Positions 1 to 42,936 of a DNA stretch of 42,936 nucleotides are shown here, piece after piece (position 1 is the first letter of the stretch; each line of letters opens with the position of its first letter). The position numbers and the translations under genes were made by a program. The stretch comes from Nanobdellati archaeon (GTDB lineage Archaea > EX4484-52 > WAPT01), in the NCBI GenBank assembly GCA_015520605.1, contig WAPT01000022.1, forward strand, positions 1 to 42,936, in the 5' to 3' direction. Under the pieces are notes generated by a model. It was not told the origin of the DNA and did no database searches. It saw only the letters and a program-made list of their open reading frames with translations.

Positions 1-18
1 AGAGCTATGCGAGAACCT

Positions 19-99
19 TTATCTCTCCAGGGACTCTATTACGTTTAAATATTCGCGATACAATATCTTATCAGGTTTTTTGTGTCCCCATTCGGGCAT
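19..99 (-). CDS. Possible truncated 26-aa ORF with strong RBS
   Basis: A minus-strand ATG follows GGAGGTGATG directly and opens a 26-codon frame (MPEWGHKKPDK...) that ends at TAA near the window edge. The ribosome-binding site is good for such a short frame, so this is either a very small gene or the 5' relic of a longer one whose frame was broken. It runs divergently from the transposase relic that starts at 141. No family is recognised. It could be chance, because the start region is part of a 13-bp inverted repeat shared with the transposase start. Confidence 0.25.
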   Translation of the reverse strand: MPEWGHKKPDKILYREYLNVIESLER

Positions 100-146
100 C
101 ACCTCCTCAAAAATTTTTTGATCATAGCGAAGCGGAGGTGATGCCC
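94..146. repeat. 13-bp perfect inverted repeat joining two divergent start sites
   Basis: GGGCATCACCTCC at 94-106 is exactly complementary to GGAGGTGATGCCC at 134-146. Between the arms lies a second palindrome (TCAAAAA-T-TTTTTGA, about 107-121). Each arm is a Shine-Dalgarno sequence plus ATG for a divergent reading frame. This could be the start region of an insertion sequence, a hairpin, or an outcome of inverted duplication. Confidence 0.6.
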
Positions 147-590
147 TCTAAGCTTAAACCTTTATTTCCACTTAAACGTAACGAAAAGGACAAGAGAACG
201 AAAATCTATGCAACCATAGACTATATTTTATTTTCATCATACAGAAAATCAGCAGACAGAATAAGCATCTACTTTCAAAAAATAAGCAAATCTTTCGTAT
301 GAAAGATACGTTAAATCTTTTAAAGAAAAAGTAAAGCTGAACAAGGAAATGAAGCACAGAAAACTTATAGCAATGGATGAAACTATAATAAAAACCAACG
401 GAAAGAAGTGCTACGTTTATGTTGCGTACGATTTGAGCAACAACGAACTGCTTTGCATGAAAGGCTCATGCAACACGGAATATTGCAACAACTCTTGCCT
501 TTGTGAGGAAGGTTTTGAAAACTTCTTTTGATTTAAGGATTTTTCAAAAGCTCCAGAAAAAATAAAAGGAATAGAAAATCTTTTCCCATA
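141..590 (+). pseudogene. Degraded DDE transposase (IS240/IS6-like), N-terminal half
   Basis: Starting at ATG 141 after GGAGGTG, the frame reads MPSKLKPLFPLKRNEKDK and continues to about 297 (ISKSFV-stop). Shifting frame there gives SYERYVKSFKEKVKLNKEMK, which runs on into LIAMDETIIKTNGKKCYVYV. The segment DET..K.NGK..YVYVAYDLSNNELL matches the first catalytic Asp region of DDE transposases of the IS240/IS6 type. A stop at 529-531 is followed by readable but non-functional sequence (FKDFSKAPEK...) to about 590. The second Asp and the Glu of the triad are missing. The element therefore has at least one frameshift, one stop and a deletion of its 3' half, and it is inactive. The family assignment rests on motif reading only. 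Confidence 0.7.
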
Positions 591-671
591 ACAACGGAAA
601 TTGCTATTATATTTATGAGAAAAGGGAAATAGATCCCAGCAAATAGGGAGAATTTAAAATAGAGAATATCA

Positions 672-1061
672 TGAGTTTTTTGGGTTTAAAAGATGAAAAT
701 CTATCAGAAAAGGTCAAAAATGGTAGATGAAATTTTAAAGGATAAAGGTGTGTCCGATTCGGCATGGATTCAAAAATTCAAAGCAAAAGGTGAGGAGCCT
801 CCAATTTATTACAAAATGTTTCCTCTGGAAAATCTGATAAATATAAGGAATTGCAAAGGAAAAACAGTTCAGCTCGGCTATTTAAATAAGGAGGGAGAAT
901 TGATAGACAAAATCCATGGGGAATGGTACAAATTCTTTGAGTTTGCTGATGGCAGTATTTTCTTTATAAAAGAAAGCGGTTGGAGCTCGCTCGAGATCAA
1001 AATTCAAGACAAAAACGAAAGGATAAAGAATACATACAAAATGGAGTTGTTTTTGATTTAG
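672..1061 (+). CDS. Hypothetical protein, probably frameshifted near its start
   Basis: The uninterrupted frame begins at ATG 693 (122 aa, MKIYQKRSKMVDEILKDKG...). A better-looking start lies at ATG 672 in another frame (MSFLGLKDENLSEKVK). Dropping one A from the A5 run at 710-714 joins it smoothly to MVDEILKDKGVSDSAW. The gene may thus have suffered a single-base insertion, or the run may be a sequencing error. The body is hydrophilic with several aromatic residues (IYYKMFPLENL, GEWYKFFEF) and has no signal peptide or membrane segment. No family is recognised. It lies between an IS relic and a gene-poor stretch, so it could be decaying. Confidence 0.45.
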
Positions 1062-1219
1062 GAAAGTGTCCTGAGTCCCGATACGATACCCGCGCAGGAA
1101 GAATGAAAAGTATCAGTGCCAAAAATAACAAAATGATGTAATGATGTTTATGATGTAATAATGTTTCATCACCAATCCGATCATAACATAGTTTATGATG
1201 ATTTTGTATAATCGTGGAC

Positions 1220-1333
1220 TTACTTCTCAACTTCTTCAACTTTCGCTTTCCTCATACCCAAAATACCGGAAACAAGGTAGCGATTTTCTATAGGAGCATT
1301 ATGAAAAGCATCGCGTAAATGTTGCGCCACCAT
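1220..1333 (-). CDS. Possible 37-aa ORF directly after RuBisCO stop
   Basis: The ATG lies one base after the TAA of the RuBisCO gene and opens a 37-codon frame (MVAQHLRDAFHNAPIENRYL..., ending KAKVEEVEK). The composition is protein-like and the position would allow translational coupling to the upstream gene. No family is recognised. The rest of 1062-1219 shows no gene, only AT-rich sequence with a degenerate ATGATGTAAT-like repetition at about 1131-1165. Confidence 0.3.
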   Translation of the reverse strand: MVAQHLRDAFHNAPIENRYLVSGILGMRKAKVEEVEK

Positions 1334-1334
1334 T

Positions 1335-2747
1335 TTAAATGCTCCACACTTCTCTAAAGCTCATCCTGCCGCTCAGCACCATCTCTGTCAGCAATTCCCT
1401 GTTCTTCCTTTCGAATTCCAGTTTTTCCATGATCTCGCGCGGATCAATATAGTTAAAGTGCTCAAGCGCTTCCTTTAGCTCCTTGCTTTTTCTCGCATAT
1501 TCTTTGAGAGAAATGCCACTCGCCACAGCTTCGGCAGCGTCTCTCATGGCTTTTGCTCCCGCTCTCGTGCCTCCCGGGTGACCATGCACGCCTCCTCCCG
1601 CCTGAGCGGTAACGTTCTTGCCGTGTAGCGCTATCAAAGCTTCCATCCTTGCGGGATCAAGTCCACCTGAAGCAACAGGCATGATTGGTTTGATGTGTGG
1701 TGTATACTCAAATTGAAGAGCTCCGAGGTACAGCTTCTCGCCTACCTTCCTTTTCTCCGCAAGCTCGTGGAAGTGCTTTATGAGCAATGCGCCACCCTCC
1801 ATCTTACCCACTCCCGTACCTATATGAAGCTGATCAACACCCACAATCCTGTACAACTTCTCCATGATTTGGAAGTTCACACCAAAAGAGCCACGATGCC
1901 ATGCCGCATATCCGGCTCTGTGTGCATGGATGGCAAGTTTTCTCTTCCTCGCTTCACCCACGAGATGGTTGAGAGCCGCAAGACCGAGAATGTAAACATC
2001 CAACATGATGAAGTTGTGTCCTCTTTCAACGACGTAATCCATCCTCTCTATCATCCTCTCAAAGCTGACATCCGTTATATTCGTGCAGTAGATCTTCTTC
2101 TCTCCCGTCTCTCTCTCAGCCTTATCCATCGCTTCGAACGTTGCATCGAACCTCTCTTTCCACCTGCAGAATCCCTGGTCAACAAGGTTTTCATCATCCT
2201 TAACGAGATCAAGCCCACCGACCCAAGCGTCATAGGCAACGTTTGCAAACTCCTTGGGGGTAAGACCGACCTTGGGCTTGACTATCGTGCCCACATGAGG
2301 TCTCTTGCTTTTATGTGTACCCACACACCTCCTTATTCCGTTCAGCCCGTAGAGGGGGCCGTTAAACTGTTTCTGAAACTTCAGCGGGAACTTTATATCC
2401 AGAACATACAGCTCATCAAGTTCTTTCAACCCGAAAATGTTGCCCAGTACCGATGCCTGAAACTGAAGTAGATTCTTGGTGTCGAAGTGCTGGAAAGGAT
2501 AAGCTATAAAAACATAGCCTGCAGTCTCACTTACCTTCTCAATACGGAAAATTCTGGCTCTGTAATTCTTCAAAACTGTCTCGTTCATGGTCTTTATGGC
2601 TGTCCACGTTCCAACCGAGCTTTCAGAAGCAACAGCTTCGGCGAGCTTTTCTATTTTCTCCTTACCTCTGATCCAGAAAAGCGCTATAAAATCATCCTCT
2701 GAAGGCTCATAGTCAAACTCGATATAGTTGTAACCGCCGTATGTCAT
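1335..2747 (-). CDS. rbcL: Ribulose-1,5-bisphosphate carboxylase, form III-type large subunit
   Basis: This enzyme adds CO2 to ribulose 1,5-bisphosphate, giving two 3-phosphoglycerates. In archaea the known contexts are AMP/nucleoside salvage, or a phosphoribulokinase-dependent pathway in some methanogens. The 470-aa protein shows the TIVKPKVGL motif (Lys157, Lys159), the carbamylation and metal-binding motif KDDE (183-186), HRAG (His276, Arg277), loop 6 GTGVGKMEGG (Lys315) and the phosphate-binding GGGVHGHPGG. The start is the ATG at 2747, preceded by GGAGGTGGTTCG; a longer frame to 2789 lacks such a site. The position matching spinach His298 appears to be Tyr280. No small subunit, phosphoribulokinase, AMP phosphorylase or ribose-1,5-bisphosphate isomerase gene lies nearby, so the pathway cannot be told from context. 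Confidence 0.95.
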   Translation of the reverse strand: MTYGGYNYIEFDYEPSEDDFIALFWIRGKEKIEKLAEAVASESSVGTWTAIKTMNETVLKNYRARIFRIEKVSETAGYVFIAYPFQHFDTKNLLQFQASVLGNIFGLKELDELYVLDIKFPLKFQKQFNGPLYGLNGIRRCVGTHKSKRPHVGTIVKPKVGLTPKEFANVAYDAWVGGLDLVKDDENLVDQGFCRWKERFDATFEAMDKAERETGEKKIYCTNITDVSFERMIERMDYVVERGHNFIMLDVYILGLAALNHLVGEARKRKLAIHAHRAGYAAWHRGSFGVNFQIMEKLYRIVGVDQLHIGTGVGKMEGGALLIKHFHELAEKRKVGEKLYLGALQFEYTPHIKPIMPVASGGLDPARMEALIALHGKNVTAQAGGGVHGHPGGTRAGAKAMRDAAEAVASGISLKEYARKSKELKEALEHFNYIDPREIMEKLEFERKNRELLTEMVLSGRMSFREVWSI

Positions 2748-2883
2748 CGAACCACCTCCAAACTCAGATGCTTTGATAAAAAGTACCACACCATTGTTAT
2801 TTCTTCGAACACACTCTTATATCTCTTTCTTTTTTCTTTCACTCACCCCGGTGTTTCCTTACTGCCTGTACCTTCAGTAACGA

Positions 2884-2892
2884 TTTTTAAAA
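2884..2892 (+). promoter_or_regulatory. TATA box for acylphosphatase gene
   Basis: TTTTTAAAA centred about 27 nt before ATG 2915. This spacing would place transcription initiation at or next to the start codon, so the message is probably leaderless. Confidence 0.5.
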
Positions 2893-2914
2893 TTTCAAAA
2901 TTAAGGTTGTAATT

Positions 2915-3223
2915 ATGGTGACTCAGAACAAGAGAGAAGAAGATGCAGGAAATGCGGCGGCGCTCATTCGTGTTTACGGTGTCGTGCAGGGAGTGGGGTA
3001 CAGGGCATTCACTATGCAGCACGCCGAAAGACTTGGTCTTAAAGGGTACGTCAGGAACATGGAAGACGGAAGTGTGGAGGTTTATGTTGAGGGTGCGAAG
3101 GAGAAGATCGAGGAGCTCATAAAAAAGCTGGAGGAAGGCCCTTTCCTTGCCAGAGTTGAAAAGTTGGATGTTAGCTGGACTGAGCTGAAAGGAGAGTATG
3201 GCGATTTCAGAATAGTTTATTGA
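2915..3223 (+). CDS. acyP: Acylphosphatase
   Basis: A 102-aa protein that hydrolyses acyl phosphates such as carbamoyl phosphate and 1,3-bisphosphoglycerate. It has the family signature VYGVVQGVGYRAFTMQHAERLGLKGYVRN, with the catalytic Arg in GVGYR and the catalytic Asn in VRN, followed by EDGSVEVYVEG. About 16 residues precede the usual start of the fold, so translation could begin a little later. The gene is divergent from RuBisCO and convergent with SRP54, with a T-rich tract separating it from the latter. Confidence 0.93.
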   Translation: MVTQNKREEDAGNAAALIRVYGVVQGVGYRAFTMQHAERLGLKGYVRNMEDGSVEVYVEGAKEKIEELIKKLEEGPFLARVEKLDVSWTELKGEYGDFRIVY

Positions 3224-3233
3224 GGTGGTAACT

Positions 3234-3264
3234 CTTTTTTATTATTTTTCTCATAATCTTTTTC
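3234..3264 (+). terminator. T-rich terminator tract after acyP
   Basis: Runs of T (CTTTTTTATTATTTTTCTC and CTTTTTCTC) lie just after the acyP stop. Archaeal RNA polymerase terminates on such U-tracts. The tract overlaps the 3' end of the convergent SRP54 gene. Confidence 0.45.
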
Positions 3265-4581
3265 TCATAATCCGAACCCTGAAAGCATCTTGTCGAGCTT
3301 CATACCTCTTCTCAAAAATCTTCCTTTTTTGAACTTCTTGATCATCCTCTTCATCTGCTTATAAGCCTTTAACAGCTCCGCCACTTCCTCCGGCTTCGTT
3401 CCACTTCCTCTTGCGATTCTTTCTATTCGTGAGCGGTTTATTATTTCCGGATTCATTCTTTCTTCCTTGGTCATGGAATCTATCATGTACTTCCACTTCC
3501 TGAATTTCTCCTCCTGCAACTTCAGCACATCTTTTGGCATCTTAATTCCGGGAAGGGGTAGCATCTCCAGTACCCGTGATATTCCTCCCATCTTTCCAAC
3601 ATTTTCTATCTGCTGGTAGAAATCAATGATGGTGAACTCACCCTCAAGCATACGCTTCGCCTGCTCCTCGTCCATAACCTCTCTCGCTTTCTCAAGCAAG
3701 GTCTGGAGATCTCCCATTCCGAGGAGTCTGGAAACAAATCTCACGGGATCGTACTCTTCCAGATCCTCAATCTTCTCTCCCGTTCCGATGAAAATTACTC
3801 TCGCGTCCGATGCATGACATGCTGATAAGGCACCGCCACCTTTGGCTGAGGAGTCCATTTTAGTGACGATTATACCCGTTATACCCACGGCATCGCTAAA
3901 TCCCTTTGCCTGGGTGTATGCGGCCTGTCCCATGTCAGCTGAGATGACGAGCCACTTCTCATCCGGCTTGAGGATAGAATCCACCCGCTTTATTTCCTCT
4001 ATGAGCTCGCTGTCGAGAGCCGACCTGCCCGCGGAGTCCACAATCAGGATATCATAATTCTTTTCCTCGTAAACCTCCAGAGCTCCTCTTATTATCCTAT
4101 CGATGTCTTTCTCGTTCTCAATTCCGAAAAAGTCAAGCCTGTGTTTTTCGCAAAGTTGCTTCAGCTGGTGATAAGCAGCTGGTCTGTGTATGTCCGCGGC
4201 AACGGCAAGGGCCTTCAATCCTCTCTTCCTGAAGTAACTGGCAAGTTTTGCTGTTGTTGTTGTCTTACCGCTACCGTAAATACCGAGGAGGAGAATTTTC
4301 TGTCTGCCCATTCTTATAGTTGCCTTTTCTTGCCCGAGAAGCTTCACGAGCTCATCATACACTACCTTTATGACGTATTCCCTCCTCGTCAACCCGGGAG
4401 GAATTTCTTCCCTGAGGGCTTTTTCCTTTATCCTTTTGGACAGCTCAAAGACGAGCTTTATATCTACATCAGACTGGATGAGCACTCTCTGTATGCCCCT
4501 CACCAATTCTTCAATCTCCGCCTTTCCGGGGGAGGACTTTGAAAGAAAACCGCCAACAATATCTTTCAGTCTGGACAGCAT
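3265..4581 (-). CDS. srp54: Signal recognition particle protein SRP54
   Basis: This GTPase binds 7S RNA, recognises signal sequences on nascent chains and docks with FtsY at the membrane. The 438-aa protein has an N-terminal helical bundle (1-90), a G domain with P-loop GIYGSGKTTTTAKLA (from about 100), VDSAGRSA, TKMDSSAKGGG and GTGEKIEDLEEYDP. A C-terminal M domain follows (from about 300) with the Arg/Gly-rich RNA-binding segment SRIERIARGSGT and a basic, Met-rich tail. The usual Gln of the G1 motif (GxQGSGKT) is Tyr and the usual DTAGR is DSAGR, both mild variants. Its partner FtsY lies about 1.1 kb away on the other strand. Confidence 0.96.
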   Translation of the reverse strand: MLSRLKDIVGGFLSKSSPGKAEIEELVRGIQRVLIQSDVDIKLVFELSKRIKEKALREEIPPGLTRREYVIKVVYDELVKLLGQEKATIRMGRQKILLLGIYGSGKTTTTAKLASYFRKRGLKALAVAADIHRPAAYHQLKQLCEKHRLDFFGIENEKDIDRIIRGALEVYEEKNYDILIVDSAGRSALDSELIEEIKRVDSILKPDEKWLVISADMGQAAYTQAKGFSDAVGITGIIVTKMDSSAKGGGALSACHASDARVIFIGTGEKIEDLEEYDPVRFVSRLLGMGDLQTLLEKAREVMDEEQAKRMLEGEFTIIDFYQQIENVGKMGGISRVLEMLPLPGIKMPKDVLKLQEEKFRKWKYMIDSMTKEERMNPEIINRSRIERIARGSGTKPEEVAELLKAYKQMKRMIKKFKKGRFLRRGMKLDKMLSGFGL

Positions 4582-4693
4582 GAGGTGTGTTTTGTGTGCT
4601 CAACTTTTTAAGGTTAGGGAAACTATCCAAATCCCATCCGCAGATTTTTAAAACTTCCATACCAGATGCTTTTTGAACAAGGAGGTGTTCGAA

Positions 4694-5131
4694 ATGGATA
4701 TGGGTCAAATGAACACGGATCAGCAGAGGATGGCCAAGGTTCTGCAGGCGGAAATCTACGGGCAGGAGATGAAAAGGCTTGAACGGGAATATGAGATGTT
4801 GATGCTCAGAATTCAGGAGATGGAGAAAACCATCAAAGCGCTTGATGAAGTATCGTCCAAGAAAACCTTCAGGGCAATAGTCCCGATCGGGAGTGACGTG
4901 CTTGTGAGAGCAAATATTGAAGATGCTTCGGAATTCCTCGTTGCCGTAAGCTCCAAGTACTTCGTGAAGATGAGTCATGAAAACGCGAGGGACTTTCTGC
5001 TCAAACAAAAAAAGATCCTTGGGGATGCTGCAGAGAAGTTGGAAAAGCAGTTTGAAGCCATAGAAGCTCAGTTCCAGAAAGTGGTGGAGGAAATCAGAGA
5101 GATGGAAGAGGAACTACATGAAGAGGAGTGA
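4694..5131 (+). CDS. pfdA: Prefoldin alpha subunit
   Basis: Subunit of the jellyfish-shaped hexameric chaperone (2 alpha, 4 beta) that captures unfolded proteins for the thermosome. The 145-aa protein consists of N- and C-terminal coiled coils flanking a hairpin core (FRAIVPIGSDVLVRANIEDASEFLVAVSSKYFV), as in the alpha family. The start is ATG 4694, six bases after GGAGGTG (4681-4687); an in-frame TTG at 4673 is upstream of this site and less likely. A TATA-like GATTTTTAAAAC lies at about 4643-4654. The beta subunit is encoded at 17781 in the exosome operon. Confidence 0.93.
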   Translation: MDMGQMNTDQQRMAKVLQAEIYGQEMKRLEREYEMLMLRIQEMEKTIKALDEVSSKKTFRAIVPIGSDVLVRANIEDASEFLVAVSSKYFVKMSHENARDFLLKQKKILGDAAEKLEKQFEAIEAQFQKVVEEIREMEEELHEEE

Positions 5132-5211
5132 ACCTGAGCAGGAATACCGGAGAATTCAAATTCAGATGCTTGGAAATGCGGGGCCGGTGGTTTTCTGATC
5201 GGGTGAGTAAC

Positions 5212-5748
5212 ATGAAATCCTATAGCCCGTCAGTCAGGGGCAGCATTACTGAAAACGCTAAAGAGGTCAGAGACTTCGAACAAGACCCTTACAAAGACAG
5301 GATAGTTGTGTGCGTGCTTGTCTACATCTTCAGAGAGGACGGTAAGCTTCTGCTCCTCAAAAGGAAGAATCCGCCATATAGTGGCTATTGGGAAACGGTG
5401 GGCGGTAAGGTGGAGTTCCTTGAGCCACTGGAAAAAGCGGCGATGAGGGAGGTTAAAGAAGAAGCCGGGATAGAGATTGATGAGAGTTCCCTTCAATTTG
5501 TGGGAGTATTTCAGCACATCGTTAAAGCTGAGAAATATCACAGAGTCCTGATAGTGTATGCGGTGAAGGTGCCTGTAAATGTAGAAATAAAAGTGAGTGA
5601 GCACGATGAGTTTGGATGGTTCGATATAAATAATCTTCCTGAGAAGGTTTTATGCGGGCCGATAGATGACGCTTACAGAATCGTCTTTGGTGGGAGCAAT
5701 GCTGAAAAGGTTGAAACAAAGGCTCGAAAGCATCCTGAAGGGTGTTGA
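5212..5748 (+). CDS. Nudix hydrolase
   Basis: Pyrophosphohydrolase of the Nudix superfamily, which cleaves a nucleoside diphosphate linked to another group; the substrate is not predictable here. The full Nudix box is present: GGKVEFLEPLEKAAM then REVKEEAGI, matching GX5EX7REUXEEXGU. The start is set at ATG 5212 after GGGTGA (178 aa). The frame stays open to a GTG at 5128 that overlaps the prefoldin stop, so a 206-aa form coupled to pfdA is possible. The C-terminal about 17 codons overlap the start of ftsY by 50 nt, which indicates co-transcription. Confidence 0.88.
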   Translation: MKSYSPSVRGSITENAKEVRDFEQDPYKDRIVVCVLVYIFREDGKLLLLKRKNPPYSGYWETVGGKVEFLEPLEKAAMREVKEEAGIEIDESSLQFVGVFQHIVKAEKYHRVLIVYAVKVPVNVEIKVSEHDEFGWFDINNLPEKVLCGPIDDAYRIVFGGSNAEKVETKARKHPEGC

Positions 5749-6721
5749 GGAAGAGCTCGAGGAAAGGGAAGCTGAAGCGCTAACGACGGAGGAGAAGCCA
5801 GAAAAGAAGGAGGAGGAAGAGGGCGGTAAAAGAGAAAAAGCCAAAAAAGAAGGGAAGCGAATCCCGATCCTTCAGATTGAGTTAACGGAGAGCCTTCTCG
5901 ATAACGTTCTGTGGCAGATTGAGCTGGCAATGCTTGAGAACAATGTTGCTGAGGAAGCTGCTTCTCACATCTGTGAAAGTGTGAAAGAAAAGCTTGCGGA
6001 CAGGGTGGTGAGCAGGAGGGATGTTGGAAAGCTTGTTAAAGATGCTGTAAGAGAAGAAATTGAGAGACTCTTCGAATTGCAGGAGATCTGTATTGAGGAT
6101 GTCATAGAGAAAAAGAAAAAGGAGGGCAAGCCCGCTTTGATTCTCTTTTTCGGGTTTAATGGTGCAGGCAAGACAACCACGATGGCAAAGATAGCATATA
6201 TGCTCCTTAAAAAAGGATACTCGGTTGTTTTTGCAGCAGCGGACACATTCAGGGCGGCAAGCATAGAGCAACTGGAGGAACACGCGCGCAACCTCAACAT
6301 TAAAGTTATAAAGCATCGCTACGGTTCAGACCCCGCTGCGGTGATATTCGACGCAATGAAATACGCGGAAAGCAAGAACATTGATGTTGTCCTTGCGGAT
6401 ACCGCCGGCAGGTCTCATGCTGACAAAAATCTCCTGGAAGAGCTCAAAAAGATAGTGCGTGTTAACAAACCAGATCTCAGAATTCTTGTGCTTGAAGCCA
6501 TAGCAGGCAACGATATAATCGAGCAGGCCAGAAGGTTCGAGGAAGCGGGAGTAGATGGTGTAATACTCACGAAATGGGATGTGGATGAGAAGGGTGGAGC
6601 TGCCATCTCCGCAGTTTATGTGCTTCAGAAACCCATACTGTTTGTGGGAACTGGCCAAAGTTACGAAGATCTCGAACATTTCGATAAGGAAAAGCTCCTG
6701 CATGAGATTGTAGGCAGGTAA
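5699..6721 (+). CDS. ftsY: Signal recognition particle receptor FtsY
   Basis: SRP receptor GTPase that receives SRP54-ribosome complexes at the membrane. The 340-aa protein begins with an acidic, highly charged A region (about 1-60, runs of Glu/Lys), then the NG domain with P-loop FFGFNGAGKTTTMAKIA, ADTFRAASIEQLEEHARNL, ADTAGRSHADKNLLEEL, TKWDVDEKGGAAIS and GTGQSYEDLEHFD. The usual TKLDADAKGG is TKWDVDEKGG. The start is ATG 5699, preceded by GGTGGGAG; the frame extends upstream to 5666 but within the Nudix gene. It overlaps the Nudix gene by 50 nt. Confidence 0.96.
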   Translation: MLKRLKQRLESILKGVEEELEEREAEALTTEEKPEKKEEEEGGKREKAKKEGKRIPILQIELTESLLDNVLWQIELAMLENNVAEEAASHICESVKEKLADRVVSRRDVGKLVKDAVREEIERLFELQEICIEDVIEKKKKEGKPALILFFGFNGAGKTTTMAKIAYMLLKKGYSVVFAAADTFRAASIEQLEEHARNLNIKVIKHRYGSDPAAVIFDAMKYAESKNIDVVLADTAGRSHADKNLLEELKKIVRVNKPDLRILVLEAIAGNDIIEQARRFEEAGVDGVILTKWDVDEKGGAAISAVYVLQKPILFVGTGQSYEDLEHFDKEKLLHEIVGR

Positions 6722-6793
6722 AGTGCAATTTCCCCAAAACCATATAAAGTTTTTAAGACAAAATTATAAAGTAAAATTGTTGAGGGGATTTTC

Positions 6794-7357
6794 GTGCCGA
6801 ACATGGCAAAATCTGACGTGAAAGACGGTAATGCTGTACCACAACCACTGAAGAACGGTGGAGAAAAAAAGAATGTGGAAACATCCGATGACAGACCTGT
6901 CCAAAAAACAGTAAGAAAAAGTGGAGAAAAATCTCAAAACCGCGCAAAGTCCGAGTTCTCGGAAGAAAAGGAAGAAGAGGAAATTGACGCTTATTTGAGG
7001 GAAATAGACGAAAAGGTGAGACGCCTAAAGGAAAAGGTGGAGAAAAAAGAAAAAAGCGACAGGAGTGCAGGAATCTTTAAGAAAATAATCCCGGGAACAA
7101 AAAAAGAAAATGACATAAAGGCCGTATCGAAGGAGGTCCACGAGCTAAAAAACAAACTCGAAAAAGCGTGCATGCTTCAGGAAAAACTTGTTGACGAGTT
7201 TGAGGATCTCAAAGAACGCGTAACGAGAATCGAGAAATCTCTCCAGAATTTTAACCTCCCGGTTCTGGACAGAAAAACGAAAGAGATTGAGAAGGATGTA
7301 AGGGCGCTGGAAGACTTCATGTTGAGGCTTCTGGATATAATTGAAAGACTGGCCTGA
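6794..7357 (+). CDS. Hypothetical coiled-coil protein
   Basis: A 187-aa, very hydrophilic protein with no signal peptide or membrane segment. Residues 1-60 are Lys/Ser/Gln-rich and probably disordered. Coiled coil is predicted from heptad-like Leu/Val spacing at about 62-90 (EIDAYLREIDEKVRRLKEK) and about 110-187. The tail VRALEDFMLRLLDIIERLA is loosely reminiscent of short archaellum accessory (FlaC/D/E) segments, but no archaellum gene is nearby and this is not claimed. The start is GTG 6794, six bases after GAGGGG; ATG 6803 is an alternative. A TATA-like TTTTTAAGAC lies upstream. Confidence 0.75.
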   Translation: MPNMAKSDVKDGNAVPQPLKNGGEKKNVETSDDRPVQKTVRKSGEKSQNRAKSEFSEEKEEEEIDAYLREIDEKVRRLKEKVEKKEKSDRSAGIFKKIIPGTKKENDIKAVSKEVHELKNKLEKACMLQEKLVDEFEDLKERVTRIEKSLQNFNLPVLDRKTKEIEKDVRALEDFMLRLLDIIERLA

Positions 7358-7364
7358 AGTTCTA

Positions 7365-7489
7365 TGGCGAGCCCGGGGGGATTTGAACCCCCGACCACTG
7401 GCTCCGAAGGCCAGCGCTCTTTCCAGCCGCAGGCCACCACCACATCTGGCTGGAACGGCCTGACGGAGTCCAGACTGAGCTACGGGCCC
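7365..7489 (-). tRNA. tRNA-Arg(TCG) with intron in the D-loop
   Basis: Read on the minus strand from 7489: acceptor GGGCCCG pairs with CGGGCTC (one G-U). The D-stem is GCTC/GAGC and the anticodon arm is CTGGC-CTTCGGA-GCCAG (anticodon TCG). The T arm is GGGGG-TTCAAAT-CCCCC, with discriminator G and encoded CCA. The gene is 125 nt rather than about 77. The surplus of about 48 nt lies inside the D-loop, between TCTGGA and AGAGC. The insert contains two alternative hairpin helices, TTCCAGCC/GGCTGGAA and CAGGCC/GGCCTG, as expected for a bulge-helix-bulge intron cut by the archaeal splicing endonuclease. The exact splice sites are uncertain by a few bases. Confidence 0.9.
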
Positions 7490-7708
7490 AAGTGGATCGA
7501 GTAGACGAGTTGATTTTAGTTTTTCGATCCTACCAAGAAAAGTTTAATTTTAGAAATTTTTATAAAATGTTGTCCGAGCTGTTTGTCTCTTTTTTAAATG
7601 TGTGAATTGAATTGGAAAAAATAAGGTACTGTATTCATTTCAGAAACCTTTAGACGGATGGTAGAACGATCGCGTTCTGGGTTCTCCGACCATGGCCTGA
7701 TGCGCGGC

Positions 7709-7906
7709 CTACGGGATCTCCCTGTACCGTTTCTTGACACGTTCAAACTCATCACACCCATAGGTCGATATCGGTACTGGTCCTCCGCTGTTAAAAACCT
7801 TCCCTACCTTCTCTATAATCCTCGAGGCCCTCTCGCCATATTTCTTGAAAGTTTTGATGTCTTTTTCCGCATCGCTCACGTGCGAACTCACACACACCAC
7901 CCACAA
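7709..7906 (-). CDS. Possible small hypothetical protein (65 aa)
   Basis: A minus-strand frame whose codon choice (AGG, ATA, GAG, AAG) looks like the neighbouring genes: VSDAEKDIKTFKKYGERASR, then IIEKVGKVFNSGGPVPISTY. The start is unclear: TTG 7906 or one of the following GTG codons, with no convincing ribosome-binding site. After the TAG stop the frame stays open for about 22 more codons. No family is recognised. The remaining part of 7490-7980 is AT-rich upstream sequence of the tRNA and shows no other gene. Confidence 0.35.
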   Translation of the reverse strand: MWVVCVSSHVSDAEKDIKTFKKYGERASRIIEKVGKVFNSGGPVPISTYGCDEFERVKKRYREIP

Positions 7907-7980
7907 CCGCTTTTTTAATTAATAACACAACACATTCTAACTAGTCTCCTGAAATGAAATCCGAAACCGGACCACAACAC

Positions 7981-9762
7981 TTATTTCACAGTCACGCTTT
8001 TGGCGAGGTTTCTGGGTTTGTCCGGATTAAGGCCTCGCAGAACTGCCATTCTGTAAGCCAGATACTGAATAGGGACTACGCTAAGCAGATGAGTGCCGAA
8101 GGGTAATGAGGGCACTCTTATAAAGTTGTCAAAGACATCGTGATCCCTGCTTCCCACTCCTATAATCATGCCACCTCTGCTCTTTATTTCCGTAGCATTA
8201 CTGATGATGTCATCGTACGTTTCGTCCTCTGGTGCAAAGACCACACACGGCGTGCCTTCTTCGATCAGAGCCAGCGGCCCGTGCTTCAGTGCTCCTCCCG
8301 CGAAGCCCTCCGCATGAATATAGGTCACTTCCTTGATTTTGAGTGCCGCTTCGAGCGCTATGGCATGAGAAACTCCCCGTCCTATGCAGAACACGTGTTC
8401 CTTATCCTTGATCGTTTCCGCCAGCGCATCAAGCTTTGTTCTGTTCTCCTCATTCAGGATCTCTTCAATGCCCCGTGAAACTTCCCTGTAAGCATTCTTG
8501 ACCTCCGTTTCCTTACCCATAAGCGCATGAGCAATCAGCTCCAGAATTGCAAGCTGTGCTGTAAAGCTCTTCGTTCCGACGACGCATATTTCAGGGCCGC
8601 AGTTCATATGGATTGTGAAGTCCGAGAGCCTCATCAAGCTTGAGCCCATGACGTTGGTAATTGCCAGAACTCTCGCTTTCTTTTTCTTTGCTATTTTTAC
8701 AGCATCGAGAACATCGGCCGTTTCCCCGCTCTGAGATATTGCAACGACAAGCGTCTTCGGTGTTATGAAATCTCTGTAGTATCTAAACTCAGAGGCATCA
8801 ACCACATTTATGTGCTTGCGATCCACCTTCGAGAAAATGTAGGATGATGCGAGGGCAGCGTAATAGGATGAGCCGCAGGCAACGAAAAAGACACCATATG
8901 CATTATTAAACATGTCAACCACACGTTTTATGGTATCCTCGCTCTGCAGTACCGCTCTCACTACCGTCTCCTTCTGCTCCATTATCTCCTTCTCCATGAA
9001 GTACGGGTAATTGTGCTTCTCCACTCGTTCAAGATCCCAATCAATAGTGTGTGTTTGCTTCCTTTTTATCTTCTCCTCCCGAAAATTAAATATTGAAACA
9101 CTTTCCGGAGTTACAACAGCAAGCTCATGATCATCGAGAAATATCACATCCCGCGTATGTTCCAAAAACCCCACAGGGTCACTCGCAATGAAATATCCGT
9201 GAGATGCGACTCCTATCACAAGGGGGGAATCTTTTTTCGCGCATAATAGGGCTCTGCTGTCCTTACACGCTGAAATTATCGCGTAGCTCCCCTCCAGTTT
9301 TCTTATCGCTTCCAGAAAAGCCGTGCCGAATGACTTTCCGCTTTTCATCTCTTCTTCTATAAGGTGTGGTACCACCTCAGTGTCTGTATCAGAGGTAAAA
9401 ACATGCCCCCTGTTCAGTAGCATTTCCTTGAGTTCTAGGTAATTATCAATTATGCCGTTGTGCACAACCGCTATTCTTCCGGTGCAATCCAGATGGGGGT
9501 GTGCGTTCTTCTCGCTCACACCTCCGTGGGTCGCCCACCTCGTATGACCGAGAACAGCATGAAAACACGCGCCGTTGTTGTTGAGCAAAAAGCGTGCTTC
9601 TGTTATTGCCCCGACGCGTTTGTGCACTTCAATGGAAGGGTTGCCGATGAGCGCCATTCCCCAAGAATCATAGCCTCGGTACTCCAGTCTTCTAAGACCA
9701 TCGAATAACAGTCTCGGTGCTTCCCGCCTCTTTAAACCGATGTAAGCTATAATACCACACAT
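7981..9762 (-). CDS. glmS: Glutamine--fructose-6-phosphate aminotransferase (isomerizing)
   Basis: Makes glucosamine 6-phosphate from fructose 6-phosphate and glutamine, the first step toward UDP-N-acetylglucosamine for surface glycans. The 593-aa protein starts at ATG 9762 so that Cys2 (MCGIIAYIG) becomes the N-terminal nucleophile after Met removal. The glutaminase domain (1 to about 215) shows LRRLEYRGYDSWG, GHTRWATHG and TDTEVV. Two SIS sugar-isomerase domains follow (CGSSYYAAL, SQSGETADVLDAV, GRGVSHAIALEAALKIKE). The C-terminus LAKSVTVK is the conserved family end. The upstream 16 codons of the open frame are rejected because they would bury the nucleophile. Confidence 0.97.
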   Translation of the reverse strand: MCGIIAYIGLKRREAPRLLFDGLRRLEYRGYDSWGMALIGNPSIEVHKRVGAITEARFLLNNNGACFHAVLGHTRWATHGGVSEKNAHPHLDCTGRIAVVHNGIIDNYLELKEMLLNRGHVFTSDTDTEVVPHLIEEEMKSGKSFGTAFLEAIRKLEGSYAIISACKDSRALLCAKKDSPLVIGVASHGYFIASDPVGFLEHTRDVIFLDDHELAVVTPESVSIFNFREEKIKRKQTHTIDWDLERVEKHNYPYFMEKEIMEQKETVVRAVLQSEDTIKRVVDMFNNAYGVFFVACGSSYYAALASSYIFSKVDRKHINVVDASEFRYYRDFITPKTLVVAISQSGETADVLDAVKIAKKKKARVLAITNVMGSSLMRLSDFTIHMNCGPEICVVGTKSFTAQLAILELIAHALMGKETEVKNAYREVSRGIEEILNEENRTKLDALAETIKDKEHVFCIGRGVSHAIALEAALKIKEVTYIHAEGFAGGALKHGPLALIEEGTPCVVFAPEDETYDDIISNATEIKSRGGMIIGVGSRDHDVFDNFIRVPSLPFGTHLLSVVPIQYLAYRMAVLRGLNPDKPRNLAKSVTVK

Positions 9763-9786
9763 GGTGGATAATATGAGAGGTGTGGA

Positions 9787-9795
9787 CTTAAAAAT
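9787..9795 (-). promoter_or_regulatory. TATA box for glmS
   Basis: On the minus strand ATTTTTAAG is centred about 29 nt before ATG 9762, and no Shine-Dalgarno sequence precedes the ATG. Both facts point to a leaderless transcript. Confidence 0.5.
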
Positions 9796-9960
9796 GGAAC
9801 CTAAAAACATTATTGAGTGGTTAAAATCCGGTTTTTAGAGGAAAAATTAAAAACCTCCAGATACCGGTCAGACCTGCCGCAAAACATTTAAAAAGTTTTC
9901 ACTCAATTTTAATTTGTTATTGAGATATTATTATTAAATCAATTATAATATAAAAAATGA

Positions 9961-9969
9961 ATTTTTAAG
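9961..9969 (+). promoter_or_regulatory. TATA box for the HTH/surface-domain gene
   Basis: ATTTTTAAG about 22-26 nt before ATG 9987. Initiation would fall at or just after that ATG. An alternative TTG start at 10011 has GAGGTGAT upstream at a good distance. Confidence 0.45.
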
Positions 9970-9986
9970 ATCGCAAAAACGCCATC

Positions 9987-10958
9987 ATGGTGACAAAAGA
10001 GGTGATGGATTTGACCTTTGTGGTCAAGGACGGAAAGGACGGAAGAAAGGTTGTAAAGCGTGCTGAGCTTCTTCAGGATGCTAGGAAAGCCCGAGCGGTG
10101 CTGCATGAAACAAGGTGGAAAATACTGCAGCTCCTCGCCGAGAAACCCAGACATGCTCTGGAAATAGCGAGGATCCTGAAGGAACATGAGCAGAAGATCT
10201 ATTACCACATCAGACAGCTTGAAAATGCCGGAATTATCGAGCTCCACAGGAAAGTTGAGAGACACGGCACGATAGCAAAACTTTATAGTGTCAAGACGGG
10301 TGCTCTCGTTCTTGATTTACCTGCAGGAGATGAGGAGCCCGTCGAACTCCCGCTGGTTGAGAAAAACAGACATCTCACCCGCTTTCTTTACCCTCATGTT
10401 GTCGGCGGTAAGATAAACACAACCATAGTCGTTGGCTCTCCTGACCCGCACGGTCCCTACCAGGTTAGAGCGAGGGACATTCATTACGCTGCCGAGATAG
10501 CGTTCCTGCTTGGTCAATACGCTTCATCCAAGGAGAACTTCATTGTAAAGCTCGATGTCGATGTTAAAGCCGAAAAAAACTACGATGATAACATGATTCT
10601 GGTGGGTGGTGTGCTGACCAACATCATAACTCAGGAGATGAACCACCACCTTCCCGTGAGGTTTGATATGGAGTCCTTCCCCTTCAGGAAACTCATCTCC
10701 ACTATAACATCGCGCACATACGAAGAGGAAAATACAGGCATAGTTGCTAAGATCCCAAACCCGTACAATCCCGAAAAGTCTGTGATGGTGCTCGCAGGCA
10801 ACAGACATGCTGGAACCAAAGCTGCAGTGCTCGCGCTCACCAGATATCACAGAGAGCTTCTTGAGAATTACGATGGAGAAGATGTATGGTCTCGGGTTGT
10901 CAGGGGACTTGATCTTGACGGTGATGGGAAGGTGGATTCCATAGAAACTATAGAATAA
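9987..10958 (+). CDS. ArsR-type HTH protein with S-layer-like C-terminal domain and EF-hand motif
   Basis: A 323-aa protein. Residues about 30-100 form a winged helix (ARAVLHETRWKILQLLAEK, ALEIARILKEHEQKIYYHIR, LENAGIIEL), as in ArsR-type regulators. Residues about 130-300 resemble the C-terminal domain of archaeal S-layer proteins (TTIVVGSPDPHGPYQVRARD, then DNMILVGGVLTNIITQEM, and VMVLAGNRHAGTKAAVLAL). The end DLDLDGDGKVDSIETIE is a calcium-binding-type DxDxDG loop. There is no signal peptide, so it is predicted to be cytoplasmic and DNA-binding. The start may be ATG 9987 (leaderless) or TTG 10011 (after GAGGTGAT). The ligand and targets are unknown. It is divergent from glmS. Confidence 0.8.
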   Translation: MVTKEVMDLTFVVKDGKDGRKVVKRAELLQDARKARAVLHETRWKILQLLAEKPRHALEIARILKEHEQKIYYHIRQLENAGIIELHRKVERHGTIAKLYSVKTGALVLDLPAGDEEPVELPLVEKNRHLTRFLYPHVVGGKINTTIVVGSPDPHGPYQVRARDIHYAAEIAFLLGQYASSKENFIVKLDVDVKAEKNYDDNMILVGGVLTNIITQEMNHHLPVRFDMESFPFRKLISTITSRTYEEENTGIVAKIPNPYNPEKSVMVLAGNRHAGTKAAVLALTRYHRELLENYDGEDVWSRVVRGLDLDGDGKVDSIETIE

Positions 10959-11061
10959 AAATTAAAATAAAAAATTGAGAATAACAGTATCATTATTTGA
11001 AAAAATATTAAAACACGATATTATTTATGGATATTGGGTTCAAAAACTCAATGTACTCAGA

Positions 11062-12021
11062 TCAACGATCCTCTTCCTTTTCTTTTATCAGCCTTAACAG
11101 TTCCTCAGGATTCTCTATCTCACTCAACTCCTCAAACCTCAACACGGCAATCCCTTCCACAGGTTTCTGCTGCTTCTCACTGGCCAGCACAAACTTATGG
11201 ATTGAACAAAAATCTGCAAATCTTTTGAATCGTGCAATTGCATTCCTATCCATTCTGTTCACACACAGTTTGGCGGCAACGACGGTTCTCTTATCTCTTT
11301 TCCTTAATTTAAAGGAAAGTTTCCTTTGGAGCACACTCACCATATCTGCAGGAGAACGCTTGACAAAGTAACACCTGAATCCTTTGAGAATCATGAAATT
11401 TTTTGAAGCCTCCGTCGAATTTAATTTTTGAGAAATGGGAGTTTTAGAGGAGTTTACCCTCCAATTAAAGAGGTTTATGGGCACAGATATGCGTTCTTGG
11501 AAATAAGTCTCCACCTTATCTATGATTTCTTTGCTCGCTCTCTCTTCTTTTTCCATCAGATGTATGGTTTTTTTCGTTAGATTCAGTTCTTTTGCAAGAT
11601 CCTCCATGCTGAGGTTTCTCTGCAATCTGAGCTCCCTCATCCTCCTCCCATTGATACTCACGACGCGCCTACCTTTCTTTGAGCGAACATATATTTCGTC
11701 ACCTTCAAGAACCATCCGAAATGTTAGGGGAGACACCACAGGGATATCATATCTCTCGTACACAACTCCCCCCTCTACCATAAAATTTCTTCCTTTCCTG
11801 CTTATTATTACAGGTGTGGCGTTTAGTACTGATGCCAAGATTTTCATATCTTTGGCTTGTTCTTCACTGTAGCTGTCCACATTGGAAAGAACCTTTATGA
11901 GCAGTATCCTGCTATCCCTCTTAGCGATTATATCGAATGCCTCTCTTTCAACAATAAGAACGGAATAACCACATTCAATAAGCATGTTTTTTATTTCTGT
12001 CAGCATCTCTTGCTGCAGCAT
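11062..12021 (-). CDS. Archaeal HTH-type transcriptional regulator (COG1395 type)
   Basis: A 319-aa protein starting at ATG 12021 (GTGGTGGTGATG). The N-terminal about 110 residues resemble a restriction-nuclease-like alpha/beta domain (MLTEIKNMLIECGYSVLIVE, SRILLIKVLSNVDSYSEEQA). A cro/C1-type helix-turn-helix follows at about 120-180 (INGRRMRELRLQRNLSMEDL then AKELNLTKKTIHLMEKEERA). The C-terminal half has an alpha/beta domain ending FEELSEIENPEELLRLIKEK. The order matches the archaeal putative regulator family of this length. Targets are unknown. The frame is open further upstream to 12225, but that part is AT-rich and unlike protein. Confidence 0.82.
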   Translation of the reverse strand: MLQQEMLTEIKNMLIECGYSVLIVEREAFDIIAKRDSRILLIKVLSNVDSYSEEQAKDMKILASVLNATPVIISRKGRNFMVEGGVVYERYDIPVVSPLTFRMVLEGDEIYVRSKKGRRVVSINGRRMRELRLQRNLSMEDLAKELNLTKKTIHLMEKEERASKEIIDKVETYFQERISVPINLFNWRVNSSKTPISQKLNSTEASKNFMILKGFRCYFVKRSPADMVSVLQRKLSFKLRKRDKRTVVAAKLCVNRMDRNAIARFKRFADFCSIHKFVLASEKQQKPVEGIAVLRFEELSEIENPEELLRLIKEKEEDR

Positions 12022-12480
12022 CACCACCACACCACTCGATGGACGATAGGAATAAGTCATAGAGTTACATACGTTTTCATTATTATTTTTTAATATATCT
12101 CTGAATTTTAAATAAATAACCGAAAAACTCAAAGATAACGTATATCTTATTTTTGGGTTTAGATATAATGTGGAAGTATCATGTTTGCACAATGTTGCTC
12201 CGAAATCGAGAACTGCGGAACACAATTATTTTTATTAAAACATTCTACCCACGGCTCCACCGCGGCGAACTCATGTCACACGGATTTTCGCATTATGTTA
12301 ACTTATTGTTGGTATGATGTTGGGTGGATAAACAAAGCATACGAACTGAGTTTAGCGATCCGGAGGCGAACCGCATATCCGGCCTGCATATCCGGCCTGT
12401 TAATAGACTACTCTCTTTTTATTATTTTTTATATAAAGTTTTATGCCAAAGATAACTCATTTAGAAACTTTTTTGTTCGT
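12022..12480. other. Gene-poor AT-rich stretch
   Basis: No gene can be supported here. The stretch contains a GC-richer island (about 12248-12420) with a tandem 13-bp duplication (GCATATCCGGCCT twice, near 12371-12397) followed by an AT-rich tract. A 104-codon plus-strand frame (12181-12495) has no ribosome-binding site and unusual composition and is not accepted. Confidence 0.5.
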
Positions 12481-12854
12481 TTATTTACAGGATAAAATTT
12501 GTTTAGCAATTTCTTCACTTGATCTATTCTTAACTTCGTCTGCGTTTTTTGAAACTAAAATTATTTTTCTATCAGAATCATGTTTGAGTGCCTGAGATAA
12601 TATTCCATTTATATGCTCATCTGAAGCCCATATTGTATGCATGTTATAATAAGCTTAGATTCAATAGTATATTTCCTTTACATGAAATGAATCATGCATG
12701 AATCAATGTATTGTGGCTTATAATCGGTTTCGAAAATTAAATCTGGACTGTTAGGAATTCTTTCTACTTTCTTGGTATAATTCCCTTCACTTTTAATTTT
12801 CAAATAATATTTTTCAGATAAACAAAAACGATATTTTTTATTATTTCTGAATCT
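12481..12854 (-). pseudogene. Relic of a SIR2-like domain gene (C-terminal part)
   Basis: Two minus-strand fragments in different frames read like one broken protein. The upstream piece (12678-12854) encodes FRNNKKYRFCLSEKYYLKIK followed by PNSPDLIFETDYKPQYIDSC and ends at TAA. The downstream piece (12481-12642, 53 aa) encodes HTIWASDEHINGILSQALKH, RKIILVSKNADEVK and a final SSEEIAKQILSCK. The SDEHIN...ALK motif followed by a IILVSKN strand resembles the end of SIR2-like NAD-binding domains found in antiviral proteins. No intact start or N-terminal half is present. The family assignment is an inference from the motif only. Confidence 0.4.
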
Positions 12855-12869
12855 CTACAATTTTCCCTT

Positions 12870-13088
12870 TAAGCTCTTTTCGATAACTTCCTAAGCTCCG
12901 TTAAGACATCACCTGAGCTTAAAAGGTAAAACTCCAGTTGAAAAGCCTGTGGAATTGATTTGGAAATGGAAAACAGTTGGGAAGATTTGATGAAAGAGGC
13001 CACATATTACCAAAAGCAATGGACAAAGTTATTCCAGCAGTGTAGAAGCAAATGTTCGATAATTTTTATTATTTTATCTCAACAGTAA
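12870..13088 (+). pseudogene. Relic of a DDE transposase, C-terminal end
   Basis: In the plus frame from 12901, LRHHLSLKGKTPVEK matches the conserved end of integrase-type DDE transposases (RPHxSLxGKTPAE). Slipping one base at the A4 run (12941-12944) continues with KACGIDLEMENSWEDLMKEA and then TYYQKQWTKLFQQ, the usual tail of such proteins, to TAA 13086-13088. The preceding catalytic domain is absent. The element is therefore truncated and frameshifted. It lies back to back with the SIR2-like relic, marking this interval as a decayed insertion site. Confidence 0.5.
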
Positions 13089-13227
13089 TGTGTTAATATA
13101 GTCGATTTTCGAAACCTTTAAAAAAACTACCTCACGATGTTATAGTATCTTCTCAGCGCGAAAAGTCAAAATTGCGCTGTGGCGGGAATTACAATGAAAC
13201 AAAAAACCTTTCCGTACTCTACTAATG

Positions 13228-13236
13228 TATTTAAAG
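13228..13236 (+). promoter_or_regulatory. TATA box of the proteasome-exosome operon
   Basis: TATTTAAAG lies about 30 nt before ATG 13262. A second candidate, CCTTTAAAAAAAC at about 13116-13128, would give a longer leader that includes the GAGGGGTG ribosome-binding site at 13247-13254. Confidence 0.45.
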
Positions 13237-13261
13237 TTAAAATAATGAGGGGTGTTGGAAA

Positions 13262-13966
13262 ATGGACATAGCTCCCGATATAATGGGGTACGATAGGGCG
13301 ATTGTGATCTTCTCGCCCGACGGTAGGCTGTTTCAGGTCGAGTATGCGAGGGAGGCCGTCAAAAAGGGCACAACGGCCATAGGTGTGGTGTACGATAATG
13401 GTGTTGTGCTTATAACCACCATGAAAAAAAGCAACATCATTATGCCAGGAGAAAAAATAGCAAAGGTGGATGATCACATAGGTATCGCTTCTGCGGGACT
13501 TGTTGCCGATGCACGCATACTGGTCGATATGGCGAGGATGAGGGCACAGCAAAACAGATTGGTTTATGATGAACCGATCACAATAAAAGCTCTCGCAAAG
13601 TTCCTTGCCGACAGGCAACAACTTTACACACAGTATGCGGGCGTGAGGCCTTACGGGGTTTCTCTTCTTGTTGGAGGTTACGATATTAAGCCGAGGATGT
13701 TCGAAACCGACCCCTCCGGAGTGATGCTTGAAGTAAAGGCAAGATCAATAGGGAGGTACAGCGACAAGATAAATGAGGAGCTTGAAAAACACTACAAGAA
13801 GAATATAAAACTGAGCGATGCGCTGAAACTCGCAATAGATCTATATAACAAGCACGTTAAGGAAGTTAAAATAAGCAAAGATACATTCTTTGGCGTTAAA
13901 ATAGATGAGAGCGGGTTTCAAGAGATCCCCGTAAAAGAGCTGAGTAAGTATGGGATAAAACTATGA
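13262..13966 (+). CDS. psmA: Proteasome subunit alpha
   Basis: Non-catalytic outer-ring subunit of the 20S proteasome, which gates entry and binds PAN/Cdc48-type ATPases. The 234-aa protein begins with the gate segment [29 protein letters not shown], the alpha-subunit signature, and shows [19 protein letters not shown] and [15 protein letters not shown]. The C-terminal ELSKYGIKL is typical of the family. It opens the operon, and its stop overlaps the SBDS start by 4 nt (ATGA). The beta subunit is not in the window. Confidence 0.97.
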
Positions 13967-14652
13967 GCAGGGAGATAATAGCCAGAATTAAAAAACACGG
14001 AATGAAGTTCGAGATCCTGATTGACAAGGAGAAATACCTTGATTACAAAGAAGGTAGAATGCAAGATCTACGGGAGGTAGTAATAGGAGATGCTGTCTTT
14101 AACGATGTCAGGCAGGCAACAAGGGCAAAAGAGGAAGACTTAGAAAAGGCCTTTGGCACTACAGATTTATTTAAAATCGCAGAGGAGATTCTGAAAGAGG
14201 GAGAAGTACAGATAACAACAGAGGAACGAAGAAGACTCGTGGAAGAAAAAAGGAAGAGGATCATAGACCTAATCTTTAGGAGATGTATAAACCCACAAAC
14301 CGGTAAGCCGCATCCACCACAACGTATAGAGCTTGCGATGGTGGAGGCTAAAGTTCACATAGACCCGTTTAAAAATGTTGAGGAACAGTACAAGGCGGTG
14401 GTGGAGGCTATTAAAAAAATCATCCCCTTAAGGGTCGAATACCGAGATTATGTCATAAGGGTACCGATAGAATATGCCGGCAAGGCGAGGGCAATGGTAT
14501 TATCCTCGTGTGATCTTAAAAAGGAAGAATGGAGTTCGAATTACTGGTATGCTGAAATAGAGATGCTTGCCGCAATGGAGGAGGAAATATTTTCCAAACT
14601 CAACACCGTAACTCACGGAAATGTTGAAAGCAAACTGTTGAAAAAGGGATGA
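13963..14652 (+). CDS. sdo1: Ribosome maturation protein SBDS/SDO1
   Basis: Binds the large ribosomal subunit and helps to release the anti-association factor aIF6 during maturation. The 229-aa protein has the N-terminal SBDS domain ([21 protein letters not shown] ... [20 protein letters not shown]), the central helical domain ([38 protein letters not shown]) and the C-terminal ferredoxin-like domain ([20 protein letters not shown]). It is translationally coupled to psmA. This placement next to exosome genes is the standard archaeal arrangement. Confidence 0.96.
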
Positions 14653-14699
14653 TAAAGAAATCCTATGTGTGAATAAAAACAATCGAGGGTGATTGTGGT

Positions 14700-15413
14700 A
14701 TGAAAGACGCGGACTCTTCTTCGAAAGCGGAAATAGTCCTGCCTGGCGATGTACTTTACCGAGGTAAAAACATGCTTCCGGGTAGGGGCACATACAGGCA
14801 CGGGGACGAGATAATATCTAAGGTTGTTGGATTGAAGGCAGTAAAAGACAGGACCATAAGCGTCATACCTCTGGCGGGAGCTTACATTCCAAAAGTTGGA
14901 GACTACGTTATCGGGGAAATAGTGGAGGTCGGGCTGAACTACTGGCTTGTCGATATAAATTCGCCCTATCAGGCGGCCATGCTGATGTTTGATATACCGG
15001 AGTTTGTTGAAAAAAATGCCGACATATCCCAATATTATGACTTCGGTGACATAATCTATGCAAAGATAACGAATGTAACCAAAACCAAATACATAAATCT
15101 TACCATGAAGGACTCCAAGTGTAGGAAGATTGTCGGGGGTCTTATAGTTCATATAACTCCGAGCAAGGTTCCGAGGCTCATAGGAAAGAAGGGTTCCATG
15201 GTCAGCATGATAAAGAACATTACGGGTAGCTTTATCCTCGTTGGGCAGAATGGAAGGGTGTGGATCAAAGGTGGGTACGAGACACTGGCGGCTGAAGCGA
15301 TATACATGATAGATATGTATTCCCACCAAAAAGGTTTAACGGAAAAAGTTGAGGAATTTCTGAAAAAAGAACTCGAAAAGGAAGGTGATGAAGATGTCAG
15401 ACAAACCAAGTAA
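14700..15413 (+). CDS. rrp4: Exosome complex RNA-binding protein Rrp4
   Basis: Cap subunit of the archaeal exosome that guides RNA into the Rrp41-Rrp42 ring. The 237-aa protein has an N-terminal domain (VLPGDVLYRGKNMLPGRGTY), an S1 domain (GDYVIGEIVEVGLNYWLVDI ... IIYAKITNVTKTKYINLTMK) and a KH domain with IGKKGSMVSMIKNITGSFIL (motif IGKKG). ATG 14700 follows GAGGGTGAT. The stop overlaps the rrp41 start by 20 nt. Confidence 0.95.
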   Translation: MKDADSSSKAEIVLPGDVLYRGKNMLPGRGTYRHGDEIISKVVGLKAVKDRTISVIPLAGAYIPKVGDYVIGEIVEVGLNYWLVDINSPYQAAMLMFDIPEFVEKNADISQYYDFGDIIYAKITNVTKTKYINLTMKDSKCRKIVGGLIVHITPSKVPRLIGKKGSMVSMIKNITGSFILVGQNGRVWIKGGYETLAAEAIYMIDMYSHQKGLTEKVEEFLKKELEKEGDEDVRQTK

Positions 15414-16155
15414 GGATTTTCATGAAAATATCACGGATCGCTTAAGACCGGATGGCAGAAAACCAGATGATTTCAGGCCCATAAGGATAGAGGTAGGTGT
15501 GATAAAAAGAGCTGACGGCTCAGCATACGTTGAGTTCGGTAAAACGAGGGTCGTTGCCGCGGTTTATGGTCCAGAACCCATGCATCCGAGGCACCTTGCT
15601 GATCCAGAAAAAGCCGTGCTGATATGCAGGTACAATATGCTCCCGTTCTCGGTCGAAGAAAGAAAGAAGCCCGGACCAGACAGGAGGAGTATAGAAATTT
15701 CGAAGGTGGTGAAAGATGCTCTCTCAACTGTTGTTGTGCTGGAAGAATTTCCTAAGTGCATGATAAGTGTTGACATGGTCGTACTCGAAGCGGATGCGGG
15801 CACCAGAGTCGCGGCATTAACAGCGGCCTCACTCGCTTTAGCGGATGCAGGCATTCCAATGAGAGAAATGATAAGCGCAATAGCCTGCGGCAGGGCAAAC
15901 GGCCAGATAGTAGTTGACCTCACGAAAGAGGAGGAAGATGCCGAGGATGCTGTAGATGTGCCAGTGGCCATGTCTTCCCTGACCAAAAGGATTTCCTTAC
16001 TCCAAATGGATGGTGATCTGACCATCGAGGAATTTGAAGCCATACTCGATAAGGCATCGAAATCGTGTGTTAAAATTCACGCTATGCAAAGAGATGCCCT
16101 TCTTAAAAAATACAAAAAAGAAGGAGAAGAGGTTGATATAGATGGCGAGTACTAA
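15394..16155 (+). CDS. rrp41: Exosome complex exonuclease Rrp41
   Basis: Catalytic RNase PH-type subunit that degrades RNA phosphorolytically and can add tails. The 253-aa protein shows LRPDGRKPDDFRPIRIEVGV, GSAYVEFGKTRVVAAVYGP, phosphate-binding basic residues in KKPGPDRRSIEISKVV, LEADAGTRVAALTAASLALA and the acidic segment EEDAEDAVDVPVAMSS near the active site. The start is ATG 15394 after GGTGATG; two in-frame Met codons just upstream lie within the ribosome-binding site. It overlaps rrp42 by 14 nt. Confidence 0.95.
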   Translation: MSDKPSKDFHENITDRLRPDGRKPDDFRPIRIEVGVIKRADGSAYVEFGKTRVVAAVYGPEPMHPRHLADPEKAVLICRYNMLPFSVEERKKPGPDRRSIEISKVVKDALSTVVVLEEFPKCMISVDMVVLEADAGTRVAALTAASLALADAGIPMREMISAIACGRANGQIVVDLTKEEEDAEDAVDVPVAMSSLTKRISLLQMDGDLTIEEFEAILDKASKSCVKIHAMQRDALLKKYKKEGEEVDIDGEY

Positions 16156-16951
16156 GCTTACGGTCGAGTACATAAAAAACCTACTGGAAAGGGGTAGAAG
16201 GCTGGATGGTAGAAGCCTTAATGAGTTCAGAGAAATAAAGGTAAAATACGGCATCTCAAAGAAAGCCGAGGGGAGTGCTGAGGTTTGTGTCGGCAACACG
16301 AGAGTCGTGGCAGGAGTTAAAATGGAGGTTGGAGAGCCCTATCCAGACACACCCGATAAGGGAGTGCTCGTAACAACCGCCGAATTCCTGGCAATGGCAG
16401 CTCCCGAGTTTGAACCTGGTCTACCGGGAGAAGACGCAATAGAGCTCGCCAGAGTTGTCGATAGGGGCATAAGAGAAGGTAACGCAATAGATATGGAGAA
16501 ACTGTGCATAGTTGAGGGTGAAAAAGTCTGGGTTGTGTTTCTGGACATATTCGTGCTCAATCATGACGGCAATTTGATAGACGCTGCGGGGATGGCCACC
16601 ATGGCAGCGCTTCTTGATGCAAGGATGCCGAAACTCACAGAGGATTATGAAGTAGACAGATCTAAGCTGACAGATCCTCTACCTATCAGAGACATACCTA
16701 TTCCGGTTACCGTAAGGAAACACAATGAACACCTGATCCTGGACACCACCGCTTTGGAAGAGGAAGTTCTAAAAGGCAAGTTTACGGTGACAACCAAGAT
16801 TAATGGAAATCTATGCGCGATGCAACTCAGTGACGGTATGGCAATGACAAAGGAAGAGGTGCTGAAAGCGGTAAGACTAGCAAGAGACACGTCTTCAAAA
16901 ATAAGGGAAAATATATTCGGGGATCAACTCAAGAGGGTAAAAAAACAGTAA
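16142..16951 (+). CDS. rrp42: Exosome complex component Rrp42
   Basis: RNase PH-fold subunit that pairs with Rrp41 in the hexameric ring; it is structurally required but catalytically inactive in known archaea. The 269-aa protein has GRRLDGRSLNEFREIKVKYG, GSAEVCVGNTRVVAGVKMEV, LPGEDAIELARVVDRGIREG, VWVVFLDIFVLNHDGNLIDA and AAGMATMAALLDARMP. Its start lies within the last codons of rrp41, typical translational coupling. Confidence 0.95.
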   Translation: MASTKLTVEYIKNLLERGRRLDGRSLNEFREIKVKYGISKKAEGSAEVCVGNTRVVAGVKMEVGEPYPDTPDKGVLVTTAEFLAMAAPEFEPGLPGEDAIELARVVDRGIREGNAIDMEKLCIVEGEKVWVVFLDIFVLNHDGNLIDAAGMATMAALLDARMPKLTEDYEVDRSKLTDPLPIRDIPIPVTVRKHNEHLILDTTALEEEVLKGKFTVTTKINGNLCAMQLSDGMAMTKEEVLKAVRLARDTSSKIRENIFGDQLKRVKKQ

Positions 16952-17005
16952 ACTTAAAAAAATTGTTCTCGAATTTATTTCCCGTTTCAGTGGGGGGTGA
17001 GCGGT

Positions 17006-17347
17006 GTGGCAAAAACTAAAAAACTCAAGTCTGCGGGAAGATTTGGTGCAAGGTATGGCAAAAGGATCAGAGAGCTTGTCGCAGCAATAGAGGAATCCTC
17101 TCGAGCCAAACATCTTTGCCCCGCATGCAGATCAAAAAAACTAAAAAGAGTCGCTGCAGGAATATGGTATTGCAGAAAGTGCGGGATTAAACTTGCCGGC
17201 GGAGCATACACACCAAACACGACTTCGGGGAAAATCCTCGTGAAAGTTGAAAGGCTTGCCAAGGCAACAGGGGTTGAGAAAGTTGAGGAGGTTAAAAAGG
17301 AGATCGAAAGATCTCCTGAAAAAACGGTTGGTGATGAAAATCAATAA
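17006..17347 (+). CDS. rpl37ae: Ribosomal protein L37Ae (eL43)
   Basis: Zinc-ribbon protein of the large ribosomal subunit. Residues include KSAGRFGARYGKRIRELVAA, then the zinc ribbon CPAC ... CRKC (LCPACRSKKLKRVAAGIWYC, RKCGIKLAGGAYTPNT). The start is chosen at GTG 17006, five bases after GGGGTGA; GTG 16997 is in frame but overlaps the ribosome-binding site. About 25 extra charged residues at the C-terminus (VEKVEEVKKEIERSPEKTVG) make it longer than many homologues. Confidence 0.93.
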   Translation: MAKTKKLKSAGRFGARYGKRIRELVAAIEESSRAKHLCPACRSKKLKRVAAGIWYCRKCGIKLAGGAYTPNTTSGKILVKVERLAKATGVEKVEEVKKEIERSPEKTVGDENQ

Positions 17348-17370
17348 ACAAATGAGTTGCGGTGATGTGG

Positions 17371-17511
17371 ATGCCCGAGTATGTGTGTTTTAAATGTGGA
17401 AAAAGGTTCGAAATGAGCGATGTAAACACAACAATAGCATGTCCATCCTGTGCATCAAAAATAATTCTTAAGTCCTCTCCAGCAGTGGTGAAGCGCATTT
17501 ACTGTGATTGA
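17371..17511 (+). CDS. rpoP: DNA-directed RNA polymerase subunit P (Rpb12-like)
   Basis: A 46-aa zinc-ribbon subunit of archaeal RNA polymerase. The translation MPEYVCFKCGKRFEMSDVN continues with TTIACPSCASKIILKSSPAV and ends VVKRIYCD. The two metal-binding pairs CFKC and CPSC are intact, and the end PAVVKRI is the family hallmark. ATG 17371 follows GGTGATG at a good distance. The location between L37Ae and Pcc1 is the conserved archaeal order. Confidence 0.93.
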   Translation: MPEYVCFKCGKRFEMSDVNTTIACPSCASKIILKSSPAVVKRIYCD

Positions 17512-17513
17512 GA

Positions 17514-17759
17514 ATGATTAGAGTGAAGCTCGAAATTGAGGAGGAATCCCGCGAAGAGGCATTCGCGGTGTATCTCGCCGCGTTTAAAAATGTAGATGAA
17601 AATGTTTCCTCATCTGGTAAAAGAGTCGGTATTCTTTGTAACGTGGAGGGGGAAAAACTGCTTTTCAATGTTGAGGCAAAGGATCCTGTAGCGATGAGAG
17701 CTGTTTTGAACACCCTCCTAAGAAATTATAAATTAATTTGCTCCCTTAAAAATGTTTAA
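17514..17759 (+). CDS. pcc1: KEOPS complex subunit Pcc1
   Basis: Small dimeric subunit of KEOPS, which makes the t6A modification on tRNAs reading ANN codons. The 81-aa protein has the ferredoxin-like Pcc1 pattern: VKLEIEEESREEAFAVYLAA, then EKLLFNVEAKDPVAMRAVLN and TLLRNYKLI, with the characteristic AKDPVAMRAVLNTLLR. ATG 17514 starts 3 nt after the rpoP stop. Confidence 0.85.
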   Translation: MIRVKLEIEEESREEAFAVYLAAFKNVDENVSSSGKRVGILCNVEGEKLLFNVEAKDPVAMRAVLNTLLRNYKLICSLKNV

Positions 17760-17780
17760 ATCGAATATGAGGTGATAGTT

Positions 17781-18125
17781 GTGGTTGTAGATGAACGAGA
17801 GATTGCTACGCAGTTCAACCAGCTCCAGCAACAACTTCAGCTTATTCTCGTGCAAAAGGAAACGACATCCGCTCAGATTCAGGAACTTAAGAATGCGCTA
17901 AAGGAAGTGGAAAAGGCCAAGGGAAGCGTTTACAAAACATCCGGGACAATTATGATCGAGATGGCACCCGAGGATGCAAAAAAGGACATAGAGATGGAAC
18001 TTGAAACTCTCGAGCTTAGAATGAAGGCACTTGAAAAGCAGGAGAAAACGATAAAGGATAAGTTGTTGGATCTCAGGGAAAAAATATTCGCAACTCAAAA
18101 TGAGGGGGGGAGAACGGCGCGATAG
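17781..18125 (+). CDS. pfdB: Prefoldin beta subunit
   Basis: Beta subunit of the prefoldin chaperone. The 114-aa protein has the beta-family pattern: an N-terminal coiled coil with IATQFNQLQQQLQLILVQKE, the short hairpin GSVYKTSGTIMIEMAPEDAK and a C-terminal coiled coil (LETLELRMKALEKQEKTIKD). The start is GTG 17781, four bases after GAGGTGAT. The alpha subunit is at 4694. It ends the exosome superoperon. Confidence 0.93.
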   Translation: MVVDEREIATQFNQLQQQLQLILVQKETTSAQIQELKNALKEVEKAKGSVYKTSGTIMIEMAPEDAKKDIEMELETLELRMKALEKQEKTIKDKLLDLREKIFATQNEGGRTAR

Positions 18126-18138
18126 GCGTTCCTCCGGC

Positions 18139-18166
18139 CATCCCGGTGAGGTTTAGGGTGGCCATA
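18139..18166 (+). terminator. Possible hairpin after pfdB
   Basis: GGCCATCCC and GGGTGGCC form a stem with one bulged T around an about 11-nt loop, between pfdB and the next gene. It has no adjacent T-run, so it may be a processing or structural element rather than a terminator. Confidence 0.3.
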
Positions 18167-18209
18167 TCCTCCGCACATTTTTAATTGTTTTGTTGTTGTA
18201 TGTATTTCT

Positions 18210-19505
18210 ATGACACGAAAGCTCAGCGAAATCCTGAGAACAATTCTGGAAAATAAGGACACATTAAGAATCCTGCAGTTAATTTATTCCAATTCTGAAG
18301 GGGTGGTTTTTGAAGACATTGCCGGCGCTTTAGATGAGTTTAAAAAAGTTGAGGTGCGCGGACATGTTAAGAAACTCATAGAATTAGGATTGATTGAGGA
18401 GAAGGGTGGGATTTATTTTCTGAGTGATAAAAGAGACTCACGAATGATCTTCCATATACTCGAAAAGCTTGGTATCGTGGAAAATCACGAAGTTTCAAAG
18501 ATAAGACCAAAAGGGCAAGAATTTTTAAAAAAAGTGCATGAGTATGGAAAGGTCTGTACAATCGTTGTGCATCACAACGCTGATCCGGATGCAGTGGGAA
18601 GCGCGGTAGCTCTTGCTCTCGCTCTGAAACAAATCAATATCAAAGTAAAAGTCATAGCACCGTTAGGTATGAGCGCACAATCTAAGAAGCTTCTGAGATC
18701 TTTTCCATACCCTCTTCAGGAAAATTTCAAAACTACAGAATGGGAAAGTATGGGATTTTTTATCATTGTTGATACCGGATCCTCGACACAGTTGCCAGAC
18801 GAGCTTGTGAAATTTTTAAAAACGAATAAAAATTACGGTGTGATCGATCATCATTCGGAGGCTGATCTTACCCAAAATGCTGCTGTGTCAATAGTTGATA
18901 AAAATGCGAGAGCCACGGCGGTGATTGTGCAAATTCTTCTGAAGGCTCTGAATATAAAAATAACCAGAGAGATCTCTGTTTTTCTCGCAGCCGGCATAAT
19001 CGCCGATACGGGATTTCTGAGATCCGCAACCAACAGAGAGCTCCTTGCGATTTGCGAACTCGTTGAATCGGGAGTGGATGTCGGTAAACTAATGAAAGTT
19101 CTCCATATTGAAAAGAATTACTCCGAAAAAGTTGCAATGCTGAAGGCATTGAGGAGAGCAGAGCTTTACTCATGCGGAAAGTTAATAATAGCCTTTACAG
19201 AAATTGGTTCATACGAAGCTGCAGCTGCATTGACTCTTGTGAGAGTCGGGGCGGATATCGCAATAGCGGTCAACATTCAAAAAAATGAAATAAGAATCTC
19301 GTGCAGAATGAGACAGAATGTCACCAATGACGTGAACATGCTGGAATTATTCAAGAATCTCGAGAATGTTTTGGGTGGAAAGGGCGGGGGGCATCCAACT
19401 GCCGTATCATTTAACGGGAAAATACCTGAAAACTGGGAAAATGCCAAGAAAGTATTGCTCAAGAAAATTGAGGAAAAAATCGGAGAAAAAATTAAAAAGA
19501 TTTGA
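18210..19505 (+). CDS. Winged-helix DHH/DHHA1 family phosphoesterase
   Basis: A 431-aa protein. Residues 1-85 form a winged helix (LRTILENKDTLRILQLIYSN, EVRGHVKKLIELGLIEE). From about 108 a DHH phosphoesterase domain carries the metal-binding motifs VVHHNADPDAVGSA, IIVDTGSS, GVIDHHSE and AAGIIADTGFLRSA. The C-terminal DHHA1 domain shows GGKGGGHPTAVSF. Relatives include RecJ-like nucleases and NrnA-type nano-RNA/pAp phosphatases; the size and lack of extra RecJ domains favour the NrnA-like group. An N-terminal DNA-binding module suggests recruitment to nucleic acid or a regulatory role. A TATA-like ATTTTTAATT about 27 nt before ATG suggests a leaderless message. Confidence 0.88.
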   Translation: MTRKLSEILRTILENKDTLRILQLIYSNSEGVVFEDIAGALDEFKKVEVRGHVKKLIELGLIEEKGGIYFLSDKRDSRMIFHILEKLGIVENHEVSKIRPKGQEFLKKVHEYGKVCTIVVHHNADPDAVGSAVALALALKQINIKVKVIAPLGMSAQSKKLLRSFPYPLQENFKTTEWESMGFFIIVDTGSSTQLPDELVKFLKTNKNYGVIDHHSEADLTQNAAVSIVDKNARATAVIVQILLKALNIKITREISVFLAAGIIADTGFLRSATNRELLAICELVESGVDVGKLMKVLHIEKNYSEKVAMLKALRRAELYSCGKLIIAFTEIGSYEAAAALTLVRVGADIAIAVNIQKNEIRISCRMRQNVTNDVNMLELFKNLENVLGGKGGGHPTAVSFNGKIPENWENAKKVLLKKIEEKIGEKIKKI

Positions 19506-19579
19506 AAAAAAGTAGGGAATGGTTCGTTTCATTCTTAAATTAAACATTGAGGATGGGATAAAAAGGAGGTGGTGTGTTG

Positions 19580-19837
19580 ATGGAGGCACTTCATGAAATA
19601 AAAGCGGTGCTCAAAGAACTTGCAGAGGATAAAAAAATACCCAAGAATGTTCGCACGGTAATAGAAAATGCCATTAGAGAGCTTGATAAGGAAAATCTAC
19701 CTCCAAAAACGAGGGTCAATACTGTTATAACAATGCTGGAAGAGGTCAGCAGTGATCCGAATCTTCAACCATTTTCGAGAACCGAAATCTGGAGTGTTGT
19801 GTCCATGCTCGAGATGGTGCAAAAAGAATTGGAATGA
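19580..19837 (+). CDS. UPF0147 family protein
   Basis: An 85-aa all-helical archaeal protein of unknown function. The pattern ELAEDKKIPKNVRTVIENAI, RELDKENLPPKTRVNTVITM and LEEVSSDPNLQPFSRTEIWS is that of the UPF0147 family. AAGGAGGTGG lies at 19563-19572; GTG 19574, TTG 19577 and ATG 19580 are consecutive candidate starts, and ATG is preferred. Confidence 0.88.
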   Translation: MEALHEIKAVLKELAEDKKIPKNVRTVIENAIRELDKENLPPKTRVNTVITMLEEVSSDPNLQPFSRTEIWSVVSMLEMVQKELE

Positions 19838-19841
19838 TCGC

Positions 19842-19878
19842 ATCTTTTTCTCTCTATTTTTTCTTCTTATTTTTTAGT
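19842..19878 (+). terminator. T-rich terminator tract after UPF0147
   Basis: Three T-runs (CTTTTTCTCTC, ATTTTTTCTTC, ATTTTTTAG) follow the stop codon and precede the convergent giant gene. Confidence 0.5.
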
Positions 19879-19893
19879 AACTCAACTTTATTT

Positions 19894-22800
19894 TCATCTG
19901 AGCAGAGTGATCACCATACCTAACAGCGCTGTTACCACAATATTCGTGAATGAAATTCCGGGCTGCTTGACTCCGACCTCTCCTCCCTTTTTCGGAGGCA
20001 CTACAACTACTCGAAGGGATGTTGGTTGTGACGATTTGCCAGTAATCTGACTCTTTGTAGTTATATTGATCGTATAGGTACCTTCAGCATATGGCTTCAG
20101 AAGGATTGCCACCACGTGTTTCGACGCACTATTTATGATAAAAGTTCTGCACTTTGATTCAGATGAAACACCAAGCCCCATCACAAACGCTTCAATCTTA
20201 TCCTCGTACGGATTCTGAACACAAACCGTTATATTATCAGGCACAGGATTCAAGTTATAAATGATTATCGGTACGCGCATCTCTTTGACATCCGTGCTCA
20301 CTCTGATCTCCGATCCGTAAGCTGTATTTACTGGAGGAGATTTAATATTCTCAATTGCGGCACATGTATGTGTGTCAATCCTGCAAACGCCAGAATAACA
20401 TTCGTCATTTGAGGAACACGGACAGTTTGTGAACTTTTTCACCACAAACGTTCCTTTTATATTCCAAAGATTTCCGGCGCCGTCCTTGAGGTACAATGTG
20501 TAGCTGTAAGTCCCCGCACCATTACAGCTGGTGGGAGTCTTTAGTGTGCAGACATACGTATTTTCGGTCGTGTAACATTTTTTATCACTCATATTGGTCG
20601 TGAACTCCATAAATTTACATCCCGATTCATCATCACTACAGGACAGGGTAACGTTCATAAATGAGCTAGTGGAAAGGATTGGAGGTTCAATCATAACCCG
20701 ACCTGCGGGTGCCTTTTTATCTATTTTTACTGTGATGTTCTTCCAGCTCTCCGCATTACCTGCATTATCCACGCTCCTGTAAAATATCTGTTCCACGCAA
20801 GCCTCACCCTCCGGACATGTTATTGTAAGTTTAAATGGATTTTGAGTTGTTGTCTTTTTGCTCGATTCTCCCTCGCTACCGAGATAGTACTCAAGGTATC
20901 TGCAACCTGAGCCGTTGAAATCGTTGCATGTAAACCTGAGAGCAACATTCTTATTTGTCCACGGAGCTCTAATGTAATCATAATCAGTTTGGAGCTGAGT
21001 CACAGGATTTTGTTTGTCTATCCTAAATGGTTTGCTCTTCTTAACACGCTCCACGTTACCCCAATTATCAACACCATAGTAACATATTGAGTATTCATGA
21101 GCTTCATTATCTTTGCCGCGTATGGTGATCGTAACAGTATTGCTGTTCTGAGAATAGTAAGTGGTTGTGGTTGGATCTGGGCATGAGGAAGAGGCCGGAA
21201 TGAGCTTATAATATATTTTACTGCATCCTGAACCGCTCCCATCATTACATGTAAGCGTTACTGTGATATCGTGGTTCACCCAGTCTGTTCCGTTTGGTTT
21301 GATGATGGTTGTCGGCGCCTGATCGTCGATGAAGACCGATCCACACTTGGAAGTTTCAACGTTCCCCGCATTATCAACAGAGTAATAACACACCTTCCAT
21401 CTCGCCACCTGACCGGATTGAGCTGTTATAGTGAACGGACCTGTGTATTTGGTTGTTGGTGTGCATGATGATGATGTCGTCTTGCAGTAGTAAGTGGCAG
21501 CACATTTACTTGCATAAATGCTGTGGTCCGTACATGTGAAATTAATCCGAATCGTTGAGGGAGAGAGTTTGGTCTGAGTCATGTAAGTTACGGGAGCGTA
21601 TGGATCACATCTTATATACCCGTTGGTTGGGTTGTACCACCAACCGCCGATGTTGTTGTTAATATCTTTACATTTAAGTGCGAATCTAACAGAATCATAA
21701 GGCGTGGCGACAAAAGTATATGAGTTGAAAGTGTTGTTTCTCCACCCGAAGTATTGCCATTTACCGTTGTGATAGATCGCGAAGTAATATGGTTGAGATG
21801 CAAGCCCGATGTTGTCTGTGTATTCCCATGAAAGATGGAATTCACAGTTCTTAGTCCATCCCGCCGAAATAGTTGGATTGAACTTCACCAGTGTGGGTGG
21901 TTGTGTGTCCTGTGTTGTGAGAATTTCGGTACATTTTGTGTTCTCTTTATTTCCAAGTTTATCAACAGAGTAATAACACACCTTCCATCTCGCCACCTGA
22001 CCGGATTGAGCTGTTATAGTGAACGGACCTGTGTATTTGGTTGTTGGTGTGCATGATGATGATGTCGTCTTGCAGTAGTAAGTAGATGAGCAACCAACCC
22101 CCCCGGCATCACTGCACACAAAGTTGATCTCATAACCGCCGTTACTGAGTTTTGTTTTTTGTAAATATGTTGTTGGGGCGTTAGGGTCGCATCTAACATA
22201 GGATGTATCTGGCAAATACCACCAACCACCAATATTGCCTGAAGAATCTCTGCATTCCAGTGCAAACCTTACGGGGTCGTACGGCCTTGCAGTAAATTTG
22301 TGTGAGGTGGCGGTACTCCAAGAAGTATAGTGCCACTTACCTCCATAATATGTTGCTAACTTGTATGGTGTGGATGCTAACTCCGTATTATCCCTACACA
22401 ACCATTCTAGGTTATACGTGCAACTTCTACTCCATCCTTTAAGACTACCATCGTAACCGGAATAGTATTCTTCTTTGCCAAAACTGACGGAAGTTGAAAG
22501 TCCCGGATAATATTTATAGATTTTCACATAGTCCACATAACTGTATGAGCTTTTAAACTGAAGGGAAAACTTGTGGAAATCTGTTTGGATAAGCTTGACA
22601 TGTCTCGTATCAAGTCTATAATTGTTCTGCCAAATCTCCTGCTTGTTGGTATCGATATAAATTTTATAAGTGTACCAGTTTCTAAGGTAGCGAGAAGGAC
22701 AACAGCACTGCCATCCATCACAATGTCTATCGAAAAAGTGATACCAATATCTGCTTTCTGTGAGGAATGGACAAGCAAATGAGTGTGAACCGATCCAACA

Positions 22801-25800
22801 GTGGAATGAGATATCGTAGGCCCATTTGTTCGAACCCGATTTTGCTCTGACCTCAATCATCACAGGTGACTCCGAGAGATTTGCGTTGAATTCTGAGGAA
22901 ACAAGCGGCATGTTTTGACTACCCCAATCATTAGCATAGTTAATGAGATACCCGTTCCTCACACCCCAGTTCCTCACCCAATTCCATTTTGTTGTGTCCT
23001 TTCTGCTAAAATCATCGTAGAAAATAAATCTTGCAGAAATGTCACTTTCGGATGTTGCTGAAGGATTACCATAGTACATATAAAGATCTATTTTGTGATT
23101 CTTCCCGCTGGGGATGATGGGTATATTTACCCACACGGATACCTTGGTAGGGGTGCAGGATTCCAAGTAATATTTTAGTTTCTCTCCATCAAGCGTTGTG
23201 AACCTCAAATCCGCACAGTCGCTCCTCATTTTTCCAGCGGAAATTAAACGGGATGGATCAAAAACTATCTTTACTGGATAGTTTTCCAACTCTCTGTCCG
23301 TTGAAGTTGTTATCGTTATTCTCTTTCTGTAATTCCAGTAATTCTGTCTTTCGGGTAAACCGTAACGTATGAAACTACGAGTTTTCATTACAGATACGGG
23401 TGGGATATATGCGTAGACATCGGCTCTACCGCGAAGATTAGATACTGAAAATAGTCTCCACGAGGTATCACCTGGAGCAATGAAGTAGAGTCTTACACCA
23501 TCCCACCCTCCTTCCTCTTCATGCCTAACGATTAATTTATGCCAACCTTTAGAAAGGTATATTGGTCTGTGATGATAAAAGCAGAGACATGGGGGGTGGC
23601 CCCCATACCACGAAGCCACTACTTTTCCATCGATCTCCACCTCAACAGCATCATCACCATCTATGGCAAAATACCACCTCCCCGGTTTCTTAACATAGAG
23701 CCAAGTTGTGAAGAAATAATTCACATGGTCGTAGTGGTTTATACGTGGGAATATGGATATCCTGTCCACGAGTCTATACTCATATATAATATTATAAAGG
23801 TAATCATTCACGAGTCCGTTGTGATTGAATGGGTGACCTATTCTCCCACCATATCTCACGTAAAGAATCTTACCGGCATCTCCTTTTTTGTAACTATCCG
23901 GGTATTTCAACCAACCCCAAGCAGGCACCCCTTTAAAATAAACGAGCTCTGGAGGTCTAATGTCGGACCGCTTCTCTACCAACACATCACAACTGAGCCC
24001 AGCACCATCTGGACAGCAGCAACAACCCCCGCAATTATTTGGGCGTGAGGTTCCAAAGTGCATGATCCACTCGTCACCCGTGGTGGATATTTTGTATCCT
24101 CCCCTCACACCACATTCAGGTATGCCCACAACTTTCCAGTTGTTCAGGTTTATATAAAGATATCCCTCAACGGCTGCACCTCTGGCAACCCCGTAACAGC
24201 AGTCAGCATGCTCCGTCGTGCCAATAAGTCTTATCATCCATTTTGTACTACCCTCTTTTATTTTGTTTGCATACCATCCCCTATAACGGGTGCACGTGTC
24301 GCGACCTGGTAAGATATAGCACCAGTAAGCACAACACCCTCGGCATCTAGGATCCGAGGGATTAAGCCGGAAGTTAAAAGTCTCAGTATGGGTAAATTCC
24401 TTATCGAATTTTGTGCAATAAAGCTGGTTTAGATTGCCATGGGATAATGTAAACGGATGAATTGGCCCATATCGAGCTGTAACCCACTTAACACCTGCGT
24501 CAGTGCATGAAGCTGCGTGAACAACAGTAGGTGTGAGAATTATATTTACTGTTATTGATAATATTAACCCTATCAGGAAGAACACAGCAATTTTCCTACT
24601 TTCTGTATAATAGGGTTGAGGTGGCTGCGGATAATAGTATGGTGCGTGTTCCCCACCACTTTCATCTCCAGAACCGCTCTGTCGTCCTCTTTTTTCTCCT
24701 GAACTCTCCTTTTTCCTCTTCTCTTTTAAAACCAACCATACCACAACCGTTACACCTATCAGAATAATTACCACCAGCAGTATCCATTTAATTCTGTTCC
24801 CTGCTCCTTTTTCATGTGCTGTTGGAAGTCTTTGCATTTCCTTCGAGACCTCCGGGTAAGAGGGTTGTGCCCCTGCCTGTGATAGGCTTAACCTCTCTGT
24901 GATGGATGCTGGCTTTCTAACAGCATCCCCTGCATAACTTATCATAACTCTAAACTCCCCTTCCCTTTCCGCATAGGATGGCACTCTGAAGGAGACTTCG
25001 AATTTACCCGTAGCATCTGTCTCAATATCGGCGATGTGTGCCATAGAAACTTCATCATAAATGCTCAGAGGTGCGTGTGCCAAAGGTACCAAAGCCTCTT
25101 TGTTCCCGGTCTCGTAAACCACTCCTGTAATGGTCGCGTAAGTTCTGTTAAGCTTGTCCTTCCATAGGTGCTTAGAAGTTATGTTTATAACGACCAATCT
25201 TGTAGCGTTGCAGGATGGTTTTGCACCTCCTACCTCCATCTTCGCTTTTTCTACATAAAATGTAGTTTCCGCCTCCCTCAAATCTCCATCTGGGTAATAA
25301 CAGTAAAACATTATTGAATTCTTACCATCTTTACCATAAACGAAAACATCCGTATCGTTTTCTATCGTTGTATTCGGCATGTTATTTAGAGAATAGTAGC
25401 ATTTGCATCCAGTTCCATAACAACGTATCCTGACCTTAACTTCCTGGGTTTTGAATTTTGCACCGTTTTCTGGATAGACTATCAACACCCATCGCTTCTC
25501 TTTTTCTTTTAACAAATCAATACATTTTTCTGCATTGTTTATTATTTGTGTATAAAGGCATGAATTTGTGGAGTGATCATACACCCCTCCCTTATAAAGA
25601 GTCGTGCCTTCACATTTTTCAGGACAGATCTTCGAAGCATTGTAAGTCACATTTATCACATGTTCCTCTGTTCTCTTTCTCTTCACAGCACATTTTGTTG
25701 AGTTTTTGACTATTATTGAATAGAAACACGACCCTGTCGTTTTATCGTACACACCGCCCCCATAAAAAACTGTACTGATACATTTATCAGGACAACGTTG

Positions 25801-27297
25801 GATGTTCTCGTTTTTACTTGTGTTTCGTATTTCTTCCTCTTCCATCGATTGTGGGGTGCGTGAGGACATGCAGATATTGGCATTGTTGATAATAACTGTG
25901 TAAATGCAGTTGCCGGTGGAGTGATCACAGACACCATTGCTGTAGTAGGTTGTACCTTCGCACTTATCCGGGCAGGTTACGTTTGCGCACGGATTAATCT
26001 GGGTTTTGTTGGTGATACTAGGCACTTCCTTTCTGGATGATGGGGTTTTTGGTGTCGCGCCTTCTCCGGTTTTGCATTTATCTGAATTGTTGATAATAAC
26101 TGTGTAAATGCAGTTGCCGGTGGAGTGATCACAGACACCATTGCTGTAGTAGGTTGTACCTTCGCACTTATCCGGGCAGGTTACGTTTGCGCACGGATCC
26201 TTCCATCCCGGCAAACAGTCCTTTGAACAAGTTTCATAGTTCTCACCGCTCTCACAGATACCATTGCCACAAACAGGAATATTAACTTCCGGCTCCTCTA
26301 TCGGGATTCTTGAATCGACCATTAAATATATGTTGTTGCTCCCGCTCCTGTCAGAACGCCAGACGAGATAGTAATACTTGCCGTTGTAGATAAGGAATGG
26401 CTCATCATCATTTGCGGTTGAGTTTGTGATTTGAAATGGCCCCCTCCATTGACCACCATCATAGTAAATATAATGAATTTCCTCATCATATCCGGAGTAA
26501 ACTACAATATAGGTTGTGCCATTGTATGTGGCAAAACATGTACTGGCATTTTCAACTACAGGAGTTCCTCCACCGCTCATTCCCTCAAGAGTGTTTCCGG
26601 CCATGATGTAACACTTTCTTCCCTCAACCCAACTCAGCACATACTTACCGTGTGCATAGACAAGTTTCGCCTCAGTTACGCTTCTTGATAAACTTCTTAC
26701 AAAAAACGGCTTGCTCCACGATAGACCATCCCTACTTGCAGAACACTCAAGAAAATCAACCATTCCCCGCCCGGTGATCTCAAAATAATCCAACCAGCAA
26801 GCAAGATATTGAGTGCCGTTGAAAAGCAGGGAGAGACTCGCATAATCGTGACTTACGTCACTTTTAGCGAAAAGAATCGGGCCATTCCAGTTGATCCCGT
26901 CTGTTGATGAACTTACATAAATATATTTTTTTATAGAGGTTGTATTCGACCCCGCATTTATCCACGATATCCATCCAACCAGAAACCTGCCGCCCCCATA
27001 CACCACTGTTGGATAATCACTCATGTTCGCAATCCTTTGTGAAAAATTCAGGAGTTTTGATTGATTGTAAGATGAAAAAAGACCATCAATAGACCATGTC
27101 ATCCCACCCTCATCCGAAAGCCATATGATCAACGCATCCCCTTGACTGTTGATCGCGATCTCGGGACTCAGTTCGTTAGTAGCACTTTCAGTTATTTGCT
27201 GGGGTGTCGTTGCAAGGGAAAGGGTTGGTATAAAAAACAGAGTAGTGAAAATCACTACGAGAGCAAAAAATGATGAGTTTTCTTGAGATATCGCCAT
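19894..27297 (-). CDS. Giant cysteine-rich surface protein with three membrane segments
   Basis: A 2467-aa exported protein of unknown binding partner. Layout (approximate residues): signal peptide 1-32 (FALVVIFTTLFFIPTLSLA); propeller-like repeats 40-335 (sialidase/Asp-box-like SSSTDGINWNGP, SASRDGLSWSKP); Cys motif CGNGICESGENYETCSKDC; four Cys modules CPDKCEGTTYYSNGVCDHST, 365-595; Ig-like region 600-830; membrane segment 836-856 followed by KEKRKK; a Ser/Gly/Pro/Tyr-rich cytoplasmic loop; membrane segment 900-922 ending like a signal peptide (TVVHAAS); PA14-like domain 1150-1300 (WYFAIDGDDAVEVEIDG, GWHKLIVRHEEEGGWDGVRL); DUF2341 1318-1430; a lectin-like region to about 1620; repeated Cys modules; C-terminal membrane segment. 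Charges around the segments put both large parts outside the cell. The TATA box fits a leaderless start at ATG 27297; ATG 27306 is possible. It may have arisen by fusion of two surface protein genes. Confidence 0.85.
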   Translation of the reverse strand: MAISQENSSFFALVVIFTTLFFIPTLSLATTPQQITESATNELSPEIAINSQGDALIIWLSDEGGMTWSIDGLFSSYNQSKLLNFSQRIANMSDYPTVVYGGGRFLVGWISWINAGSNTTSIKKYIYVSSSTDGINWNGPILFAKSDVSHDYASLSLLFNGTQYLACWLDYFEITGRGMVDFLECSASRDGLSWSKPFFVRSLSRSVTEAKLVYAHGKYVLSWVEGRKCYIMAGNTLEGMSGGGTPVVENASTCFATYNGTTYIVVYSGYDEEIHYIYYDGGQWRGPFQITNSTANDDEPFLIYNGKYYYLVWRSDRSGSNNIYLMVDSRIPIEEPEVNIPVCGNGICESGENYETCSKDCLPGWKDPCANVTCPDKCEGTTYYSNGVCDHSTGNCIYTVIINNSDKCKTGEGATPKTPSSRKEVPSITNKTQINPCANVTCPDKCEGTTYYSNGVCDHSTGNCIYTVIINNANICMSSRTPQSMEEEEIRNTSKNENIQRCPDKCISTVFYGGGVYDKTTGSCFYSIIVKNSTKCAVKRKRTEEHVINVTYNASKICPEKCEGTTLYKGGVYDHSTNSCLYTQIINNAEKCIDLLKEKEKRWVLIVYPENGAKFKTQEVKVRIRCYGTGCKCYYSLNNMPNTTIENDTDVFVYGKDGKNSIMFYCYYPDGDLREAETTFYVEKAKMEVGGAKPSCNATRLVVINITSKHLWKDKLNRTYATITGVVYETGNKEALVPLAHAPLSIYDEVSMAHIADIETDATGKFEVSFRVPSYAEREGEFRVMISYAGDAVRKPASITERLSLSQAGAQPSYPEVSKEMQRLPTAHEKGAGNRIKWILLVVIILIGVTVVVWLVLKEKRKKESSGEKRGRQSGSGDESGGEHAPYYYPQPPQPYYTESRKIAVFFLIGLILSITVNIILTPTVVHAASCTDAGVKWVTARYGPIHPFTLSHGNLNQLYCTKFDKEFTHTETFNFRLNPSDPRCRGCCAYWCYILPGRDTCTRYRGWYANKIKEGSTKWMIRLIGTTEHADCCYGVARGAAVEGYLYINLNNWKVVGIPECGVRGGYKISTTGDEWIMHFGTSRPNNCGGCCCCPDGAGLSCDVLVEKRSDIRPPELVYFKGVPAWGWLKYPDSYKKGDAGKILYVRYGGRIGHPFNHNGLVNDYLYNIIYEYRLVDRISIFPRINHYDHVNYFFTTWLYVKKPGRWYFAIDGDDAVEVEIDGKVVASWYGGHPPCLCFYHHRPIYLSKGWHKLIVRHEEEGGWDGVRLYFIAPGDTSWRLFSVSNLRGRADVYAYIPPVSVMKTRSFIRYGLPERQNYWNYRKRITITTSTDRELENYPVKIVFDPSRLISAGKMRSDCADLRFTTLDGEKLKYYLESCTPTKVSVWVNIPIIPSGKNHKIDLYMYYGNPSATSESDISARFIFYDDFSRKDTTKWNWVRNWGVRNGYLINYANDWGSQNMPLVSSEFNANLSESPVMIEVRAKSGSNKWAYDISFHCWIGSHSFACPFLTESRYWYHFFDRHCDGWQCCCPSRYLRNWYTYKIYIDTNKQEIWQNNYRLDTRHVKLIQTDFHKFSLQFKSSYSYVDYVKIYKYYPGLSTSVSFGKEEYYSGYDGSLKGWSRSCTYNLEWLCRDNTELASTPYKLATYYGGKWHYTSWSTATSHKFTARPYDPVRFALECRDSSGNIGGWWYLPDTSYVRCDPNAPTTYLQKTKLSNGGYEINFVCSDAGGVGCSSTYYCKTTSSSCTPTTKYTGPFTITAQSGQVARWKVCYYSVDKLGNKENTKCTEILTTQDTQPPTLVKFNPTISAGWTKNCEFHLSWEYTDNIGLASQPYYFAIYHNGKWQYFGWRNNTFNSYTFVATPYDSVRFALKCKDINNNIGGWWYNPTNGYIRCDPYAPVTYMTQTKLSPSTIRINFTCTDHSIYASKCAATYYCKTTSSSCTPTTKYTGPFTITAQSGQVARWKVCYYSVDNAGNVETSKCGSVFIDDQAPTTIIKPNGTDWVNHDITVTLTCNDGSGSGCSKIYYKLIPASSSCPDPTTTTYYSQNSNTVTITIRGKDNEAHEYSICYYGVDNWGNVERVKKSKPFRIDKQNPVTQLQTDYDYIRAPWTNKNVALRFTCNDFNGSGCRYLEYYLGSEGESSKKTTTQNPFKLTITCPEGEACVEQIFYRSVDNAGNAESWKNITVKIDKKAPAGRVMIEPPILSTSSFMNVTLSCSDDESGCKFMEFTTNMSDKKCYTTENTYVCTLKTPTSCNGAGTYSYTLYLKDGAGNLWNIKGTFVVKKFTNCPCSSNDECYSGVCRIDTHTCAAIENIKSPPVNTAYGSEIRVSTDVKEMRVPIIIYNLNPVPDNITVCVQNPYEDKIEAFVMGLGVSSESKCRTFIINSASKHVVAILLKPYAEGTYTINITTKSQITGKSSQPTSLRVVVVPPKKGGEVGVKQPGISFTNIVVTALLGMVITLLR
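21371..21495 (-). repeat. 125-bp perfect direct repeat, copy 1 (in the surface protein gene)
   Basis: Identical base for base to 21959-22083, 588 bp (196 codons) away and in the same frame. It encodes the Cys module including YYCKTTSSSCTPTTKYTGPF. The flanking parts of the two modules are clearly diverged, so the identity is sharply bounded. Confidence 0.9.
21959..22083 (-). repeat. 125-bp perfect direct repeat, copy 2
   Basis: Second copy of the repeat at 21371-21495. The boundary bases differ immediately at both ends. Confidence 0.9.
25882..25994 (-). repeat. 113-bp perfect direct repeat, copy 1 (N-terminal Cys modules)
   Basis: Identical to 26086-26198, 204 bp (68 codons) away and in frame. 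It encodes NPCANVTCPDKCEGTTYYSN and the start of the following module. Two further modules of the same type (about 25515-25625 and 25700-25796) are diverged. Confidence 0.9.
26086..26198 (-). repeat. 113-bp perfect direct repeat, copy 2
   Basis: Second copy of the repeat at 25882-25994. Confidence 0.9.
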
Positions 27298-27310
27298 AGG
27301 ATACATTGGG

Positions 27311-27330
27311 ATAAAAAAATATATAAAAAT
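27311..27330. promoter_or_regulatory. Shared TATA region for two divergent genes
   Basis: ATAAAAAAATATATAAAAAT is usable on both strands. Its centre lies about 26 nt before the surface-protein ATG at 27297 and about 35 nt before the DUF131 ATG at 27358. Confidence 0.5.
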
Positions 27331-27357
27331 TTCAACCAATGAGAGTAGAAATGAAGT

Positions 27358-27624
27358 ATGGTCACGCTTGGTGATATTCCTATCGAAAACATAGGCATAC
27401 TGATAATTTTTGCAGGGATCTTATTGATTCTTATAGGGATGTTCGTGCTTATTTTTTCCGGTATTAAAGGCAATACAGACACTCATGTTGAAGGTGCGTT
27501 TATCGGTTTCATTGGCCCGATACCAATCGTTCTCGGAACAAGCAAACAGGCCATTGTGTTCGTGCTCCTTTTCTTTGTTATCACACTCGTGTTCTTTCTT
27601 TTTTTAAAAAGTTTTCATCTATGA
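27358..27624 (+). CDS. DUF131 family membrane protein
   Basis: An 88-aa archaeal membrane protein of unknown function. It has two membrane segments (about 12-36, ILIIFAGILLILIGMFVLIF, and about 64-84, AIVFVLLFFVITLVFFLFL). Between them lies the family motif GAFIGFIGPIPIVLGTSK. It is divergent from the giant surface protein gene and followed by a DUF192 gene 43 bp on. Confidence 0.85.
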   Translation: MVTLGDIPIENIGILIIFAGILLILIGMFVLIFSGIKGNTDTHVEGAFIGFIGPIPIVLGTSKQAIVFVLLFFVITLVFFLFLKSFHL

Positions 27625-27667
27625 ATCCCTATCGCCCCCCATTATTCAGTTAAGATTGTGTTTAATT

Positions 27668-28099
27668 ATGATGATAAAGAGAATAGAGGGTGTTAGAGTA
27701 GTGAGAGAGAAAAGTAAATTCGTGGCGGTGATTAACCGCACAAAGGGGTGCAGGATTGAAAATGTTGAAGTAGCATCAAGGATAGCTGAGCTTATCCGGG
27801 GTCTGATGTTCAGGAGCGAGGGGTGTATGCTGCTTGACTTCAAAAGGGAAAAAACTGTCGGCATCTGGACTTTATTTATGAAGTATCCCCTTACGATTGC
27901 ATTTGTGCGAGAAAACGGCGAGGTTACCGGAGTTGTGGAAAACGCACCCCCTCTCAGCTTGGATCCGAAAACATGGAAAATTTATTATCCCTCTTCACCC
28001 GTGAGGTATGTGCTCGAGCTTGATAAGAGAGCCGTAAAGAGATCCAAATTTGATGTGGAAGAAGGGGATGTCCTCAAGTTCGTTGAGGTCGGGTCTTAG
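27668..28099 (+). CDS. DUF192 family protein
   Basis: A 143-aa protein of the DUF192/COG1430 beta-sandwich family, function unknown. Conserved features are ELIRGLMFRSEGCMLLDF, the GIWTLFMKYPLTIAFVRENG segment and the tail YVLELDKRAVKRSKFDVEEG followed by DVLKF. No signal peptide is visible, unlike many bacterial members, so it is predicted to be intracellular. The start is ATG 27668 (an adjacent ATG at 27671 is possible). Confidence 0.88.
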   Translation: MMIKRIEGVRVVREKSKFVAVINRTKGCRIENVEVASRIAELIRGLMFRSEGCMLLDFKREKTVGIWTLFMKYPLTIAFVRENGEVTGVVENAPPLSLDPKTWKIYYPSSPVRYVLELDKRAVKRSKFDVEEGDVLKFVEVGS

Positions 28100-28160
28100 A
28101 AGTTTTAAATTTTTTCCTCGATATTTTCGATGTTCATACACAGAACATATTTGTCTTTTC

Positions 28161-28293
28161 GGGGCCGTGGTGTAGCTTGGTTATCATTCCGGCTTTGGGA
28201 GCCGGTGACCCCGGTTCAAATACCGCCAGAGTGAAAGATGTGGTGTGCTGCTTGGCTTCCAACTGCTGGCGGTTGTGATTCCGGGCGGCCCCA
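28161..28293 (+). tRNA. tRNA-Pro(TGG) with intron in the T-loop
   Basis: Acceptor GGGGCCG pairs with CGGCCCC (28286-28292), discriminator A, no encoded CCA. The anticodon arm is CCGGC-TTTGGGA-GCCGG (anticodon TGG). The T-stem CCCGG pairs with CCGGG (28281-28285), but the T-loop TTCAAAT is followed by about 59 extra bases (about 28222-28280). That insert starts with ACCGCCAG and ends with CTGGCGGT plus 8 bases, a perfect 8-bp helix that would present a bulge-helix-bulge motif to the splicing endonuclease. The intron thus sits near position 59/60, not in the usual anticodon-loop site. The exact cut sites are uncertain by one or two bases because the borders share T. Confidence 0.92.
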
Positions 28294-28295
28294 TT

Positions 28296-30629
28296 TCATT
28301 TTCTGAAGAGTCTGTGCCTGTGTTTTAGGAGTTCAAGAAACGCCATTCTTTCATACCTTGCGACCAGATATTTTGTGTGTGCAAGCCTGTCTTTTTCCAC
28401 GAAAATACAGTCAACACCGTGTTCCACGAGAAGTTTCAGCACGTCCACGCCTGTGCTAAGCTTACCCTTTACCATGACTTTGAGATTGTGCTCGTTCAGA
28501 TGCTCCATGCCAGCAGAGATCAGGTTGAGAAATCCCTTATGTGTTGACAGACCCGTATTCGGCTCAGCGGTATTGAAAGCATGCATCGCCACCCTGTCCA
28601 CATCAAGCAAAATTGTTTTGATTCCCGCCCTGGATATGATTTCTCCCATGAACAGTCCGCCCGGTCTGTCTATGAGCACGCTTATCCTCGCACATCCCTT
28701 GTTCAGATGGGAGTGCTTGAGAATGGATGATACATTCTCGAACTCATGCGGCAGAACGAAAGAAGGTAAAACGATGCCCACATTTCTGTACCCTTTCATG
28801 AGGAGTTGCGATACTGCTCCCAGCTGCGCAAATACGTCAGCTCCCGTATCCGGATTGAGGCACTCCACCCAAAATGGCGTTCTGAAGTTATCCCTTAAAA
28901 TCCTCGTGAACGCACCGCTCAACCTGAGGATCTTGTTATCTCCAATCTTCACACTTTCTTCGTGAGTGTAAGGTGTTGAAAAAATGACCCCATTACTCCC
29001 GAGCACATTCTCGAAAGCTTCTCGAGCTATAAGCACACTTTCAAAGAAGGCCGGTAGATCCTCGCTCTCTATATTTTTGAGGAGCACACCGACCTTAACC
29101 GCGGTTATCAGATCAGCAAGACGTTCCGCCACATCATCAACTCTCAAACTGGAAACAGCCTCCACCTCCGGAATTGTTCTGCTCATCTCCACATTCTTAT
29201 AAACCGCAGCTGAATCAAAACCAGAAAGAAGATCCTGCTGCTGGAACACTGTAACCTGATTGTTCTTTGGATCAAACTTCACCCCATCACCGTCCCCGAT
29301 CAAGGATGTATCGTTAACAAGACAGACAGCCCTTCCCCTATAAGCCAGCCACAGGGAAAGCCTCGATGTCAGACCCCCTACAGCTGAAATCACTCCCTTT
29401 ACGCAATCGGATATGATGACATAATCAGGAGATAGTGCCGGAATGATCACCACCACACCCTTAGGGTGTTGAGCGCATCTGCCCTTAAATGACGTTATTT
29501 CTCCAGAAGATTTCAGAGACAGGGCAGTAGCCACCTCCTCTTTAGGCATCAGGAATCTTGCATCGCTTATGACCTTCCCTCCTGAAGAAGCTGCTGCAGG
29601 AGTTTGTGTGGTTGCATTTTCCGTTTCTCTCTCCGCTGAACAGTTCAAAAAATCAATGGGAGTTATTGAAACCACATGAGGTCTGCCTCTCTGAAAGGCA
29701 ATATCGACCAGACAGTTCCAGCCAAGTTTAGTATCTATCTCTTTCAGAATTTCTCCTACTGAGCGCAGCTCCTCCTGACTGAGGGATGGAGATCTCTCCA
29801 AAGAACCGTTCAGAGCTTCCCGCCTCAGCTCTGTCTTTATGGGATCTGCAGCATATAGATATCGCTTTTCAGCCACACCCTTTTCAAGAACGGAAAACTC
29901 CTCCTTTGAGATAACGAAGTAATCCGGTTTGAACTCGCCGTACGTCAATGGCAACCCGAAACCGTAACAAGATTCAATGTAGTAACTGTCCCTGTCGCGG
30001 TTAAGCGGGTTGAAGGTGAAAGCTCTGCAGGTCTTTTCAGCGTTAACCATCTCCTGAACCACCACGCTGACCTTGAATGAACTGGCCCCAACCTTCTTAA
30101 GCATGTATACGTTCTCAGCCTGAAAAGCATCCATCCAAGCGCGAAGCACCGCATTCTTCAGCGTGTTTATTCCCCTGACGTTATAGATCGCCTTGGAGAA
30201 GACAAAAGGTGCATCCCCAAACACGGTTTTGACAACGACCTTCGAGTCACCACGGGCAGCAGAAACGAGACTCTTTATCTTCTCGCTCAGCTCATAAACA
30301 TCCTCGTGCATGCTCATTCTCTGATAAGCCTCCCTGAGTTCATTCAAGAAATTATCAGGAAACCTTCCGGAAAAAATAGTCTTCTGCATCCTCTTCGACA
30401 TATTGTCAAGCTCAAGGACATCTTCTTCATTAAGCGTGCGGTAATCTCTATGCAGCGCTTCTCCAATGCCGTTGTAGCGCACGAACTCGTAGAAAACGGA
30501 AGGAGTTATTATAAAACATTTTGGCACGGGAAGCTCGGCTTTACTACACATGGCAAGTGCAACTATCTTCTCCCCCAAAAACTGCTCGTGCTCCTTATCA
30601 ACATCCTTAAGCCATATTATTCCCGGCAT
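28296..30629 (-). CDS. Degenerate PEP synthase-like protein, probable non-catalytic paralogue
   Basis: A 777-aa protein with the order of PEP synthase/PPDK: an ATP-grasp-like N-terminal part (IIWLKDVDKEHEQFLGEKIV, LPVPKCFIITPSVFYEFV, VVQEMVNAEKTCRAFTFNPL), a swivelling domain (about 350-440) and a C-terminal barrel (LSGAFTRILRDNFRTPFWVE, VGIVLPSFV). Key catalytic features are missing. The phospho-histidine motif GGxTCHAAI reads GGLTSRLSL (418-426), with His replaced by Arg423. The nucleotide-binding SVRSS motif is not recognisable. The C-terminal CGQ cysteine region reads MVKGKLST. The frame is intact over its whole length, so it is maintained rather than decayed. It may bind ligands or regulate a true PEP synthase. 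Its stop lies 2 nt from the end of tRNA-Pro. Confidence 0.8.
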   Translation of the reverse strand: MPGIIWLKDVDKEHEQFLGEKIVALAMCSKAELPVPKCFIITPSVFYEFVRYNGIGEALHRDYRTLNEEDVLELDNMSKRMQKTIFSGRFPDNFLNELREAYQRMSMHEDVYELSEKIKSLVSAARGDSKVVVKTVFGDAPFVFSKAIYNVRGINTLKNAVLRAWMDAFQAENVYMLKKVGASSFKVSVVVQEMVNAEKTCRAFTFNPLNRDRDSYYIESCYGFGLPLTYGEFKPDYFVISKEEFSVLEKGVAEKRYLYAADPIKTELRREALNGSLERSPSLSQEELRSVGEILKEIDTKLGWNCLVDIAFQRGRPHVVSITPIDFLNCSAERETENATTQTPAAASSGGKVISDARFLMPKEEVATALSLKSSGEITSFKGRCAQHPKGVVVIIPALSPDYVIISDCVKGVISAVGGLTSRLSLWLAYRGRAVCLVNDTSLIGDGDGVKFDPKNNQVTVFQQQDLLSGFDSAAVYKNVEMSRTIPEVEAVSSLRVDDVAERLADLITAVKVGVLLKNIESEDLPAFFESVLIAREAFENVLGSNGVIFSTPYTHEESVKIGDNKILRLSGAFTRILRDNFRTPFWVECLNPDTGADVFAQLGAVSQLLMKGYRNVGIVLPSFVLPHEFENVSSILKHSHLNKGCARISVLIDRPGGLFMGEIISRAGIKTILLDVDRVAMHAFNTAEPNTGLSTHKGFLNLISAGMEHLNEHNLKVMVKGKLSTGVDVLKLLVEHGVDCIFVEKDRLAHTKYLVARYERMAFLELLKHRHRLFRK

Positions 30630-30811
30630 ATTATCGCCTTAGGATTCGATTAGCAACAAGGACATGCCTGCCATTAACAAACTTTAACGATACTCCCTAA
30701 CATTCTGTCACTTCTTCTATGGTAAGAATTCTATTAAAATGTATTGCACGGCACAAAATTACTACCTACTGAACCGCGGGTGTTTTACATATATGGGGTG
30801 TTTATAAGTTC

Positions 30812-31780
30812 TCACTCCAGGAAAATGTGTCCAAACATCTTTGTCCATACCCATGGGTCTTCCGTATCGGCTTCCTCTCTGTACCTTATCATCAGGCTTA
30901 GCTTTGCGTCCATCTCGTCGGCAAGGTGTACCGCCATAGCTTCGGGAAGCTGTGGGGTTTTGGGCGAGCCGTATGTATTTTTACCGTGGTGGCTTAGGAT
31001 TATATGAGCTACCTTTAAAGCCAGAAGGTCTGGAAAGCCATTAAGGCTCTTGATTTTTTCCATGACCATTTCCTTGCCGAGCACTATGTGACCTATCAGC
31101 ATACCCTCTCTGGAAACGTCTATGCTCGTGGTAACCTCGAACTCCTTAACCTTGCCTATGTCGTGCAGCAAAGCACCGGTAATCAGAAGATCCCTCTCCA
31201 TCTTGGGATGAATAGAATGTATTACATCGCATATTTTTGCCACGTTGACGGTGTGCTCCAGCAGTCCGCCTATATAGTTCTGGTGGTAATGCATGGCGGC
31301 TGGAGCTCTTTCGAACTCCCTCATGAAAGTTTCATCCCTAAAAAAGGAGTCCAGCAACGCTTTGAGATGTGGGTTTGTGACGGAATCAATAAAACCTATC
31401 AGCTCATCTTTCACCTTTTCCACATCTTTCGGGCAGCGAGCCACGAAGTCCTCGATGTTGTATTCATCTCTACTCACTCTCCTCAGCAAGTCTTGTGTGT
31501 GCATGCTTATTTCCATTCTGTCCCTGTATTGCACAACAACTCCGGTAATGTGAATCACATCTCCATTTGAGAACGAGTTGTAAATATCAAGAACTTCCTT
31601 TCTGTCAGCACTCCCCCAGTACTTGGCCGTTATCTCTCCTGTCATGTCACTCAGCCTTATCTCAAAGTAGTACCCACCCTCATACGGACGTGGTGGCTTT
31701 TTGAACTTGACGGCAAAGAAGTCGTTTACAACCTCACCATCCTTAAGCTGATTGATGAACTGATGCTTCTTCCTTACCAT
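30812..31780 (-). CDS. OB-fold/HD-domain 3'-5' exoribonuclease, YhaM-like
   Basis: A 322-aa protein. Residues 15-100 form an OB fold (FEIRLSDMTGEITAKYWG, GDVIHITGVVVQYRDRMEIS). From about 160 an HD domain carries the metal ligands His176 (LLEHTVNV), His206-Asp207 (GALLHDIGK), His231 (GHIVLG), HIILSHHG and DEMDAKL. This architecture matches YhaM-type exonucleases that trim RNA or single-stranded DNA from the 3' end. ATG 31780 lies about 28 nt after TTTTAAAATTT on the minus strand with no ribosome-binding site, so it is probably leaderless. Confidence 0.87.
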   Translation of the reverse strand: MVRKKHQFINQLKDGEVVNDFFAVKFKKPPRPYEGGYYFEIRLSDMTGEITAKYWGSADRKEVLDIYNSFSNGDVIHITGVVVQYRDRMEISMHTQDLLRRVSRDEYNIEDFVARCPKDVEKVKDELIGFIDSVTNPHLKALLDSFFRDETFMREFERAPAAMHYHQNYIGGLLEHTVNVAKICDVIHSIHPKMERDLLITGALLHDIGKVKEFEVTTSIDVSREGMLIGHIVLGKEMVMEKIKSLNGFPDLLALKVAHIILSHHGKNTYGSPKTPQLPEAMAVHLADEMDAKLSLMIRYREEADTEDPWVWTKMFGHIFLE

Positions 31781-31922
31781 AAAGGAAAGTGTGATGATGA
31801 AAAAATTTTAAAACACATTCACATAGCTATGCCGATAAAAAGGATATAAAAAACCAAAAGCAAAAATCGAAAAATCCGAGAGGGAAAAAGTTTTATTTGG
31901 AAAGGTAAGTAAGAATTTTATC

Positions 31923-32381
31923 ATGATATTTTTAGATGTTTTTACGTCCTTGCATGCAGGATTTCAGAAAGCTCTTATGACTTTGACCGGAGCATACGTT
32001 CTTTCTCATGGCTTAAACTTCCAAACCCGGACCCCATTTGTAGTTGATTTCGGACTTCTGCTCAGCCTCGCAGCTACCTTCATAGCTCTTTGTGTTGTAA
32101 CATACATTGCCTGCAGACTCCTTGATATTGATGCCGGCCTTCTGTCGGTTATGGGTTATGTTTTCCTGTCCATATCCATCGTCTATCTTTCAACGATGGT
32201 GTTCGGACAAAGTTTTGATTTTCTTGCCAGCGTTTTCCTCAGGCTGTTTCTGGCAAAGTATTACTTCGATGTTGGATGGGGAAAAGCCATACTGCTCTTT
32301 CTGATCTCGCTGATCGTCAGCATGATTATCGGGATGTTCTTGGGTGCCATTCTCGTATTTACCGGATTTGTGAGGTTCTGA
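31923..32381 (+). CDS. Hypothetical membrane protein, about four segments
   Basis: A 152-aa hydrophobic protein with likely membrane segments at about 45-68 (LLLSLAATFIALCVVTYIAC), 75-95 (LSVMGYVFLSISIVYLSTMV), 98-110 (weaker) and 120-148 (ILLFLISLIVSMIIGMFLGA). No family is recognised. The first about 35 residues are only moderately hydrophobic. A TATA-like GTTTTATTT lies about 30 nt upstream. It precedes RNase HII on the same strand by 84 bp but has no known link to it. Confidence 0.7.
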   Translation: MIFLDVFTSLHAGFQKALMTLTGAYVLSHGLNFQTRTPFVVDFGLLLSLAATFIALCVVTYIACRLLDIDAGLLSVMGYVFLSISIVYLSTMVFGQSFDFLASVFLRLFLAKYYFDVGWGKAILLFLISLIVSMIIGMFLGAILVFTGFVRF

Positions 32382-32465
32382 GCTGAGTGAATGCGCGATA
32401 CGTAAGTGGCTCTCTCAAAATTTATAATTTTTGAAAGTGGTGTTTAGTGAGAAGAGGGGTGAAAT

Positions 32466-33191
32466 ATGGAAAGTTCAAAGGAAGATGGTGTGGTGTGGCA
32501 CAGGAATGAAGAAGGCAAAATGCTTAATCCAGAGGAATTCGTTCTGGGGATTGATGAAGCAGGAAGGGGACCTGTACTTGGGCCGATGATAATTGCGGGT
32601 GTGGAGGTGAGAAAGAAGGATGAAACAAAACTTGTCGAAGCTGGGGTCAGGGACTCAAAGGAGCTCAGTCACAGCTCGAGACTTAAGTGCCTTGAGGAGA
32701 TAAAGAAAATAGCAAAAGTAATATATGTGATAAAAATTTACCCAAAGGAGCTGGACGAGAAAATGGAATTCATGACGATAAACAAGGTGGAGATGCAAGC
32801 CATGGCAAAGATAATTAATTCCTCAGATGCTGGTAGGGTGATCATAGACCTCCCTTCTAACGGCAAAAAATTTGTAGAAGCGTTAAAGGCACGAATAAGG
32901 AAAGGTGTTGAGCTTATTGCCGAGCACAAGGCAGATGCGAAATACCCTGTTGTAAGTGCCGCATCCATAGTTGCGAAGTGCATAAGGGAGGAAGAGATGG
33001 ATAAAATAAGGGAGAAGTATGCTAATTATGGAGACATAGGCTCAGGCTATCCTGCTGATGAAAAAACAATGCGATTTCTTGAATATTACTACAAAAAAAA
33101 CGGTAAATTTCCAGAAGAAACAAGGATGAGTTGGTCAACCGTCAAGGATGTCAGAGCAAAGCACAGTCAAAAGACGCTTTTTGATGTTTAG
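32466..33191 (+). CDS. rnhB: Ribonuclease HII
   Basis: Removes RNA from RNA-DNA hybrids, including Okazaki primers and single ribonucleotides. The 241-aa protein shows GIDEAGRGPVLGP (Asp30, Glu31), RDSKELS, the third acidic residue in VIIDLPS (Asp128) and HKADAKYPVVSAASIVAK (Asp157). The N-terminal about 20 residues are extra. ATG 32466 follows GAGGGGTGA, with a TATA-like AATTTATAATT further upstream. Confidence 0.95.
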   Translation: MESSKEDGVVWHRNEEGKMLNPEEFVLGIDEAGRGPVLGPMIIAGVEVRKKDETKLVEAGVRDSKELSHSSRLKCLEEIKKIAKVIYVIKIYPKELDEKMEFMTINKVEMQAMAKIINSSDAGRVIIDLPSNGKKFVEALKARIRKGVELIAEHKADAKYPVVSAASIVAKCIREEEMDKIREKYANYGDIGSGYPADEKTMRFLEYYYKKNGKFPEETRMSWSTVKDVRAKHSQKTLFDV

Positions 33192-33352
33192 ATACCGCAC
33201 AGGTGGGACGGTGCACCACAGCGATTTGCGTTCGGGCCAGTTTTGCCATGAGTCTGCAATTCCGGTATTCGGTGTCATTTCCCGTTATGACAAATGATAA
33301 TCCGGTGTCCGGAGAAGAGATAGAAGAGATAGATCTATAAAGTCCTGATTAT

Positions 33353-35038
33353 TCAGAACAACCTCATCCCGGCCGAAGCCTTGACAAAACCAAAGAAGAG
33401 CGGATGCGGTCTGAGCGGACGGCTCTTGAACTCCGGATGGGCCTGAGTTGCCACAAAGAACTTATGGTTTGGCAGCTCGAGGAACTCCATAAGAACACCA
33501 TCAGGACTTGTGCCTGAGAACACCAGCCCGTGCTTCTCCAGCAGATTCACATACTTTGGATTTACTTCATACCTGTGACGGTGTCTCTCTGACACTTCTT
33601 TTCTACCGTAAAGTTTGTGGACGAGCGTGCCCTCCTTAAGCACAGCTGGCCAAGCCCCGAGCCTCATCGTTGCACCATACATTCTCTTTGCTATTAACTC
33701 CTTCTGCTCCGGTATTATATCCACAATGGGGTGTGGTGTGTTCGGATCCACTTCCGTGGTATGCGCGCCCTCAAGTCCGCATACATTTCTGGCAAACTCC
33801 ACCACGGCAAGCTGCATTCCGAAACACAGACCAAGGAAAGGAGTAGCATTTTCCCTGCAGTATCTTATAGCATTTATCTTCCCTTCCACCCCGCTCTCGC
33901 CAAAACCTCCAGGAACTATAACTCCATCAAAGTCTTTGAGAAGGGGCTCCGCTCCTCCCTTTTCGATATCCAATGAGGATATCTGTTTTATCTCCGGTTT
34001 GAGCTCAAGGTTGTAGGCAGCATGCCTTACAGCTTCAATAACGGAGATGTACACATCCTTATGCTCAGCATTACCGTATGCAACGTATTTACCAACGATG
34101 GCAATCCTTACGGGCTTCTTTGCTCTATCTATTTTCTCAACGAAGTTTCTCCAAGGTTCCATACCATCCTTTTTCTTTTTCAGTCCTAGCTTCTGAAGTA
34201 TCTTGCTCACAAAGTTCTGCCTCTCGAAAAGCAACGGCAACCTGTAAATACTATCGAGATCGGGATCATCTATTATGTTCTCTCGGGGTATGAAGCAACT
34301 TCTCGCTATCTTCTCTATTCTTGGCTCATCCAAACCAAGCTCGGAACGCACCACGACGAAATCAGGGAAAATGCCGGTCTCCCTTAACTTTGCTACCGCG
34401 TGCTGAGTTGGTTTGGTTTTCAGCTCTCCAACATTCTTAAGGAAAGGTGCATATGTCACCATAACTGTGACTGAAGAATACTCCAGCGAGAGGCTTCTGA
34501 TAGCATGCAGGAACACAAGATTCTCTATGTCTCCTGTGGTACCTCCAACCTCCACAACAGCAACATCATAGCCTTGAGATGCCTCAAGTATCCTTCTCTT
34601 TACCTCATTCATAACATCGGGAATGATCTGCACATCCTTACCGCCGTATTCAAGTGTGCGCTCCCTCTGAATAACTGCAAGGTAAACCTGCCCTGTAGTT
34701 ATGTTGTTCTTTTTGGGCAGGTTAACATCTAAAAACCTCTCATACGTGCCAAGATCCTGATCTATCTCTCCCCCATCCTCCGTCACGAAAACCTCTCCAT
34801 GCTCTGTTGGGCGCATTGTGCCAGCATCTATGTTCACATAGGGGTCTATCTTTATTGCGGTGACTTTATACCCATAAGCCCGTATGAGCTTGGCTATGGA
34901 CGCGGTAACAACACCTTTACCCAATCCAGAAAGCACACCTCCAACAACAAAAACAAACCGCAATCCGTTGTTGCTTCCTATCTCTCCCGACTGAGAAGTA
35001 GAGTTCATTACTGTCTGCTGGAGATTGAGTGTGCTCAT
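33353..35038 (-). CDS. pyrG: CTP synthase
   Basis: Converts UTP to CTP with ATP and glutamine. The 561-aa protein has the synthase domain (VFVVGGVLSGLGKGVVTASI, IDPYVNIDAGTMRPTEHGEV, EVGGTTGDIENLVF) and a C-terminal glutaminase domain with the nucleophile in GLCFGMQLAVVEFARN and the His-Glu pair in THPEF-like AQAHPEFKSRP. About 26 extra residues precede the usual start. A minus-strand TATA tract (AAATATTAAAAAATT) about 29 nt before ATG 35038 suggests a leaderless message. Confidence 0.97.
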   Translation of the reverse strand: MSTLNLQQTVMNSTSQSGEIGSNNGLRFVFVVGGVLSGLGKGVVTASIAKLIRAYGYKVTAIKIDPYVNIDAGTMRPTEHGEVFVTEDGGEIDQDLGTYERFLDVNLPKKNNITTGQVYLAVIQRERTLEYGGKDVQIIPDVMNEVKRRILEASQGYDVAVVEVGGTTGDIENLVFLHAIRSLSLEYSSVTVMVTYAPFLKNVGELKTKPTQHAVAKLRETGIFPDFVVVRSELGLDEPRIEKIARSCFIPRENIIDDPDLDSIYRLPLLFERQNFVSKILQKLGLKKKKDGMEPWRNFVEKIDRAKKPVRIAIVGKYVAYGNAEHKDVYISVIEAVRHAAYNLELKPEIKQISSLDIEKGGAEPLLKDFDGVIVPGGFGESGVEGKINAIRYCRENATPFLGLCFGMQLAVVEFARNVCGLEGAHTTEVDPNTPHPIVDIIPEQKELIAKRMYGATMRLGAWPAVLKEGTLVHKLYGRKEVSERHRHRYEVNPKYVNLLEKHGLVFSGTSPDGVLMEFLELPNHKFFVATQAHPEFKSRPLRPHPLFFGFVKASAGMRLF

Positions 35039-35164
35039 AAGGTTAGTAAGTTCGGGATAATTTTTTAATATTTTTCAGAAATGCGGAAGAAACAGACCAA
35101 CCATCAGAAACAGAATTTTATGGATTGTTCTAAATTTAAATATTGAGGCGCAAGTACAGAGTGT

Positions 35165-35518
35165 ATGGTGTTTGGTGGAGAGGCTGCTAAGGAAAAATTC
35201 ATCAGGGAGCTGAGCGAAGAAGATTTTGTGGTGTGGATTGAAGGATTTGTAATCTCAAAAGGAGAGGGAAAACTTCTGGTGGATGACGGCACAGCGTCAG
35301 TAGAGGTGTACTCCAACCCTCCCCAGCTGGAAGGGGTTGAAGAAGGAAACTATGTGAGGATCATAGGCAGAGTTTTCCCCACGCCCTCCGGCATAGAGGT
35401 GCATGCAGACATAATAAAGAGGATGGAGCTCAAAAACCCTAAGGAGTACACGAAGGCGAGGGAGCTCTGGCTTAAATTCAATGAAATGCTTGATAGAATG
35501 TTGGAAAAAGAAAAATAA
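35165..35518 (+). CDS. OB-fold nucleic acid-binding protein (RPA32/Stn1-like)
   Basis: A 117-aa protein with a single OB fold: FVVWIEGFVISKGEGKLLVD, DGTASVEVYSN, then NYVRIIGRVFPTPSGIEVHA and DIIKRMELKNP, followed by a charged helix (EYTKARELWLKFNEMLDRML). The fold resembles the small RPA-type subunits of archaea that bind single-stranded DNA. Its position directly before PCNA and divergent from pyrG fits a replication or repair role, but that is inference. Confidence 0.7.
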   Translation: MVFGGEAAKEKFIRELSEEDFVVWIEGFVISKGEGKLLVDDGTASVEVYSNPPQLEGVEEGNYVRIIGRVFPTPSGIEVHADIIKRMELKNPKEYTKARELWLKFNEMLDRMLEKEK

Positions 35519-35665
35519 ACCTCTTCAAGGCAATGGTTCTCCAGCCTGTGCGAAGTTATAAAAATTTTAAAATTGATAAGGTGTGATATTGTAACGTGTG
35601 GATTACGAACTTATCCATATTTATAACGGACAAACAAAAAGTAACACGACTTTGAGGTGATGGGT

Positions 35666-36418
35666 GTGACGTTCAGGGTGGTTTTTCTGGATGCTACATT
35701 GTTTAGAGACGCAGTTAGGGCTATCAGCGACCTCATAGCCGAGGGTACCTTCCGTTTCACCAAGGATGGTCTCAAATTCACAGCCACGGATCCCACGATG
35801 GTGACCCTTGTGAATTTCATGATGAATAACTACGCATTTGAGGAAATAAACCTCGAGAACGAGGAGGAGCAGATTCCGATAAACCTTGATAATTTTCTAA
35901 CGGTGCTCAAAAGGGTGAAAAAAACCGACAGACTTGTACTGGAAAAGGAGCAGGAAAACAGACTCACCGTCCTTCTCGAGGGCACTGTCAAAAGAAAATT
36001 CACCCTGCCGCTGATCGAGCTTGAGGAGCAAAAGGTTCCCGAACTCAACCTTGAATTCCTGGGCACAGCTGAAGTACTGAGGCAGGTGGTGGAAGAGGGT
36101 ATAACCAATGCTGCTGCCGTCAGCGATACCATAACATTTGCGGTGGATGAGGAGAAATTCATGATAATCGGTGAGGGAGATCTATCAAAAGCTGAGATTA
36201 TAGCGGAGAAAGGCACGGAAGCTCTCGTCTCGCTTGAGGTTAAGGAGCCCGCAAGGTCCAAATTCTCAGTGGATTATCTCAAGAAGATGGTAAGAGGGAT
36301 GAAACTCGGAGATCTCGTGAGGGTGAGCCTCGGAAACGACTATCCGATGGAACTTGTCGTTAAGTCGGGGGAGCTTGCATCCCTTAAGTACGTGCTTGCG
36401 CCAAGAGTCGAGAGCTGA
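35666..36418 (+). CDS. pcn: DNA polymerase sliding clamp PCNA
   Basis: Ring-shaped clamp that tethers DNA polymerase, FEN1, ligase and RNase HII. The 250-aa protein has VVFLDATLFRDAVRAISDLI, FTKDGLKFTATDPTMVTLVN, the interdomain region LEEQKVPELNLEFLGTAEVL and FSVDYLKKMVRGMKLGDLVR with DYPMELVV. The start is set at GTG 35666, four bases after GAGGTGAT; GTG 35657 and ATG 35660 lie inside that site. Upstream are two AT-rich TATA candidates (about 35553 and 35617). Confidence 0.96.
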   Translation: MTFRVVFLDATLFRDAVRAISDLIAEGTFRFTKDGLKFTATDPTMVTLVNFMMNNYAFEEINLENEEEQIPINLDNFLTVLKRVKKTDRLVLEKEQENRLTVLLEGTVKRKFTLPLIELEEQKVPELNLEFLGTAEVLRQVVEEGITNAAAVSDTITFAVDEEKFMIIGEGDLSKAEIIAEKGTEALVSLEVKEPARSKFSVDYLKKMVRGMKLGDLVRVSLGNDYPMELVVKSGELASLKYVLAPRVES

Positions 36419-36520
36419 ATGATTCTCCACATACTCCCGTAGCATTTTCTTTAATTTTGGGAGCACCCCTCCACCTCACAGGCATGAGTTAAGTTAGCAG
36501 GGATGTTTTTTCCCACACTC

Positions 36521-37894
36521 TCAGATAATATGGCTGGCGCTCAGATATTTGAGGATTAGCGGTAGAATTATGTTGAGAATAAGTAAGATAAGTGCAAATT
36601 TCTCAATCAAGTAGAAAGTTTTCTCCCTTCTGGCTTTCTTCATCACCTCCTCCAGCATCAGCCCGCCGTCAAGCGGTCTTATCGGGAGCAGGTTCGCAAT
36701 ACCTATACCCAAATTGAGAAATACAAGCCACTGAAGGAGCTTCATCAGGTAGATCAGCACCCACGGCACCTTCTCTCCAACAAGGTTCTTCACGTTATTT
36801 TTAACCACCATCCTGTTTTTCAGGCCACCCAAGCCTATGAAAGGCAGGCTCGAATTCTGCGGGTTTTGGCTGAGTTTGACCGTGTAGTTCTGTCCGTTTA
36901 TTGTTAACACAACTGTCTGGTTCGGTTTCAGCTTCTCAAGGATGTTAATAAGGTCGTCTATGCTCATTACCGGAGTGCCGTTGATCGCTGTTAAGACACC
37001 GCTTTCCGGGATTATGCTGTAAGCGTAGGTGTTGTTTACCTTGAACGAGTATTCCACACCGGATGGCTGAAAAACCATCCCCACCACATGGCCAAGGAGG
37101 ATAAAAAGCAGGAAAAATATAAAAGCGAAAAAGAGGTTGCTCATCGACCCGGCAGCGTACACGGACAGCTTTTTGGCAATGCCGCTTCTCTTTAACTGCC
37201 CCTCATCCGGCTCGGCAAATCCCAGGGGAATCACCGCAAAGAATCCGTAACCCATGGACTTTACCTTTATGTTGTGTGCCCTCGCAACAAGTGCGTGTGC
37301 AAACTCATGGACAACCACTATGGTCAATATCGCCACCACCCAGTACGGTAAAGGGACGTAAAACACCGGCAGCTTCTGTGTTTTCAGAGGCAGAACGAGC
37401 TGTACCGAGGGCTGAACCGTTGCTGGATGGAACAGCGCCGTCACGACCTTCCAAAAAAGGAAAATAAGAGCCGCACTAGTTATCCCTCCGAGCCAGAAGG
37501 TCACAAATATTACATAATGGTAGAAAGTGGGCGCTTGCGTGAAGTAAGCTGTGATGATCAGCAATACAGCAACAAATGCACTGCCCAAGACTGTGGCCCT
37601 TAACCGATCTTTTTTATTGTTTCTGAATAAGAATCGGATCCCCACCAACCCGAGGGAAAAGAAAACTCCGAGATATCCGAAAAAAATGTAGAAGTTCCTG
37701 TACTTTTCCGCGTTTCTATTGATGAAATCAAGCCCTTTCTTCGTCCTTCTGAGGAGCAGTACCCCCTCCTTCTGGAAGTTCTTTCTGTCAAGAAAATAGA
37801 TGACAGCCATAATCAGGGAAAGAACAACAAGCGAAGTCAGGTTTTCTTTACCCACCTTCTCGATAACCACACTCAGAAAGCCCGCAGGTTCCAT
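36521..37894 (-). CDS. Site-2 type membrane metalloprotease (M50) with PDZ-like domain
   Basis: Intramembrane zinc protease that releases membrane-bound factors. The 457-aa protein has about four N-terminal membrane segments, then the zinc motif VVHEFAHALVA (His196, Glu197, His200), AEPDEGQL, a PDZ-like extracellular domain with N-glycosylation-type sequons (about 285-350, GVLTAINGTPVMSIDDLINI), and the second motif NLLPIRPLDGG with the third ligand Asp409. Two further C-terminal segments follow. GGGGGAA lies before ATG 37894. Its substrate is unknown. It is the gene downstream of NFACT on the same strand, 41 bp away. Confidence 0.9.
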   Translation of the reverse strand: MEPAGFLSVVIEKVGKENLTSLVVLSLIMAVIYFLDRKNFQKEGVLLLRRTKKGLDFINRNAEKYRNFYIFFGYLGVFFSLGLVGIRFLFRNNKKDRLRATVLGSAFVAVLLIITAYFTQAPTFYHYVIFVTFWLGGITSAALIFLFWKVVTALFHPATVQPSVQLVLPLKTQKLPVFYVPLPYWVVAILTIVVVHEFAHALVARAHNIKVKSMGYGFFAVIPLGFAEPDEGQLKRSGIAKKLSVYAAGSMSNLFFAFIFFLLFILLGHVVGMVFQPSGVEYSFKVNNTYAYSIIPESGVLTAINGTPVMSIDDLINILEKLKPNQTVVLTINGQNYTVKLSQNPQNSSLPFIGLGGLKNRMVVKNNVKNLVGEKVPWVLIYLMKLLQWLVFLNLGIGIANLLPIRPLDGGLMLEEVMKKARREKTFYLIEKFALILLILNIILPLILKYLSASHII

Positions 37895-37935
37895 TCTGGA
37901 AAATTCCCCCGTAGCGCTTTATATTTGTTTCGGTA

Positions 37936-39882
37936 CTAAACTTTCCTGCCGATTATCTCTCCGCCACCCGGAGGAAGTTTCTGGACGACATCGTCCGGCT
38001 TGAGGGATTCCAGCAGTTCCCTTTCCTCCTCACTTGCCATCTTCTGCAGAATCCTTAAGAGACTTGACGCGAGCTCTTTGGGTTTCGTTGTGCCCGGCTT
38101 TATAATAACATATTTACCTGTTCTTGCTTTAACCGATTCAACGGGCCACACCACAACCTCGTTATTAAACAAAGCAACCGCAAGTGAAATCTCCGTTTTG
38201 AGCCAGTTACGCTCGCCGTAGATCATGAAGGCTCCCTTCCCCATGTACTCTCCAGCAGGAGTCTTCTTGCTAACCTGCTCCGGCCTGACAAAGAAGACCT
38301 GAAGCGCTGTTATTCCCTCCTTCCATGCCCTGGAGAAGGAAGCAACGAACTGTGCCATCTCCCTTAAATCGGATAGCTCCGCTTTCTCAATCCCTCCCTT
38401 CAAAAGACCAAATGGAGCTCCCTTGTAGTCCGCATGGAAAACCCAGTCATCTTTCTCAGCGTACTTCTTAATGAGTATTTCGTTGGTTGTTGCATCCCTA
38501 CCGCATACACCCAGCAGTCCGGAAGATGTTATGAACCACCTGAACTTCTCGTACCATTTTTTCTTTTTCTTTTCTTTCCTGACTATCACTTTTTTCTCCA
38601 CCTCTTTTTCCATCTCCTCCTCCTTCTTTCTGGCCTCCTCCAGCTTCCTCTTAGTCTCCTCAATCTGCTTCAGAAGCGTTTCAACTTTCTTTCTCATCCT
38701 CTTCGCTTCCTCAAACTGCATAGCAGCATTGTCATGGATATCTCTGTCTACTCTCAGTTTTATTTCAATGCCATCAACTTCCACCACCACTTCCTTCTCT
38801 TTTTCGTTTGCCCGCTTAACATACGGCAAATGCAGGAGTTCATGAAAGCTGAGGTCTCTCGCTTTGTTCAGAAACGTCTCGAACTTGTCGTAGTGCTCAT
38901 AAATCTTCTCGCCCGCTTTCCTGAGCTTTTCCTCCATCTCCTTATATTTTTCAAGTGCTTGCATCTGCATTTCCAATCTGTGCTCAAGCCTCTCAACGAT
39001 AGTATACCTGCTCTTTCCATCCCTCTTTGCCTCTTCTACCTCCTCTTTCTTTAGCATCTCTACAAAGTAGTCATTTATCGCGTCGTTAAAGCTCTCATAA
39101 GGTTTGGATTTTCTACCCCTGTAGACTTCAAGCATGAAGGGCACAACATCATCAAATCCCCTTCCGTCGGGTGTTAAAATTATAGCTGGTGCTGGCTCTC
39201 TCTCAAGAAGGCTTCTTGCAGCTTTCAGAAGTTGAGATGCGTCCTCTCTTGTTACTTCGCCACACTTCTTGTTTTTGTCCACACCCGCGATAAGGCACGT
39301 TTCCTCAGCATAAACCCCGCTTAACCATACTCTCTGTGCTAAGAAAACCACAACTTTCTTTTCAGCCTCTTTCCTCATCTCTTGAAGGAGCTGTTCCGCA
39401 TCAACCCTTCTCGGGTCCACAGGCGGGGAGGGCGGCACGTATCCTTTATGTATCCTCAGCTCTCTGAACTGAAGGTTTTTCTTTATCAGACAGCTCCATA
39501 TTATGTTCTTTTCGTTGTCCACAAAGTAGACGTTTGGTTTGGGTAGAAGCTCGGCTATGATTGTGTGGTCTTCAGTTTTCAGCATGATTATCCTGTCAAA
39601 TCCGAGCTGCGAGAACTCCACAACTCTCTTATTTCTCATGTACTTTCTCAGGAGCATGGCAAAGTTCGACGGCCTTTCCGGCCTGGGGATCTTGTAGTTG
39701 AGGAGCGCAACAAAATTCCCACCAATCAGCAGTTCTTCCGTACCTTCCCCACTTTTGTACAGCTGGATAAGGATCTTATCCTCATCCACCTGATAAACCT
39801 TGCGGATAAGCGCTCCTTCAACCTTGGGCCTTATCTCCTTTAGAAGGTAATGGATATCAAGAGCTGTGAGCTGCGTCTTCAT
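37936..39882 (-). CDS. rqcH: NFACT family protein (RqcH/Rqc2 homologue)
   Basis: Ribosome quality-control factor that binds stalled 50S-peptidyl-tRNA complexes and in known members directs alanine tailing. The 648-aa protein has NFACT-N (MKTQLTALDIHYLLKEIRPK, ALIRKVYQVDEDKILIQLYK, RPSNFAMLLRKYMRNKRVVE), a helix-hairpin-helix region, a long coiled coil (about 295-345 and 395-445, very Lys/Glu rich) and NFACT-R (KKKWYEKFRWFITSSGLLGV, CGRDATTNEILIKKYAEKDD). A minus-strand TTTTTTAAG about 30 nt before ATG 39882 and the lack of a ribosome-binding site suggest a leaderless message. Confidence 0.95.
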   Translation of the reverse strand: MKTQLTALDIHYLLKEIRPKVEGALIRKVYQVDEDKILIQLYKSGEGTEELLIGGNFVALLNYKIPRPERPSNFAMLLRKYMRNKRVVEFSQLGFDRIIMLKTEDHTIIAELLPKPNVYFVDNEKNIIWSCLIKKNLQFRELRIHKGYVPPSPPVDPRRVDAEQLLQEMRKEAEKKVVVFLAQRVWLSGVYAEETCLIAGVDKNKKCGEVTREDASQLLKAARSLLEREPAPAIILTPDGRGFDDVVPFMLEVYRGRKSKPYESFNDAINDYFVEMLKKEEVEEAKRDGKSRYTIVERLEHRLEMQMQALEKYKEMEEKLRKAGEKIYEHYDKFETFLNKARDLSFHELLHLPYVKRANEKEKEVVVEVDGIEIKLRVDRDIHDNAAMQFEEAKRMRKKVETLLKQIEETKRKLEEARKKEEEMEKEVEKKVIVRKEKKKKKWYEKFRWFITSSGLLGVCGRDATTNEILIKKYAEKDDWVFHADYKGAPFGLLKGGIEKAELSDLREMAQFVASFSRAWKEGITALQVFFVRPEQVSKKTPAGEYMGKGAFMIYGERNWLKTEISLAVALFNNEVVVWPVESVKARTGKYVIIKPGTTKPKELASSLLRILQKMASEEERELLESLKPDDVVQKLPPGGGEIIGRKV

Positions 39883-40029
39883 ACTTTAAAGTGGTTTGGC
39901 AGAGAAGCTTAAAAAAGTACAGCTGCTCGTCGCAGGTTTTTCCAAACTAGAGCAATGTTTATCGGTTTTGAAAATGGGAAAAATTCTTAAAAATCATTTT
40001 TCTTTAACCATAAAAAGGTGGTAAATAAT

Positions 40030-40092
40030 ATGAAGATGGCAGAGGTGGTAGAAGGAAAGGTAATAAAATTGGGTGCGGAGATATGGTTCTGA
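40030..40092 (+). CDS. Short upstream ORF (20 aa) overlapping the metzincin start
   Basis: ATG 40030 follows AAAGGTGGTAAATAAT, a reasonable ribosome-binding arrangement, and encodes MKMAEVVEGKVIKLGAEIWF before a TGA at 40090-40092. It overlaps the next start (40083) by 10 nt in a different frame, so it could act as a leader peptide that couples translation. Alternatively it is the true N-terminus of the next gene separated by a frameshift. Confidence 0.35.
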   Translation: MKMAEVVEGKVIKLGAEIWF

Positions 40093-40874
40093 ACCGTCTC
40101 CTTGAAGAAGCCACATACCGGTTGATCATAAGAGGTTCGTACAGCGAGGATCATAAAGCTGCTGTGGAGAAACTCAAAAATTTCATTCGGGTGGGTTCAC
40201 ATCTCAGTATACTTGCTACCGATAGGGAGATTATTAGAAAGGCGGTGCAGAAAAGAAAACTCGATGGTATACTCTATCGCGTGTGGGAAGATAATGGAAT
40301 TGAGGATTGCGATAGTTTTCTTGAGGAATACTCTAACGAAATCGAGAACAAATTCTCTGAGCTTATGAGGACTCTGGACCGAAAATTGAACATCAGGATG
40401 GATGTTGTAAACCTGAGTTACAAAGACCTTCAGACTGATGCGCATGAAGCTCTGAAATGCTATGATCCCTCCAGCCCCACACTTACACCCCAGAAGATCC
40501 AGGAGTTGCATGAAAAAATCGAACAGTATGTTGAAAAGTGGTGCGATAATCGCCTTTTAGAAAAGCACAAAAGAAGGGATGTTGTGAAGATCGTGAGCTT
40601 CGAGACACAGTCAATTAGTGGTTTGGGGAGTAGCGTGTCAAGAAGAAAGAGACATAAAGTAATAATGGATTACTGCGTATGCTTCATTCCGTATAGGGAC
40701 TGGGAAGTTGAACATTACTCACACGAAACAGGACATAAACTGGGACTGATGCATGTTGAAGATCCTTACGATATTATGTACCCTGTGATGACGGGATGTT
40801 ATTGGTTTATATCCCGAAGGTTTAGGGAGGGGTCAAGACTTCAGTGGAAGATCATAAAAGAGGTTTATTCCTGA
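40083..40874 (+). CDS. Predicted intracellular metzincin metalloprotease
   Basis: A 263-aa protein with no signal peptide or membrane segment. Residues 214-224 read HETGHKLGLMH, the complete metzincin zinc motif HExxHxxGxxH, followed by the Met-turn sequence DPYDIMYPVM (Met232). This is closer to matrixin-type than to archaemetzincin, which has a Cys-containing motif. The first 200 residues are helical and charged, with no recognised domain. The start ATG 40083 has GGAG just before it. The 3' end overlaps scpB by 10 nt on the opposite strand. Its substrates are unknown. An intracellular metzincin could act in protein quality control; that is inference. Confidence 0.75.
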   Translation: MVLNRLLEEATYRLIIRGSYSEDHKAAVEKLKNFIRVGSHLSILATDREIIRKAVQKRKLDGILYRVWEDNGIEDCDSFLEEYSNEIENKFSELMRTLDRKLNIRMDVVNLSYKDLQTDAHEALKCYDPSSPTLTPQKIQELHEKIEQYVEKWCDNRLLEKHKRRDVVKIVSFETQSISGLGSSVSRRKRHKVIMDYCVCFIPYRDWEVEHYSHETGHKLGLMHVEDPYDIMYPVMTGCYWFISRRFREGSRLQWKIIKEVYS

Positions 40875-41449
40875 TCCTTTACTTCTTCATCCTCCACTTT
40901 TTCCTTCATTTCCTCAGACATCCCTTCCCTTTCAGTCTCTTTTAAATTTTCCACCTTAAGATTGAGCCTTTCAAAATACCTCTTAAGCTCCGTCTCACTT
41001 TTAACGTTGAAGTACTTCAGAAGCTTCTTTGTTATCCTCAACTCCTTTGTGTGTCCTTTGGGTTTGGCTGTGACGAACCCCCTCTTTATAAGCTCATCTA
41101 TTTGCTCGTAAGCCCTGTTGCCCCGCACTTCAACAACCTCGATCTGCTTCACGGGACTCCTGTAAGCTATGTAAGCAAGAGTTTTTAGAGTGCCGGGGGA
41201 GAAGTCCTTCTCGGGCAGGAGGGATTCAACATAAGGAAGATACTCATTTCTTACGTGCATCTCGTAAACTTCCGGAGCAGATTCTTTAATCGTTATGGAC
41301 GTTGAAGCATACCTTTCCACGAGAAATTCAATAGATTTTTTGATTTCGTCTTTTTTCAGCTTTGTTATCTTCTTTATTTCGTCTATTGCGAGTGGTCTTC
41401 CTGCAATAAACAGAACTGCCTCGACAATGTTTGCTTTTTTTTCATCCAT
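40865..41449 (-). CDS. scpB: Segregation and condensation protein B (ScpB)
   Basis: Kite-type dimer that binds ScpA and SMC in chromosome condensation. The 194-aa protein has two winged-helix domains: NIVEAVLFIAGRPLAIDEIK with KSIEFLVERYAS, and LKTLAYIAYRSPVKQIEVVE with VRGNRAYEQIDELIKRGFVT. The C-terminal about 40 residues are acidic and low-complexity. It lies 6 bp downstream of scpA on the same strand; the SMC gene is not in the window. Confidence 0.93.
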   Translation of the reverse strand: MDEKKANIVEAVLFIAGRPLAIDEIKKITKLKKDEIKKSIEFLVERYASTSITIKESAPEVYEMHVRNEYLPYVESLLPEKDFSPGTLKTLAYIAYRSPVKQIEVVEVRGNRAYEQIDELIKRGFVTAKPKGHTKELRITKKLLKYFNVKSETELKRYFERLNLKVENLKETEREGMSEEMKEKVEDEEVKDQE

Positions 41450-41455
41450 GAAGAA

Positions 41456-42181
41456 TTAGTTATCGCGCGCCTTTATTAATATTTCACCGAACATAACCGG
41501 CTGCTCGCATACAACTTTCTTATCCCTCATAAGATGAAGAAGGTATGTAAAGTACCTTATTATCTCCTCTTTAGGTTTATCTTTCACAAGCTCCGAGAAG
41601 AACACCACACCCGCAGGAAAGAGCATCTGGAGGATTTTTTCATAGAGCTTTTCTATCTGCTCCGTGAAGTCCCTCTGGTTAAGATCTAAGGTTATGATCC
41701 TCCTCAGTTCCCTCCTTTTCTTCACCTTCATTGCTTTGTTCAGGGCTTCGACCAGCTCTTCAAGAGTTATTCTACGCTTTACCTCCCTCCTTATCGGAAG
41801 CCTTATCGGTGGGAGCATTACTGGCTGCATGCCATTCCCTTCTTGTTCCCGCTCCATCTCTTTCTGCTCCTCCTGAGAGGTGTGTGTTGTCTCCTCTTCG
41901 CAGCCCATAAGAGCTTCGCACTTCATCCTGTAGATTATGCTTGCCGCCAGAATTATTCTTGCGGGAATGCGAAGATTCTCTTCCCTAATTTTGCGTAGAA
42001 GCACCGTGAATCTGTCGCTCAGCTTCACTATATCTATATTCCACGGATCCATGTCCTGTACTAACATTATCAGTACCTGTTCCCAGTCATCATAGAGCAC
42101 AGCGTTTATCAGCTCATCCTCATAGTCCTTCTCACCGCTCGGAAAGCTCACCCCCCCATCTTCCGCAATCATTTCCGGCAT
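41456..42181 (-). CDS. scpA: Segregation and condensation protein A (ScpA, kleisin)
   Basis: Kleisin that bridges the SMC heads. The 241-aa protein has the N-terminal helices (LINAVLYDDWEQVLIMLVQD, MDPWNIDIVKLSDRFTVLLR), IPARIILAASIIYRMKCEAL, a Glu/Gln-rich linker (about 105-125) and the C-terminal winged helix with IRYFTYLLHLMRDKKVVCEQ. It forms an operon with scpB, and a small winged-helix gene lies 18 bp upstream. Confidence 0.93.
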   Translation of the reverse strand: MPEMIAEDGGVSFPSGEKDYEDELINAVLYDDWEQVLIMLVQDMDPWNIDIVKLSDRFTVLLRKIREENLRIPARIILAASIIYRMKCEALMGCEEETTHTSQEEQKEMEREQEGNGMQPVMLPPIRLPIRREVKRRITLEELVEALNKAMKVKKRRELRRIITLDLNQRDFTEQIEKLYEKILQMLFPAGVVFFSELVKDKPKEEIIRYFTYLLHLMRDKKVVCEQPVMFGEILIKARDN

Positions 42182-42199
42182 GCTGAACTACCCTCTTAT

Positions 42200-42403
42200 T
42201 CAGACCCACCAGACCACTCTCTTTCGCATGCCTATCCTTGGAGTTTCTGTCCTCCTCTTCACCCTGCCATCGGCTTTAAGTCTGTATAGGTGCATGTTTG
42301 CTGTGCTCCAGCTGATGCCTAACTCCTTTGCTATTTCGTAGGTAGAGAGTGGTCCTTTTTTGGAAAGCAACTTCAACAGCTCCTCATCCACAGATCTAGG
42401 CAT
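42200..42403 (-). CDS. Small winged-helix DNA-binding protein
   Basis: A 67-aa protein that is little more than one winged helix: VDEELLKLLSKKGPLSTYEI, AKELGISWSTANMHLYRLKA and DGRVKRRTE, ending in an aromatic RVVWWV. ATG 42403 follows GTAAGGGGGAT, a strong ribosome-binding site. It is the first gene of the strand group that continues with scpA and scpB, and could regulate that operon or act with it; this is inference. Confidence 0.8.
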   Translation of the reverse strand: MPRSVDEELLKLLSKKGPLSTYEIAKELGISWSTANMHLYRLKADGRVKRRTETPRIGMRKRVVWWV

Positions 42404-42430
42404 GTTTTATCCCCCTTACTGGTCATCTCC

Positions 42431-42450
42431 GCCTGACAGAATCAGGCGGG
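42431..42450. repeat. 8-bp inverted repeat, possible hairpin
   Basis: CCGCCTGA and TCAGGCGG flank a 4-base loop upstream of the small winged-helix gene (CCGCCTGACAGAATCAGGCGG region). It may be an operator or the 5' hairpin of the minus-strand transcript. Confidence 0.4.
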
Positions 42451-42526
42451 TAAGAGCTAATGTAAATTTCCTCCTTTAAAAGGTTTTTTATAGTGGATTT
42501 TTTATATTGGGGAAATTAAAAAGATA

Positions 42527-42712
42527 ATGCGATACTATTATGTTGAGATAATACGAGCTCGAGGTGCACTAACTCCCAAAGTACGGAAAACAATACTGGA
42601 ATTTTTTAACTCAAGATCATTTTTAATCGGGAAGAAGTTTTGCAGACATCTTGTCCAATTGAAAAATATTATGAAGCCCATTGATTTTGTAGATTTTAAG
42701 ACGAAAATATGA
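42527..42712 (+). CDS. Possible hypothetical protein beside CRISPR array
   Basis: A 61-codon frame (MRYYYVEIIRARGALTPKVR, then KTILEFFNSRSFLIGKKF) preceded by AT-rich, TATA-like sequence (TTTTTATATTGGG) and ending 5 bp before the first CRISPR repeat. It shows no Cas motif and no family is recognised. It may be a truncated gene or chance. The rest of 42404-42526 contains an inverted CCGCCTGA...TCAGGCGG repeat (about 42431-42450) and no gene. Confidence 0.3.
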   Translation: MRYYYVEIIRARGALTPKVRKTILEFFNSRSFLIGKKFCRHLVQLKNIMKPIDFVDFKTKI

Positions 42713-42717
42713 TACTG

Positions 42718-42936
42718 CTTTCAATCCCACCATGATCTGATTCTAACTACAATCTCAACAAAAGCAAGTAAATTGGAAGTGTTCTTTCAATCCCACCATG
42801 ATCTGATTCTAACATCGAGACGAAGGTTCGCAAAAGCAAGGATGGCAAGCTTTCAATCCCACCATGATCTGATTCTAACATATCGGGTCATCCTGATTAT
42901 GACGCAATAGGGAAAGCTTTCAATCCCACCATGATC
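42718..42936 (-). CRISPR. CRISPR array, left end, cut by the window edge
   Basis: Three complete 30-bp repeats (42718-42747, 42784-42813, 42850-42879) and the first 20 bases of a fourth (42917-42936) are identical. Each begins CTTTCAATCCCACCATGATC and ends TGATTCTAAC. Spacers are 36, 36 and 37 bp. On the minus strand the repeat ends in ATTGAAAG, the usual crRNA 5' handle of type I/III archaeal systems, so the array is predicted to be transcribed leftward from a leader beyond the window, making this its old (trailer) end. No cas gene is in the window. Confidence 0.95.

Follow-up and report, generated by a model that had tools for sequence, protein, structure and literature searches.

We are highly confident that the tRNA-Pro(TGG) gene described here, the only one for this tRNA that we detected in its genome, carries an archaeal BHB intron at T-loop position 59/60, and that it belongs to a clade in which such introns are often gained, lost and copied between tRNA genes. 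The splicing itself and the molecular route of the copying are what we infer. The gene lies on contig 22 (analysed over its 42,936 nucleotides and called the window below) of G000, a 0.86-Mb, 91%-complete archaeal DPANN MAG. Comparisons were made with a sister species (G002), a congener (G001), a genome of another lineage (G103) and a genome of the f3 genus (G019). In the endonuclease search, the relatives of G000 were MAGs labelled Nanohaloarchaea, Nanohalarchaeota or Aenigmatarchaeota. The parts of the gene, all on the forward strand, are the following.

28161-28293, + strand: tRNA-Pro(TGG) with its intron (direct sequence).
28161-28220, + strand: 5' exon, tRNA positions 1-59, with acceptor, D-arm, anticodon TGG, 5' strand of the T-stem and TTCAAA (direct sequence; acceptor 7/7 paired; exon 100% identical in G002).
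28221-28279, + strand: 59-nt intron at T-loop 59/60 (BHB-like fold; excision gives a regular 74-nt tRNA; eight other G000 tRNA genes are interrupted there).
28222-28229, + strand: 5' arm of the intron's inner helix (h'), ACCGCCAG (exact complement of 28266-28273; same in G002).
28266-28273, + strand: 3' arm of the inner helix (h'), CTGGCGGT (exact complement of 28222-28229; same in G002).
28215-28221, + strand: TTCA, the exon strand of the central helix, followed by the 5' bulge AA^T, where the 5' cut is predicted (62 T-loop introns of the clade share this register; here 3/4 pairs).
28274-28280, + strand: TGTG, the intron strand of the central helix, followed by the 3' bulge AT^T, where the 3' cut is predicted (family register; a competing minimum-energy register is UCA:UGA).
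28280-28293, + strand: 3' exon, from position 60 to discriminator A73, with no encoded CCA (direct sequence).

With slashes for the intron junctions, the gene reads GGGGCCG...CCCGGTTCAAA / TACCGCCAG...CTGGCGGTTGTGAT / TCCGGGCGGCCCCA. The initial annotation had proposed both the T-loop intron and a T-stem split by an insert with exactly complementary arms, and on both points it was right. The strands CCCGG (28210-28214) and CCGGG (28281-28285) are separated by TTCAAA, 59 nt and T; once the insert is removed, the T-arm becomes CCCGG-TTCAAAT-CCGGG in a 74-nt tRNA with seven of seven acceptor pairs, and the two 8-nt arms make up a perfect 8-bp inverted repeat. Its insert length of 59 nt also stands, while its borders (ACCG...GATT) are one base off those predicted from the BHB (TACCG...TGTGAT); the mature tRNA is the same either way.

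In the precursor, the T-stem would serve as the outer helix. The TTCR of the T-loop would make the central helix with YGAA towards the 3' end of the intron, a pairing that is loose in this gene, and the inner helix would come from the two arms within the intron. The splicing endonuclease is predicted to cut in both 3-nt bulges, AAT and ATT in tRNA-Pro(TGG), after which RtcB would join the exons. Both 3-nt bulges fit the motif. Since the central helix TTCA:TGTG has only three of its four pairs, and since free folding favours UCA:UGA in a register slightly shifted from that of the family, we regard this BHB as a relaxed one. Compared with dinucleotide shuffles, the intron hairpin has z = -2.57 (4/200 shuffles were equally good).

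Across the family, T-loop positions 54-57 (TTCR) pair with intron positions -6 to -3 (YGAA), the T-stem is the outer helix, and the two 3-nt bulges consist of positions 58-59 with the first intron base, and of the last two intron bases with position 60. The full 4-bp central helix is found in 56 of 62 T-loop introns of the clade, a count biased because the search pattern for several of them already dictated three of the helix's four bases, and in seven of the nine 59/60 introns of G000, to which this bias does not apply. The base at -6 is outside the search pattern with which many of the 62 introns were collected, and it covaries with the host as the BHB pairing predicts: hosts with A57 have T(-6) in 35 introns and C in none, and those with G57 have C(-6) in 13 and T in 10 (Fisher p = 4e-7, an optimistic value given that some of the introns are related). 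Within the f3 genus, the introns of one family have TGAA in TTCA hosts and CGAA in TTCG hosts. Together with the constant helix and diverged loop in G000 and G002, this covariation indicates that the pairing between intron and exon has been maintained in evolution.

Neither ARAGORN nor Rfam at its gathering score calls the tRNA-Pro(TGG) gene, and the Rfam tRNA model detects it at E = 0.08 only. This is because the intron breaks the T-arm. The same silence could be taken to mean that the copy is a pseudogene or an assembly artefact and its insert junk in a dead gene, which we consider extremely improbable. The gene recurs in the independent MAG of the sister species with 95% identity; the 16 mismatches are ungapped and all intronic (positions 83-102 on the loop side, plus one bulge base), while neither the exons nor the inner helix differ, which is what one would expect if the intron works. 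Further, eight other genes of G000 are interrupted at 59/60, and several of these are sole isoacceptors. The initial annotation had seen an objection to its reading in a normal tRNA-Pro(TGG) elsewhere; we looked for a second one in the 91%-complete assembly and found none. Given the conservation in the sister species and the same site being interrupted in the eight other genes, the insert is not a matter of chance. Nor is it a self-splicing intron of group I or II: Rfam gives no intron match in the window, and the insert has 59 nt where hundreds would be expected.

The neighbourhood deserves a brief mention. A gene for a 777-aa protein with only the N-terminal PPDK ATP-binding domain (28296-30629, reverse strand) has its 3' end 3 nt from the 3' end of the tRNA gene. 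A 2481-codon ORF with a DUF2341 domain (19894-27339, reverse strand) probably encodes a giant surface protein.

The window has one more tRNA gene.

7368-7489, reverse strand: tRNA-Arg(TCG) with a D-loop intron of about 47 nt (same gene and intron in G002, L335).

Thus both tRNA genes of the window have introns at non-canonical sites, as had been claimed. We extended the tabulation beyond the window, gathering tRNA genes by a family search, by T-loop pattern searches and by a script that pairs acceptor and T-stem. This yielded 37 tRNA genes in G000, 20 of them intronless and 17 carrying 20 introns: nine at 59/60, nine in the anticodon loop, one in the D-loop and one in the variable region.

Introns of G000 at 59/60: Pro-TGG, Arg-GCG, Ser-CGA, Ser-GGA, Ser-GCT, Leu-CAG, Leu-TAA, Ala-GGC, Ile-TAT.
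Introns of G000 at 37/38: Thr-TGT, Tyr, Trp, Lys-CTT, Leu-CAA, elongator Met, Leu-TAA, Ala-GGC, Ile-TAT.

Leu-TAA, Ala-GGC and Ile-TAT have both. Anticodons that the script misread were assigned by eye: Arg-GCG (L070), Leu-GAG (L074), Arg-TCG (L026) and their counterparts in G001 and G002. Family, pattern and region searches of G000 did not find tRNAs Ala-TGC, Arg-TCT/CCT/CCG, Asp, Glu-TTC, His, Lys-TTT and Thr-CGT; genes with unusual T-loops may have been missed by these searches. Many of the tRNA genes with T-loop introns are missed by the tRNA finders that we used, so the number of tRNAs in genomes of this kind may be underestimated.

Some particular genes are worth recording. The tRNA-Leu(GAG) of G000 (L074, G000:C3:34350-34500) has an intron in the anticodon-stem/variable region, and that of G001 (L317, C2) has one there plus a T-loop intron. 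A tRNA-Ile with anticodon TAT is present in G000 (L108, C3) and in G001 (L266, C2), and TiaS (PF08489) is absent from G000, G001, G002, G019 and G103 in a search in which control archaea were positive. We think it probable that a UAU tRNA, not an agmatidine-modified tRNA-Ile2(CAU), decodes AUA.

T-loop introns are more frequent in the congener. There, 22 of 37 parsed tRNA genes have 59/60 introns, or about 22 of 33 in the archaeal fraction, from which four bacterial-looking tRNAs on the small contig C11 are left out. These four are clustered and intronless (G001:C11:168-495, L321), and their tRNA-Tyr has a long variable arm of the bacterial type; the contig is likely a contaminant or viral contig in this MAG. 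The T-loop site is therefore used in a quarter (G000) to two thirds (G001) of the tRNA genes found. It is as common as the canonical site in G000 and dominant in G001. A search of 151 archaeal genomes for the signature GGTTCRAA-N-GAAAATCC gave 15 matches in G001, 10 in G103 and five in each of G000 and G002; most of the order has it too, and the reversed signature gave nearly none. The matches include chance ones outside tRNA genes, and introns were counted only where the full tRNA context was present. Since TTCRAA and the T-stem are features of nearly every tRNA, introns ending in YGAAAA would fit almost any tRNA at 59/60.

The initial annotation further suggested frequent intron gain, or active spread, in this lineage. 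Regarding the lineage, frequent gain or turnover is supported, already by the 11 non-canonical introns among 37 genes of G000 and the 22 T-loop introns among about 33 archaeal genes of G001. Regarding the tRNA-Pro(TGG) intron itself, active spread is not what we see. The only gene sharing it is the tRNA-Pro(TGG) of the sister species, the G001 Pro(TGG) introns are largely different in sequence, and no intron of G000 is significantly related to it (best p = 0.06 by comparison with dinucleotide shuffles).

A case of gain or loss is tRNA-Ala(GGC). Its 5-kb loci are colinear in G000 and G002 (about 90% identity) and in G001 (71%). The gene has a 49-bp intron at 59/60 in G000, and this intron is precisely absent, with no scar, from G002, where the exons are identical. 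In G001 the site is occupied by a 46-nt intron that is unrelated to it and resembles that of the tRNA-Thr(GGT) of G001 (81% identity for introns against 76% for bodies). We had also considered tRNA-Glu(CTC) in G000 and G002 as a clean case, and dropped it, since the flanks differ as well, owing to an integrated element.

For the copying, intron interiors were scored against dinucleotide shuffles after removal of their constrained ends. In G001, 4 of 190 intron pairs reach p <= 0.001, where 0.19 are expected; they include Cys/Pro-TGG (introns 82%, bodies 68%) and Glu-TTC/Gly-TCC (84% against 72%). In G103, 4 of 28 pairs do so, for example Phe/Thr(TGT), where the introns are 88% identical with bodies at 65%. 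In the f3 genus it is 27 of 36 pairs, some being orthologues between species; the Glu and Gly introns of G019 are 89% identical and the bodies 61%. Near-identical introns in bodies that are less alike mean that intron sequences have moved between non-cognate tRNAs. Within G000 no pair is significant, hence the tRNA-Pro(TGG) intron has not been caught copying.

It might be argued that the T-loop introns are an old, vertically inherited DPANN set subject to loss only, with neither gain nor copying. Indeed many 59/60 introns are common to orthologues of G000 and G002 (Pro-TGG, Arg-GCG, three Ser, two Leu), and recombination with a spliced copy would also account for the scar-free difference in Ala(GGC). 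However, between orthologues of these two genomes and of G001 the introns at this site are often non-homologous (Pro-TGG, Ala-GGC, Glu-CTC), and near-identical introns occur in non-cognate tRNAs of three lineages at an identity exceeding that of the bodies. Loss alone is sufficient for neither observation, and we find this explanation quite improbable. We thus keep to gain, loss and copying. A copying route by way of a resident reverse transcriptase was considered and rejected, since PF00078 has no match in five genomes, with a positive control; DNA-level recombination between tRNA genes is our default guess.

Selection of another kind may be imagined, in which the introns are kept because they break the T-arm/3' half of integrase attachment sites and so hinder integration of mobile elements. 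Randau and Soell had this idea for split tRNAs, as reported in PMC4033280. The element mentioned above bears on it in two ways. It is a 5.45-kb insertion at the tRNA-Glu(CTC) of G002 (G002:C17, L350:5011-10491) that encodes a tyrosine integrase and a PIN protein. In favour of the idea, the att repeat of 25-27 bp comprises only the 3' strand of the acceptor and the flank, downstream of the T-loop intron. But the element, a single case, does sit at an intron-bearing gene, hence the intron does not prevent integration. We consider protection from integration unlikely as the reason why the introns are kept, and return to introns that turn over by gain, loss and copying.

Each of G000, G001, G002 and G019 has one PF01974 endonuclease gene (L012:1614-2198 on C15 in G000), and no credible second match was found in them at E <= 10. 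Neither a second EndA subunit nor a fused three-unit protein, as in the broad-specificity (alpha-beta)2 and epsilon2 enzymes, was found; there is one 195-aa gene. RtcB is likewise encoded by one gene per genome tested; in G103 (C29:5794-7086) its frame has one in-frame TAG, which may reflect read-through, recoding or error. The model of EndA (pLDDT 83, pTM 0.81) matches best M. jannaschii 1a79 (Foldseek E 9e-16, TM 0.88 by target) and also A. pernix 3p1z.

Across about 70 sequences of the clade, with the alignment register fixed by Y236/H251/K282 of ARMAN-2 (PMC6379350), the catalytic Tyr and His are present, and Ala, Ser or Thr occupies the position of the catalytic Lys. The distance from Tyr to His is 17-18 residues, against 11-12 in Methanolobus and others, owing to a Lys-rich insertion of 6-8 residues in which the lysines are invariant or nearly so. 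We rejected the possibility that this insertion is the crenarchaea-specific loop, since ARMAN-2 (K161; triad Y236/H251/K282, PMC6379350) puts CSL/ASL elsewhere. The segment between the G-K strand and the next helix (GKWIEEEKVKFL) is longer than that of M. jannaschii and shorter than ASL/CSL. A strict rule that the insertion occurs if and only if the Lys is lost was dropped as well, because five DPANN/euryarchaeal sequences (L186, L190-L193) have Thr and no insertion.

According to published reports, cleavage by homomeric EndAs of archaea is restricted to canonical BHBs (PMC6379350, PMC4033280), and relaxed ones are cut well only by (alpha-beta)2 and epsilon2 enzymes (PMC6379350). Given one EndA gene, this means either that a single subunit serves both strict and relaxed sites, or that a partner has gone unrecognised. 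We assume that the single-subunit EndA cuts the relaxed tRNA-Pro(TGG) site efficiently. A bolder proposal would be that the T-loop is a universal landing site for tiny non-autonomous introns, copied without reverse transcriptase and tolerated thanks to a shifted active site of EndA, in which the Lys-rich Tyr-His loop replaces the lost triad Lys and widens specificity. In this full form we think it rather unlikely. If it is true that a single-subunit EndA without the canonical Lys splices these introns, the rule connecting subunit type, triad and specificity needs revision.

How much of this is novel? BHB introns at 59/60 and intron transposition are already known in Crenarchaeota. A DPANN clade dominated by one intron site, and an unusual single EndA gene, appear to be new as judged from the sequences, and we found no papers on such introns in this clade in the open-licence literature searched. 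Gain of archaeal tRNA introns has so far had one well-documented lineage, the Thermoproteales. A second, unrelated lineage, with one site hit repeatedly, a sister pair with and without the intron, and shared introns, makes gain directly testable. The T-loop may be preferred because nearly every tRNA offers an identical exon part of the splicing motif there.

In comparison with the EndA types alpha4, alpha'2, (alpha-beta)2 and epsilon2 (PMC6379350), the clade enzyme shares the fold and the catalytic Tyr and His. It differs in being a single 195-aa gene product with no second subunit detected, in the Tyr-His insertion, and in the Ala at the position of Lys156 of M. jannaschii and Lys282 of ARMAN-2, even though a review describes the triad as conserved in all four types (PMC6379350). 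The EndAs of N. equitans and ARMAN-2 also have a longer Tyr-His loop, but keep the catalytic Lys. An EndA that lacks the canonical Lys and has a Lys-rich insertion between Tyr and His would seem to be described here for the first time.

As to the introns, BHB introns at non-canonical positions, including 59/60, go back to Marck and Grosjean, as listed in PMC4090602. Those of the present clade have the same site, size class and BHB architecture, and would in principle be removed by EndA and RtcB; whereas the known rich sources are Crenarchaeota, Nanoarchaeota and Thaumarchaeota, the host here is a DPANN lineage of Nanohalarchaeota/Aenigmatarchaeota type. Transposition of introns was described in 2010, and according to the summaries in PMC4090602 and PMC4033280 it likewise concerned very similar introns in isoacceptors whose bodies are not closely related. 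In Thermoproteales, which average 0.84 introns per tRNA gene (PMC8450103), the introns occupy many positions; here the copying is centred on one site, where the exon TTCRAA is nearly constant in all tRNAs, and two sister species provide a scar-free pair with and without the intron.
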